The position numbers were made by a program, and so were the translations under genes. From contig SVTP01000017.1 in assembly GCA_015063725.1 (NCBI GenBank), forward strand, positions 1-49,388: a DNA stretch of 49,388 nucleotides, given 5' to 3'. The first letter of the stretch is position 1. Each line of letters starts with the position of its first letter. The stretch is from Oscillospiraceae bacterium. Lineage in GTDB: Bacteria > Bacillota > Clostridia > Oscillospirales > CAG-272. Below, piece after piece: positions 1-49,388 of the stretch. The notes beneath the pieces were generated by a model. It was not told the origin of the DNA. It saw only the letters and a list, made by a program, of their open reading frames with translations, and made no database searches.

Positions 1-19
1 CAGACTTAATGTTAGGCAT
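1..19 (-). CDS. rpsT: 30S ribosomal protein S20, first codons only
   Basis: A minus-strand ATG lies at 17-19 and reads M-P-N-I-K-S, the usual N-terminus of ribosomal protein S20, before the window ends. A strong GGGAGG ribosome binding site lies about 10 bases upstream and a good promoter lies further up (115-143). S20 is a primary 16S rRNA binding protein. With only six codons visible the identity rests on this short N-terminal signature; any protein starting MPNIKS would look the same. Confidence 0.6.
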
Positions 20-114
20 AGTTTTTTACCTCCCTATAGATTTGAAATTCGAATAACTGATATTTCAAAGCGGCACCTGAGAGGGTGTGCACTGCTTCAT
101 CCATATACTGCTAT

Positions 115-143
115 ATTGTATCACAAACTTTTGCAAATTGCAA
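115..143 (-). promoter_or_regulatory. Promoter for rpsT
   Basis: On the minus strand TTGCAA (138-143) and TACAAT (115-120) are separated by 17 bases. Transcription would run left into the S20 start codon after a leader of about 90 bases. Confidence 0.65.
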
Positions 144-174
144 TACCTTTTTGGAAAAAAGTTTGATTTTTTTT

Positions 175-223
175 GAAAAAAACGAAGAGAAACTGCCCGT
201 CCCCTTTTTGAAAACAGGCAGTT
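175..223 (-). terminator. Terminator after the small membrane protein
   Basis: AACTGCC (191-197) and GGCAGTT (217-223) pair. On the minus strand the stem is followed after a few bases by a long T-rich tract (175-185). It ends transcription of the gene at 247-489. Confidence 0.6.
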
Positions 224-246
224 CCCTATTTTGGAAGTAAGTAGGA

Positions 247-489
247 TTATTTAACGGTGCCCAGGAACTTCAAAACGCAGAGAATAGCACCAACAATGCT
301 GTAAATCTCTACCAAAGAACCGATGATAGCAAAAATGATACCAATGATCGGCAGCTTAGCAAGCACACCAATCAAAATGCCTACAATGAGGCAAGCGATC
401 AAAAATACGATCAGCACCTTAACCAAAGAGCCAACATCGCCGCTTTTTACTTTAAAGGGCATCGGCCAATACTTTCTTACAAAATCCAT
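247..489 (-). CDS. Small hydrophobic membrane protein, unknown function
   Basis: An 80-residue protein. The start at 489 is chosen because a GGAGG site lies 8 bases upstream; the longer reading frame from 513 has no such site. The first 22 residues are polar and basic (MDFVRKYWPMPFKVK), followed by two hydrophobic segments (about residues 23-45 and 50-75) rich in Ile, Val, Leu and Gly, and a short basic tail. It resembles small uncharacterised membrane proteins common in Clostridia, with no recognisable catalytic motif. It has its own promoter (539-567) and terminator, so it is probably monocistronic. I do not recognise the family. Confidence 0.7.
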   Translation of the reverse strand: MDFVRKYWPMPFKVKSGDVGSLVKVLIVFLIACLIVGILIGVLAKLPIIGIIFAIIGSLVEIYSIVGAILCVLKFLGTVK

Positions 490-538
490 TTGTAAAACCC
501 TCCAATAAGTCAAAATAACATCTTTTAGATGTAACTAT

Positions 539-567
539 ATTTTATCATATTCACATTCAATTGTCAA
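539..567 (-). promoter_or_regulatory. Promoter for the small membrane protein
   Basis: TTGACA (562-567, minus strand), 17-base spacer, TAAAAT (539-544). A short palindrome, ACATC-TTTTA-GATGT, lies just downstream near 518-532, around the expected transcription start. Confidence 0.65.
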
Positions 568-677
568 GTATTCTGAAAAAGGATTCAAAAGAAATTTAAA
601 AATTCAGCAACCCAAGCGACATATCATCATGCGCACAAATTCAACCCACAGGAGAAAAATTCTCTCCGAATAAGTTA

Positions 678-705
678 TTGCATTTCCCTACAAATGTGCT
701 ATAAT
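678..705 (+). promoter_or_regulatory. Promoter for the XRE regulator at 751
   Basis: TTGCAT (678-683), 16-base spacer, TATAAT (700-705). The position shows that an ATG at 694 lies inside the promoter and cannot be the start of the regulator. A small inverted repeat, GAGAA-AAA-TTCTC, just upstream could be an operator. Confidence 0.65.
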
Positions 706-750
706 GGTATCAGGATGAGCGCGCATTCAAAATGTTTTGGAGGAATTACA

Positions 751-1545
751 ATGATAAAACTTGGAGAAAAAATAAAATCCTTGAGAAAACAGAAAAACAT
801 CTCCCAAGAAGTTTTTGCTAACTATCTTGGAGTATCCTTTCAGGCGGTTTCGAAATGGGAAAACGGCAACACGATGCCCGACGTAACAATGATACCCGCC
901 ATTGCGTCCTTTTTTGGTGTTTCGACTGATGAATTGTTTGATTTCAATCTCTATGAGATGGAAAAACAGGTGGAAGCAATTTGTACGGAATCATGGAAAT
1001 ATCGCAACAATGATCCTGCAAAAGCAGAGCAAATTTTGCGCGAGGGTCTCAAGCGCTTCCCCGGCAACGAAATTATTTTGAACAACCTGCTCTACACGCT
1101 CGATTACAAAACGCGAGCCGATGAGGTGATTCCGCTTTGCAAATCTCTAATTGAATCAGCAAAGTATGATGATGTGAAATATGATGCCTGTCGCATTCTC
1201 GCCGAGTGCTATAAGGAAAACGGTCAAGATGATTTGATTGCCCCCACGCTTGAAATCATTCCGGAAATCTATTTTACAAAACTGGAATTGATGGCAACCC
1301 TTTTGAGTGGCGAAGAAAGCTATGAAGCCGCACACAAACACAAGAGTATATGCGTCTACGACTTGCTTGATATGCTCATCATCATTGCAAGGCACTTAAA
1401 AGAAAAAGGAGAAAAGGAGAACGCGGCTTCGCAACTCAAAATCGCGCAAAAAATTATAGATGCTTTCAAAGAAGATTATCCGGAGCGCAAATGGCCTGAA
1501 GCATCTACCTACGAAAAAGAAATTGAAGAGCTGTTAGCCGAATAA
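751..1545 (+). CDS. XRE-family regulator with C-terminal helical repeat region
   Basis: A 264-residue protein. An N-terminal helix-turn-helix of the Cro/C1 type spans about residues 5-60, with the characteristic motifs KQKNISQEVFANYLGVS and AVSKWENGNTMPD. The rest is helical and resembles tetratricopeptide-like repeats (PAKAEQILREGLKRFPG, DEVIPLCKSLIESA). The start at 751 is set by GGAGGAATTACA directly upstream and by the promoter at 678-705. It is monocistronic, ended by a GC-rich hairpin at 1552-1575. It has the same architecture as the regulator at 23310-24422, so the two are probably paralogues. The ligand and targets are unknown; such proteins often bind a peptide or protein partner through the C-terminal repeats (inference). 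Confidence 0.85.
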   Translation: MIKLGEKIKSLRKQKNISQEVFANYLGVSFQAVSKWENGNTMPDVTMIPAIASFFGVSTDELFDFNLYEMEKQVEAICTESWKYRNNDPAKAEQILREGLKRFPGNEIILNNLLYTLDYKTRADEVIPLCKSLIESAKYDDVKYDACRILAECYKENGQDDLIAPTLEIIPEIYFTKLELMATLLSGEESYEAAHKHKSICVYDLLDMLIIIARHLKEKGEKENAASQLKIAQKIIDAFKEDYPERKWPEASTYEKEIEELLAE

Positions 1546-1551
1546 CCAACT

Positions 1552-1575
1552 GCCCCACCTCGGTGGGGCTCTTAT
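1552..1575 (+). terminator. Terminator after XRE regulator
   Basis: GCCCCACC (1552-1559) and GGTGGGGC (1562-1569) form a tight hairpin followed by TCTTATCT. Confidence 0.6.
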
Positions 1576-1618
1576 CTATAAAATTGCAATAGTGGATAAA
1601 AATTCGTGGCGACATTTC

Positions 1619-1756
1619 AAAGGCTCCCTTGTGTAAAGGGAGCTGTCAAATGCCGTAAGCGCATTTGACTGAGGGATTGTCTTTACAGTTTCAACTATTA
1701 CAATCCCTCCGTCTCGCTACGCGAGCCACCTCCCTTTACACAAGGGAGGCTTTTTT
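1619..1756 (+). repeat. Palindromic MITE-like intergenic repeat
   Basis: A 138-base imperfect palindrome. The left end, AAAGGCTCCCTTGTGTAAAG, is matched in inverse by CTCCCTTTACACAAGGGAGG at the right end, and the inner parts (GAGGGATTGT and ACAATCCCTC) also pair. This layout is known from abundant non-autonomous repeats in gut Clostridia. It carries no gene; the open frame running through it is not coding. The right end plus its T-run can act as a terminator. It sits between the XRE regulator and gpmI. Confidence 0.75.
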
Positions 1757-1835
1757 AGTTTCAAGGCTTACCAATACTTTTCATTGTGTCTTTTTGAGTT
1801 TTTTTATTTTCAATAAAAAAGATGTGCAAAATCTA

Positions 1836-1863
1836 TTGCATTTTTTCAATTTTGCGGTATAAT
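1836..1863 (+). promoter_or_regulatory. Promoter for the gpmI operon
   Basis: TTGCAT (1836-1841), 16-base spacer, TATAAT (1858-1863), giving a leader of about 50 bases before gpmI. Confidence 0.65.
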
Positions 1864-1918
1864 ATATAATGTTGAATTATGGCTATTTTGAGCCGACAAA
1901 TAATCGGAGGATGAAAAA

Positions 1919-3580
1919 ATGACAAAAAAGCTTGAAAAATTGAAGAATTTTGACGGTGTGCAAGGTCCCGTACTCACCATCGTTATGGATGGCGTCGGCC
2001 TTGCTCCCGATACCGTTTCTAACGCCGTTGCAGGCGCATACACCCCCAATCTTGACGCCCTGATGAAGAACTACCCCATGGTCACTCTCAAGGCTCACGG
2101 CACCGCTGTTGGCCTCCCCTCTGACGATGATATGGGTAACAGTGAGGTTGGCCACAATGCTCTCGGTGCAGGACAAGTTTTTGCACAGGGCGCAAAACTG
2201 GTTTCCAACTCCATCGAGTCGGGCAAGATGTTTGCATCCGCTACCTGGCAGGAGCTGATTGCCAACGTTAAGGCAAACAACTCTACCCTGCACTTCCTCG
2301 GTTTGTTCTCCGACGGTAACGTGCACTCTCACATCGACCACCTCAAGGCAATGCTCAAGCAAGCAAAGGCCGAGGGCGTTGCTACTGTTCGCGTACACAT
2401 TCTGCTTGACGGTCGTGACGTTGGCGAGACCTCTGCTCTGGATTATATCCTTCCCTTTGAGGATTTCCTTGCAGGTCTGAACGGTGACGGATTTAACGCT
2501 CGCATTGCATCGGGCGGCGGACGTATGCAAATTACCATGGACCGCTACGAGGCAAACTGGAAGATGGTTGAGGACGGCTGGAAAACGCATGTTCTCGGTC
2601 TTGGCCGTCAGTTCTGCTGCGCTGCAAAAGCGGTACAGACTTACCGCGACGAGCTCAAGGTCATCGACCAGGATCTCCCCGCTTTCGTTATTGCCGAGGA
2701 TGGCAAGCCCGTTGGCACCGTTGAGGATGGCGACAGCGTGATCTTCTACAACTTCCGCGGTGACCGCTCCATTGAGATCTCCCGCGCATTCGATGCACCC
2801 GCAGGCGAGTTTGATAAGTTCGACCGCGTTCGCGTACCCGCAGTTGTTTATGCAGGTATGCTGGAGTATGACGGCGACCTCCACATCCCCAACAAGTACC
2901 TCGTATCTCCCCCCGAGATCACCAACACTATGGGCGAATATCTTGCCGCTATGGGTGTTCCCGTTCTCGCAATTTCCGAAACGCAAAAGTACGGTCACGT
3001 AACCTACTTCTGGAACGGCAATAAGTCCGGCAAGTTTGACGAAGAACTCGAAGACTATATTGAAATCCCCTCTGATGTTGTTCCCTTTGAGCAACGCCCC
3101 TGGATGAAGTGCGCAGAGATCACCGACAAGCTCATTGAGTGCCTCAAGAGCGGCAAGTACAAGTATCTGCGTGTAAACTTCCCCAACGGCGATATGGTCG
3201 GTCATACGGGCTCTTTGGCGGCAACCCGCTGCTCGATGGAAGCGCTTGACCTTCAGCTCGGCAGAATTCTGCCCGTTCTCGATACCCTCGGTGGCGTAGC
3301 CCTCATCACTGCTGACCACGGCAACGCTGACGAAATGTATGAGATGGACAAGAAGTCCGGTCTTCCCAAGGCAGATAAGAACGGCAACTACAAGGCAAAG
3401 ACAAGCCACACCCTCAATCCCGTTCCCTGCATCGTTTACGATAACACAAGCGCAAAAGAACACTACACCGTAAAGCTTGACGGCAAGTTTGGCCTTTCCA
3501 ACGTAGCCGCTACCACTGTCAACCTGCTCGGCTACAAAGCCCCCGAAATGTGGGATAACTCCATAATTGAGGTAAAATAA
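1919..3580 (+). CDS. gpmI: 2,3-bisphosphoglycerate-independent phosphoglycerate mutase
   Basis: A 553-residue enzyme interconverting 3- and 2-phosphoglycerate in glycolysis, with two metal ions in an alkaline-phosphatase-like fold. The metal ligand D24 lies in VMDGVG and the phosphorylated serine S75 in MGNSEVGHNALGAG. Further family motifs are LLDGRDV, GGGRMQITMDRYEANW, FRGDRSIEI, the metal-binding FPNGDMVGHTG, and ADHGNADEM near the C-terminus. It is about 40 residues longer than typical bacterial enzymes (about 510). The start follows CGGAGG by 8 bases. It is the first gene of an operon: its stop codon overlaps the ATG of the PHP gene by one base. Confidence 0.96.
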   Translation: MTKKLEKLKNFDGVQGPVLTIVMDGVGLAPDTVSNAVAGAYTPNLDALMKNYPMVTLKAHGTAVGLPSDDDMGNSEVGHNALGAGQVFAQGAKLVSNSIESGKMFASATWQELIANVKANNSTLHFLGLFSDGNVHSHIDHLKAMLKQAKAEGVATVRVHILLDGRDVGETSALDYILPFEDFLAGLNGDGFNARIASGGGRMQITMDRYEANWKMVEDGWKTHVLGLGRQFCCAAKAVQTYRDELKVIDQDLPAFVIAEDGKPVGTVEDGDSVIFYNFRGDRSIEISRAFDAPAGEFDKFDRVRVPAVVYAGMLEYDGDLHIPNKYLVSPPEITNTMGEYLAAMGVPVLAISETQKYGHVTYFWNGNKSGKFDEELEDYIEIPSDVVPFEQRPWMKCAEITDKLIECLKSGKYKYLRVNFPNGDMVGHTGSLAATRCSMEALDLQLGRILPVLDTLGGVALITADHGNADEMYEMDKKSGLPKADKNGNYKAKTSHTLNPVPCIVYDNTSAKEHYTVKLDGKFGLSNVAATTVNLLGYKAPEMWDNSIIEVK

Positions 3581-4290
3581 TGCAATTCAAAACCGAACTC
3601 CACGCGCACACAAGCGAGGTAAGCCCCTGCGGACACGTCACCGCCCCCGAGGTGGCAGACCGTTTCATCGCCGAGGGCTACTCCTCGTTGGTGATCACCA
3701 ATCACTACTCCCGTTATATCATTGATAACCTTAACGGCACCTGGCGCGAAAAAATGGATTACTACATGTACCCCTACTACCTGATGCGCGAGCACGCGGG
3801 CGACCGTTTGCACGTCATTCTCGGGTGTGAATTGCGCTTTGAGGGCAACATCAACGATTATCTCATCTACGGAATTACCGAGGAATTTTTGCGTGAAAAT
3901 CCCGACTTGCACAAAATGAGCTTGCGCTCCTTTGCCTCTCTGGCACGCGAGAACGGCTTTTTGGTGGTGCAGGCGCATCCCTTCCGCAATGGCATTGAGA
4001 TCGTTCCCCCCGAGCTTCTGGACGGTATGGAGACCTTTAACGGCACGCCCAGCTATGACGGTCGCAATGCGATTGCCGATGCCTGGGCAAAGCGTTACGG
4101 CCTCATTCGCACCTCGGGAAGCGATTTTCACAACCCCGACCAATACGGCACGGGCGGTATTCTGACCAGCGCCGCCATCCGCACGGGCGAGGAGCTTGTC
4201 GCCGTCCTCAAGAGCGGCGACTACACCCTGCACTGCACAGGTCCTGCCGCCGAGCGAGAAGGCATTGTAGATTACCCCGCAAAATATTGA
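3580..4290 (+). CDS. PHP-domain phosphoesterase
   Basis: A 236-residue protein of the polymerase-and-histidinol-phosphatase superfamily. Metal-binding motifs are visible in order: H8-A-H10 near the N-terminus, CELRFEG in the middle, QAHPFRNG, and GSDFHNP near the C-terminus. Such stand-alone PHP proteins hydrolyse small phosphoesters or nucleotides; the substrate cannot be read here. ATG overlaps the gpmI stop (TAATG), implying translational coupling. A histidinol-phosphatase role is possible, but no histidine biosynthesis gene is nearby and the protein is short for that enzyme. Confidence 0.85.
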   Translation: MQFKTELHAHTSEVSPCGHVTAPEVADRFIAEGYSSLVITNHYSRYIIDNLNGTWREKMDYYMYPYYLMREHAGDRLHVILGCELRFEGNINDYLIYGITEEFLRENPDLHKMSLRSFASLARENGFLVVQAHPFRNGIEIVPPELLDGMETFNGTPSYDGRNAIADAWAKRYGLIRTSGSDFHNPDQYGTGGILTSAAIRTGEELVAVLKSGDYTLHCTGPAAEREGIVDYPAKY

Positions 4291-4307
4291 TTTTTATGGA
4301 GGTTTTT

Positions 4308-4883
4308 ATGGAACCCTGTAAATATGCAAATTTAGAAGAACTCCACGCCGCTTGTGCTGACTGTCAGCGCTGTGCGCTTGGCGAGACACGCACAAAACTG
4401 GTGTTTGGCGTGGGCAACCCCATTGCCGACCTGATGTTTGTGGGAGAAGCCCCCGGCGAGCAGGAGGACCTGACAGGTACTCCCTTTGTGGGCAGAGCCG
4501 GTCAGCTGCTTGACAAATATCTTTACGCCGTTGATATCGAGCGTAAGGACGTTTACATCGCAAACATTCTCAAATGCCGCCCGCCCAAAAACCGCGATCC
4601 CCTGCCTGCTGAAGAGGACGCTTGCATTGACTATCTGCGCGAGCAGGTGCGCATCATTCGTCCTAAGGTCATCGTTTGTCTTGGTCGAATTGCCGCTATG
4701 CGCCTCATCAAGCCCGATTTTAAGATCTCGGTTGAGCACGGCACGTGGTTTGAGAGGGGTGACTACCTCATGACCGCTGTTTACCACCCTGCGGCACTAC
4801 TCCGCGATCCGCGCCGCCGCGAGGATATGCTGCGCGATATGCAAGCGATCAAGGCAAAGCTTGACGAGCTTGGAGGAAATTGA
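4308..4883 (+). CDS. Uracil-DNA glycosylase, family 4 (Fe-S type)
   Basis: A 191-residue DNA repair enzyme removing uracil from DNA. The start at 4308 follows GGAGG by 5 bases; an upstream in-frame ATG has no site. Family 4 hallmarks are the N-terminal cysteines C16, C19 and C22 (CADCQRC) for the iron-sulfur cluster, the catalytic motif GEAPGEQED (about 47-55), [25 protein letters not shown] with a further cluster cysteine, and the C-terminal HPAALLRDP motif. It lies 17 bases after the PHP gene and 4 bases before the AEC permease, so it belongs to the gpmI operon. Confidence 0.94.
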
Positions 4884-4887
4884 CACG

Positions 4888-5874
4888 ATGTTAGACTTCT
4901 TCCCTCGCCTGCTCACCATCATTCTCACGCTCTTCTTCCTCATGATCTGCGGTTATATTTGCCGCAAGACAAAAATCATTGATGACAAGGCATCTAAGGC
5001 GCTCTCGCGTCTGATCGTGTCCATCGGGCAACCGATGATGATTATTGGCGCGCTCAACAACGTCAAATTCTCGCAAGAAAATTTAACAACCGCATGGCAG
5101 GTGCTGCTGATCAGCCTTGTGATGCACGCCCTGATGGCGGCAATGGCATTCCTCATTTGCCGACCGATGAAAAAGGGCAACTTTGACCGCGCAAAGGTGT
5201 TTGAGTTCTCCTTGGTGTTTGCCAATGCGGGCTTTATCGGCTTCCCCATTCTCGATTCCATCTTCGGGGGCGGCATTGGCAGCTTTATGGGCGCGTTTTA
5301 CGTTGTCATCTTCAATCTCTTTCTTTGGACCTGGGGCATTCTCATTCTTGCCCGCGAGCGCGAGGACATCAAACTCACACCAAAGAAGATCTTTATCAAC
5401 TACGGCACAGTTCCCTGTGCAATCGGTATTCTTTTATTCCTTTTGCAACCCTATATCGTTCCCGCAGAGGGCTCGTTCCTCGCTCCCGCATACGATGCAC
5501 TCTCGCAGTTTTTCAACTATCTCGGCTCGCTCTGCACGCCCATCTCGGTGCTTGTAACGGGCGCGCTCTTGGCAACCATGCCACTCTTGGATATGTTCAA
5601 AAACGTGCGCTTGTATGTTCATTCGGGCATTAAGCTGATCGTCTTCCCCATCATTCTCTGCCTGTTGGCAAAGGTTGTGGGACTGAATGACACCTACGTT
5701 TTGCTCGTTACAGCGATGGCAGGTGTACCGAGCGCCGCAATGGTCACGATGCTGGCAGAGCTGCACGACATCGAACCCGGCTACGCCTCGCAAACGGTGG
5801 GAATGACCTCTATCCTCTCCACCGCAACCCTCCCCCTTGTGATGCTGTTTGCGCAGTGGGTGGTTACGTGGTAA
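4888..5874 (+). CDS. AEC (auxin efflux carrier) family permease
   Basis: A 328-residue membrane protein with about ten hydrophobic segments in the two-times-five arrangement of the auxin efflux carrier / bile-acid superfamily. Typical motifs are the N-terminal IDDKASKALSRLIVSIGQP and the mid-protein FANAGFIGFPILDSIFG. Family members in Firmicutes export or import organic acids such as malate; the substrate here is not determinable. The ATG at 4888 follows a GGAGG located inside the end of the glycosylase gene (spacing 11). It is the last gene of the gpmI operon and is closed by a strong hairpin. Confidence 0.88.
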   Translation: MLDFFPRLLTIILTLFFLMICGYICRKTKIIDDKASKALSRLIVSIGQPMMIIGALNNVKFSQENLTTAWQVLLISLVMHALMAAMAFLICRPMKKGNFDRAKVFEFSLVFANAGFIGFPILDSIFGGGIGSFMGAFYVVIFNLFLWTWGILILAREREDIKLTPKKIFINYGTVPCAIGILLFLLQPYIVPAEGSFLAPAYDALSQFFNYLGSLCTPISVLVTGALLATMPLLDMFKNVRLYVHSGIKLIVFPIILCLLAKVVGLNDTYVLLVTAMAGVPSAAMVTMLAELHDIEPGYASQTVGMTSILSTATLPLVMLFAQWVVTW

Positions 5875-5876
5875 TA

Positions 5877-5911
5877 TAAAAAAGACGCTGTTTTACACAG
5901 CGTCTTTTTTG
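5877..5911 (+). terminator. Bidirectional terminator between AEC and CDF genes
   Basis: AAAGACGCTG (5881-5890) and CAGCGTCTTT (5898-5907) flank TTTTACA, with T-runs on both sides. It serves the AEC gene on the plus strand and the CDF gene on the minus strand. Confidence 0.85.
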
Positions 5912-5912
5912 T

Positions 5913-6824
5913 TTAATGATGGTGATGATGCCCGTGATGGTGATGATGATGCCCGTGTCCGCCCTCGTGGATTTGAGGGTTACAGGTCTCTTCGTGGCAG
6001 TGCTCGCCGGGGGCTTCAAGCTCAAGAGTTGCATGGGTGATGCCGTGTTCGGCGAGCTCCTCGCGCACGGCTTCTTTGATGTGATGCGCGTCTCCATCAG
6101 CGACCACGTGGAGCGTTGCATAGTTATTGTGTCCGTCCATGCTCCAAACGTGGATATGGTGCACGTCCTGTACGCCCTCGATGTGCGTAAGATGCTCGCA
6201 TAGCTCGGCGATCTCAATGCCGTGGGGCGTCTTTTCGAGGAAAAGATCAATCGCTTCCTTGAGGTTGCGAATGGCGTTGATGAAAATAAATACCGCCACG
6301 CCAATGGACATTAAGGGATCGATGATGGAAATATCGGTAAAGCGCATGACAATCGCGCCAACGAGGACCACGATCCAGCCGAGGACGTCCTCGAGCATGT
6401 GCAGGTTGACCGCCTTTTGGTTGAGCGAGTCCCCTTCCCTGGTAAAGAACGCCGCAAGGAAGTTGACAAGCGCGCCGATGATGGCGAACAAAATCATTCC
6501 GTCGTAGTTGATGGGTGTGGGATTGATGATGCGCATAATGGCGTTATAAATGACGAGAACCGAGCCCACCAAGAGGATGAGCGTGGTCAGAACACTGCCA
6601 ATGACCGAGTAGCGCGCGTAGCCGTAGGTGTAGTGCTCGTCGGGCTTTTGACGGCTTTTCTTTTCAAGGAAATACGAGGCGCCGATGCTTGCGGCATCTC
6701 CAATATCGTGAACGGCATCTGAAACAATGGCAACGCTGCCGGTAAAAAAGCCGCCGACAAATTCAAAAAGCGAAAAAGCGAGATTCAGGATGAATGCAAT
6801 CAGGATGTTTCTTTCGGTTTTCAT
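5913..6824 (-). CDS. Cation diffusion facilitator metal exporter
   Basis: A 303-residue secondary transporter expelling divalent metal (most likely zinc) in exchange for protons. Six membrane segments occupy about residues 8-200. Metal-site residues H39, D40 and D43 are visible in SDAVHDIGD on the second segment, and a matching HMLEDVLGW motif lies on the fifth. A cytoplasmic C-terminal domain follows (VQDVHHIHVWSMDGHN). The last residues are a histidine-rich tail (HGHHHHHHG and HHHHH), an extra metal-binding extension. It has its own promoter (6852-6880) and lies downstream of a TetR regulator on the same strand, separated by a terminator, so co-transcription is unlikely. Confidence 0.93.
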   Translation of the reverse strand: MKTERNILIAFILNLAFSLFEFVGGFFTGSVAIVSDAVHDIGDAASIGASYFLEKKSRQKPDEHYTYGYARYSVIGSVLTTLILLVGSVLVIYNAIMRIINPTPINYDGMILFAIIGALVNFLAAFFTREGDSLNQKAVNLHMLEDVLGWIVVLVGAIVMRFTDISIIDPLMSIGVAVFIFINAIRNLKEAIDLFLEKTPHGIEIAELCEHLTHIEGVQDVHHIHVWSMDGHNNYATLHVVADGDAHHIKEAVREELAEHGITHATLELEAPGEHCHEETCNPQIHEGGHGHHHHHHGHHHHH

Positions 6825-6851
6825 GGTTTTCTCCCTTGGTTTGATGGCACT

Positions 6852-6880
6852 ATTATATCATATTCGGCGGCGGATTGCAA
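6852..6880 (-). promoter_or_regulatory. Promoter for the CDF exporter
   Basis: Minus strand: TTGCAA (6875-6880), 17-base spacer, TATAAT (6852-6857). The leader before the ATG at 6824 is only about 20 bases. Confidence 0.7.
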
Positions 6881-6910
6881 TAGATTTTCTCAAATTTCTT
6901 TGCAAAATGA

Positions 6911-6933
6911 GAAAAGCCCCCGTCTTGGGGGCT
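6911..6933 (-). terminator. Terminator after the TetR gene
   Basis: AGCCCCC and GGGGGCT (6915-6921, 6927-6933) around a 5-base loop, followed on the minus strand by TTTTC. It separates TetR transcription from the CDF gene. Confidence 0.7.
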
Positions 6934-6944
6934 GTGGGGATTGG

Positions 6945-7658
6945 TTAGTCTTTTTTGATGTGATAGGTCTGCAAAAGATCCTCAATTGCTTTTTCGTTGG
7001 CATCGCTGACGTATTTTTTAAAGTCGATAAAGACACGTTTTGCGATGGCGCGGTAGTCGGTTGCGAGAACCTTTTGGATCTTGATCTTGCGGAGCTCCTC
7101 AGGCACGCCAAAGAGCAGCATAATGGCGTTGAGGGCGCCCTCGATGCGTACGGGGAGCGGCGCGGAGTGCTTGGTGGTCATCATGGTGGCGTACTCGATG
7201 CCCGAAACAATGGCTTCAGCCTCAACAAACTGCTCCTCTGTCCAGTCGGGGCAAAAAGAGCCGAATACCTGTTGCATTTTTTCAACGTCGTTGGCGCGAA
7301 TGTTCTCAAGAGTCATGGGGTGGGAGTAGGCGGAGACGTAAAAATCGTGCATTTGGGGGATCTCCTCGCTGATGGCAGCCATGGTTGCGAGCTCGAGGCA
7401 GTAGGAGAGCAGCGAGCTTTTGCCCTCGTCGGTGTATGCCTCAATCATTTTCCATTGGTGGTTGCACATCATGGTGACGAGGACGTCGAGGATGTGCTCT
7501 TTTGTGGGGAAATAAAAGGTCAGATTGCCTGTGCCGATGCCAGCCTTGCGGCAGACGATTGCGGCGGTGGTGTTGGAGAAACCTTTTTCAAAAAACAGGT
7601 CGATTGCCACCTGGATGATTGCTAAACGAGTGGGGCTTTCTTTTTTCACTCTCGCCAT
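6945..7658 (-). CDS. TetR-family transcriptional regulator
   Basis: A 237-residue regulator. The start at 7658 follows AAGGAGGTT by 5 bases. The N-terminal DNA-binding domain (about residues 8-55) carries the TetR signature AIDLFFEKGFSNTTAAIV followed by GIGTGNLTFYFPTKEHIL. The C-terminal ligand domain is not assignable. A perfect 8-4-8 inverted repeat overlaps its own -10 box (7702-7721), which suggests autorepression. The next gene on the same strand is the CDF exporter, but nothing resembling the same palindrome was seen at its promoter, so metal control is not supported. Confidence 0.9.
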   Translation of the reverse strand: MARVKKESPTRLAIIQVAIDLFFEKGFSNTTAAIVCRKAGIGTGNLTFYFPTKEHILDVLVTMMCNHQWKMIEAYTDEGKSSLLSYCLELATMAAISEEIPQMHDFYVSAYSHPMTLENIRANDVEKMQQVFGSFCPDWTEEQFVEAEAIVSGIEYATMMTTKHSAPLPVRIEGALNAIMLLFGVPEELRKIKIQKVLATDYRAIAKRVFIDFKKYVSDANEKAIEDLLQTYHIKKD

Positions 7659-7701
7659 TTTGAACCTCCTTGGGGGGATGTGAAAGTTTGATGCATCCCG
7701 A

Positions 7702-7721
7702 AATTTGGAACTATCCAAATT
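7702..7721. promoter_or_regulatory. Candidate TetR operator
   Basis: AATTTGGA, four bases ACTA, TCCAAATT: a perfect inverted repeat with 8-base arms. It overlaps the -10 box at 7719-7724 and the likely transcription start of the TetR gene. Confidence 0.6.
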
Positions 7722-7747
7722 ATATCATACTTCCAAGGAAAATGCAA
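7719..7747 (-). promoter_or_regulatory. Promoter for the TetR gene
   Basis: Minus strand: TTGCAT (7742-7747), 17-base spacer containing TTCCTTGGAA, TATAAT (7719-7724). Confidence 0.7.
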
Positions 7748-7788
7748 GAGGTTTGGGAGAAAAAAATAAAAAATGTTTGAAAAAAGAC

Positions 7789-7817
7789 TTGACAAACGGA
7801 ATGGATTGTGCTATAAT
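7789..7817 (+). promoter_or_regulatory. Promoter for tRNA-Ser
   Basis: A consensus-like promoter: TTGACA (7789-7794), 17-base spacer, TATAAT (7812-7817), 14 bases before the mature tRNA. Confidence 0.85.
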
Positions 7818-7831
7818 ATTCAAGTCGGCAC

Positions 7832-7923
7832 GGAGAGATGGCTGAGCTGGTCTAAGGCGCACGACTGGAAATCGTGTTTAGGCTAATACCCTAACGAGGG
7901 TTCGAATCCCTCTCTCTCCGCCA
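7832..7923 (+). tRNA. tRNA-Ser (anticodon GGA), CCA encoded
   Basis: The acceptor strand GGAGAGA (7832-7838) pairs with TCTCTCC (7913-7919), followed by discriminator G and encoded CCA. The anticodon arm is CACGA-CTGGAAA-TCGTG, giving GGA, which reads UCC and UCU. A long variable arm (ACCCTAACGAGGGT region) and the T-arm GGGTTCGAATCCC are as expected for class II tRNA-Ser. It has its own promoter and terminator. Confidence 0.95.
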
Positions 7924-7924
7924 A

Positions 7925-7968
7925 ACAAAACCGCAGGGCGCACATTGCGCGCCCTGCGGTTTTGTTTT
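7925..7968 (+). terminator. Terminator after tRNA-Ser
   Basis: AAAACCGCAGGGCGC pairs with GCGCCCTGCGGTTTT, followed by GTTTTG. A very strong hairpin. Confidence 0.85.
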
Positions 7969-7984
7969 GTGTAGCGATACGGTA

Positions 7985-8182
7985 GAACCCTCGCAAAATG
8001 TAAGTTCACCTTACATTTTGCAGAGCGTGCGTAGTTAAAATTTCAATTTTTATGTAGCTATGGCGCACGCTTGGGTTCTGAATCCCTCTCTTATTAGCAG
8101 CGGCGCGGCGAAAATACTTCAAATCCGCAGGATTTGAAAATCCCTCGCGGGGTGCCTTTTTTGCGTGGCGGAGAGAGAGGAT
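7985..8182. repeat. Structured non-coding stretch downstream of tRNA-Ser
   Basis: This interval has no convincing gene but is highly structured. GAACCC (7985-7990) pairs with GGGTTC (8073-8078) and encloses two adjoining hairpins: 7993-8004 with 8010-8021 (12 perfect pairs), and 8024-8034 with 8058-8071. Linkers are one or two bases, giving a three-way-junction shape. A second part (8082-8182) is closed by ATCC/GGAT and TCTCT/AGAGA and contains CAAATCC-GCA-GGATTTG. It also carries a near copy of the tRNA T-arm/acceptor sequence (8073-8091) and a 15-base inverse match to the tRNA 3' end (8166-8180). It could be an intergenic repeat, a structured RNA or remnant integration sites. Confidence 0.45.
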
Positions 8183-8183
8183 A

Positions 8184-8217
8184 AAAAGCAAAGGCAGTAC
8201 CCTTTTGAGGTACTGCC
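8184..8217 (-). terminator. Terminator after the Ig-like protein gene
   Basis: GGCAGTACC (8193-8201) and GGTACTGCC (8209-8217), followed on the minus strand by TTTGCTTTTT. The plus strand also has a T-run, so it may work both ways. Confidence 0.75.
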
Positions 8218-8240
8218 TTTTTGGTTAGGTTTTTGCGGGG

Positions 8241-8948
8241 TTATTCGGTTACGGTGATTTTGTAAGTGGTTGTTACAATAACGCCGTCCTCGCGATATTC
8301 TACCGTAATGGTGTGCTCACCGGGAGTGTTCAAATTGCCAAAACCGTAGGTGAGGTCAACTCTAAGATCGATTTCCTTTGTTGTTCCATCGGTATAGGTG
8401 CAAAGAATTTTGCCGCCCTTTACACTGGGATAATCGCCAACCTTAAATTCGGTTTTGGGCAATGTAGACATCTCAATTTTTTGGAGAACAACTTTTTCAT
8501 TCGGGGGGGTCAGGATATCAATCTTAAAGGTGGTTTTGAACCCCTTATAGTCTACGGTAATGACTTGATTTGTCTGCGGGGCAGAGCTATCAAAACCGGT
8601 AATAATAAAATCACTGGGAGAATCATCATATTGTACTGATTGAAGCGTTAATCCTGTACCATTAATGGCTATAATCAATCCACTATAGTCGGGAGCTTCT
8701 CCAACGTGATAACGAACCTTATCGGGATATTCTCTAACGTAAATACTGGATATTTCTTGTTCGTTACTAACATTATCTTTAACTTTCCCAATGATTGAAG
8801 GAACAACAATAATTGCAACGATGATAAGAACAACAAGTACAATCGCTGTAATAATTAAAGCCCATTGCTTTTTGGTCAAATGAGAAAGTTTCTCTCCAAA
8901 AGAAGAACCACTACCATAAATATCGTGATTTTTTTGTTTATCAAACAT
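8241..8948 (-). CDS. Membrane-anchored protein with two Ig-like domains
   Basis: A 235-residue protein. The start at 8948 follows AGAGG by about 9 bases; an upstream TTG frame extension has no site. A cytoplasmic N-terminus of about 35 polar residues precedes one membrane segment (LIITAIVLVVLIIVAIIVV, about 38-58). The exposed part contains two beta-rich modules of about 75 residues, each with the pattern of bacterial Ig-like repeats: (K/R)..Y.VGE.PDYSG.. and LPKTEFKVGDYPSVKGGKI ... GEHTITVEY. The domain type suggests an extracellular adhesive or structural role. It lies directly downstream of the giant pilin-like gene but is separated from it by a hairpin terminator. Confidence 0.7.
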   Translation of the reverse strand: MFDKQKNHDIYGSGSSFGEKLSHLTKKQWALIITAIVLVVLIIVAIIVVPSIIGKVKDNVSNEQEISSIYVREYPDKVRYHVGEAPDYSGLIIAINGTGLTLQSVQYDDSPSDFIITGFDSSAPQTNQVITVDYKGFKTTFKIDILTPPNEKVVLQKIEMSTLPKTEFKVGDYPSVKGGKILCTYTDGTTKEIDLRVDLTYGFGNLNTPGEHTITVEYREDGVIVTTTYKITVTE

Positions 8949-8990
8949 AAAGAATTTCCTCTTCTCTAAAATCAATTAATGATATTAAAA

Positions 8991-9032
8991 AAACTGCCAT
9001 TTCAGTAGCGGTAACCAATGCCGCTACTGAAA
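8991..9032 (-). terminator. Terminator after the pilin-like gene
   Basis: TTTCAGTAGCGG (9000-9011) and CCGCTACTGAAA (9021-9032) form a 12-pair hairpin; on the minus strand it is followed by TGGCAGTTTTTTT. Some read-through into the Ig-like gene is possible, since I see no strong separate promoter for that gene. Confidence 0.75.
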
Positions 9033-9054
9033 TAAAAATTAAGACATTAGGCTG

Positions 9055-12000
9055 TTAATCATTAGGATTTGTGTCGATCTCATAATAATCATTTGTCACG
9101 TAATAATTATTGCTATCAAAGAACGATTCTCCAGGAGCCACAGGAAGTTCCGTACCAACACCATAAGTGTTTACAGAAAGCACTACGTCAATTTTGGAGA
9201 AGAGTAAGTTTATGAGCATATCAATGGTACCATTTTTCCCCGTCAACTCCTTTATTCCCGTTTCTAACTTAGTCATGCCGGTGAGCTTTCCACCATTAAC
9301 TTGATCATATTTAATAACATAGTCAAAAATACTCTCATCTAAAGAATGCGCTGCACCAGATGCTTTCGAATTGCTTACCAAAAACATAATGCCTTCATTA
9401 AGGTACTTTGTGCCATCAGAATTAGTGTGCATAATCCCCTTTGTCTTATTCACAATCATGTCAATTTCCATTCCCATAAACTCTCCAAACAGTACTCCCA
9501 TATAAGTAGCAAGCGGGAGCTTCTCACCGTGTACGGTTACCTCGGGAAGCTTAGCTGTGTCGGCTTGAGTTACCCAGTTATATTGCAAGAAATTTCCACT
9601 AATTTCTATGGTCGAATTAAGTGCATTTGAACCTGCCACAATACCTGCACCAAGTCCTTGAGCGATACTTCCAAAAGCTTTATTATTTCTTTGGGCAACC
9701 TGTACTGTAGTAACGTTGTTAAGATAAAGATCACCACTTTCAAGAGAAAGATTACAGAAATTTCCGCCAAACAACGTGACGTTATCAACCGTTACAGCAG
9801 TATCAGCTCCCTCACCACTATTGGCTTGGAGAGGAGAACGGAATCCGCTCAAATAGGAATTACTGATTGTCGCGTTACCTGTTGCTTTAACACCGGATAC
9901 GTAGTAGGCGTATGTATCACCCGTATCACGATTTGTTGTATCGTATTGAACTTTTTTGGGATATATGGGTCCTTCAAGATAAATGTTTTCAATTTGACCA
10001 CCATCGTCAACTTTGATCAAATATTGATCCATTTTATACTTGCTAGAGCCTTCAATTTTTTCAGATGCATAAGTTTTCGCTACAATCTTATGTCCATTGC
10101 CGTAAAGAGCATTGGAACCAACATTGATCTTGGTTGCATTATCGGTTACGTCAATATCACCGAACAGAATAGCACTCTTGCCTGCGTCAAGAGCGTCAGT
10201 AAGGCCATTCACATCGTATACGTTAGTTCCATCAACTACAACAAGTTCTACAATTCTTGTATCCTTGGTGTCATCATCGGGAACAAACTCAAGAATAACA
10301 GGAGAAGGTACACCATCGATATCAGGTGTTACACCTGTGAACTGAATTGCTATGCTGCTCCAATTGTCAGAGGTAACTTTAATGCTACTATCTTCGCTTT
10401 CGGTTCCGTTAATGGTTGCCGAGATATCGGGATATACTTCTGTGTTGATGGGATAAGTGAAACCGTCACGAGTTGCCCATCCCTTAATAGTAAGGGTAGA
10501 AGCATAGAACGTATCATCTTGTGTAAGAAGATCGGAAATCTTAATGGGAGAACCGTTACCTACATAGATGTAACGAATTGCACCATTGTTATCGGGTGTA
10601 GCATCGGAATATCTAAGTGCATTTTGATATACCGCATTGCTATTGTCCAGAACTTTTACGTTCACCTTGCCTTCAAGGCAATTATCAACCAACAGAGTTA
10701 CCGAGATTTCTTGATCAGCTGCCAAAATAGAACCGTCGCCGTTGGTTTTATATACTTTTTGATCATTTACTGTTTCATAAGCAAATTCAAGAATCTTTTG
10801 CTCTTGATTAGCTGCAAAATAGTTTTGAGCTGTTTCATCCAGTACGATTTCAAAAGCACGAGCTTCATCATTGGTTGCATATCCGTAGAGATAAGTTACG
10901 GAATTCATAATGAGTTGGGTTGCAGGTGCTCCCAAATAGTTCCACTTGTACATGGGAACCGCATTGAGATTATTGGAAACAGAAAGAGCATCGTTTCCAG
11001 CCGTTACAATCGCACTCACGGGCTTATCAATCAGCACCTTAAGTTCTTTGGTGAGTCTTTCGCCCTTGATGTTCTTTGCGGTCGCTTTGATAATGATTGC
11101 ATTTTCTTCGGTGGGAGTGTCAGCATCCAAACCAACACTGATTGCACCACCTTCGACGGTAAGATTTGCACCCACTACTTCCCACTCGATGTATTCGGTA
11201 TTGCCGGGAACCTCTCCATTAGAGGATACAAGAGTAAGAGGGATGGTATTGTGTGTGCCTGCAAAGTGACCGTAGTTGATGTACAAGGTCTTTGCATCAT
11301 CGATGATGTTGAATGTTGCATCGTCATCATCGCAAGAAATGTTGAAATCTTCGAAAGGAAGTTTGCCGGAAAGAATGATGTTGGGAACAACCTGTCCGTT
11401 AGCATCAATCAGCCTATTTCCGTTGGGATTTACTACGCCTTCTGCTGTGCCCAGTTTATAGCCTGCACCGCCTGCAACAATAGTTGCATTGGTGGAAGCG
11501 TCTGCAAAAATCTTTTCAATTCCCTCTGCATTAGCGCAGGAAGTGAAAACACTAATGTTTGCAGTAACAAAATTGAGCGCGCCCTTCTCTACAGAAAGGA
11601 TAGAGGAAGGAAGAACGACGGTGCTACTGGGAGTAGGAAGATTGCCTGCGGTAACAGGAACAACTGCACCGTTTTCGTATTTATATTGAGTTGCTTTAAC
11701 AACTTCTACACCGGGAACAAAATAGATGATGTTGTTATTTGCACTCAAAGCTTCGGCATGATAATATACACCATTATCATTAACAACAACAGTTGCTTTC
11801 ATTCTTGCAACAATTGCATCTGCCAAATCTTTGTTGTCGCCCTTTACTTCAGTAAGTTTGCCAAGTGCTGTGAGATAACTTTCACCTGCGTGACCAGCAC
11901 TTTCAAGTGCTGCGAAGAAAGTGGAAATGTCGTTGCCGTTTCCATCAACGATTTGATCCAATAGATAAAATCCGGGGAAAATTGTACGAGGGGCTGCGTG

Positions 12001-12411
12001 TGCAAATCCTACGTTTGCGCCGTTGCCGCCTGCGTTGAACTTAAGTTGTTCTCTCTTATCGGGATCAAGAAGATCCTCGTTAGAAATCAGCTCTACTGTC
12101 TGCTTTTCAGCATTGTACCAGTAGTGGTAGCCGTGCTTTGCGCTCTTGGGATTGAGCTGCGCTGTGAAGTCGGCATCACTCTTGAGTGCTTTGATCAGAT
12201 CTGCCTCGGTTTCAATTTTGTTGCCCTCCGCTTTGTAAATGCTGAGTTGTGTATTGATAGAGGCTGCCAATTGTTCATCGGCACTGATGTTTGCTCTTTT
12301 GATGATGCCCGTAAAGGTTGGAATCATAACTGCCGCAAGAATTGCAATTACCGCAATTACGATAACAAGCTCTACGATGGTAAATGCTTTGCGTCTGTTG
12401 TTACGTACCAT
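9055..12411 (-). CDS. Giant protein with type IV prepilin N-terminus
   Basis: An 1118-residue protein. The ATG at 12411 follows AGGAGA by about 9 bases. Residues 1-40 are a class III signal: basic MVRNNRRKA, then FTIVELVIVIAVIAILAA. The mature protein would start at F with Glu at position 5, but Ala instead of the usual Gly precedes the cleavage site. Residues 40-120 look like an ordinary pseudopilin (IKRANISADEQLAASINTQ, YHYWYNAEKQTVEL). About 1000 further residues are beta-rich: Ig-like stretches in the middle and parallel-beta-helix-like sequence in the last third (GNATISNSYLSG, TAVTVDNVTLFGGN). Typical pilins have 130-200 residues. No pilus assembly genes are in the window. It is probably surface-displayed; its function is unknown. 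Confidence 0.8.
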   Translation of the reverse strand: MVRNNRRKAFTIVELVIVIAVIAILAAVMIPTFTGIIKRANISADEQLAASINTQLSIYKAEGNKIETEADLIKALKSDADFTAQLNPKSAKHGYHYWYNAEKQTVELISNEDLLDPDKREQLKFNAGGNGANVGFAHAAPRTIFPGFYLLDQIVDGNGNDISTFFAALESAGHAGESYLTALGKLTEVKGDNKDLADAIVARMKATVVVNDNGVYYHAEALSANNNIIYFVPGVEVVKATQYKYENGAVVPVTAGNLPTPSSTVVLPSSILSVEKGALNFVTANISVFTSCANAEGIEKIFADASTNATIVAGGAGYKLGTAEGVVNPNGNRLIDANGQVVPNIILSGKLPFEDFNISCDDDDATFNIIDDAKTLYINYGHFAGTHNTIPLTLVSSNGEVPGNTEYIEWEVVGANLTVEGGAISVGLDADTPTEENAIIIKATAKNIKGERLTKELKVLIDKPVSAIVTAGNDALSVSNNLNAVPMYKWNYLGAPATQLIMNSVTYLYGYATNDEARAFEIVLDETAQNYFAANQEQKILEFAYETVNDQKVYKTNGDGSILAADQEISVTLLVDNCLEGKVNVKVLDNSNAVYQNALRYSDATPDNNGAIRYIYVGNGSPIKISDLLTQDDTFYASTLTIKGWATRDGFTYPINTEVYPDISATINGTESEDSSIKVTSDNWSSIAIQFTGVTPDIDGVPSPVILEFVPDDDTKDTRIVELVVVDGTNVYDVNGLTDALDAGKSAILFGDIDVTDNATKINVGSNALYGNGHKIVAKTYASEKIEGSSKYKMDQYLIKVDDGGQIENIYLEGPIYPKKVQYDTTNRDTGDTYAYYVSGVKATGNATISNSYLSGFRSPLQANSGEGADTAVTVDNVTLFGGNFCNLSLESGDLYLNNVTTVQVAQRNNKAFGSIAQGLGAGIVAGSNALNSTIEISGNFLQYNWVTQADTAKLPEVTVHGEKLPLATYMGVLFGEFMGMEIDMIVNKTKGIMHTNSDGTKYLNEGIMFLVSNSKASGAAHSLDESIFDYVIKYDQVNGGKLTGMTKLETGIKELTGKNGTIDMLINLLFSKIDVVLSVNTYGVGTELPVAPGESFFDSNNYYVTNDYYEIDTNPND

Positions 12412-12497
12412 ATACGTATTCTCCTTTTTTTGCAAAAAATTTTCGTATGCGCTATTTTCAGATGTTTTGCGTCCGATGCACATACGATTGCTTGTAC

Positions 12498-12526
12498 ATT
12501 ATATCATATTTGTAGTGAAAAATCAA
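12498..12526 (-). promoter_or_regulatory. Promoter for the pilin-like gene
   Basis: Minus strand: TTGATT (12521-12526), 17-base spacer, TATAAT (12498-12503). The leader is about 80 bases. Confidence 0.6.
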
Positions 12527-12580
12527 TGATGAATGTGTGAAAATATCGCGAAAACGGTCATATTTGTGGAAATTGCACGA

Positions 12581-12607
12581 AAAAAGCACCGCCTCGCGGT
12601 GCTTTTG
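12581..12607 (-). terminator. Terminator after the LRR lipoprotein gene
   Basis: AAAAGCACCGC and GCGGTGCTTTT around a CTC loop, with a T-run on the minus strand. Confidence 0.85.
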
Positions 12608-12613
12608 GAGTGG

Positions 12614-14128
12614 TTATTGGGCCTCTAAAAGGGATTTTATGGAAGAATTACCAGCATCAAACTTGACTTCTCCATGAGCCGTAACGCTCTTGATCGCATC
12701 ACAATGGCGGAAAGCTTCGGCTCCAACAGAGGTCACGCCGCCGAGATCAACGCTCTCAAGCGAGGTGCACCCCGCAAAGCAAGACGCCGGAATCGCCTTT
12801 AGCGACGCGGGCAAAACAACCTCGGAAAGAGAGTCGCAATTGTAAAACGCGTTGATGCCCAAGGCGGTCAGCCCCGAGCCAAAGTGAATGGTCGTCAGAG
12901 CGTCGCACCCCGCGAAGGCAAGCTCGCGCACTGTGGTAACGGCATCGGGGAGAGTGATGCTCCAAAGGCTCGTGCAACCGTAAAAAGCTCGCACGCCGAT
13001 GCTTGCAAGAGACGCAGAAAGAGTGATCTCCTTGAGCGATTCGCACTCAAAGAAAGCATAGTTTCCAAGCGTTTGGCAAGCAGTTGTCAGGGTGATTTTT
13101 GCAAGATTCCTTGGATAAAAGCCTTTGGCAAAATCAGGCTTCGCTGCTCCAAAAATGTAGCCGAGATAGGTGTTCTCCTCGCGGCTACCACCAACAAACG
13201 GCAGTGTCATAGAGCGAATGGACATACACCCCTCAAACGTGCCATAGCCGATGCTCTCGGCAGTATCGGAAATTGTTACGATCTGCAGGCTCGAGCAGTT
13301 CATGAGGGAACGGTCGCCAAAAACGGTGACGTTTTCCAAGCCGTCGATCTGCCGCAAGGATGCGCCGTTGAAAATGGCGAATTTTTCAAGGACGGTGACA
13401 TCCTTTGGGAGAGAGAGGCAAATGAGGTCGTTGCAATCAAAAAGCGAATACGCGGGCAGGCTTTGCCACTCCCCTGTCAGGCGCAGACATTTGAGCGATG
13501 CAGGAATGTCGCGCGCGTTATCCTCGTGGTGCAGTGCACCAAAGAGGTAGCCAAGGTATTGGGCGCTCTCTTTATTTGCCCCCATCAGCGGTGTTTGCAG
13601 AGAGTGCAGAGTCTCGCATCTTGCAAGAATTCCCGTGCCAATGGTGGTAATGCTTTCGGGAATGATCAGCGTTTTGAGGAGCACTTGGGGTTCTTTTTCG
13701 GGTTCTTCCTCCTCTGCTGTTCCCTCCTCGGGGACTTCTGTGTTTTCTTCGGTGTTGGGATCTTTCTTTTCTTCCTCGGGAACGGCAAATGCACCATCAG
13801 CAATGGCGGTAACGGGATGACCGTTCAGCTCTGTAGGAATGACCAGATGCTCTTTGGTTCCTTTGTAGGAAAGAATGGTAACGGTGCCGTTTGTAATTTC
13901 AAAGTCAAAATCCTCGGCACTGCCTTCGATTGCACTTTCGAAGCCTGCGTTGGTTTCGATCCAAAAATCGACGCCTGCATCCTCGATCTGCACCGGGGAC
14001 GTATCAACGGGTGCATCGGTGGTCGCCTCTGTTTCATTTGCGTCCTTATCTTTATCGCCGCAGGCACAAAAACTTGCCAAAAGCAACGAGATGACAAGCA
14101 ACCATACAAGTATTTTTTTTGCGTTCAT
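12614..14128 (-). CDS. BspA-type leucine-rich-repeat lipoprotein
   Basis: A 504-residue protein. The N-terminus is a lipoprotein signal (MNAKKILVWLLVISLLLASF then CAC), the second Cys being the likely lipidated residue because Ala precedes it. An acidic, Glu/Thr-rich linker follows (about 25-130, including EENTEVPEEGTAEEEEPE). From about residue 145 onward come repeated modules of about 23 residues of the LRR_5 / BspA type (IGYGTFEGCMSIRSMTLP, LGNYAFFECESLKEITL, IGVRAFYGCTSLWSITLP, VGAEAFRHCDAIKSV). Such proteins are exposed on the surface of gut and oral bacteria and bind host or bacterial partners; the target here is unknown. It is monocistronic, with its own promoter and terminator, next to the other surface-protein genes. 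Confidence 0.9.
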   Translation of the reverse strand: MNAKKILVWLLVISLLLASFCACGDKDKDANETEATTDAPVDTSPVQIEDAGVDFWIETNAGFESAIEGSAEDFDFEITNGTVTILSYKGTKEHLVIPTELNGHPVTAIADGAFAVPEEEKKDPNTEENTEVPEEGTAEEEEPEKEPQVLLKTLIIPESITTIGTGILARCETLHSLQTPLMGANKESAQYLGYLFGALHHEDNARDIPASLKCLRLTGEWQSLPAYSLFDCNDLICLSLPKDVTVLEKFAIFNGASLRQIDGLENVTVFGDRSLMNCSSLQIVTISDTAESIGYGTFEGCMSIRSMTLPFVGGSREENTYLGYIFGAAKPDFAKGFYPRNLAKITLTTACQTLGNYAFFECESLKEITLSASLASIGVRAFYGCTSLWSITLPDAVTTVRELAFAGCDALTTIHFGSGLTALGINAFYNCDSLSEVVLPASLKAIPASCFAGCTSLESVDLGGVTSVGAEAFRHCDAIKSVTAHGEVKFDAGNSSIKSLLEAQ

Positions 14129-14162
14129 GTTTCATCATCCTTTAAAAAGATTCTCTGCTAAC

Positions 14163-14191
14163 ATTGTACCACAAATTTTGCCGTTATGCAA
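14163..14191 (-). promoter_or_regulatory. Promoter for the LRR lipoprotein gene
   Basis: Minus strand: TTGCAT (14186-14191), 17-base spacer, TACAAT (14163-14168). Confidence 0.65.
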
Positions 14192-14241
14192 GAGGCGGCG
14201 GCGATATTTCACAATTATTTCAATTCTGTCACGGTTTCATC

Positions 14242-14270
14242 TTGTAAAATACAGAAAGAAGTGCTATAAT
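14242..14270 (+). promoter_or_regulatory. Promoter for the RluA-DUF3810 pair
   Basis: TTGTAA (14242-14247), 17-base spacer, TATAAT (14265-14270), 30 bases before the start codon. Confidence 0.65.
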
Positions 14271-14300
14271 AGTGGTAACAGGAATGAAAGGAGGGTGACA

Positions 14301-15245
14301 ATGGATATTCTCATTGACGAAACACTCGCAGGGCAATGCGTCCGCCGCGTTTTGCAGCACGAATTGAAGCTTTCGACAAAGATGATCAAGCACCTCAAGT
14401 ATCACCCTCTTGGCATTACGGTTGACCAAAAGCCCGTAACAGTGCGCTACATCCTGAGTCTTGGCGAGTGTCTTTCCCTGGCGCTTGAGGACAGTGAACC
14501 CTCTCCCGCGCTCACGCCCGTGGAGTTGCCGTTGGACATTCTTTATGAGGATGCCGACATTGTTGTGCCTGCCAAGCCTGCCGACATGCCCACGCATCCC
14601 TCACACGACCACTACACCGATACCGTAGCAAACGCCCTCTCCTTTCGATACGAAAAGGAAGGCATCCCCTTTGTTTTTCGCCCCATCAACCGACTTGACC
14701 GCAACACGAGCGGGCTCTTGCTGATTGCACGCAACAAGCGCGCGGCGGGAAAGCTGACGCAGTCGATGCAAAAGGGGGAGATCCAGAAGACCTACCTTGC
14801 CGTGGCGGTTGGCGAAATGCGTGAGCATGAGGGTGTGATCGATGCCCCTTTGCACCGCACCAAGGAAAGCATTATTGTGCGTGAGGTGTGCTCCCCCACC
14901 GCTCCCGATGCCGATGCGGCGCGTACCGAATACCGCGTTCTGGCACGCGAAAACGGCTACACGCTATTGCTGGTTCGCCCTCTTACGGGCAGAACGCATC
15001 AGATCCGTGTGCACTTTGCCTATGCGGGGCATCCGCTTGTTGGAGACGACCTTTACGGCACACCGTCCCCCCTCATCGGGCGGCACGCTTTGCACGCGTA
15101 TACACTTTCATTCCCACATCCGATGACGGATGTACAAATGTCGCTGACAGCTCCCCTGTGCGCCGATATGCGCGCCTTGGTTGAGCATTGCTTTCCCACT
15201 TCCCTTTTGAAAGGAGCTCTTGATGAATACACAAAAAATGCATAA
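14301..15245 (+). CDS. RluA-family RNA pseudouridine synthase
   Basis: A 314-residue enzyme isomerising uridine to pseudouridine in rRNA or tRNA. An N-terminal S4-like RNA-binding part spans about residues 1-75 (ETLAGQCVRRVLQHELKLS). The catalytic motif is NRLDRNTSGLLLIARNK, whose second Asp is the nucleophile, followed by KTYLAVAVG and the C-terminal LTGRTHQIRVHFAYAGHPLV. The exact target site (RluA, RluC, RluD or another type) cannot be decided. The start follows GGAGGG by 6 bases; an open frame extends upstream but has no translation signal. It overlaps the next gene by 23 bases. Confidence 0.93.
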   Translation: MDILIDETLAGQCVRRVLQHELKLSTKMIKHLKYHPLGITVDQKPVTVRYILSLGECLSLALEDSEPSPALTPVELPLDILYEDADIVVPAKPADMPTHPSHDHYTDTVANALSFRYEKEGIPFVFRPINRLDRNTSGLLLIARNKRAAGKLTQSMQKGEIQKTYLAVAVGEMREHEGVIDAPLHRTKESIIVREVCSPTAPDADAARTEYRVLARENGYTLLLVRPLTGRTHQIRVHFAYAGHPLVGDDLYGTPSPLIGRHALHAYTLSFPHPMTDVQMSLTAPLCADMRALVEHCFPTSLLKGALDEYTKNA

Positions 15246-16326
15246 AAAGCCACGCTTGCCCCTTGTTTGCAAACTCATTTTTGTACTGACGGCAATCAGC
15301 GTTCTTTTGTACGTTGGATTTCGCTTCAGCGCCGATTTTGCCGATGCGTTCAACCGCACCGTCAGCCCCGTGGGGCGCATTGTAATGGCAAAGCTGACGG
15401 GGTGGATTCCCTTCTCTTTTGCTGAGATGCTGCTCATTCTCGCCCCCGTGATCCTCATCACCGCCATTGTGATAGGGGTAAAATACCATTGCAACACACG
15501 TCGCCAGATGTGGATCTATCTTGCCGGCGTTTTTTGCGTGGTGTGCATGGTATTCAACTTGTTTGTTTGGAACATGGCGCCCGCTTACAGTGCGCACTCA
15601 CTTGACCAAAAGCTGAATTTAGAACGCAAACCGGTGAGCGCCGAGGAGCTTGCTCACACGGCAGACATTCTTCTTGAGGAATTGAAAAAATTAGAGGATG
15701 ATATCCTCTTTATGGAGACGGGTTCCTCGCGAATGCCCTACTCCTACACCGAGATGAACACGCTTTTGATGCAGGCATACGACAAAGCTTGTGAAAAGTA
15801 TGATTTTATCGATAACTATCACTCCAAAGTCAAGCCCGTCATGCTCAGTGAGCCGATGTCCTACACGCACATCACGGGCATTTACACCTTCTTTACGGGT
15901 GAGGCGAACATCAATGTCAACTTCCCCGATTACACCATCCCCTACACCGCCGCACACGAGCTGGCACATCAACGCGGTATCGCGCGCGAGGACGAAGCAA
16001 ACTTTGTTGCCTTTTTGGTATGCATGGAATCGGATGACGCCTATATTCGTTACAGCGGTTTTTTGAACGTTTACGAATACGTTGTTTCCTCTCTCTATAC
16101 GGCAAACAAGGATCTTTACAAAGAAAATTATCAAAAGCTCCCCAAAACAATTGTCGCCGAACGCATAGCGTATAGCGAATTCTTTGAAAAATACCGCGAG
16201 AACATTGCCGCCGACGTAAGTGAGGCGACCAACAACGCCTACCTTCAAATTCAGGGAGAGCAGCAAGGCACTCGCAGCTATGGTATGGTAGTAGACCTTG
16301 CAGTGGCGTATTATCGGGATAAATAA
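15223..16326 (+). CDS. DUF3810-type membrane zinc metalloprotease-like protein
   Basis: A 367-residue protein. Three hydrophobic segments lie near the N-terminus (about 16-40, 65-88, 95-115), followed by a large exposed domain. This domain contains the metalloprotease signature HELAHQRGIAREDEANF (HExxH with a downstream Glu), preceded by MSYTHITGIYTFFTGE, the pattern known in DUF3810 proteins. The substrate is unknown. The ATG at 15223 follows AAGGAG by 6 bases and lies inside the end of the RluA gene, so translation is probably coupled. A strong bidirectional terminator follows. Confidence 0.85.
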   Translation: MNTQKMHKKPRLPLVCKLIFVLTAISVLLYVGFRFSADFADAFNRTVSPVGRIVMAKLTGWIPFSFAEMLLILAPVILITAIVIGVKYHCNTRRQMWIYLAGVFCVVCMVFNLFVWNMAPAYSAHSLDQKLNLERKPVSAEELAHTADILLEELKKLEDDILFMETGSSRMPYSYTEMNTLLMQAYDKACEKYDFIDNYHSKVKPVMLSEPMSYTHITGIYTFFTGEANINVNFPDYTIPYTAAHELAHQRGIAREDEANFVAFLVCMESDDAYIRYSGFLNVYEYVVSSLYTANKDLYKENYQKLPKTIVAERIAYSEFFEKYRENIAADVSEATNNAYLQIQGEQQGTRSYGMVVDLAVAYYRDK

Positions 16327-16330
16327 CGCA

Positions 16331-16370
16331 AAAAAAGAACGACACCGCGGTGTCGTTCTTTTGCTTTTTT
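16331..16370 (+). terminator. Bidirectional terminator between DUF3810 and MATE genes
   Basis: A perfect palindrome of 28 bases (16335-16362; AAAGAACGACACCG and its complement) with T-runs on both strands. Confidence 0.85.
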
Positions 16371-17787
16371 ATGTATTTGCTTCGGCAAGCTCTGCCACAT
16401 CGGGGGCGTTTTTCTCGCGTTCCCATTGCTCGCCTACTTTCTTTTGTACGCGACGGTAAATGATTGCTTGGACAATAAACGTGATTGTCCAGGATGCACC
16501 GTAAGCAAAGAAAATCGTCAGGGGGTGACGGATCCAAACAAATACCGTATTGATCCACAACACGCGAACACCGCAAATGCCCACTACGGAGACGATCATT
16601 GGCAAGGTGGATTTGCCCATTGCGCGGATCGCGCTCCCGTAAATGCCTTCCAAATGTCCCATGACGTAGAAGCTGCTATTGACGATCAACTTGATTCTTG
16701 CAAACTCCACCACCTCTGGATTATTGGGGGCAAAGAGCGTTAAGAGAGGTAGGCTGACAAGGTTGAGAATACTATTCAAACCGACTGCCAAAGCAGAAAC
16801 TGTAACGGTACTGATCTTCATACATTCGCGAATGCGTGGCATATTTTTAGCACCTGTATTCTGACCGACGAACACATATGCCGCCGTACAGAATCCACCG
16901 CAGATGAACTGCGTATACGCACCTACGTTGGATGCGATCGAGCTGCCCGAAACATAAATGCTGCTATTGAAGGAATTGAGCGCCACCTGCATAACAAGGT
17001 TGCCAATGGCAAACATAGAGTTCTGTATGCCTGCGGGAACGCCAAGGCGTAATACGTCCTTCAGCGTGGGGATATCAAGCATCAGCTCGCGGGGCTGCAG
17101 CTTTAAAAATCCGTTCGTTCTCAGCATGTAGATCAAAATCATGATGCAGGATACCCATTGTGCAACCGCCGTTGCAATACCGACACCGAGTGCGCCCTCT
17201 CCAAAGCCGAGCACCATAACGAGATTGAGAATGACGTTGATCACGCCCGACACCGACAAAAAGAGCAACGGACGGGTACTATCCCCCGTCGCCTGCAGCA
17301 TGGCAGAGCAGTAGCTGTAGATCAGCTGCGCGGGAATGCCCGCAAAGTAGGCACGCATATAAAGGACGGCTTGATCGAGGACTGCGTCGGGGGTTTCCAT
17401 CAAAATCAGCAACGGGCGTGCAAATGCAAAGCCAAGAACCCCCAAAAGAACACCGCAAATCGTTGCCAGTGTCACCGAGGTGTGAACGGTCTTTTTGATG
17501 CTATGCTCCTCTTTGGCGCCGACTGCGTGGGAGACCAGAACGCCGGAACCAACGGAAAGCCCCACAAAAAAGGTGATGATCATGCTCACCAAAGGTCCGC
17601 ACGCGCTGACTGCCGAAAGTGCGATCTCTCGCGCCTCGGGAGTGGCACCGCCCCACCGTCCAACCACGATGGTATCTGCCGTATTGAAAAGTTGATTGAT
17701 AATAGACGTTGCCATAGTTGGCAGCGCAAAGCGTGTTAAAAGCGGTAGGATCTTGCCCTCCGTCATATCTATTTTCACTTTTGCCAT
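16369..17787 (-). CDS. MATE-family efflux transporter
   Basis: A 472-residue multidrug-and-toxin-extrusion type transporter with about twelve membrane segments. The N-terminal part has the usual MTEGKILPLLTRFALPTM followed by INQLFNTADTIVVGRWGG, and the middle shows the second half of the inverted repeat (GVPAGIQNSMFAIGNLVMQ, GFCTAAYVFVGQNTGA). Family members export cationic drugs or metabolites using sodium or proton gradients. The start at 17787 follows GGAGG by 6 bases; a GTG 30 bases upstream falls inside a palindrome and lacks a site. The 20-base palindrome over the expected transcription start (17799-17818) suggests repression by an unidentified regulator. Confidence 0.92.
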   Translation of the reverse strand: MAKVKIDMTEGKILPLLTRFALPTMATSIINQLFNTADTIVVGRWGGATPEAREIALSAVSACGPLVSMIITFFVGLSVGSGVLVSHAVGAKEEHSIKKTVHTSVTLATICGVLLGVLGFAFARPLLILMETPDAVLDQAVLYMRAYFAGIPAQLIYSYCSAMLQATGDSTRPLLFLSVSGVINVILNLVMVLGFGEGALGVGIATAVAQWVSCIMILIYMLRTNGFLKLQPRELMLDIPTLKDVLRLGVPAGIQNSMFAIGNLVMQVALNSFNSSIYVSGSSIASNVGAYTQFICGGFCTAAYVFVGQNTGAKNMPRIRECMKISTVTVSALAVGLNSILNLVSLPLLTLFAPNNPEVVEFARIKLIVNSSFYVMGHLEGIYGSAIRAMGKSTLPMIVSVVGICGVRVLWINTVFVWIRHPLTIFFAYGASWTITFIVQAIIYRRVQKKVGEQWEREKNAPDVAELAEANT

Positions 17788-17798
17788 ACCGTCCTCCG

Positions 17799-17818
17799 CG
17801 TGGGCAATTTTGCCCACG
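17799..17818. promoter_or_regulatory. Candidate operator upstream of the MATE gene
   Basis: CGTGGGCAA and TTGCCCACG with a 2-base centre, perfect. It starts 5 bases downstream of the -10 box and ends just before the ribosome binding site. Confidence 0.5.
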
Positions 17819-17822
17819 GGGT

Positions 17823-17851
17823 ATTGTACACCTATTTATGCCAAATGTCAA
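17823..17851 (-). promoter_or_regulatory. Promoter for the MATE gene
   Basis: Minus strand: TTGACA (17846-17851), 17-base spacer, TACAAT (17823-17828). Confidence 0.75.
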
Positions 17852-17862
17852 CCCCAAAACAG

Positions 17863-17893
17863 AAAAAAGACTGCCTCTTTTTGGGAGACAGTC
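17863..17893 (-). terminator. Terminator after the acyl-CoA ligase gene
   Basis: GACTG (17869-17873) and CAGTC (17889-17893), extended by imperfect CCTC/GGAG pairing, with a T6 run on the minus strand. Confidence 0.7.
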
Positions 17894-17912
17894 TCTTTTT
17901 TGAAAATACAAA

Positions 17913-19607
17913 TTAATCAATGCTCATATCGAGCTTAAATCTCATGATTTTGCGCAGGGTGTTCTTGGGGAATTCAGTCTCACGAACCTTGAGAACGCCG
18001 ATCTTCTTGTAAGGAACTGCGGTGCGGTTGTAGTCGTCAACATACTTTTGCAGATGTGCCTTGATGTCGGTCACGTTGTTCTTTTCGATATATTCCTTAT
18101 CGGGATAAACCTCTGCAACGATTGCGTTATGCTCCATGCCTCTCTTGCTCTGTCCCTCGTAAACGATAATGTCGATAACGCCGGGAGTTGCAATCAGTTC
18201 GTTTTCGATCTCCTCGGGGTAAACGTTCTTACCGTTGGAGAGAATGATGAGGTTCTTTTTACGTCCGGTAATATAGAGAACGTTGTTCTTATCGAGCTTA
18301 CCGTAGTCGCCTGTCTTGAAGAAGCCCTCTTCATCGATGGCATCCTTGGTTGCGGCTTCATCCTTGAAGTAGCCGAGCATTACGTTGGGACCGGTTACCC
18401 AGATCTCGCCCTCGCCGTCCTCGTTGGGATGGTCGATTTTAACGGTGTCGATGTCGATAACGTGGCCTACGCTGCCGGGAACGGGGTTCTTGCTGCGGTT
18501 AACAGCAATGATGGGGGCGCACTCGGTGATGCCGTAGCCGTTGAGGGTGGAGATACCGATGGCTTCAAAGAATCTGAGAATTTCGGGGTTGATGGGAGCG
18601 CCGCCGGAAATGATCATTTTGACCTTGCCGCCAAATGCTGCGCGGATCTCGCTAAACAGCTTTTCGCGAACGTCGATGCCCACCTTGAGCATGCCGTTGC
18701 TGACCTTGATCATGCGGGCAACCAGCTTTTCCTTCTTCTTCTCTTTCAGGTTTGCCATAATGCGGCGGTAGAATGTTTCAAGATACAAAGGAACGATAAC
18801 CAGATGCTCGGGAGCTTGCTCCTTGAGCTCCTTGGCTACGTAACGCAGACCGCCGGAGATATAAATTTCACTACCGATCATCATGTGACCGATGAGCATA
18901 ACAGAGGAACCAAAGGTGTGGTGAGGAGGCAGAACGCCAACCGTCTTTTTACCAAAGTCCATATAAGGAATGATGGAGGAAAGGTCGGAAAGAATCGCGT
19001 TTTGCGAAAGCATTACGCCCTTGCCCTTGCCCGTGGTACCCGAGGTGAACACCAGCAGAGCCATTGTGTGGGGATCGATGGGAGCATTGAAATATGCATC
19101 GGGGTTTGCTGCAAACTTCGCTTTGCCGTTCTCAATCAGGGACGCAACAGATACGTCACCCTCTTTGCCGCCAAGATAAACGGTGGGGGTTGCAAGGGAT
19201 ACCTTGCCCTCGATGACAGCTGCCTTCTCCTTGAGGTCTGCATCGCAGAACAGGAACTCTGCCTCGGCACGCTCAACGGTTGCTGCGAGGTCCTCTGCCT
19301 GCCAGTCGCGGTCCAGAGGAATGAGCACACCACCGATGGAGAGCATTGCATAGTATATTGCTGCCCAATCATAGGAAAGCTTGCCGATTACAACGCAATG
19401 ACGGCCTGCACAGCCCATTGCCAAAAATTCACTTGCCAGTGCGCGTACGTCGTCACGGAATTCGAGGAAGCTCTTTTTTTCAATGTCGGCACGGGGGGTG
19501 GGACGGAAGGAGTAAACGGTATCGTTGCCATATTCATCAGCAGCCCATTCAAGAAGTTTTCTTACGTTTTCGAAATATCTGGGCTCATGCAGCATATCTT
19601 TGTTCAT
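17913..19607 (-). CDS. AMP-forming acyl-CoA ligase (long-chain type)
   Basis: A 564-residue member of the adenylate-forming superfamily, which activates a carboxylic acid with ATP and transfers it to coenzyme A. The AMP-binding loop is FTSGTTGKGKG (187-197). Further motifs are LNGYGITECAP, GEIWVTGPNVMLGYF, TGDYGKLDKNNVLYITGRKKN and the C-terminal acceptor lysine region FPKNTLRKIMRFK. The overall pattern fits long-chain fatty-acid CoA ligases, but the acid is not determinable. It lies 66 bases downstream of a TetR gene on the same strand and probably shares its promoter; such TetR proteins often respond to acyl-CoA (inference). Confidence 0.9.
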   Translation of the reverse strand: MNKDMLHEPRYFENVRKLLEWAADEYGNDTVYSFRPTPRADIEKKSFLEFRDDVRALASEFLAMGCAGRHCVVIGKLSYDWAAIYYAMLSIGGVLIPLDRDWQAEDLAATVERAEAEFLFCDADLKEKAAVIEGKVSLATPTVYLGGKEGDVSVASLIENGKAKFAANPDAYFNAPIDPHTMALLVFTSGTTGKGKGVMLSQNAILSDLSSIIPYMDFGKKTVGVLPPHHTFGSSVMLIGHMMIGSEIYISGGLRYVAKELKEQAPEHLVIVPLYLETFYRRIMANLKEKKKEKLVARMIKVSNGMLKVGIDVREKLFSEIRAAFGGKVKMIISGGAPINPEILRFFEAIGISTLNGYGITECAPIIAVNRSKNPVPGSVGHVIDIDTVKIDHPNEDGEGEIWVTGPNVMLGYFKDEAATKDAIDEEGFFKTGDYGKLDKNNVLYITGRKKNLIILSNGKNVYPEEIENELIATPGVIDIIVYEGQSKRGMEHNAIVAEVYPDKEYIEKNNVTDIKAHLQKYVDDYNRTAVPYKKIGVLKVRETEFPKNTLRKIMRFKLDMSID

Positions 19608-19673
19608 AGTGAAAAATTCCTTTCATATCAAGTATATAGGATTTGCTTTTTATTCAATCATCAATTTGGGCTC

Positions 19674-20270
19674 TTAACCCTCTGCAGGTGTAGCACGCAG
19701 ACCGTCCAAAAGAATGCCAAAGCTGTATTTGCAGCCCTTAACGGCTTCTTCCTTAGGTAGTCCCCTGCCAACGGCATCGGCGTTGTATCCACGCCAGAAG
19801 CACCAAAGCGAATAACTCAAAACGTCAACATCGACATCAGCGCGAATGTACGCCTTCTCCTTGGCGTATGTGAGCATTCTCTTAATTGCACTCATCCACC
19901 ACTCATAGTTACTTTGTGAACGAGAGTCATTTTCAAAAATATATTGATTAAACTGTTTTTTAAGGTCATAAGAACGAATGAGCGTATCGGCAACCATTTC
20001 GGTAACGTGCTCAAAAAAATCTTCTTCGCTGGTGCTTTCCCACGCGGCGCTTTCGCGTATTTGCGCACTCACCTTTTGGTAAACCACGCCAAGAACGTCC
20101 TCTACGTTGCGAAAACGATTGTAGAACACGCGGTTTGTGATACCAAGCTCCAACAGAATTTTGCGTACATTGACAGTGTGTGCACCGTTTGTCATTGCCA
20201 TTCGCTCGGCTACGGTAATAATTTTTTCGGACATTTCATCAACGATCAGTCCGTTTTGCGATACCGCCAT
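19674..20270 (-). CDS. TetR-family regulator of the acyl-CoA ligase operon
   Basis: A 198-residue protein. The helix-turn-helix lies at about residues 17-62 (KIITVAERMAMTNGAHTVNV, then LGITNRVFYNRFRNVEDVL). The C-terminal part is all-helical, with the aromatic stretch SYSLWCFWRGYN. Its promoter contains two CACAC-N-GTGTG palindromes spaced two helical turns apart, one filling the -35/-10 spacer and one over the transcription start, a layout typical of autorepression by a TetR dimer pair. The acyl-CoA ligase follows on the same strand, so the regulator most likely controls it as well. Confidence 0.9.
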   Translation of the reverse strand: MAVSQNGLIVDEMSEKIITVAERMAMTNGAHTVNVRKILLELGITNRVFYNRFRNVEDVLGVVYQKVSAQIRESAAWESTSEEDFFEHVTEMVADTLIRSYDLKKQFNQYIFENDSRSQSNYEWWMSAIKRMLTYAKEKAYIRADVDVDVLSYSLWCFWRGYNADAVGRGLPKEEAVKGCKYSFGILLDGLRATPAEG

Positions 20271-20289
20271 AGTGTCACCATCCTTTCAG

Positions 20290-20322
20290 CACACAGTGTG
20301 TTCATTATAGCACACTGTGTGC
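20290..20322. promoter_or_regulatory. Twin TetR operator sites
   Basis: CACAC-A-GTGTG (20290-20300) and GCACAC-T-GTGTGC (20310-20322). The centres are 21 bases apart. They bracket the -10 box of the TetR promoter. Confidence 0.7.
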
Positions 20323-20332
20323 CAAATGTCAA
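20304..20332 (-). promoter_or_regulatory. Promoter of the TetR-ligase operon
   Basis: Minus strand: TTGACA (20327-20332), 17-base spacer that holds one operator, TATAAT (20304-20309). Confidence 0.8.
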
Positions 20333-20410
20333 TCTTTCCCTTTGATTATTAACATCTCGTTCACACTTTCGTCGGTTTTGGTGTGATTTTGTAAATTTTT
20401 GAAGGAAAGA

Positions 20411-20439
20411 TTGCATTTTGCGAGAAAATGGAGTATGAT
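20411..20439 (+). promoter_or_regulatory. Promoter for the flavin reductase-like gene
   Basis: TTGCAT (20411-20416), 17-base spacer, TATGAT (20434-20439). Confidence 0.6.
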
Positions 20440-20476
20440 AATAAATAGATATTAAAATTGGAAAGGAAAAATCCCT

Positions 20477-20983
20477 ATGATCACATTTGAACACGTTGCC
20501 GCAAAAGACGTTGATGCTATTTTTAACCGCATTGACAAGCAATGGATGCTCATTAGTGCCACCGACGGTGAGCACACCAACACCATGACCGCCTCGTGGG
20601 GAGCGATGGGCATTCTTTGGCACAAGCCCGTTGCCATCTGCTTTATTCGTCCGCAACGCTACACCTACAACATTACCGAAAAAAGCGATTATCTCTCGCT
20701 GGCTTTTCTTGGTGAAGAATACCGCGATGCTCTTGTTTTTTGCGGTCGCAACAGCGGTCGCGACGGCGACAAGTTTGCGCAATCGGGACTGACCTGTGCT
20801 ATGACCGAGAACGGTGTTCCCTTCCCCTTGGAGGCCGAGATGGTGATGATCTGCCGCAAGATGTATGCGGATGACATCAAAAAAGCATCTTTTATTGACA
20901 AAGAGATGTTGAAAAATTATCCGATCGACGACTTCCATCGCGTGTACATTTGTGAGATTGAGAACGTTCTGGTTAGAAAATAA
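20477..20983 (+). CDS. Flavin reductase-like FMN-binding protein
   Basis: A 168-residue protein with the split-barrel flavin reductase-like fold. Diagnostic stretches are QWMLISATDGEHTNTMTASW (substrate and FMN pocket), WHKPVAICFIRPQRYTYN and SLAFLGEEYRDALVFCG, followed by a C-terminal beta strand EIENVLVRK. Proteins of this size in Clostridia usually bind FMN, but their electron partner is unknown. It appears monocistronic: its own promoter lies upstream and a GC-rich hairpin follows. Confidence 0.85.
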   Translation: MITFEHVAAKDVDAIFNRIDKQWMLISATDGEHTNTMTASWGAMGILWHKPVAICFIRPQRYTYNITEKSDYLSLAFLGEEYRDALVFCGRNSGRDGDKFAQSGLTCAMTENGVPFPLEAEMVMICRKMYADDIKKASFIDKEMLKNYPIDDFHRVYICEIENVLVRK

Positions 20984-20993
20984 TATAAAAAAT

Positions 20994-21023
20994 CGCGCGG
21001 CAAATATTGACATTTGCCGCGCG
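20994..21023. promoter_or_regulatory. Hairpin that overlaps the next promoter
   Basis: CGCGCGGCAAAT (20994-21005) and ATTTGCCGCGCG (21012-21023) form 12 perfect pairs around a 6-base loop. It could end the flavin reductase transcript, although no T-run follows. It also covers the -35 box and most of the spacer of the promoter at 21007-21035, so it may equally be an operator. Confidence 0.5.
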
Positions 21024-21035
21024 TTGTGCTAAAAT
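21007..21035 (+). promoter_or_regulatory. Promoter for the ECF S component-MFS pair
   Basis: TTGACA (21007-21012), 17-base spacer, TAAAAT (21030-21035). Confidence 0.6.
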
Positions 21036-21089
21036 ATTCCTATTCATTCAATCATCCATCACTGATGGAGCAAAGAAAGGACGAAAGTG

Positions 21090-21683
21090 ATGAAGGACAA
21101 TCAAAGAAAATTTATTTATACGGCATTATTCGCTGCTGTTGTGGTTGTGTTGCAAATGTTTGTTTCCATTCCTCTTGGAATGTTTACCATTACCCTGACT
21201 TTAGTTCCCATTATGCTGGGCGCGATTTTGTTCGGCCCCGCCAGCGGCGCAATTCTGGGCGGCGTGTTTGGCGTGGTGGTTGCCATTCAGGTGGTAACCG
21301 GTGCGGCAGGACCTCTTAGCTCTGCAATGTTTTTGCAAACACCTGTTATCACCGTTGTACTCTGTGTTCTGAAGGGTGTTGCCGCGGGATGGGTATCCGG
21401 ATTGATTTACAAAGCCTTTGCAAAGCATGAAAAAACAAAGCTTGGAACGATTTTGTCGGCAATCGCTTGCCCCATTGTCAACACAAGCATTTTTGCGCTT
21501 GGCTTGTTCGTCTTTTATAGCGGACTCATCAACACGTGGGCAATTGACAACGCATTTGCCAACGCCTTTACCTTTGTAATGCTTGGTTGCATTGGACTGA
21601 ACTTCCTCGTAGAGTTTGCCGTAAACGTATTGCTCATTCCCGTAGCACTCCGCATGATCAAAATTGTAAAAAGACTGATGTAA
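21090..21683 (+). CDS. ECF transporter S component, substrate unknown
   Basis: A 197-residue membrane protein with about six hydrophobic segments, matching the substrate-binding subunit of energy-coupling-factor vitamin importers. The N-terminus KFIYTALFAAVVVVLQMFVS and the Gly-rich LGAILFGPASGAILGGVFGV are typical. The EcfA/EcfT energy module is not in the window and would be shared from elsewhere. The substrate cannot be read; no riboswitch is visible upstream. The ATG at 21090 is preferred over the adjacent GTG at 21087. The MFS gene starts one base after its stop. Confidence 0.8.
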   Translation: MKDNQRKFIYTALFAAVVVVLQMFVSIPLGMFTITLTLVPIMLGAILFGPASGAILGGVFGVVVAIQVVTGAAGPLSSAMFLQTPVITVVLCVLKGVAAGWVSGLIYKAFAKHEKTKLGTILSAIACPIVNTSIFALGLFVFYSGLINTWAIDNAFANAFTFVMLGCIGLNFLVEFAVNVLLIPVALRMIKIVKRLM

Positions 21684-21684
21684 T

Positions 21685-22938
21685 ATGAAATCCAAGGTTT
21701 CCCAAAGCACCAAAAAGATCGCCTACCTGTTGGCGGTCGTATACTTTACCAGCTACTGTATGCGCGTCAATCTTGCCGTCATGCTGGTAAAGATCTGCAG
21801 TGAAATGCAGGTTGAAAAATCTGCTCTTGCAATCGTCATTACCGGATTGACAGTAGCTTATGGCACAGGTCAGATCATCAGCGGCTTTTTAGGCGACCGC
21901 GTCAAGCCCCGGCACATCATTCCTGCAGGGTTGGCGCTTGCCGTTTTGTGCAACGTAGGCATCTTTTTTGCCTCAACAATACCCATCATGACCGTCATTT
22001 GGAGTGTCAACGGCTTTGCGCACGCGCTCCTTTGGCCGCCCATCGTGCGACTGATGTCCACGCATCTTTCGGCAGAGGATTACAGCTTTGCCGCAGTACG
22101 TGTCAATCAAGGCTCGTCGGTTGCCACCATCGCTCTGTATCTGTTCTGCCCTCTTTTGCTTGGTGTGATGGAGTGGCGCACCATTATGCTGCTTTGTGCC
22201 GCGTGGGGTGCTGTGATGATCGTCCTTTGGTTTATTCTCTATCCGCGCATCTTCACCAAAACCGACAAGCCGACAGAAAAAGCAGAGACGCCGACACCCG
22301 AGCCCGCACAAAAGGCTTTGCCTGTTCCGCTCTACATATTCGGCGCACTCGCCATGATCATGCCCGGCATTATGATGCAAGGGATGCTGCGCGACGGTGT
22401 GACCAACTGGATGCCCTCTTTTTTGCTTGAGACCTTTGGGCTCAGCGAGGAAAACTCGATCGTTTCCACCGTTATTCTCGCCATCTTTACCATGATCAGC
22501 TATTCGGCGTTCAGCGCACTGCAAAAGCGGTTCTTCAAGAATGAGGTCAGCTGTGCCGCCGCAATTTTTGGCGGCTCTGCGTTGGTGTGCAGCGCGTTGT
22601 TCCTTGTGAATGCTTTCTTGCCCGAGGCGGCGCTTGTTCCCTCTCTTATTTTGATGGCGCTCACCGTTGCCGCTATGCACGGTGTCAACCTGATGCTCAT
22701 TGCCATCGTTCCGCGCAGATTTGTTCCTTTTGGAAAGGTGTCGACCTATTCGGGCATTCTCAACGCTTGCACCTACGTGGGCGCGGCGATCTCGACCTAC
22801 GGCTTTGCGGCTCTTGCCGAGACCTTTGATTGGAACTTTACCATTCTCACCTGGGTCGCCATCTCGCTCGTTGGCGCTGCTCTCTGCTTCTTTGCCGCTC
22901 GCATTTGGCAGAGGCATTTAGATGCATATAAGTTTTAA
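21685..22938 (+). CDS. Major facilitator superfamily transporter
   Basis: A 417-residue, twelve-segment transporter. The first segment (YLLAVVYFTSYCMRVNLAVM) and the loop GQIISGFLGDRVKPRHIIPA carry the MFS signature; the pattern around NGFAHALLWPPIVRLMS resembles the organophosphate:phosphate antiporter group (GlpT/UhpT-like). A central cytoplasmic loop of about 30 residues (TKTDKPTEKAETPTPEPAQK) separates the halves. Direct abutment with the ECF S component suggests co-translation and perhaps a related substrate, but that is inference. Confidence 0.88.
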   Translation: MKSKVSQSTKKIAYLLAVVYFTSYCMRVNLAVMLVKICSEMQVEKSALAIVITGLTVAYGTGQIISGFLGDRVKPRHIIPAGLALAVLCNVGIFFASTIPIMTVIWSVNGFAHALLWPPIVRLMSTHLSAEDYSFAAVRVNQGSSVATIALYLFCPLLLGVMEWRTIMLLCAAWGAVMIVLWFILYPRIFTKTDKPTEKAETPTPEPAQKALPVPLYIFGALAMIMPGIMMQGMLRDGVTNWMPSFLLETFGLSEENSIVSTVILAIFTMISYSAFSALQKRFFKNEVSCAAAIFGGSALVCSALFLVNAFLPEAALVPSLILMALTVAAMHGVNLMLIAIVPRRFVPFGKVSTYSGILNACTYVGAAISTYGFAALAETFDWNFTILTWVAISLVGAALCFFAARIWQRHLDAYKF

Positions 22939-22948
22939 TAGGACGTTA

Positions 22949-23115
22949 TGTGGGGGAACCTTTTTCGCGAAAAAGGTTCCCCCACACCCCTTCCAAAAAG
23001 CACTCGCACAAACATTATCTAAATAGATTTGTTATTTCACAAATAGACGGTCGACGCGAGCGCAACGCTCGCTTTGGCTCTCGCAAACGGTCAGGCACCG
23101 CCAAGACCCTGCCCG
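22949..23115. repeat. Dispersed intergenic repeat, copy 1
   Basis: It begins with a 17-pair hairpin (22949-22965 with 22970-22986; TGTGGGGGAACC arm) that may also end the MFS transcript. It continues with CCCCTT, CACAAA and TCGACGCGAG motifs and a hairpin GCGAGCG-CAA-CGCTCGC (23056-23072). The same order of motifs with a compensatory stem change is found in copy 2 (38155-38362). No protein-coding function is visible here. Confidence 0.6.
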
Positions 23116-23197
23116 TTCAGAAAGTTGTTTTCATAAAAAAGGTATAATTTCTTATGGAACTATATCACTTTTTATTTAAACGTGTCAATTAGAAAAA

Positions 23198-23212
23198 TTA
23201 ACCATTGGTTAA
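23198..23212. promoter_or_regulatory. Palindrome upstream of the second XRE gene
   Basis: TTAACCA-T-TGGTTAA, a perfect 15-base palindrome ending 21 bases before the -35 box. The position suits an activator or an auxiliary operator site. The rest of 23116-23233 shows no feature I can name. Confidence 0.4.
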
Positions 23213-23233
23213 ACTATGTGGCGCATCGATACC

Positions 23234-23262
23234 TTGCAAAAATAGCTTTTTAGCGGTATAAT
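23234..23262 (+). promoter_or_regulatory. Promoter for the second XRE gene
   Basis: TTGCAA (23234-23239), 17-base spacer, TATAAT (23257-23262). Confidence 0.7.
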
Positions 23263-23309
23263 ACAACTAGAAGCACCGGTGATTCAATTATGAAAAACGA
23301 GGTAAAATT

Positions 23310-24422
23310 ATGCAACTTTACATTGGTGAAAACATCAAACGTCTTCGCAAGCAAAAAAACATTACGCAAGAAACGCTTGCAGATCATATGCACGTTTCAA
23401 CAGCAGCAGTTTCAAAGTGGGAACGAAACGAAACACTCCCCGATATTGGTATGGTTATTCCGTTGGCATCGTATTTTGACGTGTCAGCCGATGAACTTCT
23501 TGGTTTTGATGTAGCTAAAGCTGAAGAAAAAATCCAAGAAATTCTAAACGAGCGAAAGAGATTATCTGCGCTTGGCAAAATACACGAGGCGTTTGATCTT
23601 ATCGTTCAGGCTTATGAGGACTTCCCCAACGATTGGCGGATCATTGAGGAATACATGTGGAAACTCAATTACGATCCAAATTGTATTGAGCCATACGGTA
23701 ATGAAATTCACAAGGATGAGCTTTATCGTCTTTGCAAGCAGGTGCTGGACGAATGTACAATAGACAAGGTTCGTTATTCTGCGCTTTCAATCCTTGGTGG
23801 GCTATATATTTTGGACAGACAGATCGACAAGGCGGTTGAAACAGCCAAACGCTTTCCAAATTTGGCTTTTTCGCAGGAAAAAGAACTGCAAAACTGTTAC
23901 GATATGGGATCAAAAGAGTGGTGGGGATACACAAGAGCGGGGTTGGCAGAATTCGCAGAGTATCTGATGGTGGACATCCGCAATATGGCATTAGAAGTGG
24001 AAGATCCATGTGAATCTATTCGAATTTTACAAAAAGCGATTGCTTTAATTGAACTAATATTTGATGATGGAGATTATTGCTTTTGGAATTATCATTTGGC
24101 CGAACTGCATATTTGGATCGCCCATCGGTATGTTCGCGCTCACGATTTGACAGCAGCTTTTCATCATTTTGAGAAGGGCTTGCAGCATGCCAAAGCATAT
24201 GACGATCTTCCGCAAACCGCCACACACACATCCTTCCTTGTTAAAGGAAATGTATTTGATGCACGCAATATCAATTCCGGTATGGAAGAAAACGAGGTGG
24301 CGCGAGAGCTCGATTATCTCCTTGAAAGTGAGTCCTATAAAGAACTAAAAGATACCCCTCAAATGAAAACACTTCTTTTGCAGTATGAATCATTTGCAGG
24401 AAAAAAGAAGGACTATTCATAA
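23310..24422 (+). CDS. XRE-family regulator with long helical C-terminal region
   Basis: A 370-residue protein. The Cro/C1-type helix-turn-helix occupies about residues 5-60 (KQKNITQETLADHMHVSTA, then VSKWERNETLPD), closely matching the regulator at 751-1545. The remaining 300 residues are helical, with tetratricopeptide-like spacing and many aromatic residues (WWGYTRAGLAEFAEYL, FWNYHLAELHIWIAHRY), suggesting peptide or protein binding. The start follows GAGG by 6 bases. It is monocistronic, with promoter, candidate palindrome and terminator. Its target is unknown. Confidence 0.85.
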   Translation: MQLYIGENIKRLRKQKNITQETLADHMHVSTAAVSKWERNETLPDIGMVIPLASYFDVSADELLGFDVAKAEEKIQEILNERKRLSALGKIHEAFDLIVQAYEDFPNDWRIIEEYMWKLNYDPNCIEPYGNEIHKDELYRLCKQVLDECTIDKVRYSALSILGGLYILDRQIDKAVETAKRFPNLAFSQEKELQNCYDMGSKEWWGYTRAGLAEFAEYLMVDIRNMALEVEDPCESIRILQKAIALIELIFDDGDYCFWNYHLAELHIWIAHRYVRAHDLTAAFHHFEKGLQHAKAYDDLPQTATHTSFLVKGNVFDARNINSGMEENEVARELDYLLESESYKELKDTPQMKTLLLQYESFAGKKKDYS

Positions 24423-24431
24423 TACACCGTA

Positions 24432-24460
24432 GGGCGGGGGCTTGCTCCCGCCGTTTTTTT
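24432..24460 (+). terminator. Terminator after the second XRE gene
   Basis: GGCGGG (24433-24438) and CCCGCC (24447-24452), followed by GTTTTTTT. Confidence 0.75.
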
Positions 24461-24511
24461 GTGCACGGGGATGTGCTTTCCGTTTTCTTTTGCATCCTTT
24501 GAAATTGGGTA

Positions 24512-24540
24512 TTGAAAACTGGAGAAAAATGTGATATACT
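24512..24540 (+). promoter_or_regulatory. Promoter for the acyltransferase pair
   Basis: TTGAAA (24512-24517), 17-base spacer, TATACT (24535-24540). Confidence 0.6.
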
Positions 24541-24592
24541 GTAAAGAGATATAGATACCAATTCAACTTTTTTTATTTGAAATGAGAGCTTT

Positions 24593-26083
24593 ATGAAGAA
24601 CACGAAACCGACTTTTTCCTCGTTTACCGAGACCTTGACCGAGGCGGAAAACGCGCAACTCCAAGAGTTTTTCTCGGAGTTTGACACGCATTTTTTGCTC
24701 TCCAAAAATGACAGAAAGCAATTTAGGGCCGATTTTGAAGCGGCTATTCTTTTGCTGTACAAAAAAGGCGTTTCGATGTCCGAAATCCTCTCCCGTTTGG
24801 CGCTCTCTAACCTCGGTGGTTTTTATGCGCGCCCCTCCGTGATGTGGTTTCCTCTTGATGACGCCGCAAAAATCTATCCCATTTCGATGGATCACGGCAG
24901 TCAGCAGGTGTTCCGCATTTCGATCTACTTCAAGGAGGACGTCATTCCCGAGCTTTTGCAAATGGCGCTCACCTTTACCATCAAACGCTTTGCAAGCTTT
25001 GCAACCACGCTCAAAAAGGGATTTTTCTGGCACTATCTTGACACGGTTAAGAAGAGATTTCCGATTGAGGAGGAGCACAATCTGCCCTGCCAGCCCATCA
25101 AGGTCTCCGCAAGCGGCTCTCAATCCTTCCGTCTGATGTATTACAAAAATCGCGTCAGTGCCGAGTTCTTTCACGTTCTGACTGACGGCACGGGAGCGAT
25201 GACCTTTTTCAGATCTCTTACGGCAGAGTATCTCCGTTTGTGCGGCACAAGCGCTCCGCTTGGGGATATTTGGGATATCAATGACACCCCCACCAAGGAA
25301 GAATTTGAAAACGCCTTTGTAAAGGTTGAAAAAGCCAAAACCAGCTCGGGCTTTGTGGACAAGCCTGCCGCGCAAATGAACGGCAGATTGACGCGCAGAA
25401 AGCCTTGCCGCATTTTGCATTTGAAAATGGATGCAGAAAAATTGCGCGCGGTTGCCAAGAGCTATGGTGCTACCGTAACGGCGTACCTTTTGATGCAAAT
25501 GTTTTACGCTTGCTCGGCTTCTACCGACGAGCTCACAGGGGACATCAACATTCAACTCCCCATCAACATGCGCAAGTTCTATCCTTCCAAAACCGTTCGC
25601 AACTTCTCCATGTATTGCGGTATTCGCATTCCCATTGAAAAGATCGGCGATAAGGAAGCGCTGCTTGCCGAGATCAACGCACAGCTCCTTCAAAAAGCCG
25701 AAAAGGAAAAAATGCGCGAGATGATCACTGCTGCAGTCAATATCGTCAGCTCCATCCGTGTCATTCCGCTTGCCATCAAGCAGCCCATTGCAAAAATGAT
25801 CTACGGTATGTTGGGCGAAAAGATCTACACCACGACCTTTTCCAATCTTGGTGTTGTGACCTTCCCCGAAGAATTTATGGAGCACATTGACTCTATGGAC
25901 TTTTGCCTGGGTGCGCAGGTGACCAACCGACTTGCTTGCACTGCTATTACCTGTGCGGGTATTGCAACGTTTTCTATTTCCAAAATGACGCTGGACCCCG
26001 CTTTTGAAGAAAAAATGTATCAGCTTTTGCTGGCTGACGGAATTGAAACCACGGTGGAAGGGAGTGATTACTATGCACGTTAA
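24593..26083 (+). CDS. CoA-dependent acyltransferase (condensation / alcohol-acetyltransferase superfamily)
   Basis: A 496-residue protein. The catalytic HxxxD motif of the chloramphenicol-acetyltransferase / condensation-domain superfamily is visible as FFHVLTDGTGAM, preceded by SGSQSFRLMYYKNRVSAEFF. The C-terminal half has the expected YTTTFSNLGVVTFPEE pattern, the second half-domain of the fold. The N-terminal 80 residues are a helical extension (NDRKQFRADFEAAILLLYKK). Relatives include alcohol acetyltransferases and wax-ester or polyketide-associated acyltransferases; the acceptor is unknown. It overlaps the next gene by 11 bases, so the two probably act together. Confidence 0.8.
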   Translation: MKNTKPTFSSFTETLTEAENAQLQEFFSEFDTHFLLSKNDRKQFRADFEAAILLLYKKGVSMSEILSRLALSNLGGFYARPSVMWFPLDDAAKIYPISMDHGSQQVFRISIYFKEDVIPELLQMALTFTIKRFASFATTLKKGFFWHYLDTVKKRFPIEEEHNLPCQPIKVSASGSQSFRLMYYKNRVSAEFFHVLTDGTGAMTFFRSLTAEYLRLCGTSAPLGDIWDINDTPTKEEFENAFVKVEKAKTSSGFVDKPAAQMNGRLTRRKPCRILHLKMDAEKLRAVAKSYGATVTAYLLMQMFYACSASTDELTGDINIQLPINMRKFYPSKTVRNFSMYCGIRIPIEKIGDKEALLAEINAQLLQKAEKEKMREMITAAVNIVSSIRVIPLAIKQPIAKMIYGMLGEKIYTTTFSNLGVVTFPEEFMEHIDSMDFCLGAQVTNRLACTAITCAGIATFSISKMTLDPAFEEKMYQLLLADGIETTVEGSDYYAR

Positions 26084-26648
26084 CAACACATACCCAAAAG
26101 TGACAAAGTTCCCCCAAAACCGCAAGCGAATGTTGTCGATTGTACGTTGGCCCTTTTTTGCAGTAGCTGCAGCGGCGCTCATCGTCAATCTTTGTGTCAA
26201 AGGTCCTTTTTGGAGCATCATTGTTATCCTGTCGCTTTACGTGATATGGACGTTTGTGCTCTCCCCCGATCTTGTAGAGCTGAACCGCATCAGCCAAACC
26301 ATTAAGGTTACCGTTTGGAGCAGTATTTTGCTTGTAGTCATTGACCTTTTGTTTGTGCACAGCTTTTCCCTGTTTGTTATTCCCATTGTCTGCTTTAGCG
26401 GACTTTCAAGCTGCATCGTGCTCTTTTTTACCAATCTGGAAACGCAAAAGCACAATATGTTCCCCCTGATCAATTTCATTTTCGCTTCGATCATCGGCTC
26501 CCTCATCACCCTGCATTTTTATCACGGTGAGGACAGCTGGCCGCTCATCGTTCTGCTTTCCCTCTCTATCCTCTCCCTTTTGGCATTTATCATTGTTTTG
26601 GGACCTGATTTCAAGCGAGAGATGCGACGAAGATTTCACATCAAATAA
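26073..26648 (+). CDS. Small membrane protein, DUF6320-like, partner of the acyltransferase
   Basis: A 191-residue protein with six hydrophobic segments between about residues 25 and 180 and a short basic C-terminus (FKREMRRRFHIK). The ATG at 26073 follows GGGAG by 7 bases inside the end of the acyltransferase gene. The layout and the pairing with an alcohol-acetyltransferase-like gene match DUF6320 proteins of Clostridia, although the zinc-ribbon N-terminus often seen in that family is absent. It may anchor the acyltransferase to the membrane or move its substrate (inference). Confidence 0.65.
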   Translation: MHVNNTYPKVTKFPQNRKRMLSIVRWPFFAVAAAALIVNLCVKGPFWSIIVILSLYVIWTFVLSPDLVELNRISQTIKVTVWSSILLVVIDLLFVHSFSLFVIPIVCFSGLSSCIVLFFTNLETQKHNMFPLINFIFASIIGSLITLHFYHGEDSWPLIVLLSLSILSLLAFIIVLGPDFKREMRRRFHIK

Positions 26649-26667
26649 TTCTTTTATTGGCATTCTC

Positions 26668-26696
26668 TTGACAAACCGCGACCTTTGCGATATAAT
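26668..26696 (+). promoter_or_regulatory. Promoter for rnpB
   Basis: A consensus-like promoter: TTGACA (26668-26673), 17-base spacer, TATAAT (26691-26696), placing the start at about 26703. Confidence 0.85.
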
Positions 26697-26702
26697 AAAG
26701 GC

Positions 26703-27053
26703 ACAGCTCCGCTAAACGGTCGCGCGGTATGTTGCCGAAAGGTATTACCGTGAGGAAAGTCCGGGCTTCATAGGACAGAATAGCTGATAACGTCAGCCAC
26801 GGGTAACCGTCGGGAAAGTGCAACAGAAATAAACCGCCGCTTTGCGGTAAGGATGGAAAGGCGAGGTAAGAGCTCACCCGTTCCTATGGTAACATAGGTC
26901 CGCTGTAAACCCTATTTGAAGCAACACCCTAACCAAGGCTTGTCCGGCACATCTTGAGGGGTGGCACGAAACGTTGTTTCGAAGCTCTGCGGCGACGCAG
27001 GGCGCAGATTGATGACCGTTCACGACAGAACCCGGCTTATAGGCGGGGCTGAT
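26703..27053 (+). ncRNA. rnpB: RNase P RNA, bacterial class A
   Basis: The catalytic RNA that matures tRNA 5' ends. The universally conserved cores are present: GAGGAAAGTCCGGGCT (about 26752-26767) and ACAGAACCCGGCTTATAG near the 3' end. CAGCTCCGC (26704-26712) and GCGGGGCTG (27043-27051) pair as helix P1. The length of about 350 bases and the GGTAAGAGCTCACC element are of the ancestral (A) type. Ends are set from P1, the promoter and the terminator. Confidence 0.95.
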
Positions 27054-27054
27054 T

Positions 27055-27088
27055 AAAAAGGCACTTGCCGTTGGCAAGTGCCTTTTTG
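27055..27088 (+). terminator. Terminator after rnpB
   Basis: AAAAAGGCACTTGCC and GGCAAGTGCCTTTTT around a GTT loop. Confidence 0.85.
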
Positions 27089-27089
27089 A

Positions 27090-27257
27090 AATGATGTTTG
27101 CCTTTGGCAAATGATGTTGGGCTACGCCCAATGATGACGCTATCGCGAATGATGTGTGGCTGCGCCACATTTTGCGGCAAACATCGCTTCATTGCGAGCA
27201 AAGAATTGCATAGCAATTCGCAAGCAACATCATTATGAGCGCAGCGAACACATCATT
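27090..27257. repeat. Array of mini-hairpins joined by ATGATG linkers
   Basis: The left half contains TTTGCC-TTT-GGCAAA, TTGGGC-TAC-GCCCAA, CGC-TAT-CGCG and TGTGGC-TGC-GCCACA, each separated by (A)ATGATG(T). The right half has GAATTGC-ATA-GCAATTC and ends with ACATCATT, the inverse of the left-end AATGATGT. The interval is therefore both a run of different hairpins with a common linker and an overall inverted repeat. It lies between two terminators and carries no gene. It is not a CRISPR array: units are short, the repeat is 6-8 bases and the variable parts are self-complementary. Confidence 0.6.
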
Positions 27258-27290
27258 AAAAAAGAGAGAACGTCTGTTCTCTCTTTTTTA
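27258..27290 (-). terminator. Terminator after the VanY-like gene
   Basis: AAAAAAGAGAGAAC and GTTCTCTCTTTTTT around GTCT, T-runs on both strands. Confidence 0.85.
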
Positions 27291-27296
27291 TCAACA

Positions 27297-28166
27297 TCAC
27301 TGTGCTGTCAGCTGCAAATACTGCTCAAGTGTCATATTCCCGACGTGAATGTCAGTTGCGGCTTCTCTACCCACAAAGCGGTAATGCCACGGCTCGTAGG
27401 TGTAGCCCGTGATGCCTTCCATCCCCTTGGGATAGCGCAGAATAAAGCCAAATTTATAGGCATTTTCTGCAAGCCAGGCAAAGGCTTGGGTGTTCTCAAA
27501 CGCCTCTGTCAACTCTCCCCCCATGTCCGAGGTAATAAAGTCGAGGCAGAGCCCTGTTTGGTGCTCGCTCTGCCCAGGCAGAGCGGAATAGGACTGCACC
27601 ACTTTGAGAGCGTCCTCAAAGGACAACTTGAAAATCTTTTTGTCCAGGTAGTTTGCTTTGATGTATTCCTCACCAAGCACGCGGCTTGCATCCTCCGAAA
27701 TGCCGCTTCTTTCAAATGTCAAATACTTATCATAAAGATCTTGCTGATATTCGTAGGAGCGATATGCGCTGGTTACCATAACATCTTTAATGCCTGCGGC
27801 ATTCATTTCCGCCATCATTGCATAGAGCGCTTGAGCGGCGCGTGCCTCTAGCTGCATACTGCGTGTTGTGGCACAGGTGAGCGTTACCAAGTTGGCAGGC
27901 ACGTATCCGACATCGAGCTCGCTCTGTTTGTTTACCAAAAGCAAATACGTGGGATCAAAGCCTGTGGTCAGCGTTGCAGGATCGACATCTGTAAGATAGG
28001 TGTATTGCATTGTTTTGTAGCTCCCTATGGAGTTTTTGTCAATTTGGCTTACGTCAATGGGAGCGGTGGTTCCCTCCTCTTCCTCGGGTTCGAGATTGAT
28101 GCAGCCCGACAGGAGCAGCAGGAGTGCCAAAATGACTGTTAAAAAATTGATTTTATTTCTTTTCAT
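27297..28166 (-). CDS. VanY-like D-alanyl-D-alanine carboxypeptidase lipoprotein
   Basis: A 289-residue, lipid-anchored M15-family zinc peptidase trimming the D-Ala-D-Ala end of peptidoglycan stems. The signal peptide ends in LLLLSGC, so C22 is the lipidated residue; an acidic linker follows (EPEEEEGTT). Catalytic motifs are SEHQTGLCLDF (SxHxxGxxxD) and EPWHYRFVG (the second zinc His), with the typical LLLVNKQSELDVGYVP entry motif. The start at 28166 is used because it gives the signal peptide and has AAGG upstream. It overlaps the methyltransferase gene by 14 bases in a three-gene minus-strand operon. Confidence 0.92.
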   Translation of the reverse strand: MKRNKINFLTVILALLLLLSGCINLEPEEEEGTTAPIDVSQIDKNSIGSYKTMQYTYLTDVDPATLTTGFDPTYLLLVNKQSELDVGYVPANLVTLTCATTRSMQLEARAAQALYAMMAEMNAAGIKDVMVTSAYRSYEYQQDLYDKYLTFERSGISEDASRVLGEEYIKANYLDKKIFKLSFEDALKVVQSYSALPGQSEHQTGLCLDFITSDMGGELTEAFENTQAFAWLAENAYKFGFILRYPKGMEGITGYTYEPWHYRFVGREAATDIHVGNMTLEQYLQLTAQ

Positions 28167-28746
28167 GTGACCTTCCGTAAGGGATTTTTTCAAGCGGTTT
28201 GGTTTCAATAACGATAAAATAAGGGGACGAGGGAGAATTGAGGATGTTGACCTTGGTAGCACACACCTTGTGGCGGCTGATGCCGGCAAGATAGTCGCAG
28301 ATCATCTTGCCCTCAAGGTCGCCCTCCTCGTGACCGGGATAGACGGCTACGTTGATGATGGCATCCTTATCCATCAGGTCAATTGCCGCCTCGATGGCAG
28401 GAAGCGTTGTTTCACGCAACGTGGTGATAGACTTGTCCCCACCCGGCAACCAACCAAGGTTGAACATGCCTGCCTTGATGGGCTCTTTAACATAATTTTT
28501 GACATTGTGGTGCGAATCGTGAATGAGGGTGTAGTTCTCGGGGCAGCCGACCTCGCGAAGGTGCTTTGCGGTGGATTCGACCGCCTGCGCCTGAATATCA
28601 AAGGCGTAAACATGCCCTGTCGGTCCTACGGTCTTAGAGAGAAATTCGGTGTCGTAACCGTTGCCCATGGTAAAATCGACGGCAACGTCGCCCTCCTTCA
28701 GGTGCGTGAGAATAAAATGCTTATGTAGCTTTAACAGGTCTATCAT
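28153..28746 (-). CDS. mnmM: YtqB/MnmM-like SAM-dependent methyltransferase
   Basis: A 197-residue class I methyltransferase. The SAM-binding motif is VAVDFTMGNGYDTEFLS, followed by VYAFDIQAQAV. Family-specific motifs are FNLGWLPGGDKSITTLRETT and AVYPGHEEGDLE, characteristic of the YtqB group once annotated as rRNA methylase. In Bacillus subtilis YtqB is reported to be MnmM, completing the mnm5 modification of tRNA wobble uridine; I transfer that role by motif likeness only. AAAGGAAG precedes the ATG. It sits between DUF6062 (12 bases upstream) and the VanY-like gene. Confidence 0.82.
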   Translation of the reverse strand: MIDLLKLHKHFILTHLKEGDVAVDFTMGNGYDTEFLSKTVGPTGHVYAFDIQAQAVESTAKHLREVGCPENYTLIHDSHHNVKNYVKEPIKAGMFNLGWLPGGDKSITTLRETTLPAIEAAIDLMDKDAIINVAVYPGHEEGDLEGKMICDYLAGISRHKVCATKVNILNSPSSPYFIVIETKPLEKIPYGRSHEKK

Positions 28747-28758
28747 ATCGGTCTTCCT

Positions 28759-29460
28759 TTACTTGTTGTGCAGATCGGAGCGCAAGAACTTGAAAGCGCG
28801 CTCTACGGCGTCCTTGGAGTTGTACCAAGGCTCCTCATGATAACGGTAATCAAATTTTTTGCAGAACCAGCTGACGTCCTTTTGGAGCTCTTCAAAATAA
28901 GGCTCTACCACGCCGGCACAGGCTTTTGCAAATTCGGGCTGTCTCTTTTTGCCAAGGCGTTTTTGACCGTATTCCAAAACCTTGCGGTAGTGCGGCAGAC
29001 AGAAATAAGGCTGTGCCTTGAGCTTTTTCGAAAAATCGGGATCGGTCTCCCAAAGATACACGGCAGTATCGACCATATGCTCAAAATTGTTTTTGATACG
29101 GTCACAAACGTAGCAGGTCTCCTCAAGCTCGCCAATACGCTTGATGGGCTTGTTGCCCTGCCCACCGCCAAAGCCGCCGTCGCGGATCTCGTCGCGCAGC
29201 TCTGCCAAATGGCTCTCCAGTGTGAGCGCCATACCAAGGCGGTTTTTGCGCACAAACATCATATCGTAATGCGTGCGGCAAAAGCCGGATTTGTTGGTCT
29301 TGATACGGATGTCGGGCTCCATCATGGAAGCGCCCAAAATCAGGTCGAGCTCGTTTTCCTCAAGCTTGCGGTAAAGCGCGCAAAAGGGGCATCCGCAGGA
29401 GGCATCTGCCGCCGATGCTTCAAACGCTTCGTTGACCGGTATGGTAAAATTCATATCCAT
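28759..29460 (-). CDS. DUF6062 family protein with paired cysteine motifs
   Basis: A 233-residue cytoplasmic protein. Cysteine motifs occur in two sets: CGCPFCALYR (about 22-31) with GFCRTHYD, and ETCYVCDRIKNNFEHM with YFCLPHYRK. Each set has a CxxC followed by a C-x2-H, which looks like two metal-binding units arranged as an internal duplication. This is the pattern of DUF6062 proteins of Clostridia, with unknown function. The start at 29460 follows AGAGGAA by about 8 bases. It is the first gene of the DUF6062-methyltransferase-VanY operon. Confidence 0.8.
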   Translation of the reverse strand: MDMNFTIPVNEAFEASAADASCGCPFCALYRKLEENELDLILGASMMEPDIRIKTNKSGFCRTHYDMMFVRKNRLGMALTLESHLAELRDEIRDGGFGGGQGNKPIKRIGELEETCYVCDRIKNNFEHMVDTAVYLWETDPDFSKKLKAQPYFCLPHYRKVLEYGQKRLGKKRQPEFAKACAGVVEPYFEELQKDVSWFCKKFDYRYHEEPWYNSKDAVERAFKFLRSDLHNK

Positions 29461-29516
29461 AAAGCATTCCTCTTTCGTTTCAACACACAAAAAATACGGG
29501 TTTTGTCGATTACGCA

Positions 29517-29545
29517 TTGCAAAAATCAAATTTTTGTGGTATAAT
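29517..29545 (+). promoter_or_regulatory. Promoter for the HAD phosphatase
   Basis: TTGCAA (29517-29522), 17-base spacer, TATAAT (29540-29545). It faces the minus-strand promoter at 29560-29588 head-on. Confidence 0.7.
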
Positions 29546-29559
29546 GTCCTTATAGGTTT

Positions 29560-29588
29560 ATTATACCATACACGCGCGGGAGTTGCAA
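29560..29588 (-). promoter_or_regulatory. Promoter for the DUF6062 operon
   Basis: Minus strand: TTGCAA (29583-29588), 17-base spacer, TATAAT (29560-29565). Its predicted start (about 29553) nearly coincides with that of the opposing promoter. Confidence 0.65.
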
Positions 29589-29638
29589 GGGATTTTTTGC
29601 AAAATCCAAAAGATTTTTCTTCCCCAAAAGGAGTTTTT

Positions 29639-30292
29639 ATGTCGAATTATCAATATTGTTTTTGGGATCTTGACGGAACCCTGACCGATTCTGCCCCCGG
29701 CATTACGCACTCGGTGCGCTATGCGATGGAGCAAATGGGCAAGCCCGTACCGCCAGAGCAGGACCTTACCTGCTTTATCGGTCCCCCTTTGCTTTACAGC
29801 TTTGAGAACTATTTAGGGCTCTCTCCTGCGGATTCCCAACTTGCCGTTGACCACTATCGCGTATGCTATCGCGCAGGTGCGATGCTGGAGTGCAACGTTT
29901 ATGAGGGTGTGCGCGAAACGCTCGAGGAGCTCAACCGTCGCGGCATTGTTTGCGTGCTTGCCACCTGCAAGCCGCATGAGTTTGCCAACGCCATCATTGA
30001 GCATTTCGACCTCAAAAAGTATTTTGCCTATGTTTCGGGCCCCGAGATGGACGGCACACGCAACGAAAAACACGAGGTCATCACCTACGCCCTCGAAAAC
30101 CTCGGCATCCCTACCCCTGACGTTGTTTTGATGGTGGGAGACCGCCGCGATGACGTGGTTGGTGCGGCACGCTGCCACATGGATTGCGTTGGCGTTGAAT
30201 GGGGATTTGGAACCGAACAAGAGCTGATTGACGCAGGCGCAAAAGAGGTTGTTTTCAAGCCCCTGGAGCTGCTCCGCTTTTTTGAAGGCTGA
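29639..30292 (+). CDS. HAD-family phosphatase (phosphoglycolate phosphatase-like)
   Basis: A 217-residue haloacid-dehalogenase hydrolase. Motif I is WDLDGTLTDSAPG (the first Asp is the nucleophile), motif II is LATCKPHEF, the conserved Lys lies in RNEKHEVI, and motif III is MVGDRRDDVVGA. A helical cap lies between residues about 15 and 85. Substrates in this subgroup include phosphoglycolate and other small phosphoesters; the one here cannot be told. The start at 29639 follows AGGAG by 5 bases. Confidence 0.9.
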   Translation: MSNYQYCFWDLDGTLTDSAPGITHSVRYAMEQMGKPVPPEQDLTCFIGPPLLYSFENYLGLSPADSQLAVDHYRVCYRAGAMLECNVYEGVRETLEELNRRGIVCVLATCKPHEFANAIIEHFDLKKYFAYVSGPEMDGTRNEKHEVITYALENLGIPTPDVVLMVGDRRDDVVGAARCHMDCVGVEWGFGTEQELIDAGAKEVVFKPLELLRFFEG

Positions 30293-30367
30293 GCTCTCGG
30301 TTCTTTCAAAATTCAGCTTTTTTCTTCAAAACACCATATTATTATATAAATAATTTGCAAAAAGCTA

Positions 30368-30396
30368 TTGACAAATGGCAAAAGTTGTGGTATAAT
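30368..30396 (+). promoter_or_regulatory. Promoter of the rpsF-ssb-rpsR operon
   Basis: TTGACA (30368-30373), 17-base spacer, TATAAT (30391-30396). Confidence 0.85.
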
Positions 30397-30402
30397 ATCA
30401 AC

Positions 30403-30487
30403 TCGGTACGGACTTTTTGTCCGTCTCTCTGCCATGCAAATTCAATTCTACAGCATGGTCGAATTAGTCCATAGGGAGGTAAAAAAC
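30403..30487 (+). promoter_or_regulatory. Leader of the rpsF operon, possible S6:S18 binding element
   Basis: The 85-base leader can form ACGGAC-TTTTT-GTCCGT and CCATGC ... GCATGG stems just before the ribosome binding site GGGAGG. In many bacteria this leader binds the S6:S18 complex for feedback control. I can see the stems but cannot confirm the protein-binding motif. Confidence 0.35.
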
Positions 30488-30874
30488 ATGGAAAAGATTA
30501 TCAATTCTTATGAAAGCATGCTCATCGTTAGCCTTGCAAACGGCGAAGAAGCCGCAAAAGCTACCGTTGGCAAGTTCACCGATCTGATCACTGCTAACGC
30601 AGAGCTCGTTCAGGTTGATGAATGGGGTCGTCGCCGTCTCGCATATCTGATTGACGATATGAGTGAGGGCTACTACGCCGTAGCTACTTTCAAGAGCGAA
30701 AGCGATTTCCCTCAAGAACTTCAACGTTTGATGAACATTGACGAATCCGTTATGCGCATCATGGTAATCAAGCTCGAGCATGAGCCTGTTGCCAAAGCTG
30801 TTGAAGCTCCTGTAGAAGAAGCAGCTCAAGAAGAAGCAGTAGCAGAAGAAGTTCCTGCAGCTGACGCAGAATAA
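30488..30874 (+). CDS. rpsF: 30S ribosomal protein S6
   Basis: A 128-residue small-subunit protein that dimerises with S18 on the platform. The S6 core is visible: MEKIINSYESMLIVS at the start, WGRRRLAYLIDDMSEGYYAV in the middle and NIDESVMRIMVIKLEHEP. It is followed by a Glu/Ala-rich C-terminal tail (EEAAQEEAVAEEVPAADAE), longer than in Bacillus. GGGAGG precedes the ATG. First gene of the classical S6-SSB-S18 operon. Confidence 0.97.
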   Translation: MEKIINSYESMLIVSLANGEEAAKATVGKFTDLITANAELVQVDEWGRRRLAYLIDDMSEGYYAVATFKSESDFPQELQRLMNIDESVMRIMVIKLEHEPVAKAVEAPVEEAAQEEAVAEEVPAADAE

Positions 30875-30908
30875 TCCGGCGTCAAAAATTTTTAAGGAGG
30901 CCTATCTA

Positions 30909-31370
30909 ATGTCCAGCTTGAATCTTAACAAGGTCGTTCTTTGCGGAAGATTGACCGCAGACCCTGAATTGAAGCAGACCACCAGCGGCATTGCCGTCGT
31001 CTCCTTCACTTTGGCAGTAAATCGCCGTTTTCAGGCAAAGAGTGCTGACGGTGCTCCTGCTCAACAGCAGGCAGACTTTATCAGCGTTGTTGCTTGGAGA
31101 CAAACCGCAGAGTTCATCTCTCGCTATTTCCGCAAGGGTTCTGCCCTTTGCATCACCGGTTCCATTCAAACCAGAACCTGGCAGGATGCAAACGGTCAGA
31201 AGCGTTACGCTACTGACGTAGTTGCCGACGAAGCTATGTTCGTTGACAGCAAAAACGACGGTGTTGCCGGTGGGCAATACACCGAAACCTACAATGCGCC
31301 GTCCTACTCCTCTCCCGCATCTGCGCCTAAGTTTGAGGAGCTCAAAACCGACGACGATCTGCCCTTCTAA
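30909..31370 (+). CDS. ssb: Single-stranded DNA-binding protein
   Basis: A 153-residue protein coating single-stranded DNA during replication and repair. The OB fold is recognisable from SSLNLNKVVLCGRLTADPE, VSFTLAVNRRF, DFISVVAWRQTAEFISRYF and GSIQTRTWQD. The C-terminal tail ends in the conserved acidic tip DDDLPF, the docking site for partner proteins. Its position between rpsF and rpsR is the standard operon order. A GGAGG site lies 7 bases upstream. Confidence 0.97.
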   Translation: MSSLNLNKVVLCGRLTADPELKQTTSGIAVVSFTLAVNRRFQAKSADGAPAQQQADFISVVAWRQTAEFISRYFRKGSALCITGSIQTRTWQDANGQKRYATDVVADEAMFVDSKNDGVAGGQYTETYNAPSYSSPASAPKFEELKTDDDLPF

Positions 31371-31413
31371 CCAAGAAGCGGCATCACGAATTTGAACAGG
31401 AGGATTTCATAAG

Positions 31414-31686
31414 ATGGATACTAACGTAAAAACCGAAGAAGTTGTTGTTCGTCCCGCTCGTCCCGCAAACAACAACCGCAGAAGAAAGAAAGTTTGCATT
31501 TTCTGCGCAGACAAGGTTGCTTTTATCGATTATAAGGACACTGCAAAGCTGAGAAAGTTCATTAGCGAACGCGGCAAGATTCTTCCCAGAAGAATCTCCG
31601 GTGCTTGCGCAGTTCACCAAAGAGAGCTCAACACCGCTATTAAGCGCGCTCGTAACGTTGCTCTTCTTCCTTTCGTTACTGATTAA
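31414..31686 (+). CDS. rpsR: 30S ribosomal protein S18
   Basis: A 90-residue small-subunit protein pairing with S6. Conserved stretches are [39 protein letters not shown] and [20 protein letters not shown]. The CIFC pair suggests a remnant of the zinc-binding form. Last gene of the operon, with a strong terminator 16 bases downstream. Confidence 0.98.
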
Positions 31687-31702
31687 TCGAATTGCAAACC
31701 AC

Positions 31703-31739
31703 AAAAAGACAGCGAACCACACGGTTCGCTGTCTTTTTT
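31703..31739 (+). terminator. Terminator of the rpsF operon
   Basis: AAAAAGACAGCGAACC and GGTTCGCTGTCTTTTTT around ACAC. Confidence 0.9.
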
Positions 31740-31790
31740 CGTCACGTCCTTCCCCTTTTCGACATATCCTGACATCAAGGGGGTGCGATT

Positions 31791-32045
31791 ATGCAATCTG
31801 GTTATTATGGATGTCTTGCCGTTATGGGTTCGATGACACAAGCTATGCACGCGCAAAAGGTGCTCGCCGCTGCGGCAGTGCGTGCAGAGGTCGTGAAAGC
31901 AGACTCGGCGCACACACGCCGCGGCTGTGCCTATGCACTCTCCTATCCCTGCTCACAGGAAAACAACGTGCGTACCATCCTTTCAGGGGCTGGTATTCGC
32001 GTACGCGACTACTATCGGGAGGATGCAGATGATCTATCTCGATAA
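31791..32045 (+). CDS. DUF3343 family putative sulfur/selenium carrier
   Basis: An 84-residue protein. It matches small DUF3343 proteins: an N-terminal strand YYGCLAVMGSMTQAMHAQKV, a basic middle and a cysteine at the centre (RRGCAYALSYPC). Members occur next to cysteine desulfurases and selenium-related genes and are suspected sulfur- or selenium-carrying partners. It overlaps the desulfurase gene by 17 bases, supporting joint function. No selD, yedF or molybdenum hydroxylase is within the window, so the target pathway is open. Confidence 0.75.
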   Translation: MQSGYYGCLAVMGSMTQAMHAQKVLAAAAVRAEVVKADSAHTRRGCAYALSYPCSQENNVRTILSGAGIRVRDYYREDADDLSR

Positions 32046-33168
32046 CGCAGCTACAAGCTTTCCCAAACCTCGCCGTGTGGCAGAGGAACAAATGCGATGT
32101 ATGCAATTCTATGGCGGAAACCCCGGGCGCGCCTCGCACGCGTTGGCGCTTGCCGCCGCCGAAAAAATATACGAATGCCGCGAGGAGCTTGCTTCCTTTT
32201 TCGGCTCTCCCAATCCCGAAAACGTCGTTTTTACCTTGAACACGACCATGGCGATCAACACCGCCATCAAGGGGCTACTGCACCGCGGTGATCACGTTCT
32301 TCTATCGGATATGGAGCACAACGCAGTCTTTCGTCCCATTTACAAATTGGCGCGGGATGGTGGCATCACGTATGATGTGTTTGACACCTTTCCCTCAACC
32401 CCATCGCGCACTAAGGAAATGGTTTTGGCGTCGATTTTGGAAAAGATCCGTCCCACCACGCGCATGCTCATTTGCGCGCATGCTTCCAATATCTGTTCGG
32501 CAATGTTGCCGCTCTGTGAGATCGGTGCTCTCTGCCGCAAAAAAGGCATCTTGTTTGTGGTAGATGCGGCGCAATCGGCAGGACACTTGCCCATTGATAT
32601 GGAGAAGATGCAAATTGATGCGCTTTGCGTGCCCGGTCACAAAGGTCTTTGGGGACCGCAAGGGTGCGGTGCTCTTGTATTGGGCAATGGAATCGTTGCC
32701 GACACACTGATGGAAGGTGGCAGCGGTTACAACTCCTTGGAAGGCAGTATGCCCTCGGATGCGCCCGAGCGATACGAGGCAGGCACACTCCCAACGCCTG
32801 CCATTGCAGGGCTGCTTGAGGGGGTGCGCGAGGTCAGGCGTGTGGGGATAGATCATATTCATGACCACGAGTGTGCTTTAACCAAGCGTCTATCTGAACG
32901 TTTGTTGGCAATGCCAAAGGTGAAGCTCTATGCTCCGCATCACGCGGGGAGCGTATTGCTCTTTTCGATGGATGACATTTCCGCCGACCGTGTTGGTGCG
33001 TTTTTGAACGAGCGCGGAATTTGTGTGCGCACGGGCTTTCACTGCGCTGCTCTGGCACACGCAACCCTTGGAACACCGCCGTCGGGCGCGGTGCGTGTCA
33101 GCCCTTCCCTCTTTAACACCGCCGCACAGATGGATGCAGTTGCCGATGCGTTGCGGGATTTGCTGTAA
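32029..33168 (+). CDS. Cysteine desulfurase family protein (class V aminotransferase fold)
   Basis: A 379-residue PLP enzyme releasing sulfur (or selenium) from cysteine as a protein persulfide. Landmarks: N-terminal MIYLDNAATSFPKP; H97 in LLSDMEHNAV; VVDAAQSAGHLPIDM; PLP-binding K205 in VPGHKGLWGP; catalytic C339 in RTGFHCAALAHATLG. The sequence fits the TIGR01977-type subgroup often found beside DUF3343 proteins rather than the housekeeping IscS or SufS. The start at 32029 follows GGGAGG by 6 bases inside the DUF3343 gene. Confidence 0.9.
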   Translation: MIYLDNAATSFPKPRRVAEEQMRCMQFYGGNPGRASHALALAAAEKIYECREELASFFGSPNPENVVFTLNTTMAINTAIKGLLHRGDHVLLSDMEHNAVFRPIYKLARDGGITYDVFDTFPSTPSRTKEMVLASILEKIRPTTRMLICAHASNICSAMLPLCEIGALCRKKGILFVVDAAQSAGHLPIDMEKMQIDALCVPGHKGLWGPQGCGALVLGNGIVADTLMEGGSGYNSLEGSMPSDAPERYEAGTLPTPAIAGLLEGVREVRRVGIDHIHDHECALTKRLSERLLAMPKVKLYAPHHAGSVLLFSMDDISADRVGAFLNERGICVRTGFHCAALAHATLGTPPSGAVRVSPSLFNTAAQMDAVADALRDLL

Positions 33169-33181
33169 GACATTCCTAATC

Positions 33182-33220
33182 AAAAAAAGAGGTGACCTAT
33201 CGGTCACCTCGAATTTTTTA
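33182..33220 (+). terminator. Bidirectional terminator
   Basis: GAGGTGACC (33189-33197) and GGTCACCTC (33202-33210), A-run before and T-run after, serving the desulfurase gene and the opposing hypothetical gene. Confidence 0.8.
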
Positions 33221-33230
33221 TTTTGATGTA

Positions 33231-33797
33231 TTAGCCGAGCCAATCGAAGAATGTGCGGCGGCGGATTTCTTGCTTGCGATATTGAACAAGCTTTGCAGCC
33301 ATGAGAACTACGGTTGCTGCTGCAGCTACGGGAATTGCAACCTTACCGATTTGTTCTGCCTTGTCGAGCTGCTCGTTGGTGATGGGAGTCTTTTCAACGA
33401 TCTTATCACGAACATATTGATATGCAGGGTGATACTTGGGAGCTTCCTCAACAACTTCTGCTTCCTCTTCAGAGGGAACATCGAGGAGTTCATCGAGATC
33501 GGAAACAACTTCTTCGAGAGCAACTTCGGGAGCGGGCTCTTCTACGGGATCAAAGATGCTTGCATCTTCAACAGCTTCTTCAGCAGCTTCCATTGCAGCG
33601 CGGATCTTCTCACGCTTTTCTTTTGCGTTAGCAACTGCAAAGAGGATTGCACCGATTACGCCACCGATTGCTACGCAAAGAGCAACGAGGATAAGACGAG
33701 TGGGCATCTCATCAACAAAGAGAGCTGCTACAACACCGACAGCGATGCCGATCAAAATAAAGAGAACTGCAAAAACGCGAATGCCTTTGGCTTTCAT
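33231..33797 (-). CDS. Hypothetical membrane protein with acidic loop
   Basis: A 188-residue protein I do not recognise. Two hydrophobic segments near the N-terminus (about 7-27 and 34-56) are followed by a charged helical region (KEKREKIRAAMEAAEEAVED), a strongly acidic stretch of about 50 residues (VPSEEEAEVVEEAP) and a third hydrophobic segment near the C-terminus (VAIPVAAAATVVLMAAKLV), ending basic (RKQEIRRRTFFDWLG). GGAGG lies about 10 bases before the ATG. It has its own promoter and terminator. Confidence 0.7.
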   Translation of the reverse strand: MKAKGIRVFAVLFILIGIAVGVVAALFVDEMPTRLILVALCVAIGGVIGAILFAVANAKEKREKIRAAMEAAEEAVEDASIFDPVEEPAPEVALEEVVSDLDELLDVPSEEEAEVVEEAPKYHPAYQYVRDKIVEKTPITNEQLDKAEQIGKVAIPVAAAATVVLMAAKLVQYRKQEIRRRTFFDWLG

Positions 33798-33841
33798 AAT
33801 ACATTTTCCTCCATTTAAGAAAAATTAAATTTGCTGTGTTC

Positions 33842-33870
33842 ATTATATCATGAAAAAGTGAGATTGTCAA
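33842..33870 (-). promoter_or_regulatory. Promoter for the hypothetical membrane protein
   Basis: Minus strand: TTGACA (33865-33870), 17-base spacer, TATAAT (33842-33847). Confidence 0.75.
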
Positions 33871-33960
33871 CACCAAAAATACATTTTTTTGAATTTTTTT
33901 CGATTTTTTTTGCACCAATCCAACTTTTTTAAAAAAATCCTCTTCTATTTCCCTTTTATA

Positions 33961-33989
33961 TTGACATTTTATTATTTTCGTGTTAGAAT
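33961..33989 (+). promoter_or_regulatory. Promoter for the MIF-like gene
   Basis: TTGACA (33961-33966), 17-base spacer, TAGAAT (33984-33989). Confidence 0.65.
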
Positions 33990-34023
33990 AATGACAGAAC
34001 AATTGAAAAAAGGAGATAGCAAA

Positions 34024-34368
34024 ATGCCCTTTATTGATACCAAACTCAACATCAAGCTCACCGAAGAGAAAGAGGTCGCCCTGAAAGCGCGCTTGGGTGA
34101 GGCGATTGCAACCTTTCCCGGCAAGAGCGAATATTGGCTGATGCTCAACTTCAGCGATGAGAGCCGCATGTGGTTCCGCGGTTACAATTCCATCCCTATG
34201 GCAATGGTGACCGTTCAGCTCTTTGGAACGGCAAGCGAGGATACCTGTGCACAAATGACCAAAACCGTTACAAAAATCTTCAAAGAAGAATTAAACATCT
34301 CCCCCGAACACGTCTACGTCAAATACGAATTTGTGGACACTTGGGGATGGAACGGCGAAAATCTGTAA
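34024..34368 (+). CDS. MIF-like tautomerase
   Basis: A 114-residue protein of the macrophage-migration-inhibitory-factor / phenylpyruvate tautomerase family. After Met removal the catalytic Pro would be the N-terminus (M-P-F-I-D-T). Family stretches are SEYWLMLNFSDESRMWFRG and ISPEHVYVKYEFVDTWGWNG near the C-terminus. Eukaryotic MIF is a cytokine; bacterial relatives are tautomerases of unclear physiological substrate. AAGGAGA lies 8 bases upstream, and a frame extension further upstream has no translation signal. Monocistronic. Confidence 0.85.
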   Translation: MPFIDTKLNIKLTEEKEVALKARLGEAIATFPGKSEYWLMLNFSDESRMWFRGYNSIPMAMVTVQLFGTASEDTCAQMTKTVTKIFKEELNISPEHVYVKYEFVDTWGWNGENL

Positions 34369-34372
34369 TCGC

Positions 34373-34411
34373 AAAAAAGCAGCAAGGTAACAAGCCTTGC
34401 TGCTTTTTCTT
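34373..34411 (+). terminator. Terminator between the MIF-like and flavoprotein genes
   Basis: AAAGCAGCAAGG and CCTTGCTGCTTT around a 7-base loop, A-run before and TTCTTT after, so usable from both sides. Confidence 0.75.
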
Positions 34412-34442
34412 TATTGTTTTGCCTCTTGGCGGAATACAAAAT

Positions 34443-35909
34443 TCAGTTTTTTTGATCTTTTGCAATGATCTCCAAAAGGCTTTGGACAGCGCGCTTCCCT
34501 TCACTGCCTGCAATGGGAAGTCCACCCGGAGAATTGAGCCACTGTGTTGCAAAAACCGCATTTTTCAAAGGTTTTACGCGGTTATCCAGCTTTTTGGGGA
34601 GCGTACGCGGTGTGAAAATAAAGCTCATCCAGGAACCGATATCCGAGCCAATATAACGCTGATAGGTGGCAGGCGTCCAAACGTCCAGTACCGTCAGCTT
34701 GCCCGCAAGTGATGGGAACTGATTTGTAATCAGGGAAAGAACATCATTTGCAATTACGCGTTTTCTTTCGACGTATGCCGTTTTATCAGCTCGCAATTCT
34801 ACAAATTCGCGTGCGGTCTCCTCATCGCAAAGCGTCAGCGTTTGCAAAAGGCTCTTCCCTTCGGGAGCAAAGCTCTCCTCATGGGAAAACTCGCGTATGA
34901 CGAGATACCTTGTGTGTAGGCGCTCGCGGTATTCCTGCGGAATTTCAAAAATGAAATCCCCCTTGAAGGGCAATTCTTTCGCATCGCAAGCAAATGCACA
35001 ATGGTAGCTGGAAAAGCGGTATTTGCTATCCTGTGCGTATTTTTTCTTCAATTGTGTAGGAAGCTCCATGGAAAGAAGTTTGCGGTAAGCAACGATGGGA
35101 TCGGTGGCTATGATAACGTAGTCTGCCGCAATGGTAGAACCGTCCGAGAAGGTGACCGACGTAGCGCGCCCATTCTCGTGTTGAATGGAGACTGCCTCCT
35201 TGCTCAGATGCAATTCGCCGCCAAGTTCTAAGAGGCGCTTGGTAATGCGCTCCAGCATTGCGCAGGAGCTCCCCTTGGGGAGTGCTCCGTTTTTGCCGCA
35301 AAAGGTTGCAACGATAACGGCAAGTGCAAAGGTCGAGAACTCTGTGCCAACAAGAGAAATGATCAGATCCTGCAGGAGCGGATGGTGCAAACGCGCGGCA
35401 AATTCGCCTGTGCTCATCCAATGATGCTTGATGATGCCGGGGAGTGAAACAAGCTTTTCTCCGTTGGTGAGGGGCTGATCATTGTTCTCTCCCCCAATAC
35501 CGACGTGCCCTTGAATATCGCGCACCGTTTTGCAAAAAGAGCGAATGGCGTGCGTATCGCGCGGAGAGAGTGCTATCATTTCCCGCTCCAAGCGGTCAAG
35601 ATCGCGGTAAAGAGAAATCTGTTTTCCGTCTCGCTCGCAGGTGTAGAGTGCCTCGCTTTGATAAACTTCGACGTCGCTGCCCAGCGCGCCAAGATCCTCC
35701 CACATTTGGTAAGTATCTGTTGCAGGGTTGGTTCCGGTGAGCCAATGGATGCAGTTGTCGATGTGATATCCGCCGCGGTCCCAGCCCGTCAGGTTGCCGC
35801 CCGCAACGGTATGTCGCTCACAAACAATAGCGTGATGTCCGCTCATTTGCGTATAAATGCCCGCCGAAAGTCCCGAAACACCGCCGCCGATAATGACTAC
35901 GTTTGCCAT
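34443..35909 (-). CDS. FAD-dependent oxidoreductase of the phytoene desaturase-like family
   Basis: A 488-residue flavoprotein. The N-terminal dinucleotide-binding motif is VVIIGGGVSGLSAGIY, followed by the acidic residue in AIVCERHTVAGGNL. The FAD-contact pattern of CrtI/NAD(P)-oxidoreductases continues with GYHIDNCIHWLTGTN, and the C-terminal motif WLNSPGGLPIAGSEGKRA closes the FAD site. Proteins of this type in Clostridia are annotated as phytoene dehydrogenase-like, but no carotenoid genes are nearby and the substrate is unknown. The start at 35909 follows GAGGGA by 5 bases. Confidence 0.85.
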   Translation of the reverse strand: MANVVIIGGGVSGLSAGIYTQMSGHHAIVCERHTVAGGNLTGWDRGGYHIDNCIHWLTGTNPATDTYQMWEDLGALGSDVEVYQSEALYTCERDGKQISLYRDLDRLEREMIALSPRDTHAIRSFCKTVRDIQGHVGIGGENNDQPLTNGEKLVSLPGIIKHHWMSTGEFAARLHHPLLQDLIISLVGTEFSTFALAVIVATFCGKNGALPKGSSCAMLERITKRLLELGGELHLSKEAVSIQHENGRATSVTFSDGSTIAADYVIIATDPIVAYRKLLSMELPTQLKKKYAQDSKYRFSSYHCAFACDAKELPFKGDFIFEIPQEYRERLHTRYLVIREFSHEESFAPEGKSLLQTLTLCDEETAREFVELRADKTAYVERKRVIANDVLSLITNQFPSLAGKLTVLDVWTPATYQRYIGSDIGSWMSFIFTPRTLPKKLDNRVKPLKNAVFATQWLNSPGGLPIAGSEGKRAVQSLLEIIAKDQKN

Positions 35910-35943
35910 AAAATTCCCTCTCTGTTCTTCTGTCTCCCCTATC

Positions 35944-35949
35944 ATTATA
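35944..35949 (-). promoter_or_regulatory. Extended -10 promoter for the flavoprotein gene
   Basis: Minus strand: TGC-TATAAT (extended -10 element); no good -35 box at 17 bases. Confidence 0.4.
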
Positions 35950-36014
35950 GCACAAAATTCCCGAAAACATAAAAATAAAGTGTAAATAACCTGTCGTATT
36001 TTTTGTAAACAATG

Positions 36015-36043
36015 CAAAAGGGAGAGTTCGTTTGAACTCTCCC
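36015..36043 (-). terminator. Terminator after kdgK
   Basis: GGGAGAGTTC (36020-36029) and GAACTCTCCC (36034-36043) around GTTT, with TTTTGC following on the minus strand. Confidence 0.8.
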
Positions 36044-36059
36044 CATCTTTTATAGGAAA

Positions 36060-37088
36060 TTATCTTTGAATACGACCGGAGCCGTCGCCGCCTGCAAGCT
36101 TTTCAACTTCAGCGAGAGTTACCATGTTGTAGTCGCCCTCGATGGAGTGCTTGAGTGCCGATGCTGCAACTGCAAATTCAACAGCTGCCTGGGTGTTCTT
36201 GCCGTTCATCAAAGCGTAGATCAAGCCGCCGCCAAAGCTATCACCGCCGCCAACGCGGTCGATGATGTGGAGATTGTACTTCTTGGAGAAGCAGTACTCG
36301 TCATCCGCAACGTTGTAAAGCATTGCCGACCAGCCGTTATCAAATGCGCTGTAGCTCTCACGAAGCGTGATTGCAACGTACTCGAAGTTAAACTTATCAG
36401 CCAGCTGCTTTGCAACAGACTTGTAGCCTTCGTGGTTGAGCTTACCGCCGTAAATATCGGTAGCTTCTGCCTCAATGCCGAATACGTCCTTTGCGTCCTC
36501 CTCGTTGGAGATGCAAACGTCAACGTATTGGCAAAGCTCGGTCATGGCTTCACGTGCTTCGGCTCTTGTCCAGAGCTTGCCGCGGTAGTTCAGGTCGCAG
36601 GAGATCTTGAGTCCCTTTGCCTTTGCAGCCTTGCAAGCCTCTTTGCAGATCTCTACAACGTTTGCGCCCAAAGCAGGAGTAATGCCGGTGAAGTGGAACC
36701 ACTCTGCACCTTCGAAAATGCTATCCCAATCAAAATCTTGGCAGGTTGCCTTTGCAATGGCAGAATTTGCACGGTCGTAGATGCAAACGGAGCCGCGTTG
36801 AGATGCGCCCTTTTCGTTGAAGTAGATACCTACACGATCGCCGCCGCGCGTGATCTTTGTGGTATCAACGCCGTATCTGCGCAGGCTGTTGACTGCTGCC
36901 TGACCGATTGCGTGGGTGGGAAGCTTGGTAACGTATGCAACGTCCATGCCGTAGTTTGCAAGAGAAACCGCTACGTTTGCCTCGCCGCCACCAAAGGTGA
37001 ACTCAACGTGGTCGCACTGTACAAATCTCTCGTAGTTATAGGGCTGCAGGCGAAGCATCAGCTCGCCAAAGGTAATTACTTTGCTCAT
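36060..37088 (-). CDS. kdgK: 2-dehydro-3-deoxygluconokinase (PfkB family)
   Basis: A 342-residue sugar kinase phosphorylating KDG to KDPG in hexuronate breakdown. PfkB features are the start MSKVITFGELMLRLQPYNYE, the glycine-rich FTFGGGEANVAVSLANYG, FHFTGITPAL, and the anion-hole and catalytic-base motif VGGGDSFGGGLIYAL. The role as KDG kinase is supported by the next upstream gene, a KDPG aldolase, only 26 bases away. A GGAGAAT site precedes the ATG. Confidence 0.88.
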   Translation of the reverse strand: MSKVITFGELMLRLQPYNYERFVQCDHVEFTFGGGEANVAVSLANYGMDVAYVTKLPTHAIGQAAVNSLRRYGVDTTKITRGGDRVGIYFNEKGASQRGSVCIYDRANSAIAKATCQDFDWDSIFEGAEWFHFTGITPALGANVVEICKEACKAAKAKGLKISCDLNYRGKLWTRAEAREAMTELCQYVDVCISNEEDAKDVFGIEAEATDIYGGKLNHEGYKSVAKQLADKFNFEYVAITLRESYSAFDNGWSAMLYNVADDEYCFSKKYNLHIIDRVGGGDSFGGGLIYALMNGKNTQAAVEFAVAASALKHSIEGDYNMVTLAEVEKLAGGDGSGRIQR

Positions 37089-37114
37089 AATTTTATTCTC
37101 CTATATTCTTTCAA

Positions 37115-38071
37115 TTATTTTACAAGGTGATATGCAAAACCGTTGATCTCATCTGCCAGATAGATGAACTTCATGTTGCCCTTATCGTCGTAAGTAGCGG
37201 TAGACATATCAAACTTGACACCGCGGCGAGAGAGGTGATATACGGCTCTGTCAACATTGTTGGTGGAGATTGCGATGTGACCGTGTGTGCCGGGGCCCTT
37301 TTCGTTCATCAGTTCAAGTGCGGAGCTTGCGAAAACAGACTTGGAGCCCGCGTTTGCGGGGAACGAGAAAGCATTTGCCAGCACCTTGGCAGCTTCGGTA
37401 GAAGTGGTGCCGCAGGGATTGATGCCGACGTGACGGAACTTGAGGCCGAGCATGGTGTCAACTGCCTCGCGGACGAGCTTTTCAATGCCTGCAAAGTCGC
37501 CGGCTGCGATCATGTCGGGGTTAACCATCCAGGAGCCGCCGCAGCAAAGGATCTTCGGGTTGGCAAGATAGTCGTTTACGTTGCCGGGGTTGATGCCGCC
37601 TGTGGGCATAAACTTAACGGCACCGTAAGGAGCGGACATTGCCTTGATCATATTCAGGCCGCCCGACTGCTCTGCGGGGAAGAATTTAACAACGTCAAGA
37701 CCGAGGGTGAGTGCTTGCTCGATGCCGCTGGGATTGTTGATGCCGGGCACGATGGGGCAACCCTTGGATTGACAGTATTTTACGATTTCGGGGTTGAAGC
37801 CGGGGCTGACGATAAACTTTGCGCCTGCCTCGATTGCGTCGTCAACTTGCGCGGTGGTCAGCACTGTGCCTGCGCCAACGATCATTTCGGGGTATTCTTT
37901 TGCAATGATAGCGATGGCTTCCTTTGCCGCTGCGGTGCGGAAAGTGACCTCTGCACAAGGAAGTCCTCCGTCGATCAGTGCCTTTGCAAGCGGTGCGGCG
38001 TCTTTTGCGTTATCAATTTTGATGACCGGAACAATGCCGATCAGAGAAAGTTGTTTTACGACTTCGTTCAC
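37115..38071 (-). CDS. eda: KDPG/KHG aldolase fused to a C-terminal VOC-like domain
   Basis: A 318-residue protein. Residues 1-205 are a class I aldolase cleaving KDPG to pyruvate and glyceraldehyde-3-phosphate: E41 in CAEVTFRTAAA, GAGTVLT, and Schiff-base K129 in LDVVKFFPAE, then FMPTGGINPGNV. Residues about 211-318 are an extra module resembling a vicinal-oxygen-chelate (glyoxalase-like) domain: FRHVGIN ... THGHIAISTNNVDRAVYHL ... FIYLADEINGFAYHL. The GTG at 38071 is chosen because GGAGG lies 8 bases upstream; a TTG at 38086 would place the site inside the gene. First gene of the eda-kdgK operon. Confidence 0.87.
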   Translation of the reverse strand: MNEVVKQLSLIGIVPVIKIDNAKDAAPLAKALIDGGLPCAEVTFRTAAAKEAIAIIAKEYPEMIVGAGTVLTTAQVDDAIEAGAKFIVSPGFNPEIVKYCQSKGCPIVPGINNPSGIEQALTLGLDVVKFFPAEQSGGLNMIKAMSAPYGAVKFMPTGGINPGNVNDYLANPKILCCGGSWMVNPDMIAAGDFAGIEKLVREAVDTMLGLKFRHVGINPCGTTSTEAAKVLANAFSFPANAGSKSVFASSALELMNEKGPGTHGHIAISTNNVDRAVYHLSRRGVKFDMSTATYDDKGNMKFIYLADEINGFAYHLVK

Positions 38072-38106
38072 TTGGGTTTCCTCCAAAGCATTTTTTTACA
38101 TTTATC

Positions 38107-38135
38107 ATTTTACAACAAATTTAGAAGGATGTCAA
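38107..38135 (-). promoter_or_regulatory. Promoter of the eda-kdgK operon
   Basis: Minus strand: TTGACA (38130-38135), 17-base spacer, TAAAAT (38107-38112). No clear operator was seen. Confidence 0.7.
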
Positions 38136-38154
38136 GAGGTTTGGCAAATAATAT

Positions 38155-38362
38155 GGGGAAAACTTCTTGCAGAAGAACATCGCAACGTTCCGTTGCTACG
38201 ATAATATTTCGCAAGCGAAATATTATGTTTCCCCCACGCCCCTTTTGAGAACTTGCTCACAACAATGATCTAAACCAATTTGTTTGTACGCGAACAGACA
38301 GTCGACGCGAGGTAAACCTCGCTCTTGCTATCGCAAGCGGCTAGTGACCACTAATCCTATCC
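38155..38362. repeat. Dispersed intergenic repeat, copy 2
   Basis: GGGGAAAAC (38155-38163) and GTTTCCCC (38227-38234) enclose a 26-base palindrome with ATAATATTTCGC arms. Then follow, in the same order as in copy 1 (22949-23115), CCCCAC.CCCCTT, an AT-rich stretch, GTCGACGCGAG, and a hairpin GCGAGG-TAAA-CCTCGC (38307-38322). Overall likeness to copy 1 is moderate, but the motif order and stem positions agree. The rest of 38363-38444 shows nothing I can name. Confidence 0.55.
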
Positions 38363-38444
38363 GATAAGAGGGTTGTTTGCCTTGTTAGAGAAATGTTAGT
38401 CGTTTACTTTTACATTATTTTTGGAATAAAAATGCAAAAAGGTA

Positions 38445-38473
38445 TTGTAAAATTTCTTTTGGTTTGGTATAAT
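38445..38473 (+). promoter_or_regulatory. Promoter for metG
   Basis: TTGTAA (38445-38450), 17-base spacer, TATAAT (38468-38473). The leader of about 90 bases contains GCCTGC-CCATTC-GCAGGC (38526-38543) but no T-box or SAM riboswitch motifs. Confidence 0.65.
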
Positions 38474-38568
38474 ATTATTTTGGAAGGATATGGCGGAACG
38501 ACACCCCTATCCGACATCTATCTCCGCCTGCCCATTCGCAGGCTTGGAACAGAAAGGAACTTTGAACT

Positions 38569-40521
38569 ATGAGTGAAAAATTCTATTTGACAACGGCTAT
38601 CGCCTATGCATCCCGCAAGCCCCACTTCGGTAACACCTATGAGGCAATCATGTCCGACGCAGTCGCGCGCTATCAGCGCATGTGCGGCAAGGACGTATTC
38701 TTCTGCACGGGTACTGACGAGCATGGACAAAAGATTGAAAATCTCGCAAACGATCAAGGTATTACCCCCAAGGCATACGTTGACGGCGTTGCAGGCGAGA
38801 TCCGCAAGCTGTGGGACGAGATGAACGTCAGCTACGATTACTTCATTCGCACCACCGACGATTACCACGAAGCCGCTGTTCAAAAGATTTTCAAGCGCTT
38901 TTATGAACAAGGCGATATTTACAAAGACATATATGAAGGCTGGTATTGCACTCCTTGCGAATCCTTCTTCACCGAAACACAAGTAGAAGAAGGCAAGTGC
39001 CCCGACTGTGGCAGACCTGTCCACATGGCGAGTGAAGAAGCTTACAAGTTCAGAATGAGTAAATACGCAGACCGTCTGATGAAACACATCGAGGAAAACC
39101 CCGATTTCATTCAACCCGAGCTGCGCAAAAAGGAAATGGTCAACAACTTCCTCAAGGCAGGACTTCAAGACCTTTGCGTTTCCCGTACCTCTTTCAAATG
39201 GGGCGTTCCCGTTGATTTTGACGATAAGCACGTTGTTTACGTTTGGTTGGACGCGCTGACCAACTATATCACCGCCCTCGGTTATGACCCCGATAAGAGC
39301 TTTGACGAGCAAAGCGAGCACTTCAAAAAATACTGGCCTGCTGACGTTCACGTCATTGGTAAGGATATTCTCCGCTTCCACACCATCTATTGGCCCATTT
39401 TCCTGATGGCTCTCGATCTTCCCCTTCCCAAAAAGGTATTCGGTCATCCTTGGTTCAACTTTGGCATGGACAAGATGTCCAAATCCAAAGGCAACGTCAT
39501 TTATGCCGACAAGCTCGCCGAGCACTTTGGTGTTGACGGTGTTCGCTACTATGCCCTCTCCGAAATGCCCTTCGCATCCGACGGATCTATTACGTATGAG
39601 TCCGTCATCAAGAGATACAACATGGACCTCGTCAACAACCTTGGTAACCTTGTCAAGCGCACGCTTGATATGGAAAAGAAGTATTTTGGCAAGGTGATCC
39701 CCGCTCCCACCGCTCCCGATGCTCTTGATGATGAGCTTAAGGCCGCTTGCAAGAAAGCGTACGAAACGCTGACAACCGCGATGGACGATTACCACATCGC
39801 AGACGCACTTGAGGGACTGTTTGAGATGTTCAGCCGCGCTAACAAGTACATTGACGAGACCACTCCTTGGTCGCTTGCAAAGGACGAGGCACAAAAGGAA
39901 CGTCTTGGCACGGTTCTCTACAACCTGATGGAGACCATTCGTCAAGGTGCTGTTATGCTGCTGCCCTTCATCCCTGCAACGGCTACTGAAATTTTGGACG
40001 AGCTCAACACTGACCGCCGTGACTTTGCTTCCCTTGCCAACTTTGACGGCATGGTTGCAGGAGGCGAGGTTTGCGACTCCAAGGTTCTGTTTGCTCGCGT
40101 AGACGAGGAAAAGAAGCTTGCCGAGTTTGAGGCAGAGCGTCAGGCTTTGATTGCCGCCGCGCAAAAAGAAGAAGCAAAGCCCGAAAAGCCCGAGGGTTGT
40201 GCTCTCATTGGTATTGAGGACTTTATGAACGTAGAGCTCCGCACCGCAAAGATCATCGCTTGCGAGAAGGTTCCCAAGGCAAAGAAGCTGCTCAAGCTCC
40301 AAGTTGACCTCGGTTACGAGCAACGCCAGGTTGTTTCGGGTATTGCAAAGTTCTATGAGCCCGAAGCGCTCATTGGCAAAAAGATCATCCTCGTTGCCAA
40401 CCTCAAGCCTGCGGTTCTCTGCGGCATTGAGTCTAACGGTATGATCCTTGCCTCGGGTGAGGAGACTGTTCGCGTGGTATTCCTCGCAGAAGACACCCCT
40501 CTTGGTGAAAGAGTGAGATAA
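38569..40521 (+). CDS. metG: Methionyl-tRNA synthetase
   Basis: A 650-residue class I aminoacyl-tRNA synthetase. The ATP-binding HIGH-type motif is HFGN (19-22), the KMSKS loop is MDKMSKSKGN (about 300-309), and a four-cysteine zinc knuckle is present (C127, C130, C144, C147). The C-terminal 110 residues form a tRNA-binding OB domain (IGIEDFMNVELRTAKIIACE, VVSGIAKFY), as in dimeric bacterial enzymes. AGAAAGGA lies about 9 bases before the start. Monocistronic. Confidence 0.97.
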   Translation: MSEKFYLTTAIAYASRKPHFGNTYEAIMSDAVARYQRMCGKDVFFCTGTDEHGQKIENLANDQGITPKAYVDGVAGEIRKLWDEMNVSYDYFIRTTDDYHEAAVQKIFKRFYEQGDIYKDIYEGWYCTPCESFFTETQVEEGKCPDCGRPVHMASEEAYKFRMSKYADRLMKHIEENPDFIQPELRKKEMVNNFLKAGLQDLCVSRTSFKWGVPVDFDDKHVVYVWLDALTNYITALGYDPDKSFDEQSEHFKKYWPADVHVIGKDILRFHTIYWPIFLMALDLPLPKKVFGHPWFNFGMDKMSKSKGNVIYADKLAEHFGVDGVRYYALSEMPFASDGSITYESVIKRYNMDLVNNLGNLVKRTLDMEKKYFGKVIPAPTAPDALDDELKAACKKAYETLTTAMDDYHIADALEGLFEMFSRANKYIDETTPWSLAKDEAQKERLGTVLYNLMETIRQGAVMLLPFIPATATEILDELNTDRRDFASLANFDGMVAGGEVCDSKVLFARVDEEKKLAEFEAERQALIAAAQKEEAKPEKPEGCALIGIEDFMNVELRTAKIIACEKVPKAKKLLKLQVDLGYEQRQVVSGIAKFYEPEALIGKKIILVANLKPAVLCGIESNGMILASGEETVRVVFLAEDTPLGERVR

Positions 40522-40540
40522 TTCAAAATATGATTGTTTG

Positions 40541-40575
40541 GATAACGCTATCGATAAGATGGCGTTATCTTTTTT
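40541..40575 (+). terminator. Terminator after metG
   Basis: GATAACGC (40541-40548) and GCGTTATC (40562-40569), followed by TTTTTTC. Confidence 0.8.
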
Positions 40576-40586
40576 CTTCAAACCTC

Positions 40587-40615
40587 TTGACAAATCCCAA
40601 AACTTGTGCTACACT
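40587..40615 (+). promoter_or_regulatory. Promoter for thiT
   Basis: TTGACA (40587-40592), 17-base spacer, TACACT (40610-40615). Confidence 0.75.
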
Positions 40616-40641
40616 TTAGGTGTTTCATAACAACCGCATAA

Positions 40642-40725
40642 AATCGGGGGTGCTGCCAGTGGCGGCTGAGATGGCGTGAGCCGAACCCTTTAACCTGATA
40701 CGGATAATGCCGGCGTAGGGAGATA
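40642..40725 (+). promoter_or_regulatory. TPP riboswitch
   Basis: The THI element is clear: GGGGGTGCTG at the 5' side, GGCTGAGATGG (pyrimidine-binding core), ACCCTTTAACCTGAT, and GGATAATGCCGGCGTAGGGA (pyrophosphate-binding core). It senses thiamine pyrophosphate and is followed by an intrinsic terminator, so control is by premature termination. Confidence 0.96.
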
Positions 40726-40760
40726 TACATTTTGTCATTGGGTTCTTTCCCCGACAAATA

Positions 40761-40799
40761 TTGACCACACGGAAGATTTCGTGCGGTCAATTTTTATTT
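40761..40799 (+). terminator. Riboswitch-controlled terminator
   Basis: TTGACCACACG (40761-40771) and CGTGCGGTCAA (40780-40790), with a TTTTTATTT tail, between the riboswitch and thiT. Confidence 0.85.
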
Positions 40800-40815
40800 A
40801 AGGAGGAAAAACATT

Positions 40816-41454
40816 ATGAAACAAGTAAAACCCGTTCGCGCTCTGTGTGAGAGCGCAATCCTGTTGGCGCTCGCCATTGTGCTCAGCTACGTCAAGTTCT
40901 TCCAGCTCCCCTTTGATGGGGCGATCACCCTGGCATCCATGCTTCCCATTTGCCTGATCTCCATTCGCTTTGGCATCAAATGGGGACTTGGCGCGGCTTT
41001 TTGCTACTCGTGGTCGCAAATTCTGCAAGGCGGCGTCTTCTCCTGGGGGCTCACCCCCGGGATGCTGATTGCTTCCCTTTTGATGGACTACATCATCGCT
41101 TTTACTGTCCTCGGTCTTGCAGGAATGTTCCGCAAGCAGGGCTTTTGGGGCAAGATCGGCGGCATTACGCTTGCTTGCTTTTTGCGCTTTGTCGTTCACT
41201 TCCTTGCGGGAATTATTCTGTGGGCAAATTTTGAGGAATTCATTGCCTTTGGCACCTCTTGGGTAGGTCGCCCCGTTCTCTACTCCATTTGCTACAACGG
41301 CGTTTATATGCTGCCCGATACCGTTATTTGCGTGGCGATCGCCGTGCTGCTGTTCAAAATTCCGCAGGTCAGCAAAATGATGGCTCCCGTGAGTGTGAAA
41401 AAGCTCAACTCTATGTCGGACGCCTTCTATCCCTCTGTTGCGGATAAAGAATAA
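40816..41454 (+). CDS. thiT: Thiamine ECF transporter S component ThiT
   Basis: A 212-residue membrane protein with six hydrophobic segments, the thiamine-binding subunit of an energy-coupling-factor importer. Diagnostic features are the N-terminal alanine-rich helix ALCESAILLALAIVLSYVKF, the SWSQILQGGVFSWGLTPGML stretch and FLRFVVHFLAGIILWANFEE, corresponding to the thiamine pocket region. The TPP riboswitch upstream confirms the substrate. The EcfA/EcfT module lies elsewhere. GGAGG precedes the start by 9 bases. Confidence 0.95.
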   Translation: MKQVKPVRALCESAILLALAIVLSYVKFFQLPFDGAITLASMLPICLISIRFGIKWGLGAAFCYSWSQILQGGVFSWGLTPGMLIASLLMDYIIAFTVLGLAGMFRKQGFWGKIGGITLACFLRFVVHFLAGIILWANFEEFIAFGTSWVGRPVLYSICYNGVYMLPDTVICVAIAVLLFKIPQVSKMMAPVSVKKLNSMSDAFYPSVADKE

Positions 41455-41461
41455 AATTTTT

Positions 41462-41504
41462 GGGACGTATGTGCAAGTTTTTGCTCATACGTCCTACTTT
41501 TTTT
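41462..41504 (+). terminator. Terminator after thiT
   Basis: GGACGTATG (41463-41471) and CATACGTCC (41486-41494), then TACTTTTTTT. Confidence 0.8.
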
Positions 41505-41536
41505 GAAAAAACTTGGTAAAAACTTCTCTTTGGGGC

Positions 41537-41565
41537 TTGCAATCGGTCAAAAAAGATGGTATACT
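41537..41565 (+). promoter_or_regulatory. Promoter for ftsK
   Basis: TTGCAA (41537-41542), 17-base spacer, TATACT (41560-41565). Confidence 0.6.
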
Positions 41566-41640
41566 ATAATTTGGTATATTATATTTAACTCTACTTAAGA
41601 GTTGATTGACTTTGATATTTGCAGAAAGGACACGGAAACT

Positions 41641-44600
41641 ATGACCGACCAAACGCCAAACGGCGAAAAAAAGCAGACCGCTCCCGCGCCCGCAAAAAAG
41701 AAAACCTCGGCTTATGATCAACCCTTTAACGTAATGAAAGAGGCAGATCAAATTGAGGTCGATGCCCGTCCCGAGCCCCTTGTGCGCCAGACGGAAGAGC
41801 ATTTGCAAAGCGATTGGAGAAGCACCTCCACAGCTGAACCGCAAACGTCGGTGCCCGTTCGCGAGCCCGAGCCCAAAAAGACGGCTTCCCCGTCCGTACA
41901 CAAGAAAAAGAAGAGCTCCGGCACCACAACCAAAAAAGCAAAAAATGAACTCCCCAAGCAAAAGGGCTCTGCCCCTCTCCCCAAGGGGAAAGAGAAAGAT
42001 AGCAAAACGAACACAGATCTCCCTCGCTCAGCTCGTCCGGGACACAAGGTTCTGCCCTACGTTTTTTACGGGTTGGCACTCTTTATCGGTATTTCTCTTC
42101 TCCTTAACATCTTTTGCAACTGGGAAAACCGCCTTCAGGACAATCCCTCTCAGCACTGGATGGGTGTGATCGGCTATCACATTTGCTACGGCCTGTTCGG
42201 CTTCTTTGGTCCTGCTATATTTACGCTCCCCGCCCTCTTGGTGGTTTTGGGTGTATTCTGGAAGCAGTATATTGACAACAAGGTAGCTACCTCCAAAATT
42301 ATTGCCTCTGTTATTTTCATCGTTTCGCTTTCGGCAGTGGTTCACATCTTTTGTCTGATCCCCCTCATCGCTAAGTACGGTGATGCAGACCTCCCGACAG
42401 ATGTTTTGATGCGGTGCGGTGCAGAAATGACCAGTGGCGGTGTGATTGGCGGCTCGGTTGGTTATTGGTTGTGGAGACTTGGCAACTTTGTCGGTTCGCT
42501 CATCATCGGCTTCTTCCTTTTGGCAGTTTCTCTGTTCTATCTGTTGGGCATGACTCCTCAGCATCTGTGGAACCGCCTCCGCAACCGTCAACGCAAGCAT
42601 GGTAGCCGCGCTCCCTCTTATTCGGAGCAAAACGCCGAGGATGCCGAGGTTCGCGCAAAGATGGATGAAAAGATCCGCCGTACCACTTCCCGTCAAATGA
42701 CGGTTGACGATACTGTCGATTTTGCCGCTGAAGCGCCCTTGGGTGCCGTTCGTGTGGTGCAACCCGCCACCAAGAAATCGCCCGAGGACAGAATGGCACC
42801 TATGCCGATGCCCAAGCTTGACCCCACCGAAGAGGACAAGCTCTTTGTTCCCGATAAGATCAGCGAGAGAATGTCCGCTATGGGCAAAGAACCCGCACCA
42901 AGTGTGTATCCGTCGATGAACAGCTCGATGAATACCTCGATGAACATCGCGGCGGCTCCCCACTCTGAGAGTGTTCCCTCTCCTACCCTTGAAACCAAGC
43001 CCATTCCGGCACCCGATGCCGCCCTCAACCGCGACGCGGCTGTTGAACCGATCTTCCCAAAAGCGGCTGAGAGCCGTCAGGTACGCCGTGTGCCTCGGGA
43101 AGACCGCAATTTTGACCTGAAAAACGTCTTTATCGATTTGAACGAAAGTGATGCAAAGCTGACCAAGCGTCACGCACCCGTTCCCCCTGAGGTTCCACTC
43201 TCTGCTTCCGCAAAAGTGGCACAACCTGCGCAACGTCCTGCAGGGGCTCCCCCCACTGCAAGACCTGCTGCTCCTGCCGGCGCGACAGGCGTAAGACCTG
43301 CAACTCCTGCCGGTGCAACTGCCGCAAGACCGGCATCCCCTGCAGTCAGACCTGCCCAGCCCGGCACAAGACCTGCAGGTTCTACTCCCACGGCTGCAGC
43401 AAAGCCTGCCGCCCCCAAAGTGGCACAGAAGCCCGCGGGAACCAACCCCTCGGTTGCCCCTTCGATTGCGGCTATCAAGCAGCCTACACGCGGTATTGAG
43501 CAACCCAAGGACTTTGGTCTTACCAGCGAAGAGTTTGAAAAGCTTGAGTCGCAACAGCAAAATACACTGCCCCGTGCAGGTGCTACGGCAAAGAAGCCCG
43601 CACAACAACCTGCAAGCGATGCTAAAAAAGCTACGGCATCCTCTGCAAAGCCAAGTGCCGGTGCTACCGCGGCAAAGCCTGCGCCCAAGCCGGCAAAGCC
43701 CAAAAAGTACGTATTCCCGCCCATCTCCTATTTGCAACCGGGTGAACCGATGACTGCCGAGAACCGCGCGGAGCTGGAGCAAAGCAGCATGGCTTTGGCG
43801 CAAACCCTGCGCAGCTTCCACGTTAACATTGAGGATGCGCCCAGATATTCCTGCGGTCCTACCGTTACCCGTTACGAGGTCACTCCCGCCGCCGGCGTTC
43901 GTGTACGTACCATCACCAATCTTGCTGATGACATCGCGCTCGCTCTCCGTTCCTCGGGCGGTGTCCGTATTGAAGCACCTATCCCGGGCACAAACTCGGT
44001 TGGTATTGAGATCCCCAACAGAACCCGCAGTACCATCTATCTGCGTGAGCTGATCGAATCCAAGGCGTTTGCCTCCTCGCAAAGCAAGCTGACAGCTTGT
44101 CTCGGTTCCGGCATTGCAGGCGAACCCCTCATCTTTGATATTGCCAAGATGCCCCACTTGCTGATTGCAGGTACTACCGGTAGCGGTAAGTCGGTATGCA
44201 TCAACTGTATCGTTATGAGCTTGCTCTACAAGGCAACGCCCAAGGACGTACGCCTGATTATGATCGACCCCAAAAAGGTTGAGTTTAGTATTTACAAAAA
44301 CATCCCTCACCTGATGGCTCCCGTAGTGACCACTCCCAAGGATGCCGCAGGTGCCCTGCAAGCCGCTGTTGAGGAAATGGAACATCGCTTTGAACTGTTT
44401 GAGCAGGTTGGCGTGCGTGACCTCAAAGGCTACAACACGGCTACCAAGGATGACCCCGATATGCCCCATCTGCCCTACGTTGTGATCATTATTGACGAGC
44501 TTGCCGACTTGATGATGACCGCACGCGACGAGGTAGAAACCGCTATTTGCCGTATTGCGCAAAAGGCGCGTGCCGCAGGTATGCACCTGATTATCGGTAC

Positions 44601-45210
44601 CCAACGTCCGTCTGCTGACGTTGTAACCGGTCTGATCAAGGCAAACATACCTTCCCGTATTGCATTTGCTGTTAAATCGCAGGTCGACTCCCGCGTTATC
44701 CTCGACCACATCGGTGCGGAATCGCTCACCGGTCGCGGTGACATGCTCTTTGTTCCCATCGGCTCTATGCGCGATACCCGTGTGCAGGGCGCGTTTGTTG
44801 ACGACAAAGAGGTTGAACGCATTTGCGAATTCATCCGTGCCACCAACGGCACTGCTGAGTATGATGAAAAGTTCATCTCCAAGCTCAAGGAGCTTGCCGC
44901 ACAGTGTGGCAACAAGGGCCGCAGCGGCGGTGATGTAGTCCCCTCGGGCGGCGAGGACGGCGACAAGAGCGCAGATACCAAGTACGCAGATGCAGTTCGT
45001 ATCGCAATCGAAGAAAAACGAATTTCCACTTCCCTCTTGCAACGCAAGCTGGAGATCGGCTATAGCCGTGCGGCAAAGCTGATCGACCGTATGCAAGCTG
45101 AGGGATACGTCTCTCCCCCTGACGGCTCCAAGCCGCGCACCATCCTCATCACTCCCGAAGAATATATGGAGAAATTCATTGACAATCCCTCGGGCGGCGA
45201 GGAAGCTTAA
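41641..45210 (+). CDS. ftsK: DNA translocase FtsK/SpoIIIE
   Basis: An 1189-residue motor pumping chromosomal DNA through the division or sporulation septum. Order of parts: a Lys/Pro-rich cytoplasmic N-terminus (1-135); four membrane segments (about 137-307); a long low-complexity linker, very rich in Pro and Ala at about 510-693; the alpha/beta motor with Walker A GTTGSGKSV (about 846-854) and Walker B VVIIIDELADLM; and a C-terminal winged-helix gamma domain (about 1113-1175; RISTSLLQRKLEIGYSRAA). It is longer than Bacillus SpoIIIE (under 800) because of the linker. The start follows AGAAAGGA. Confidence 0.96.
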   Translation: MTDQTPNGEKKQTAPAPAKKKTSAYDQPFNVMKEADQIEVDARPEPLVRQTEEHLQSDWRSTSTAEPQTSVPVREPEPKKTASPSVHKKKKSSGTTTKKAKNELPKQKGSAPLPKGKEKDSKTNTDLPRSARPGHKVLPYVFYGLALFIGISLLLNIFCNWENRLQDNPSQHWMGVIGYHICYGLFGFFGPAIFTLPALLVVLGVFWKQYIDNKVATSKIIASVIFIVSLSAVVHIFCLIPLIAKYGDADLPTDVLMRCGAEMTSGGVIGGSVGYWLWRLGNFVGSLIIGFFLLAVSLFYLLGMTPQHLWNRLRNRQRKHGSRAPSYSEQNAEDAEVRAKMDEKIRRTTSRQMTVDDTVDFAAEAPLGAVRVVQPATKKSPEDRMAPMPMPKLDPTEEDKLFVPDKISERMSAMGKEPAPSVYPSMNSSMNTSMNIAAAPHSESVPSPTLETKPIPAPDAALNRDAAVEPIFPKAAESRQVRRVPREDRNFDLKNVFIDLNESDAKLTKRHAPVPPEVPLSASAKVAQPAQRPAGAPPTARPAAPAGATGVRPATPAGATAARPASPAVRPAQPGTRPAGSTPTAAAKPAAPKVAQKPAGTNPSVAPSIAAIKQPTRGIEQPKDFGLTSEEFEKLESQQQNTLPRAGATAKKPAQQPASDAKKATASSAKPSAGATAAKPAPKPAKPKKYVFPPISYLQPGEPMTAENRAELEQSSMALAQTLRSFHVNIEDAPRYSCGPTVTRYEVTPAAGVRVRTITNLADDIALALRSSGGVRIEAPIPGTNSVGIEIPNRTRSTIYLRELIESKAFASSQSKLTACLGSGIAGEPLIFDIAKMPHLLIAGTTGSGKSVCINCIVMSLLYKATPKDVRLIMIDPKKVEFSIYKNIPHLMAPVVTTPKDAAGALQAAVEEMEHRFELFEQVGVRDLKGYNTATKDDPDMPHLPYVVIIIDELADLMMTARDEVETAICRIAQKARAAGMHLIIGTQRPSADVVTGLIKANIPSRIAFAVKSQVDSRVILDHIGAESLTGRGDMLFVPIGSMRDTRVQGAFVDDKEVERICEFIRATNGTAEYDEKFISKLKELAAQCGNKGRSGGDVVPSGGEDGDKSADTKYADAVRIAIEEKRISTSLLQRKLEIGYSRAAKLIDRMQAEGYVSPPDGSKPRTILITPEEYMEKFIDNPSGGEEA

Positions 45211-45225
45211 TTGACACATTACCAT

Positions 45226-45254
45226 CTCGGGGACTGACATTGTCGGTCCCCGTT
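45226..45254 (+). terminator. Terminator-like hairpin after ftsK
   Basis: CGGGGACTGAC (45228-45238) and GTCGGTCCCCG (45242-45252), one mismatch, with a weak T-stretch (TTTGTGCTTTC). Read-through into the phospholipase-D family gene is possible. Confidence 0.55.
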
Positions 45255-45296
45255 TGTGCTTTCTTGCATACATAATATTAAGAAAGGAGTGTTCGT

Positions 45297-46829
45297 ATGA
45301 AGAAGATCAAATACCGCAGCAAATTACGCCTGATTTTTGGCAGACGGATGTTTATTGCTTTGATGATTTTGGCGCAAATTCTATTTCTTTTGGCTCTGCT
45401 CTTGCGCGGAAGTCAGCTGCGTTTGTTGAACATTATTTTAAGCAGCTTGAGTGTTGTGACCGCTCTGCATCTGATTACCCGTCCCGACAAATATGCTTTT
45501 AAAATTTTGTGGACGTTTCTCATCCTGCTCTTCCCGCTTTTTGGCGGCGTGATGTATTGGACATTCCATTTTCAAACAGCGTCCACGGGCTTTCGTAAAA
45601 TCCTGAAAAAGATCGAGGATGCACAGCAAGCCGAATATCGCGCGCTCTGTGCGCCCGAGGAACCACATCTGGTCGGTCAGGATCAGCGTCTCTTCTCCTA
45701 TTTGCGCAATGCAGCAGCCCTCCCTGCCTATGAGCACACCCAAAGCCGCTATTTTGGCGACGGCAAGGAGATGCTCTCGGCAATGCTTGCTGATATGCGC
45801 CGCGCCGAAAAATTCATTTTTATCGAATATTTCATCATTGAAGAAGGCGTTATGTGGAATTCCATTCTCAGCGTGCTCCGCGAGCGCGTGGCGGCAGGTG
45901 TGGACGTGCGCGTGATATACGATGATCTTGGATGCTTGCTCACACTCCCCGTCGGGTATCAAAAAACCTTGCGCGCTCAAGGGATTCAGTGCGAGATATT
46001 CAATCGTTTTCATCCCTTCCTGACAACACTGCAAAACAACCGTGACCACCGCAAGATTGCCGTAATTGACGGCAAGATCGCCTACACGGGCGGCATCAAT
46101 CTTGCCGACGAGTATATCAATGAAAAGCTCCGCTTTGGACATTGGCGAGACTCCGCCGTACGGATGCAAGGGGCGGCAGCCGAAAGCTTTACCACCATGT
46201 TTTTGCAGGCCTGGCATTTGCTCTCGCGCACGCGCGAACCTTTGCGCGACCTGATTGCCGACAGAGACTCTACCACCCCCTCAGACGGTTGGGTGCAGCC
46301 CTATACCGACAGCCCGATGGATAAGATCCATGTAGGCGAGCGCATTTACAGTCATGCCATCTCGCGCTCGCAAAAAAGCTTGTATATCACCACTCCCTAC
46401 CTGACGGTGGGCGAGGAAATGATCGCGTCGCTCAAATGCTGCGCCGAGAGCGGTGTGGACGTACGCATTTTTGTGCCGGGAATTCCCGATAAGAAGGTCG
46501 TATTCTTCACCACGCGCTCCTACTATCGCGAGCTGCTTTCGGCAGGTGTGAAGATCTATGAGTACACCCCCGGCTTTATTCATTCCAAAATCGTGGTATC
46601 GGATGACGATTTTTGCATGATAGGCAGCACGAATATGGATTTTCGCAGCTTTTATCTCAACTACGAGTGCGGCGCGTGCTTTTACGGCTCGCAAATAACC
46701 GCCGACATCAAAGCCGACATTCTCAATCTGCAAGCCGACTGCCACGAGGTCACCGAGGCAGATTGCAAGACCAACTTTTTGGTCCGCTTTTTGCAAAACA
46801 TTTGCAGAATGTTTGCACCGATTATGTAA
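45297..46829 (+). CDS. cls: Cardiolipin synthase
   Basis: A 510-residue membrane enzyme joining two phosphatidylglycerol molecules into cardiolipin. Two to three N-terminal hydrophobic segments (about 18-90) anchor it. Two phospholipase-D HKD motifs are visible: NRDHRKIAVIDGKIAYTGG and IHSKIVVSDDDFCMIGSTN, each with the expected His, Lys and Asp. FIEYFIIEEG and VRVIYDDLGC are also family-typical. AAAGGAG lies about 8 bases before the ATG. No clear separate promoter was seen; it may be transcribed by read-through from ftsK. Confidence 0.95.
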   Translation: MKKIKYRSKLRLIFGRRMFIALMILAQILFLLALLLRGSQLRLLNIILSSLSVVTALHLITRPDKYAFKILWTFLILLFPLFGGVMYWTFHFQTASTGFRKILKKIEDAQQAEYRALCAPEEPHLVGQDQRLFSYLRNAAALPAYEHTQSRYFGDGKEMLSAMLADMRRAEKFIFIEYFIIEEGVMWNSILSVLRERVAAGVDVRVIYDDLGCLLTLPVGYQKTLRAQGIQCEIFNRFHPFLTTLQNNRDHRKIAVIDGKIAYTGGINLADEYINEKLRFGHWRDSAVRMQGAAAESFTTMFLQAWHLLSRTREPLRDLIADRDSTTPSDGWVQPYTDSPMDKIHVGERIYSHAISRSQKSLYITTPYLTVGEEMIASLKCCAESGVDVRIFVPGIPDKKVVFFTTRSYYRELLSAGVKIYEYTPGFIHSKIVVSDDDFCMIGSTNMDFRSFYLNYECGACFYGSQITADIKADILNLQADCHEVTEADCKTNFLVRFLQNICRMFAPIM

Positions 46830-46832
46830 AAC

Positions 46833-46864
46833 AAAAAGGGAGACGCCAAATCGTCTCCTTTTTT
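46833..46864 (+). terminator. Terminator after cls
   Basis: GGAGACG (46839-46845) and CGTCTCC (46852-46858), followed by TTTTTT. Confidence 0.85.
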
Positions 46865-46884
46865 ATGAAAAATAAGAAAACCTA

Positions 46885-46913
46885 TTGCAAAAAACGTTTT
46901 TTTGTGCTATAAT
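46885..46913 (+). promoter_or_regulatory. Promoter of the ABC exporter operon
   Basis: TTGCAA (46885-46890), 17-base spacer, TATAAT (46908-46913). The predicted start near 46920 gives a leader of about 160 bases. Confidence 0.75.
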
Positions 46914-46958
46914 AAGCACTCTATACATTTTAATAAGACGGATCAAGGGGAATACTAT

Positions 46959-47006
46959 TTGCAAAAAATGTATTCTCTCCCCTTTGACGTCGTCAAAAAT
47001 GTGTAG
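46959..47006 (+). CDS. Candidate leader peptide (upstream ORF)
   Basis: A 15-codon frame starting with TTG, 8 bases after AAGGGG, and reading MQKMYSLPFDVVKNV to a TAG. An internal ATG at 46968 gives MYSLPFDVVKNV. Its codons for DVVKNV overlap the antiterminator strand, so a ribosome finishing the peptide would free the terminator, whereas one stalled early would leave the antiterminator free. Translation is not proven; the ribosome binding site is partly buried in stem P1. Confidence 0.4.
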   Translation: MQKMYSLPFDVVKNV

Positions 47007-47029
47007 CAACATTGAGAGATGCATTTTTG

Positions 47030-47061
47030 GTGCGTCTCTTATGAGGCGCACTTTTTATTTT
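47030..47061 (+). terminator. Leader terminator before the ABC exporter
   Basis: Nine pairs (one G-U) around TTAT with a TTTTTATTTT tail, lying between the promoter and the first ABC gene, as expected for an attenuator. Confidence 0.7.
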
Positions 47062-47078
47062 GAAAGGAGAACAGCAAA

Positions 47079-47969
47079 ATGATTTTGGAACTGAAAAACA
47101 TCGACAAATCTTTTGGCGAAAAGGAAGTTCTCAAGGGCGTGACCTTTACGGCTGTTGGCGGCAAGGCATTTGGCCTACTCGGCAGAAACGGTGCCGGTAA
47201 AACAACGTCTATTCGCATTTTGATGAACGTCTTTCCTGCAGACAAGGGAGAGATTTTGATTGACGGAAAACCGATCGATTACGATAAAATCGGCATTGGT
47301 TATCTTCCCGAGGAGAGAGGGCTTTATCCCAAAAAGCTTATTATCGATCAACTTGTGTATTTTGCGGAACTGAAGGGCATGAGCAAAAAGGAAGCCACAA
47401 AAGCGGTTGATTATTGGCTTAACAGACTCGGCATGAGTGAATACCGTAACAAAAAGCTTGACACGCTCTCCAAAGGTAATCAACAAAAAATTCAACTTGT
47501 TACCGCACTCGCTCACGATCCCGATATCGTTATTCTTGACGAGCCCTTCTCGGGGCTTGACCCTGTAAATGCAATGCTCCTTAAGGACGTGGTAAAGGAG
47601 CAGATCGCAAAGGGCAAGATCGTTTTGTTTTCAAGCCACCAAATGAGTTATATAGAGGAATTTTGCGATAGCATTGCAATCATCAATGCAGGCAAGGTTG
47701 CCATCAGTGGAGATCTCCACGATATTAAGAGAAATTATGTTCGTGATAAGCTCGTGGTCAGCACGATGGCACCTGAGCAAATCAAGGCAGACTTGGGAGA
47801 AGCATGCACAGAACGTGAGGATGGAACCTTGCTCATTCAGCTTGCAAATCCCAATGAAAAACAGACTATGATGAAACGACTTGTAGAAACCTATGATATT
47901 GACGAAGTAAAAGTATTCGAGCCTTCCCTCAATGATATTTTCGTTGAGTACGCAGGCGCGCAGGTGTAA
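47079..47969 (+). CDS. ABC transporter ATP-binding protein (NatA/YhaQ-like)
   Basis: A 296-residue ATPase subunit. Walker A is GLLGRNGAGKTT, the signature is LSKGNQQKIQL, Walker B is DIVILDEPFSGLDP, and the switch His lies in VLFSSHQMSY. A C-terminal domain of about 80 residues (from about 215) is typical of exporters paired with ABC-2 permeases such as NatA or YhaQ. The permease follows 12 bases downstream. In this group the known or suspected roles are sodium or drug efflux; the substrate is unknown. The leader attenuator suggests induction by a stress on transcription or translation (inference). Confidence 0.92.
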   Translation: MILELKNIDKSFGEKEVLKGVTFTAVGGKAFGLLGRNGAGKTTSIRILMNVFPADKGEILIDGKPIDYDKIGIGYLPEERGLYPKKLIIDQLVYFAELKGMSKKEATKAVDYWLNRLGMSEYRNKKLDTLSKGNQQKIQLVTALAHDPDIVILDEPFSGLDPVNAMLLKDVVKEQIAKGKIVLFSSHQMSYIEEFCDSIAIINAGKVAISGDLHDIKRNYVRDKLVVSTMAPEQIKADLGEACTEREDGTLLIQLANPNEKQTMMKRLVETYDIDEVKVFEPSLNDIFVEYAGAQV

Positions 47970-47981
47970 GGAGGTAAAAAA

Positions 47982-49226
47982 ATGAGTCAGTTTGGAAAAA
48001 TACTGAAATTTGAACTGAAAGGTTACCTTCGAAACAAGGTGTTTGTTGGAATTACGATCTTTCTTGTAGTTGCCATCGCCATTGTAATGTTCATTCCCAA
48101 TATTATAGCAGCAATTGAATCGGACAATGAGGGTAACGTAACCCCCACCGACCTCCCCACTATGCTTGTTTATTCCGAGAATGAAAACCTTTCTGCCATA
48201 GTAAAAGAATATTTTGGGGACGCTTTTATTGATTATAATGTCCAGATTGCAGAAGGCGACGTTGACGATCTGAAAAATGATATTATAGCCGGCAATGCGG
48301 AATGTGCATTTGTAATAAACAGCGCATCCTCTTATACCTACTACGTAAACAACCTTTCGATGTACGACAGTAATACCGCTATTGCAGATACCGTATTGCA
48401 AGAGGTATACCGTGTAAACGCTATGGTGCAGAGTGGACTTACACCTGAACAGGCAGGAGAGATTATGTCTGTTCAGATTGAAAGCAGCACCGAAACACTC
48501 GGCAAGGATCAAATGCAAAACTTTTTCTATACTTACATAATGATCTTTGCTTTGTATACAGTTATTCTTCTTTACGGGCAGATGGTTGCCACAAACGTTG
48601 CAACCGAAAAAAGCTCCCGTGCTATGGAGCTGTTGGTTACAAGCGCAAAGCCAACGAGCATGATGTTTGGCAAGGTACTTGCTTCTTGCATTGCTGGCTT
48701 TTCACAGCTTGTTATCGTATTTGGCACGGCAATATTGCTCTACAACATCAACAAGGAATCTCTTTCCAATCCTCTTATAGCATCTATTTTTGATATTCCG
48801 ATTGAATTGTTTATCTATCTGATCGTATTCTTTGTGCTTGGCTTCCTTATCTATGCGTTTATGTTTGGCGCAATAGGCTCAACAGCATCCAAGCTGGAGG
48901 ATATCAACACCTCTGTTATGCCCATTACCTACCTTTTCATCATCGCGTTTATGGTGGTCATGTTCTCCATGAGCTCGGGAGAAATTGACAATGCTATAAT
49001 GCGCGTATGCTCTTATATCCCCTTTACCTCACCAATGGCGATGTTTACAAGAATTTGTATGAGTACGGTTGCTTGGTATGAGATTGCAATTGCGATCGTG
49101 ATTCTCATCGCTTCTACGATGGGAATCGGTGTTCTCTCTGCAAAGATCTACCGCGTAGGGGTTCTTCTCTACGGTACTCCTCCAAAGATTGGCACAATCA
49201 TCAAAACAGTATTTAAAAAGCAATAA
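47982..49226 (+). CDS. ABC-2 type permease (NatB/YhaP-like)
   Basis: A 414-residue membrane subunit. The first membrane segment (about 22-42) is followed by an extracellular domain of about 130 residues (NEGNVTPTDLPTML to IESSTETLGKDQM), then five further segments between about 180 and 395. The conserved NVATEKSSRAMELLVTSAKP loop, which contacts the ATPase in ABC-2 permeases, is present. AAGGAGG precedes the start by 8 bases. It works with the ATPase encoded upstream as a two-gene exporter. Confidence 0.92.
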   Translation: MSQFGKILKFELKGYLRNKVFVGITIFLVVAIAIVMFIPNIIAAIESDNEGNVTPTDLPTMLVYSENENLSAIVKEYFGDAFIDYNVQIAEGDVDDLKNDIIAGNAECAFVINSASSYTYYVNNLSMYDSNTAIADTVLQEVYRVNAMVQSGLTPEQAGEIMSVQIESSTETLGKDQMQNFFYTYIMIFALYTVILLYGQMVATNVATEKSSRAMELLVTSAKPTSMMFGKVLASCIAGFSQLVIVFGTAILLYNINKESLSNPLIASIFDIPIELFIYLIVFFVLGFLIYAFMFGAIGSTASKLEDINTSVMPITYLFIIAFMVVMFSMSSGEIDNAIMRVCSYIPFTSPMAMFTRICMSTVAWYEIAIAIVILIASTMGIGVLSAKIYRVGVLLYGTPPKIGTIIKTVFKKQ

Positions 49227-49230
49227 AACA

Positions 49231-49262
49231 AACGCCCCGACAGATTTATCCGTCGGGGCTAT
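49231..49262 (+). terminator. Terminator after the ABC exporter
   Basis: GCCCCGACAGAT and ATCCGTCGGGGC (one mismatch), followed by TATTTGC. Confidence 0.65.
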
Positions 49263-49274
49263 TTGCAAAACGAA

Positions 49275-49297
49275 AACCCCGCCATAGTGGCGGGGTT
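49275..49297. repeat. GC-rich hairpin at the right edge
   Basis: AACCCCGCCA and TGGCGGGGTT (10 perfect pairs, 3-base loop). It is not followed by a T-run, so a role other than termination is possible, such as the subterminal hairpin of a mobile element. Confidence 0.5.
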
Positions 49298-49324
49298 CAA
49301 AAGAGGTTAACCGGTGAGAGGAAA

Positions 49325-49388
49325 TCCTCCAAATATGTTATAATAGAAGAGACCTGCCAGTCAAAACTAAAAAACATATTTGGAGGAT
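49325..49388. repeat. Perfect 16-base inverted repeat spanning a -10 box and a ribosome binding site
   Basis: ATCCTCCAAATATGTT (49325-49340) is the exact inverse of AACATATTTGGAGGAT (49373-49388). The left arm overlaps TATAAT (49339-49344); the right arm contains GGAGG, presumably the ribosome binding site of a gene beginning just beyond the window. Confidence 0.6.

Follow-up and report, generated by a model that had tools for sequence, protein, structure and literature searches.

What controls transcription of the two ABC exporter genes near the end of the window, by which we mean the whole stretch of 49,388 nucleotides analyzed here? The original prediction answered with ribosome-mediated attenuation: a promoter is followed by a short upstream open reading frame (uORF) with its own AAGGGG site and by two mutually exclusive stems, an intrinsic terminator and a stem blocking it, and a ribosome on the uORF would choose between them. 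The promoter, the AAGGGG motif, and the 15-codon frame with its stop at 47006 are all found at the positions claimed, and the downstream genes do encode an ABC ATPase and an ABC-2 permease (Table 1). The family comparison described below gives another answer. It indicates that the segment from 46885 to 47056 is a copy of a dispersed RNA, about 140 to 220 nt long, that combines promoter and attenuator, and that the leader belongs to a dispersed family of structured RNAs and is not the private uORF attenuator of one exporter. From the position of the promoter, the transcript would start at or near the first base of the closing stem P1. This stem, P2/P3, the possible S1:S2 helix, and the multicopy nature of the family had no place in the earlier account.

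Table 1. Features of the leader and of the genes behind it (window coordinates)
Feature	Position	Strand	Pairing or description	Basis
Promoter	-35 TTGCAA 46885-46890; 17-nt spacer; -10 TATAAT 46908-46913	+	Sigma-70 type; part of the conserved unit	Sequence
P1, 5' strand	46921-46931	+	Pairs with 46996-47006	Fold and covariation in the 109-row alignment
P1, 3' strand	46996-47006	+		109-row alignment and fold
P2, 5' strand	46937-46951	+	46937-46940 with 46988-46991; 46945-46951 with 46978-46984	Fold; S0:S1' exchange
AAGGGG, possible Shine-Dalgarno sequence of the uORF	46945-46950	+		Sequence
P3 hairpin	46952-46973	+	46952-46955 with 46970-46973; 46957-46960 with 46966-46969	Fold; S0:S1 exchange
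uORF of the original prediction	46959-47006	+	TTG start; 15 codons 46959-47003; stop TAG 47004-47006	Sequence; not conserved
S1	46964-46979	+	3' strand of P3, alternative partner S2	Candidate anti-antiterminator strand
S1:S2, possible anti-antiterminator	46964-46979 with 47014-47028	+	Pseudoknot if P1 is closed	Exchange test
S2	47014-47028	+	Common to anti-antiterminator (with S1) and antiterminator (with S3)	
S2:S3, conserved antiterminator hairpin	47015-47024 with 47030-47039	+		Fold and exchange test
S3:S4, intrinsic terminator	47030-47038 with 47043-47051	+	T-run TTTTT 47052-47056	Sequence; pairing in the 109-row alignment
Shine-Dalgarno sequence AAAGGAG of the ATPase gene	47063-47069	+		Sequence
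ABC transporter ATPase gene, natA homologue	47079-47969	+	ABC_tran and DrrA1-3_C; presumably the regulated gene	
ABC-2 type permease gene	47982-49226	+	ABC2_membrane_3; second gene	

Distribution of the element in Clostridia

When the leader was used as a DNA query, matches were found in 38 of 98 genomes, its own included, and among the 30 matching loci that were read, natA was seen only behind the window's copy. Twenty-four of these 30 loci were aligned, with five copies carrying long inserts and one truncated copy excluded, and a covariance model was built from the 24. The model recovered five copies in the window's own genome, at 107, 96, 67, 57, and 41 bits, the last being a partial copy. 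At least 101 of 196 genomes of relatives (E value of 0.01) and at least 99 of 391 genomes drawn from the class (E value of 0.001) carry the element; these counts are lower bounds, since the large searches scored no more than 7 to 14 candidates for each genome. Taken together, the carriers in these two sets represent 36 families. In a phylum sample of 298 genomes, which includes at least nine of the same order or class, no copy was found apart from those in the window's own genome, and this search doubled as a specificity control. Ten genomes chosen for their apparent richness were searched closely and had 9 to 30 copies each.

Copies within a genome have diverged. In genome G426, 25 of the 27 copies were compared, and their pairwise identity had a median of 0.59 and a maximum of 0.82. 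Therefore, the copies do not stem from a recent repeat burst. Tandem pairs on the same strand, 46 to 97 nt apart, were found nine times among 106 matches in six genomes, and in both tandem loci that were read, each copy had its own promoter.

For the structural comparisons, a larger alignment of 109 rows was used, 7 of which are weak matches on the opposite strand to palindromic copies already included. Removal of these 7 and of one locus present twice (L042, the same place as L198), and addition of three element-bearing loci found through natA (L098, L087, and L079, all with Clostridia as hosts), gave 104 members. These were drawn from the best-scoring copies; 101 could be divided into segments, and 99 of them are unique.

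Architecture of the conserved unit

The order within the unit is promoter, closing stem P1, P2/P3, and then the competing helices P3, S1:S2, S2:S3, and S3:S4. In a best-match scan run with no shuffled control, a -10 box within one mismatch of TATAAT was present in 91 of 101 members, the best spacer was 17 nt in 90, and an extended -10 TG was found in 84. P1 begins 3 to 6 nt past the -10 box in 95 of the 101 (7 nt in the window). The copies also share a stretch resembling GCAACAAU that follows P1, a second strand with a terminal U-run, and the terminator, and a C/U-rich stretch lies 3' of P3. The conserved unpaired stretches are AAUA after P1, GGUAAAAA in P3, and CAACAAU after P1; beyond these three, no sharply conserved unpaired pocket was delineated in the family.

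In the 109-row alignment, which was fitted to the model's structure, contains the 24 model sequences or their places, and so favors that structure, standard pairs occupy 92.6% of cells, compared with 78.0% after shuffling of columns and at most 48.5% after sliding. Changes on both sides were seen in 27 of 30 pairs of P1, P3, and the terminator. P1 is paired in 97.7% of cells, and 10 of its 11 pairs changed on both sides; its third pair is CG in 43 rows, GC in 41, UA in 19, and AU in 5. The terminator, whose presence with a T-tail the original prediction had described, is paired in 99.7% of cells. These patterns point to a conserved structured domain upstream of the expression platform, as in a riboswitch.

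Compensating changes in the competing helices

Several strands of the unit have two possible partners: for S1, these are S2 and its partner in P3; for S2, S1 and S3; and for S3, S2 and S4. We swapped strands between members, an exchange expected to cost energy if the strands truly pair. It was costly in 93.6% of member pairs for S1:S2, 78.9% for S2:S3, 93.3% for S3:S4, 92.1% for S0:S1, and 97.8% for S0:S1'. When each of 25 families was represented by a single member, the values were 90.6, 71.2, 85.2, 84.8, and 97.3%, respectively, and 99.0% for P1. Since the helices have strands in common and since pairing was used to delimit P1 and S3/S4, which makes their figures partly circular (S1, S2, S0, and S1' were cut by position), these tests are not independent of one another. 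Of the 99 unique members, 92 have all three of S1:S2, S2:S3, and S3:S4. S2:S3 was the weakest helix in the exchange tests; it reached -5 kcal/mol or better in 92 of the 99 and fell short of this value in the other 7. The compensating changes indicate that a mutually exclusive antiterminator has been kept, as in a transcription attenuator.

The blocking stem of the original prediction (46986-47001 with 47022-47036) behaved differently. Its complementarity is real, but exchange was costly in 42.8% of member pairs, which is chance level (52.6% with one member per family), and the stem served as an internal negative control. The best window structure that contains it has an energy of -35.5 kcal/mol, which falls short of the structure with P1 and the antiterminator by about 10 kcal/mol. 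It was therefore rejected as the conserved antiterminator. An antiterminator and a terminator that exclude each other before the exporter are supported all the same, through 47015-47024/47030-47039.

Folding of the window leader

The leader is stable well beyond chance, with a z score of -5.5 and none of 200 shuffled sequences equal to it. With P1 closed, the fold with the terminator has an energy of -47.6 kcal/mol and that with the antiterminator one of -45.9 kcal/mol, so the two end states are nearly balanced. When the leader was folded at growing lengths, the probability of the antiterminator was 1.00 with the 3' end at 47039 and at 47044, 0.90 at 47051, and 0.23 at 47056.

The S1:S2 helix of the window has about 15 bp and an energy of about -14.4 to -15.5 kcal/mol (the family mean is -16.0). 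With P1 closed and both S1 and S2 kept open, the remaining skeleton gave -41.2 kcal/mol, before the S1:S2 helix and the knot penalty are counted. With P1 open, the best fold combining S1:S2 and the terminator reached only -38.3 kcal/mol, compared with -45.9 for the antiterminator fold. The proposed OFF state would thus depend on a pseudoknot, a structure that the programs used do not score.

The short frame is not a family trait

Short ORFs preceded by a Shine-Dalgarno sequence and ending in the leader were found in 27 of 101 members, compared with 23.1 ± 4.4 in dinucleotide shuffles. In 78 members, a start codon of the proposed frame stands at one of the three aligned positions tested, and 23 have none there. 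By the end of P1, a stop occurs in the proposed frame in 53 members, in the next frame in 50, and in the third in 33; the leader has no stop in 39, 44, and 51 members, respectively. At the aligned stop position, 39 of 109 rows have TAG or TGA, and the middle letter of this codon belongs to a covarying P1 pair. In the window, the MYSL codons of the frame fall in S1, which can pair in P3 or with S2. With the uORF counts and the frame comparison at chance, translation was rejected as the general sensor, and with it uORF attenuation at the family level, including the proposed role of MQKMYSLPFDVVKNV. It is possible that the uORF is used at this one locus only. The expectation that homologues would preserve both stems and the short frame held for the terminator but failed for the frame and the blocking stem.

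Genes downstream of the element

An ATG preceded by a Shine-Dalgarno sequence lies 14 to 36 nt after the T-run in 63 of 101 members, compared with 0 of 88 on the divergent side. Within 220 nt, such an ATG was found in 83 of 101 members and in 11 of 88 divergent controls; 20 of 104 members have no such ORF in this range. The terminator is located between the promoter and the gene, on the same strand and near the start codon, as expected of a transcription attenuator.

Of the 83 downstream proteins, 74 were scanned for domains, and nine with a doubtful reading frame were left out. By raw counts, 16 had BspA-type LRR_5, 5 dockerin, 4 HTH_3, 3 AMP-binding, and 3 ABC_tran domains. ABC exporters are over-represented in this list, because the three ABC_tran proteins are that of the window and two (L098 and L087) found through natA homology. 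In G426, 17 of the 25 copies examined (27 in total) had a Shine-Dalgarno-preceded ORF within 260 nt, and the raw domain counts for these 17 proteins were 8 LRR_5, 3 MraZ, and 1 LytTR.

Among 100 natA-homologue loci (some the same place twice, L138 to L141 excluded, and a few with little upstream sequence), the element stands before natA only in the window, L098, and L087; in L079, it lies elsewhere. Close natA homologues sit in unrelated surroundings without the element. A leader specific to the exporter was rejected on this count of 3 in 100.

Several downstream genes recur. XRE-type (HTH_3) regulator genes follow the element at L143 (positions 68808-68961 of contig C38 in the window's own genome), L179, L205, and L217. 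At L184, L190, L191, L193, and L203, it is followed by genes for small proteins that have FIGH or FCGH close to the start and may be SLOG-like. A short cysteine-rich protein is encoded directly downstream at L164, L172, L176, L216, L220, and L222. In three genomes from different genera, an AMP-binding enzyme with a similar N terminus is encoded behind the element (L161, L166, and L204).

Comparison with known RNA elements

No family of Rfam 15 reached its gathering cutoff on the element in the 27 sequences scanned (the window, the leader alone, 6 loci in E-value mode, and 20 loci at the gathering level), and membership in a named family was rejected, in agreement with the original prediction. 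Sub-threshold matches were RprA in the window (21.2 bits, with a cutoff of 70) and, in single copies, HIV_POL-1_SL in L035 (29.3 bits; cutoff, 54) and Phe_leader in L048 (26.4 bits; cutoff, 55). None of these families recurs below the threshold, and the matches above the cutoff in the 20-locus scan fall outside the element. Elsewhere in the window, Rfam matches mark a TPP riboswitch (40636-40738) and RNase P RNA (26704-27055). An inverted repeat flanking a TATAAT-like box at the extreme contig end (49320-49388) is possibly a transposon end.

The c-di-GMP-I class comprises signaling riboswitches with large regulons. The element resembles riboswitches of this type in being a structured leader in cis, in its predicted transcription attenuation, in its many copies per genome, and in having surface-protein genes among its presumed targets. 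It differs from them in falling below every Rfam cutoff and in its tandem copies, each of which has its own promoter in the loci read. Moreover, no match to GGDEF was found in six carriers (G000, 80% complete; G212, 97%; G238, 100%; G269, 97%; G273, 93%; and G283, 92%), although GGDEF is present in many others. c-di-GMP is therefore unlikely as the general signal and is disfavored as the ligand.

Among attenuators, the vmlR leader of Bacillus subtilis, a uORF attenuator of an ABC-F resistance gene, also has a mutually exclusive anti-antiterminator, antiterminator, and terminator; unlike the element, which is without a conserved uORF and is dispersed before many genes, vmlR needs a translated uORF in its anti-antiterminator (PMC9226507). 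The "mobile attenuators" of Naville and Gautheret are related terminator-bearing sequences before unrelated genes, as the element is, but they are described as highly conserved copies of recent dissemination, whereas the copies of the element have diverged (59% median identity within one genome) and its helices are kept across the family (PMC2965389). Covariation, a terminator, and a position in cis are shared with the orphan riboswitch candidates of comparative-genomics screens, and the element is not described in the passages compared from three of these (PMC11109978, PMC8632094, and PMC8040213). We recognized no description of it in the literature compared; an earlier, unnamed listing in the motif lists of previous screens is possible.

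Proposed mechanism and alternatives

The comparisons above are best read as an orphan riboswitch-type transcription attenuator, an assignment that we consider probable; the switching itself we infer from sequence. As long as P3 holds S1, S2 would pair with S3, the terminator would be blocked, and the downstream gene, here the ABC exporter, would be transcribed. If the upstream domain is rearranged or stabilized, S1 could capture S2, S3 would then pair with S4, and transcription would stop. The P1-P2-P3 domain itself may sense a small molecule or an ion. We favor it as the sensor because no frame is conserved, because the genes behind the element are of many kinds, among which surface proteins and regulators recur, and because the copy number is high. 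High copy number is typical of signaling riboswitches. In the predicted folding of the ligand-free window RNA, the antiterminator prevails as long as the terminator is incomplete; we therefore lean toward an OFF switch, in which the signal would favor termination. Left undisturbed, the domain would tend to allow read-through; termination would follow once S1 captured S2.

The sensor could instead be a protein. An RNA-binding protein acting on P1-P2-P3 as an antiterminator or anti-antiterminator would set S1:S2 against S2:S3, and the diverse downstream genes and the covarying upstream domain are as compatible with a protein as with a ligand. However, the RNA sites of known antiterminator proteins are simpler than this folded domain, and we regard a protein-dependent attenuator as rather unlikely. 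Ribosome-mediated attenuation, in which a ribosome stalled on the frame from 46959 frees or blocks strands and so sets termination, is improbable: the uORFs are at chance (27 of 101 versus 23.1 ± 4.4), there is no frame signature, with 39 of 101 members lacking a stop in that frame, and the start and stop letters sit within conserved RNA pairs. This stands against the presence of a frame, a possible Shine-Dalgarno sequence, and a stop in the window, and against a strand logic that is the same as in the uORF-controlled vmlR leader of B. subtilis (PMC9226507).

The other two alternatives dispense with regulation of the adjacent gene or with switching altogether. That the element is a trans-acting small RNA and its downstream gene incidental is, if anything, less credible still. 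Such an RNA would account for the promoter and terminator of each unit, for tandem copies with separate promoters, and for the C/U-rich stretch after P3, but not for the tight same-strand spacing to a Shine-Dalgarno-preceded ATG (63 of 101 versus 0 of 88 divergent), and the conserved antiterminator would have no role in a plain small RNA. Dispersal before unrelated genes, together with close natA homologues that have no element, would also suit a sequence that, like the "mobile attenuators" of Naville and Gautheret (PMC2965389), is mobile or MITE-like and carries an exapted terminator, without regulated switching. We give this very little credence: the G426 copies (25 of 27 compared; median identity, 0.59; maximum, 0.82) are not near-identical, orientation and spacing to the genes are fixed, and compensating change is found in S1:S2 and S2:S3. 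A search for a phage origin with one exact pattern, a weak test, matched 0 viral contigs.

Returning to the riboswitch-type attenuator, we suggest more tentatively that the element may define a global riboswitch class in Clostridia that is new: a self-contained promoter-sensor-terminator cassette with as many as 30 copies in a genome. It would respond to a signaling molecule other than c-di-GMP, and a strand-exchange pseudoknot would tie to this signal the expression of BspA-type surface proteins, of AbrB/MraZ-like, XRE, and LytTR regulators, and of some ABC exporters. If so, gene control in Clostridia, many of which are uncultured, would include an overlooked layer, an abundant RNA regulator without an Rfam match, and this regulator would point to a signal used by many bacterial families before surface-protein and regulator genes. 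Given the covariance model and the strand map, the element lends itself to direct tests with short RNAs and purified polymerase.

A separate promoter in each of the tandem copies, as seen at L207 (3513-3874) and L171 (1193-1658), is unusual for riboswitches and counts against the riboswitch reading. Besides these two loci, tandem copies on one strand were found on contig C5 of G211, contigs C2, C61, C35, and C11 of G460, C42 and C35 of G440, and C17 and C14 of G372. Across all of them, the spacing is mostly 46 to 62 nt, and the widest spacings were 97 nt in G372 C14 and 124 nt in L171.
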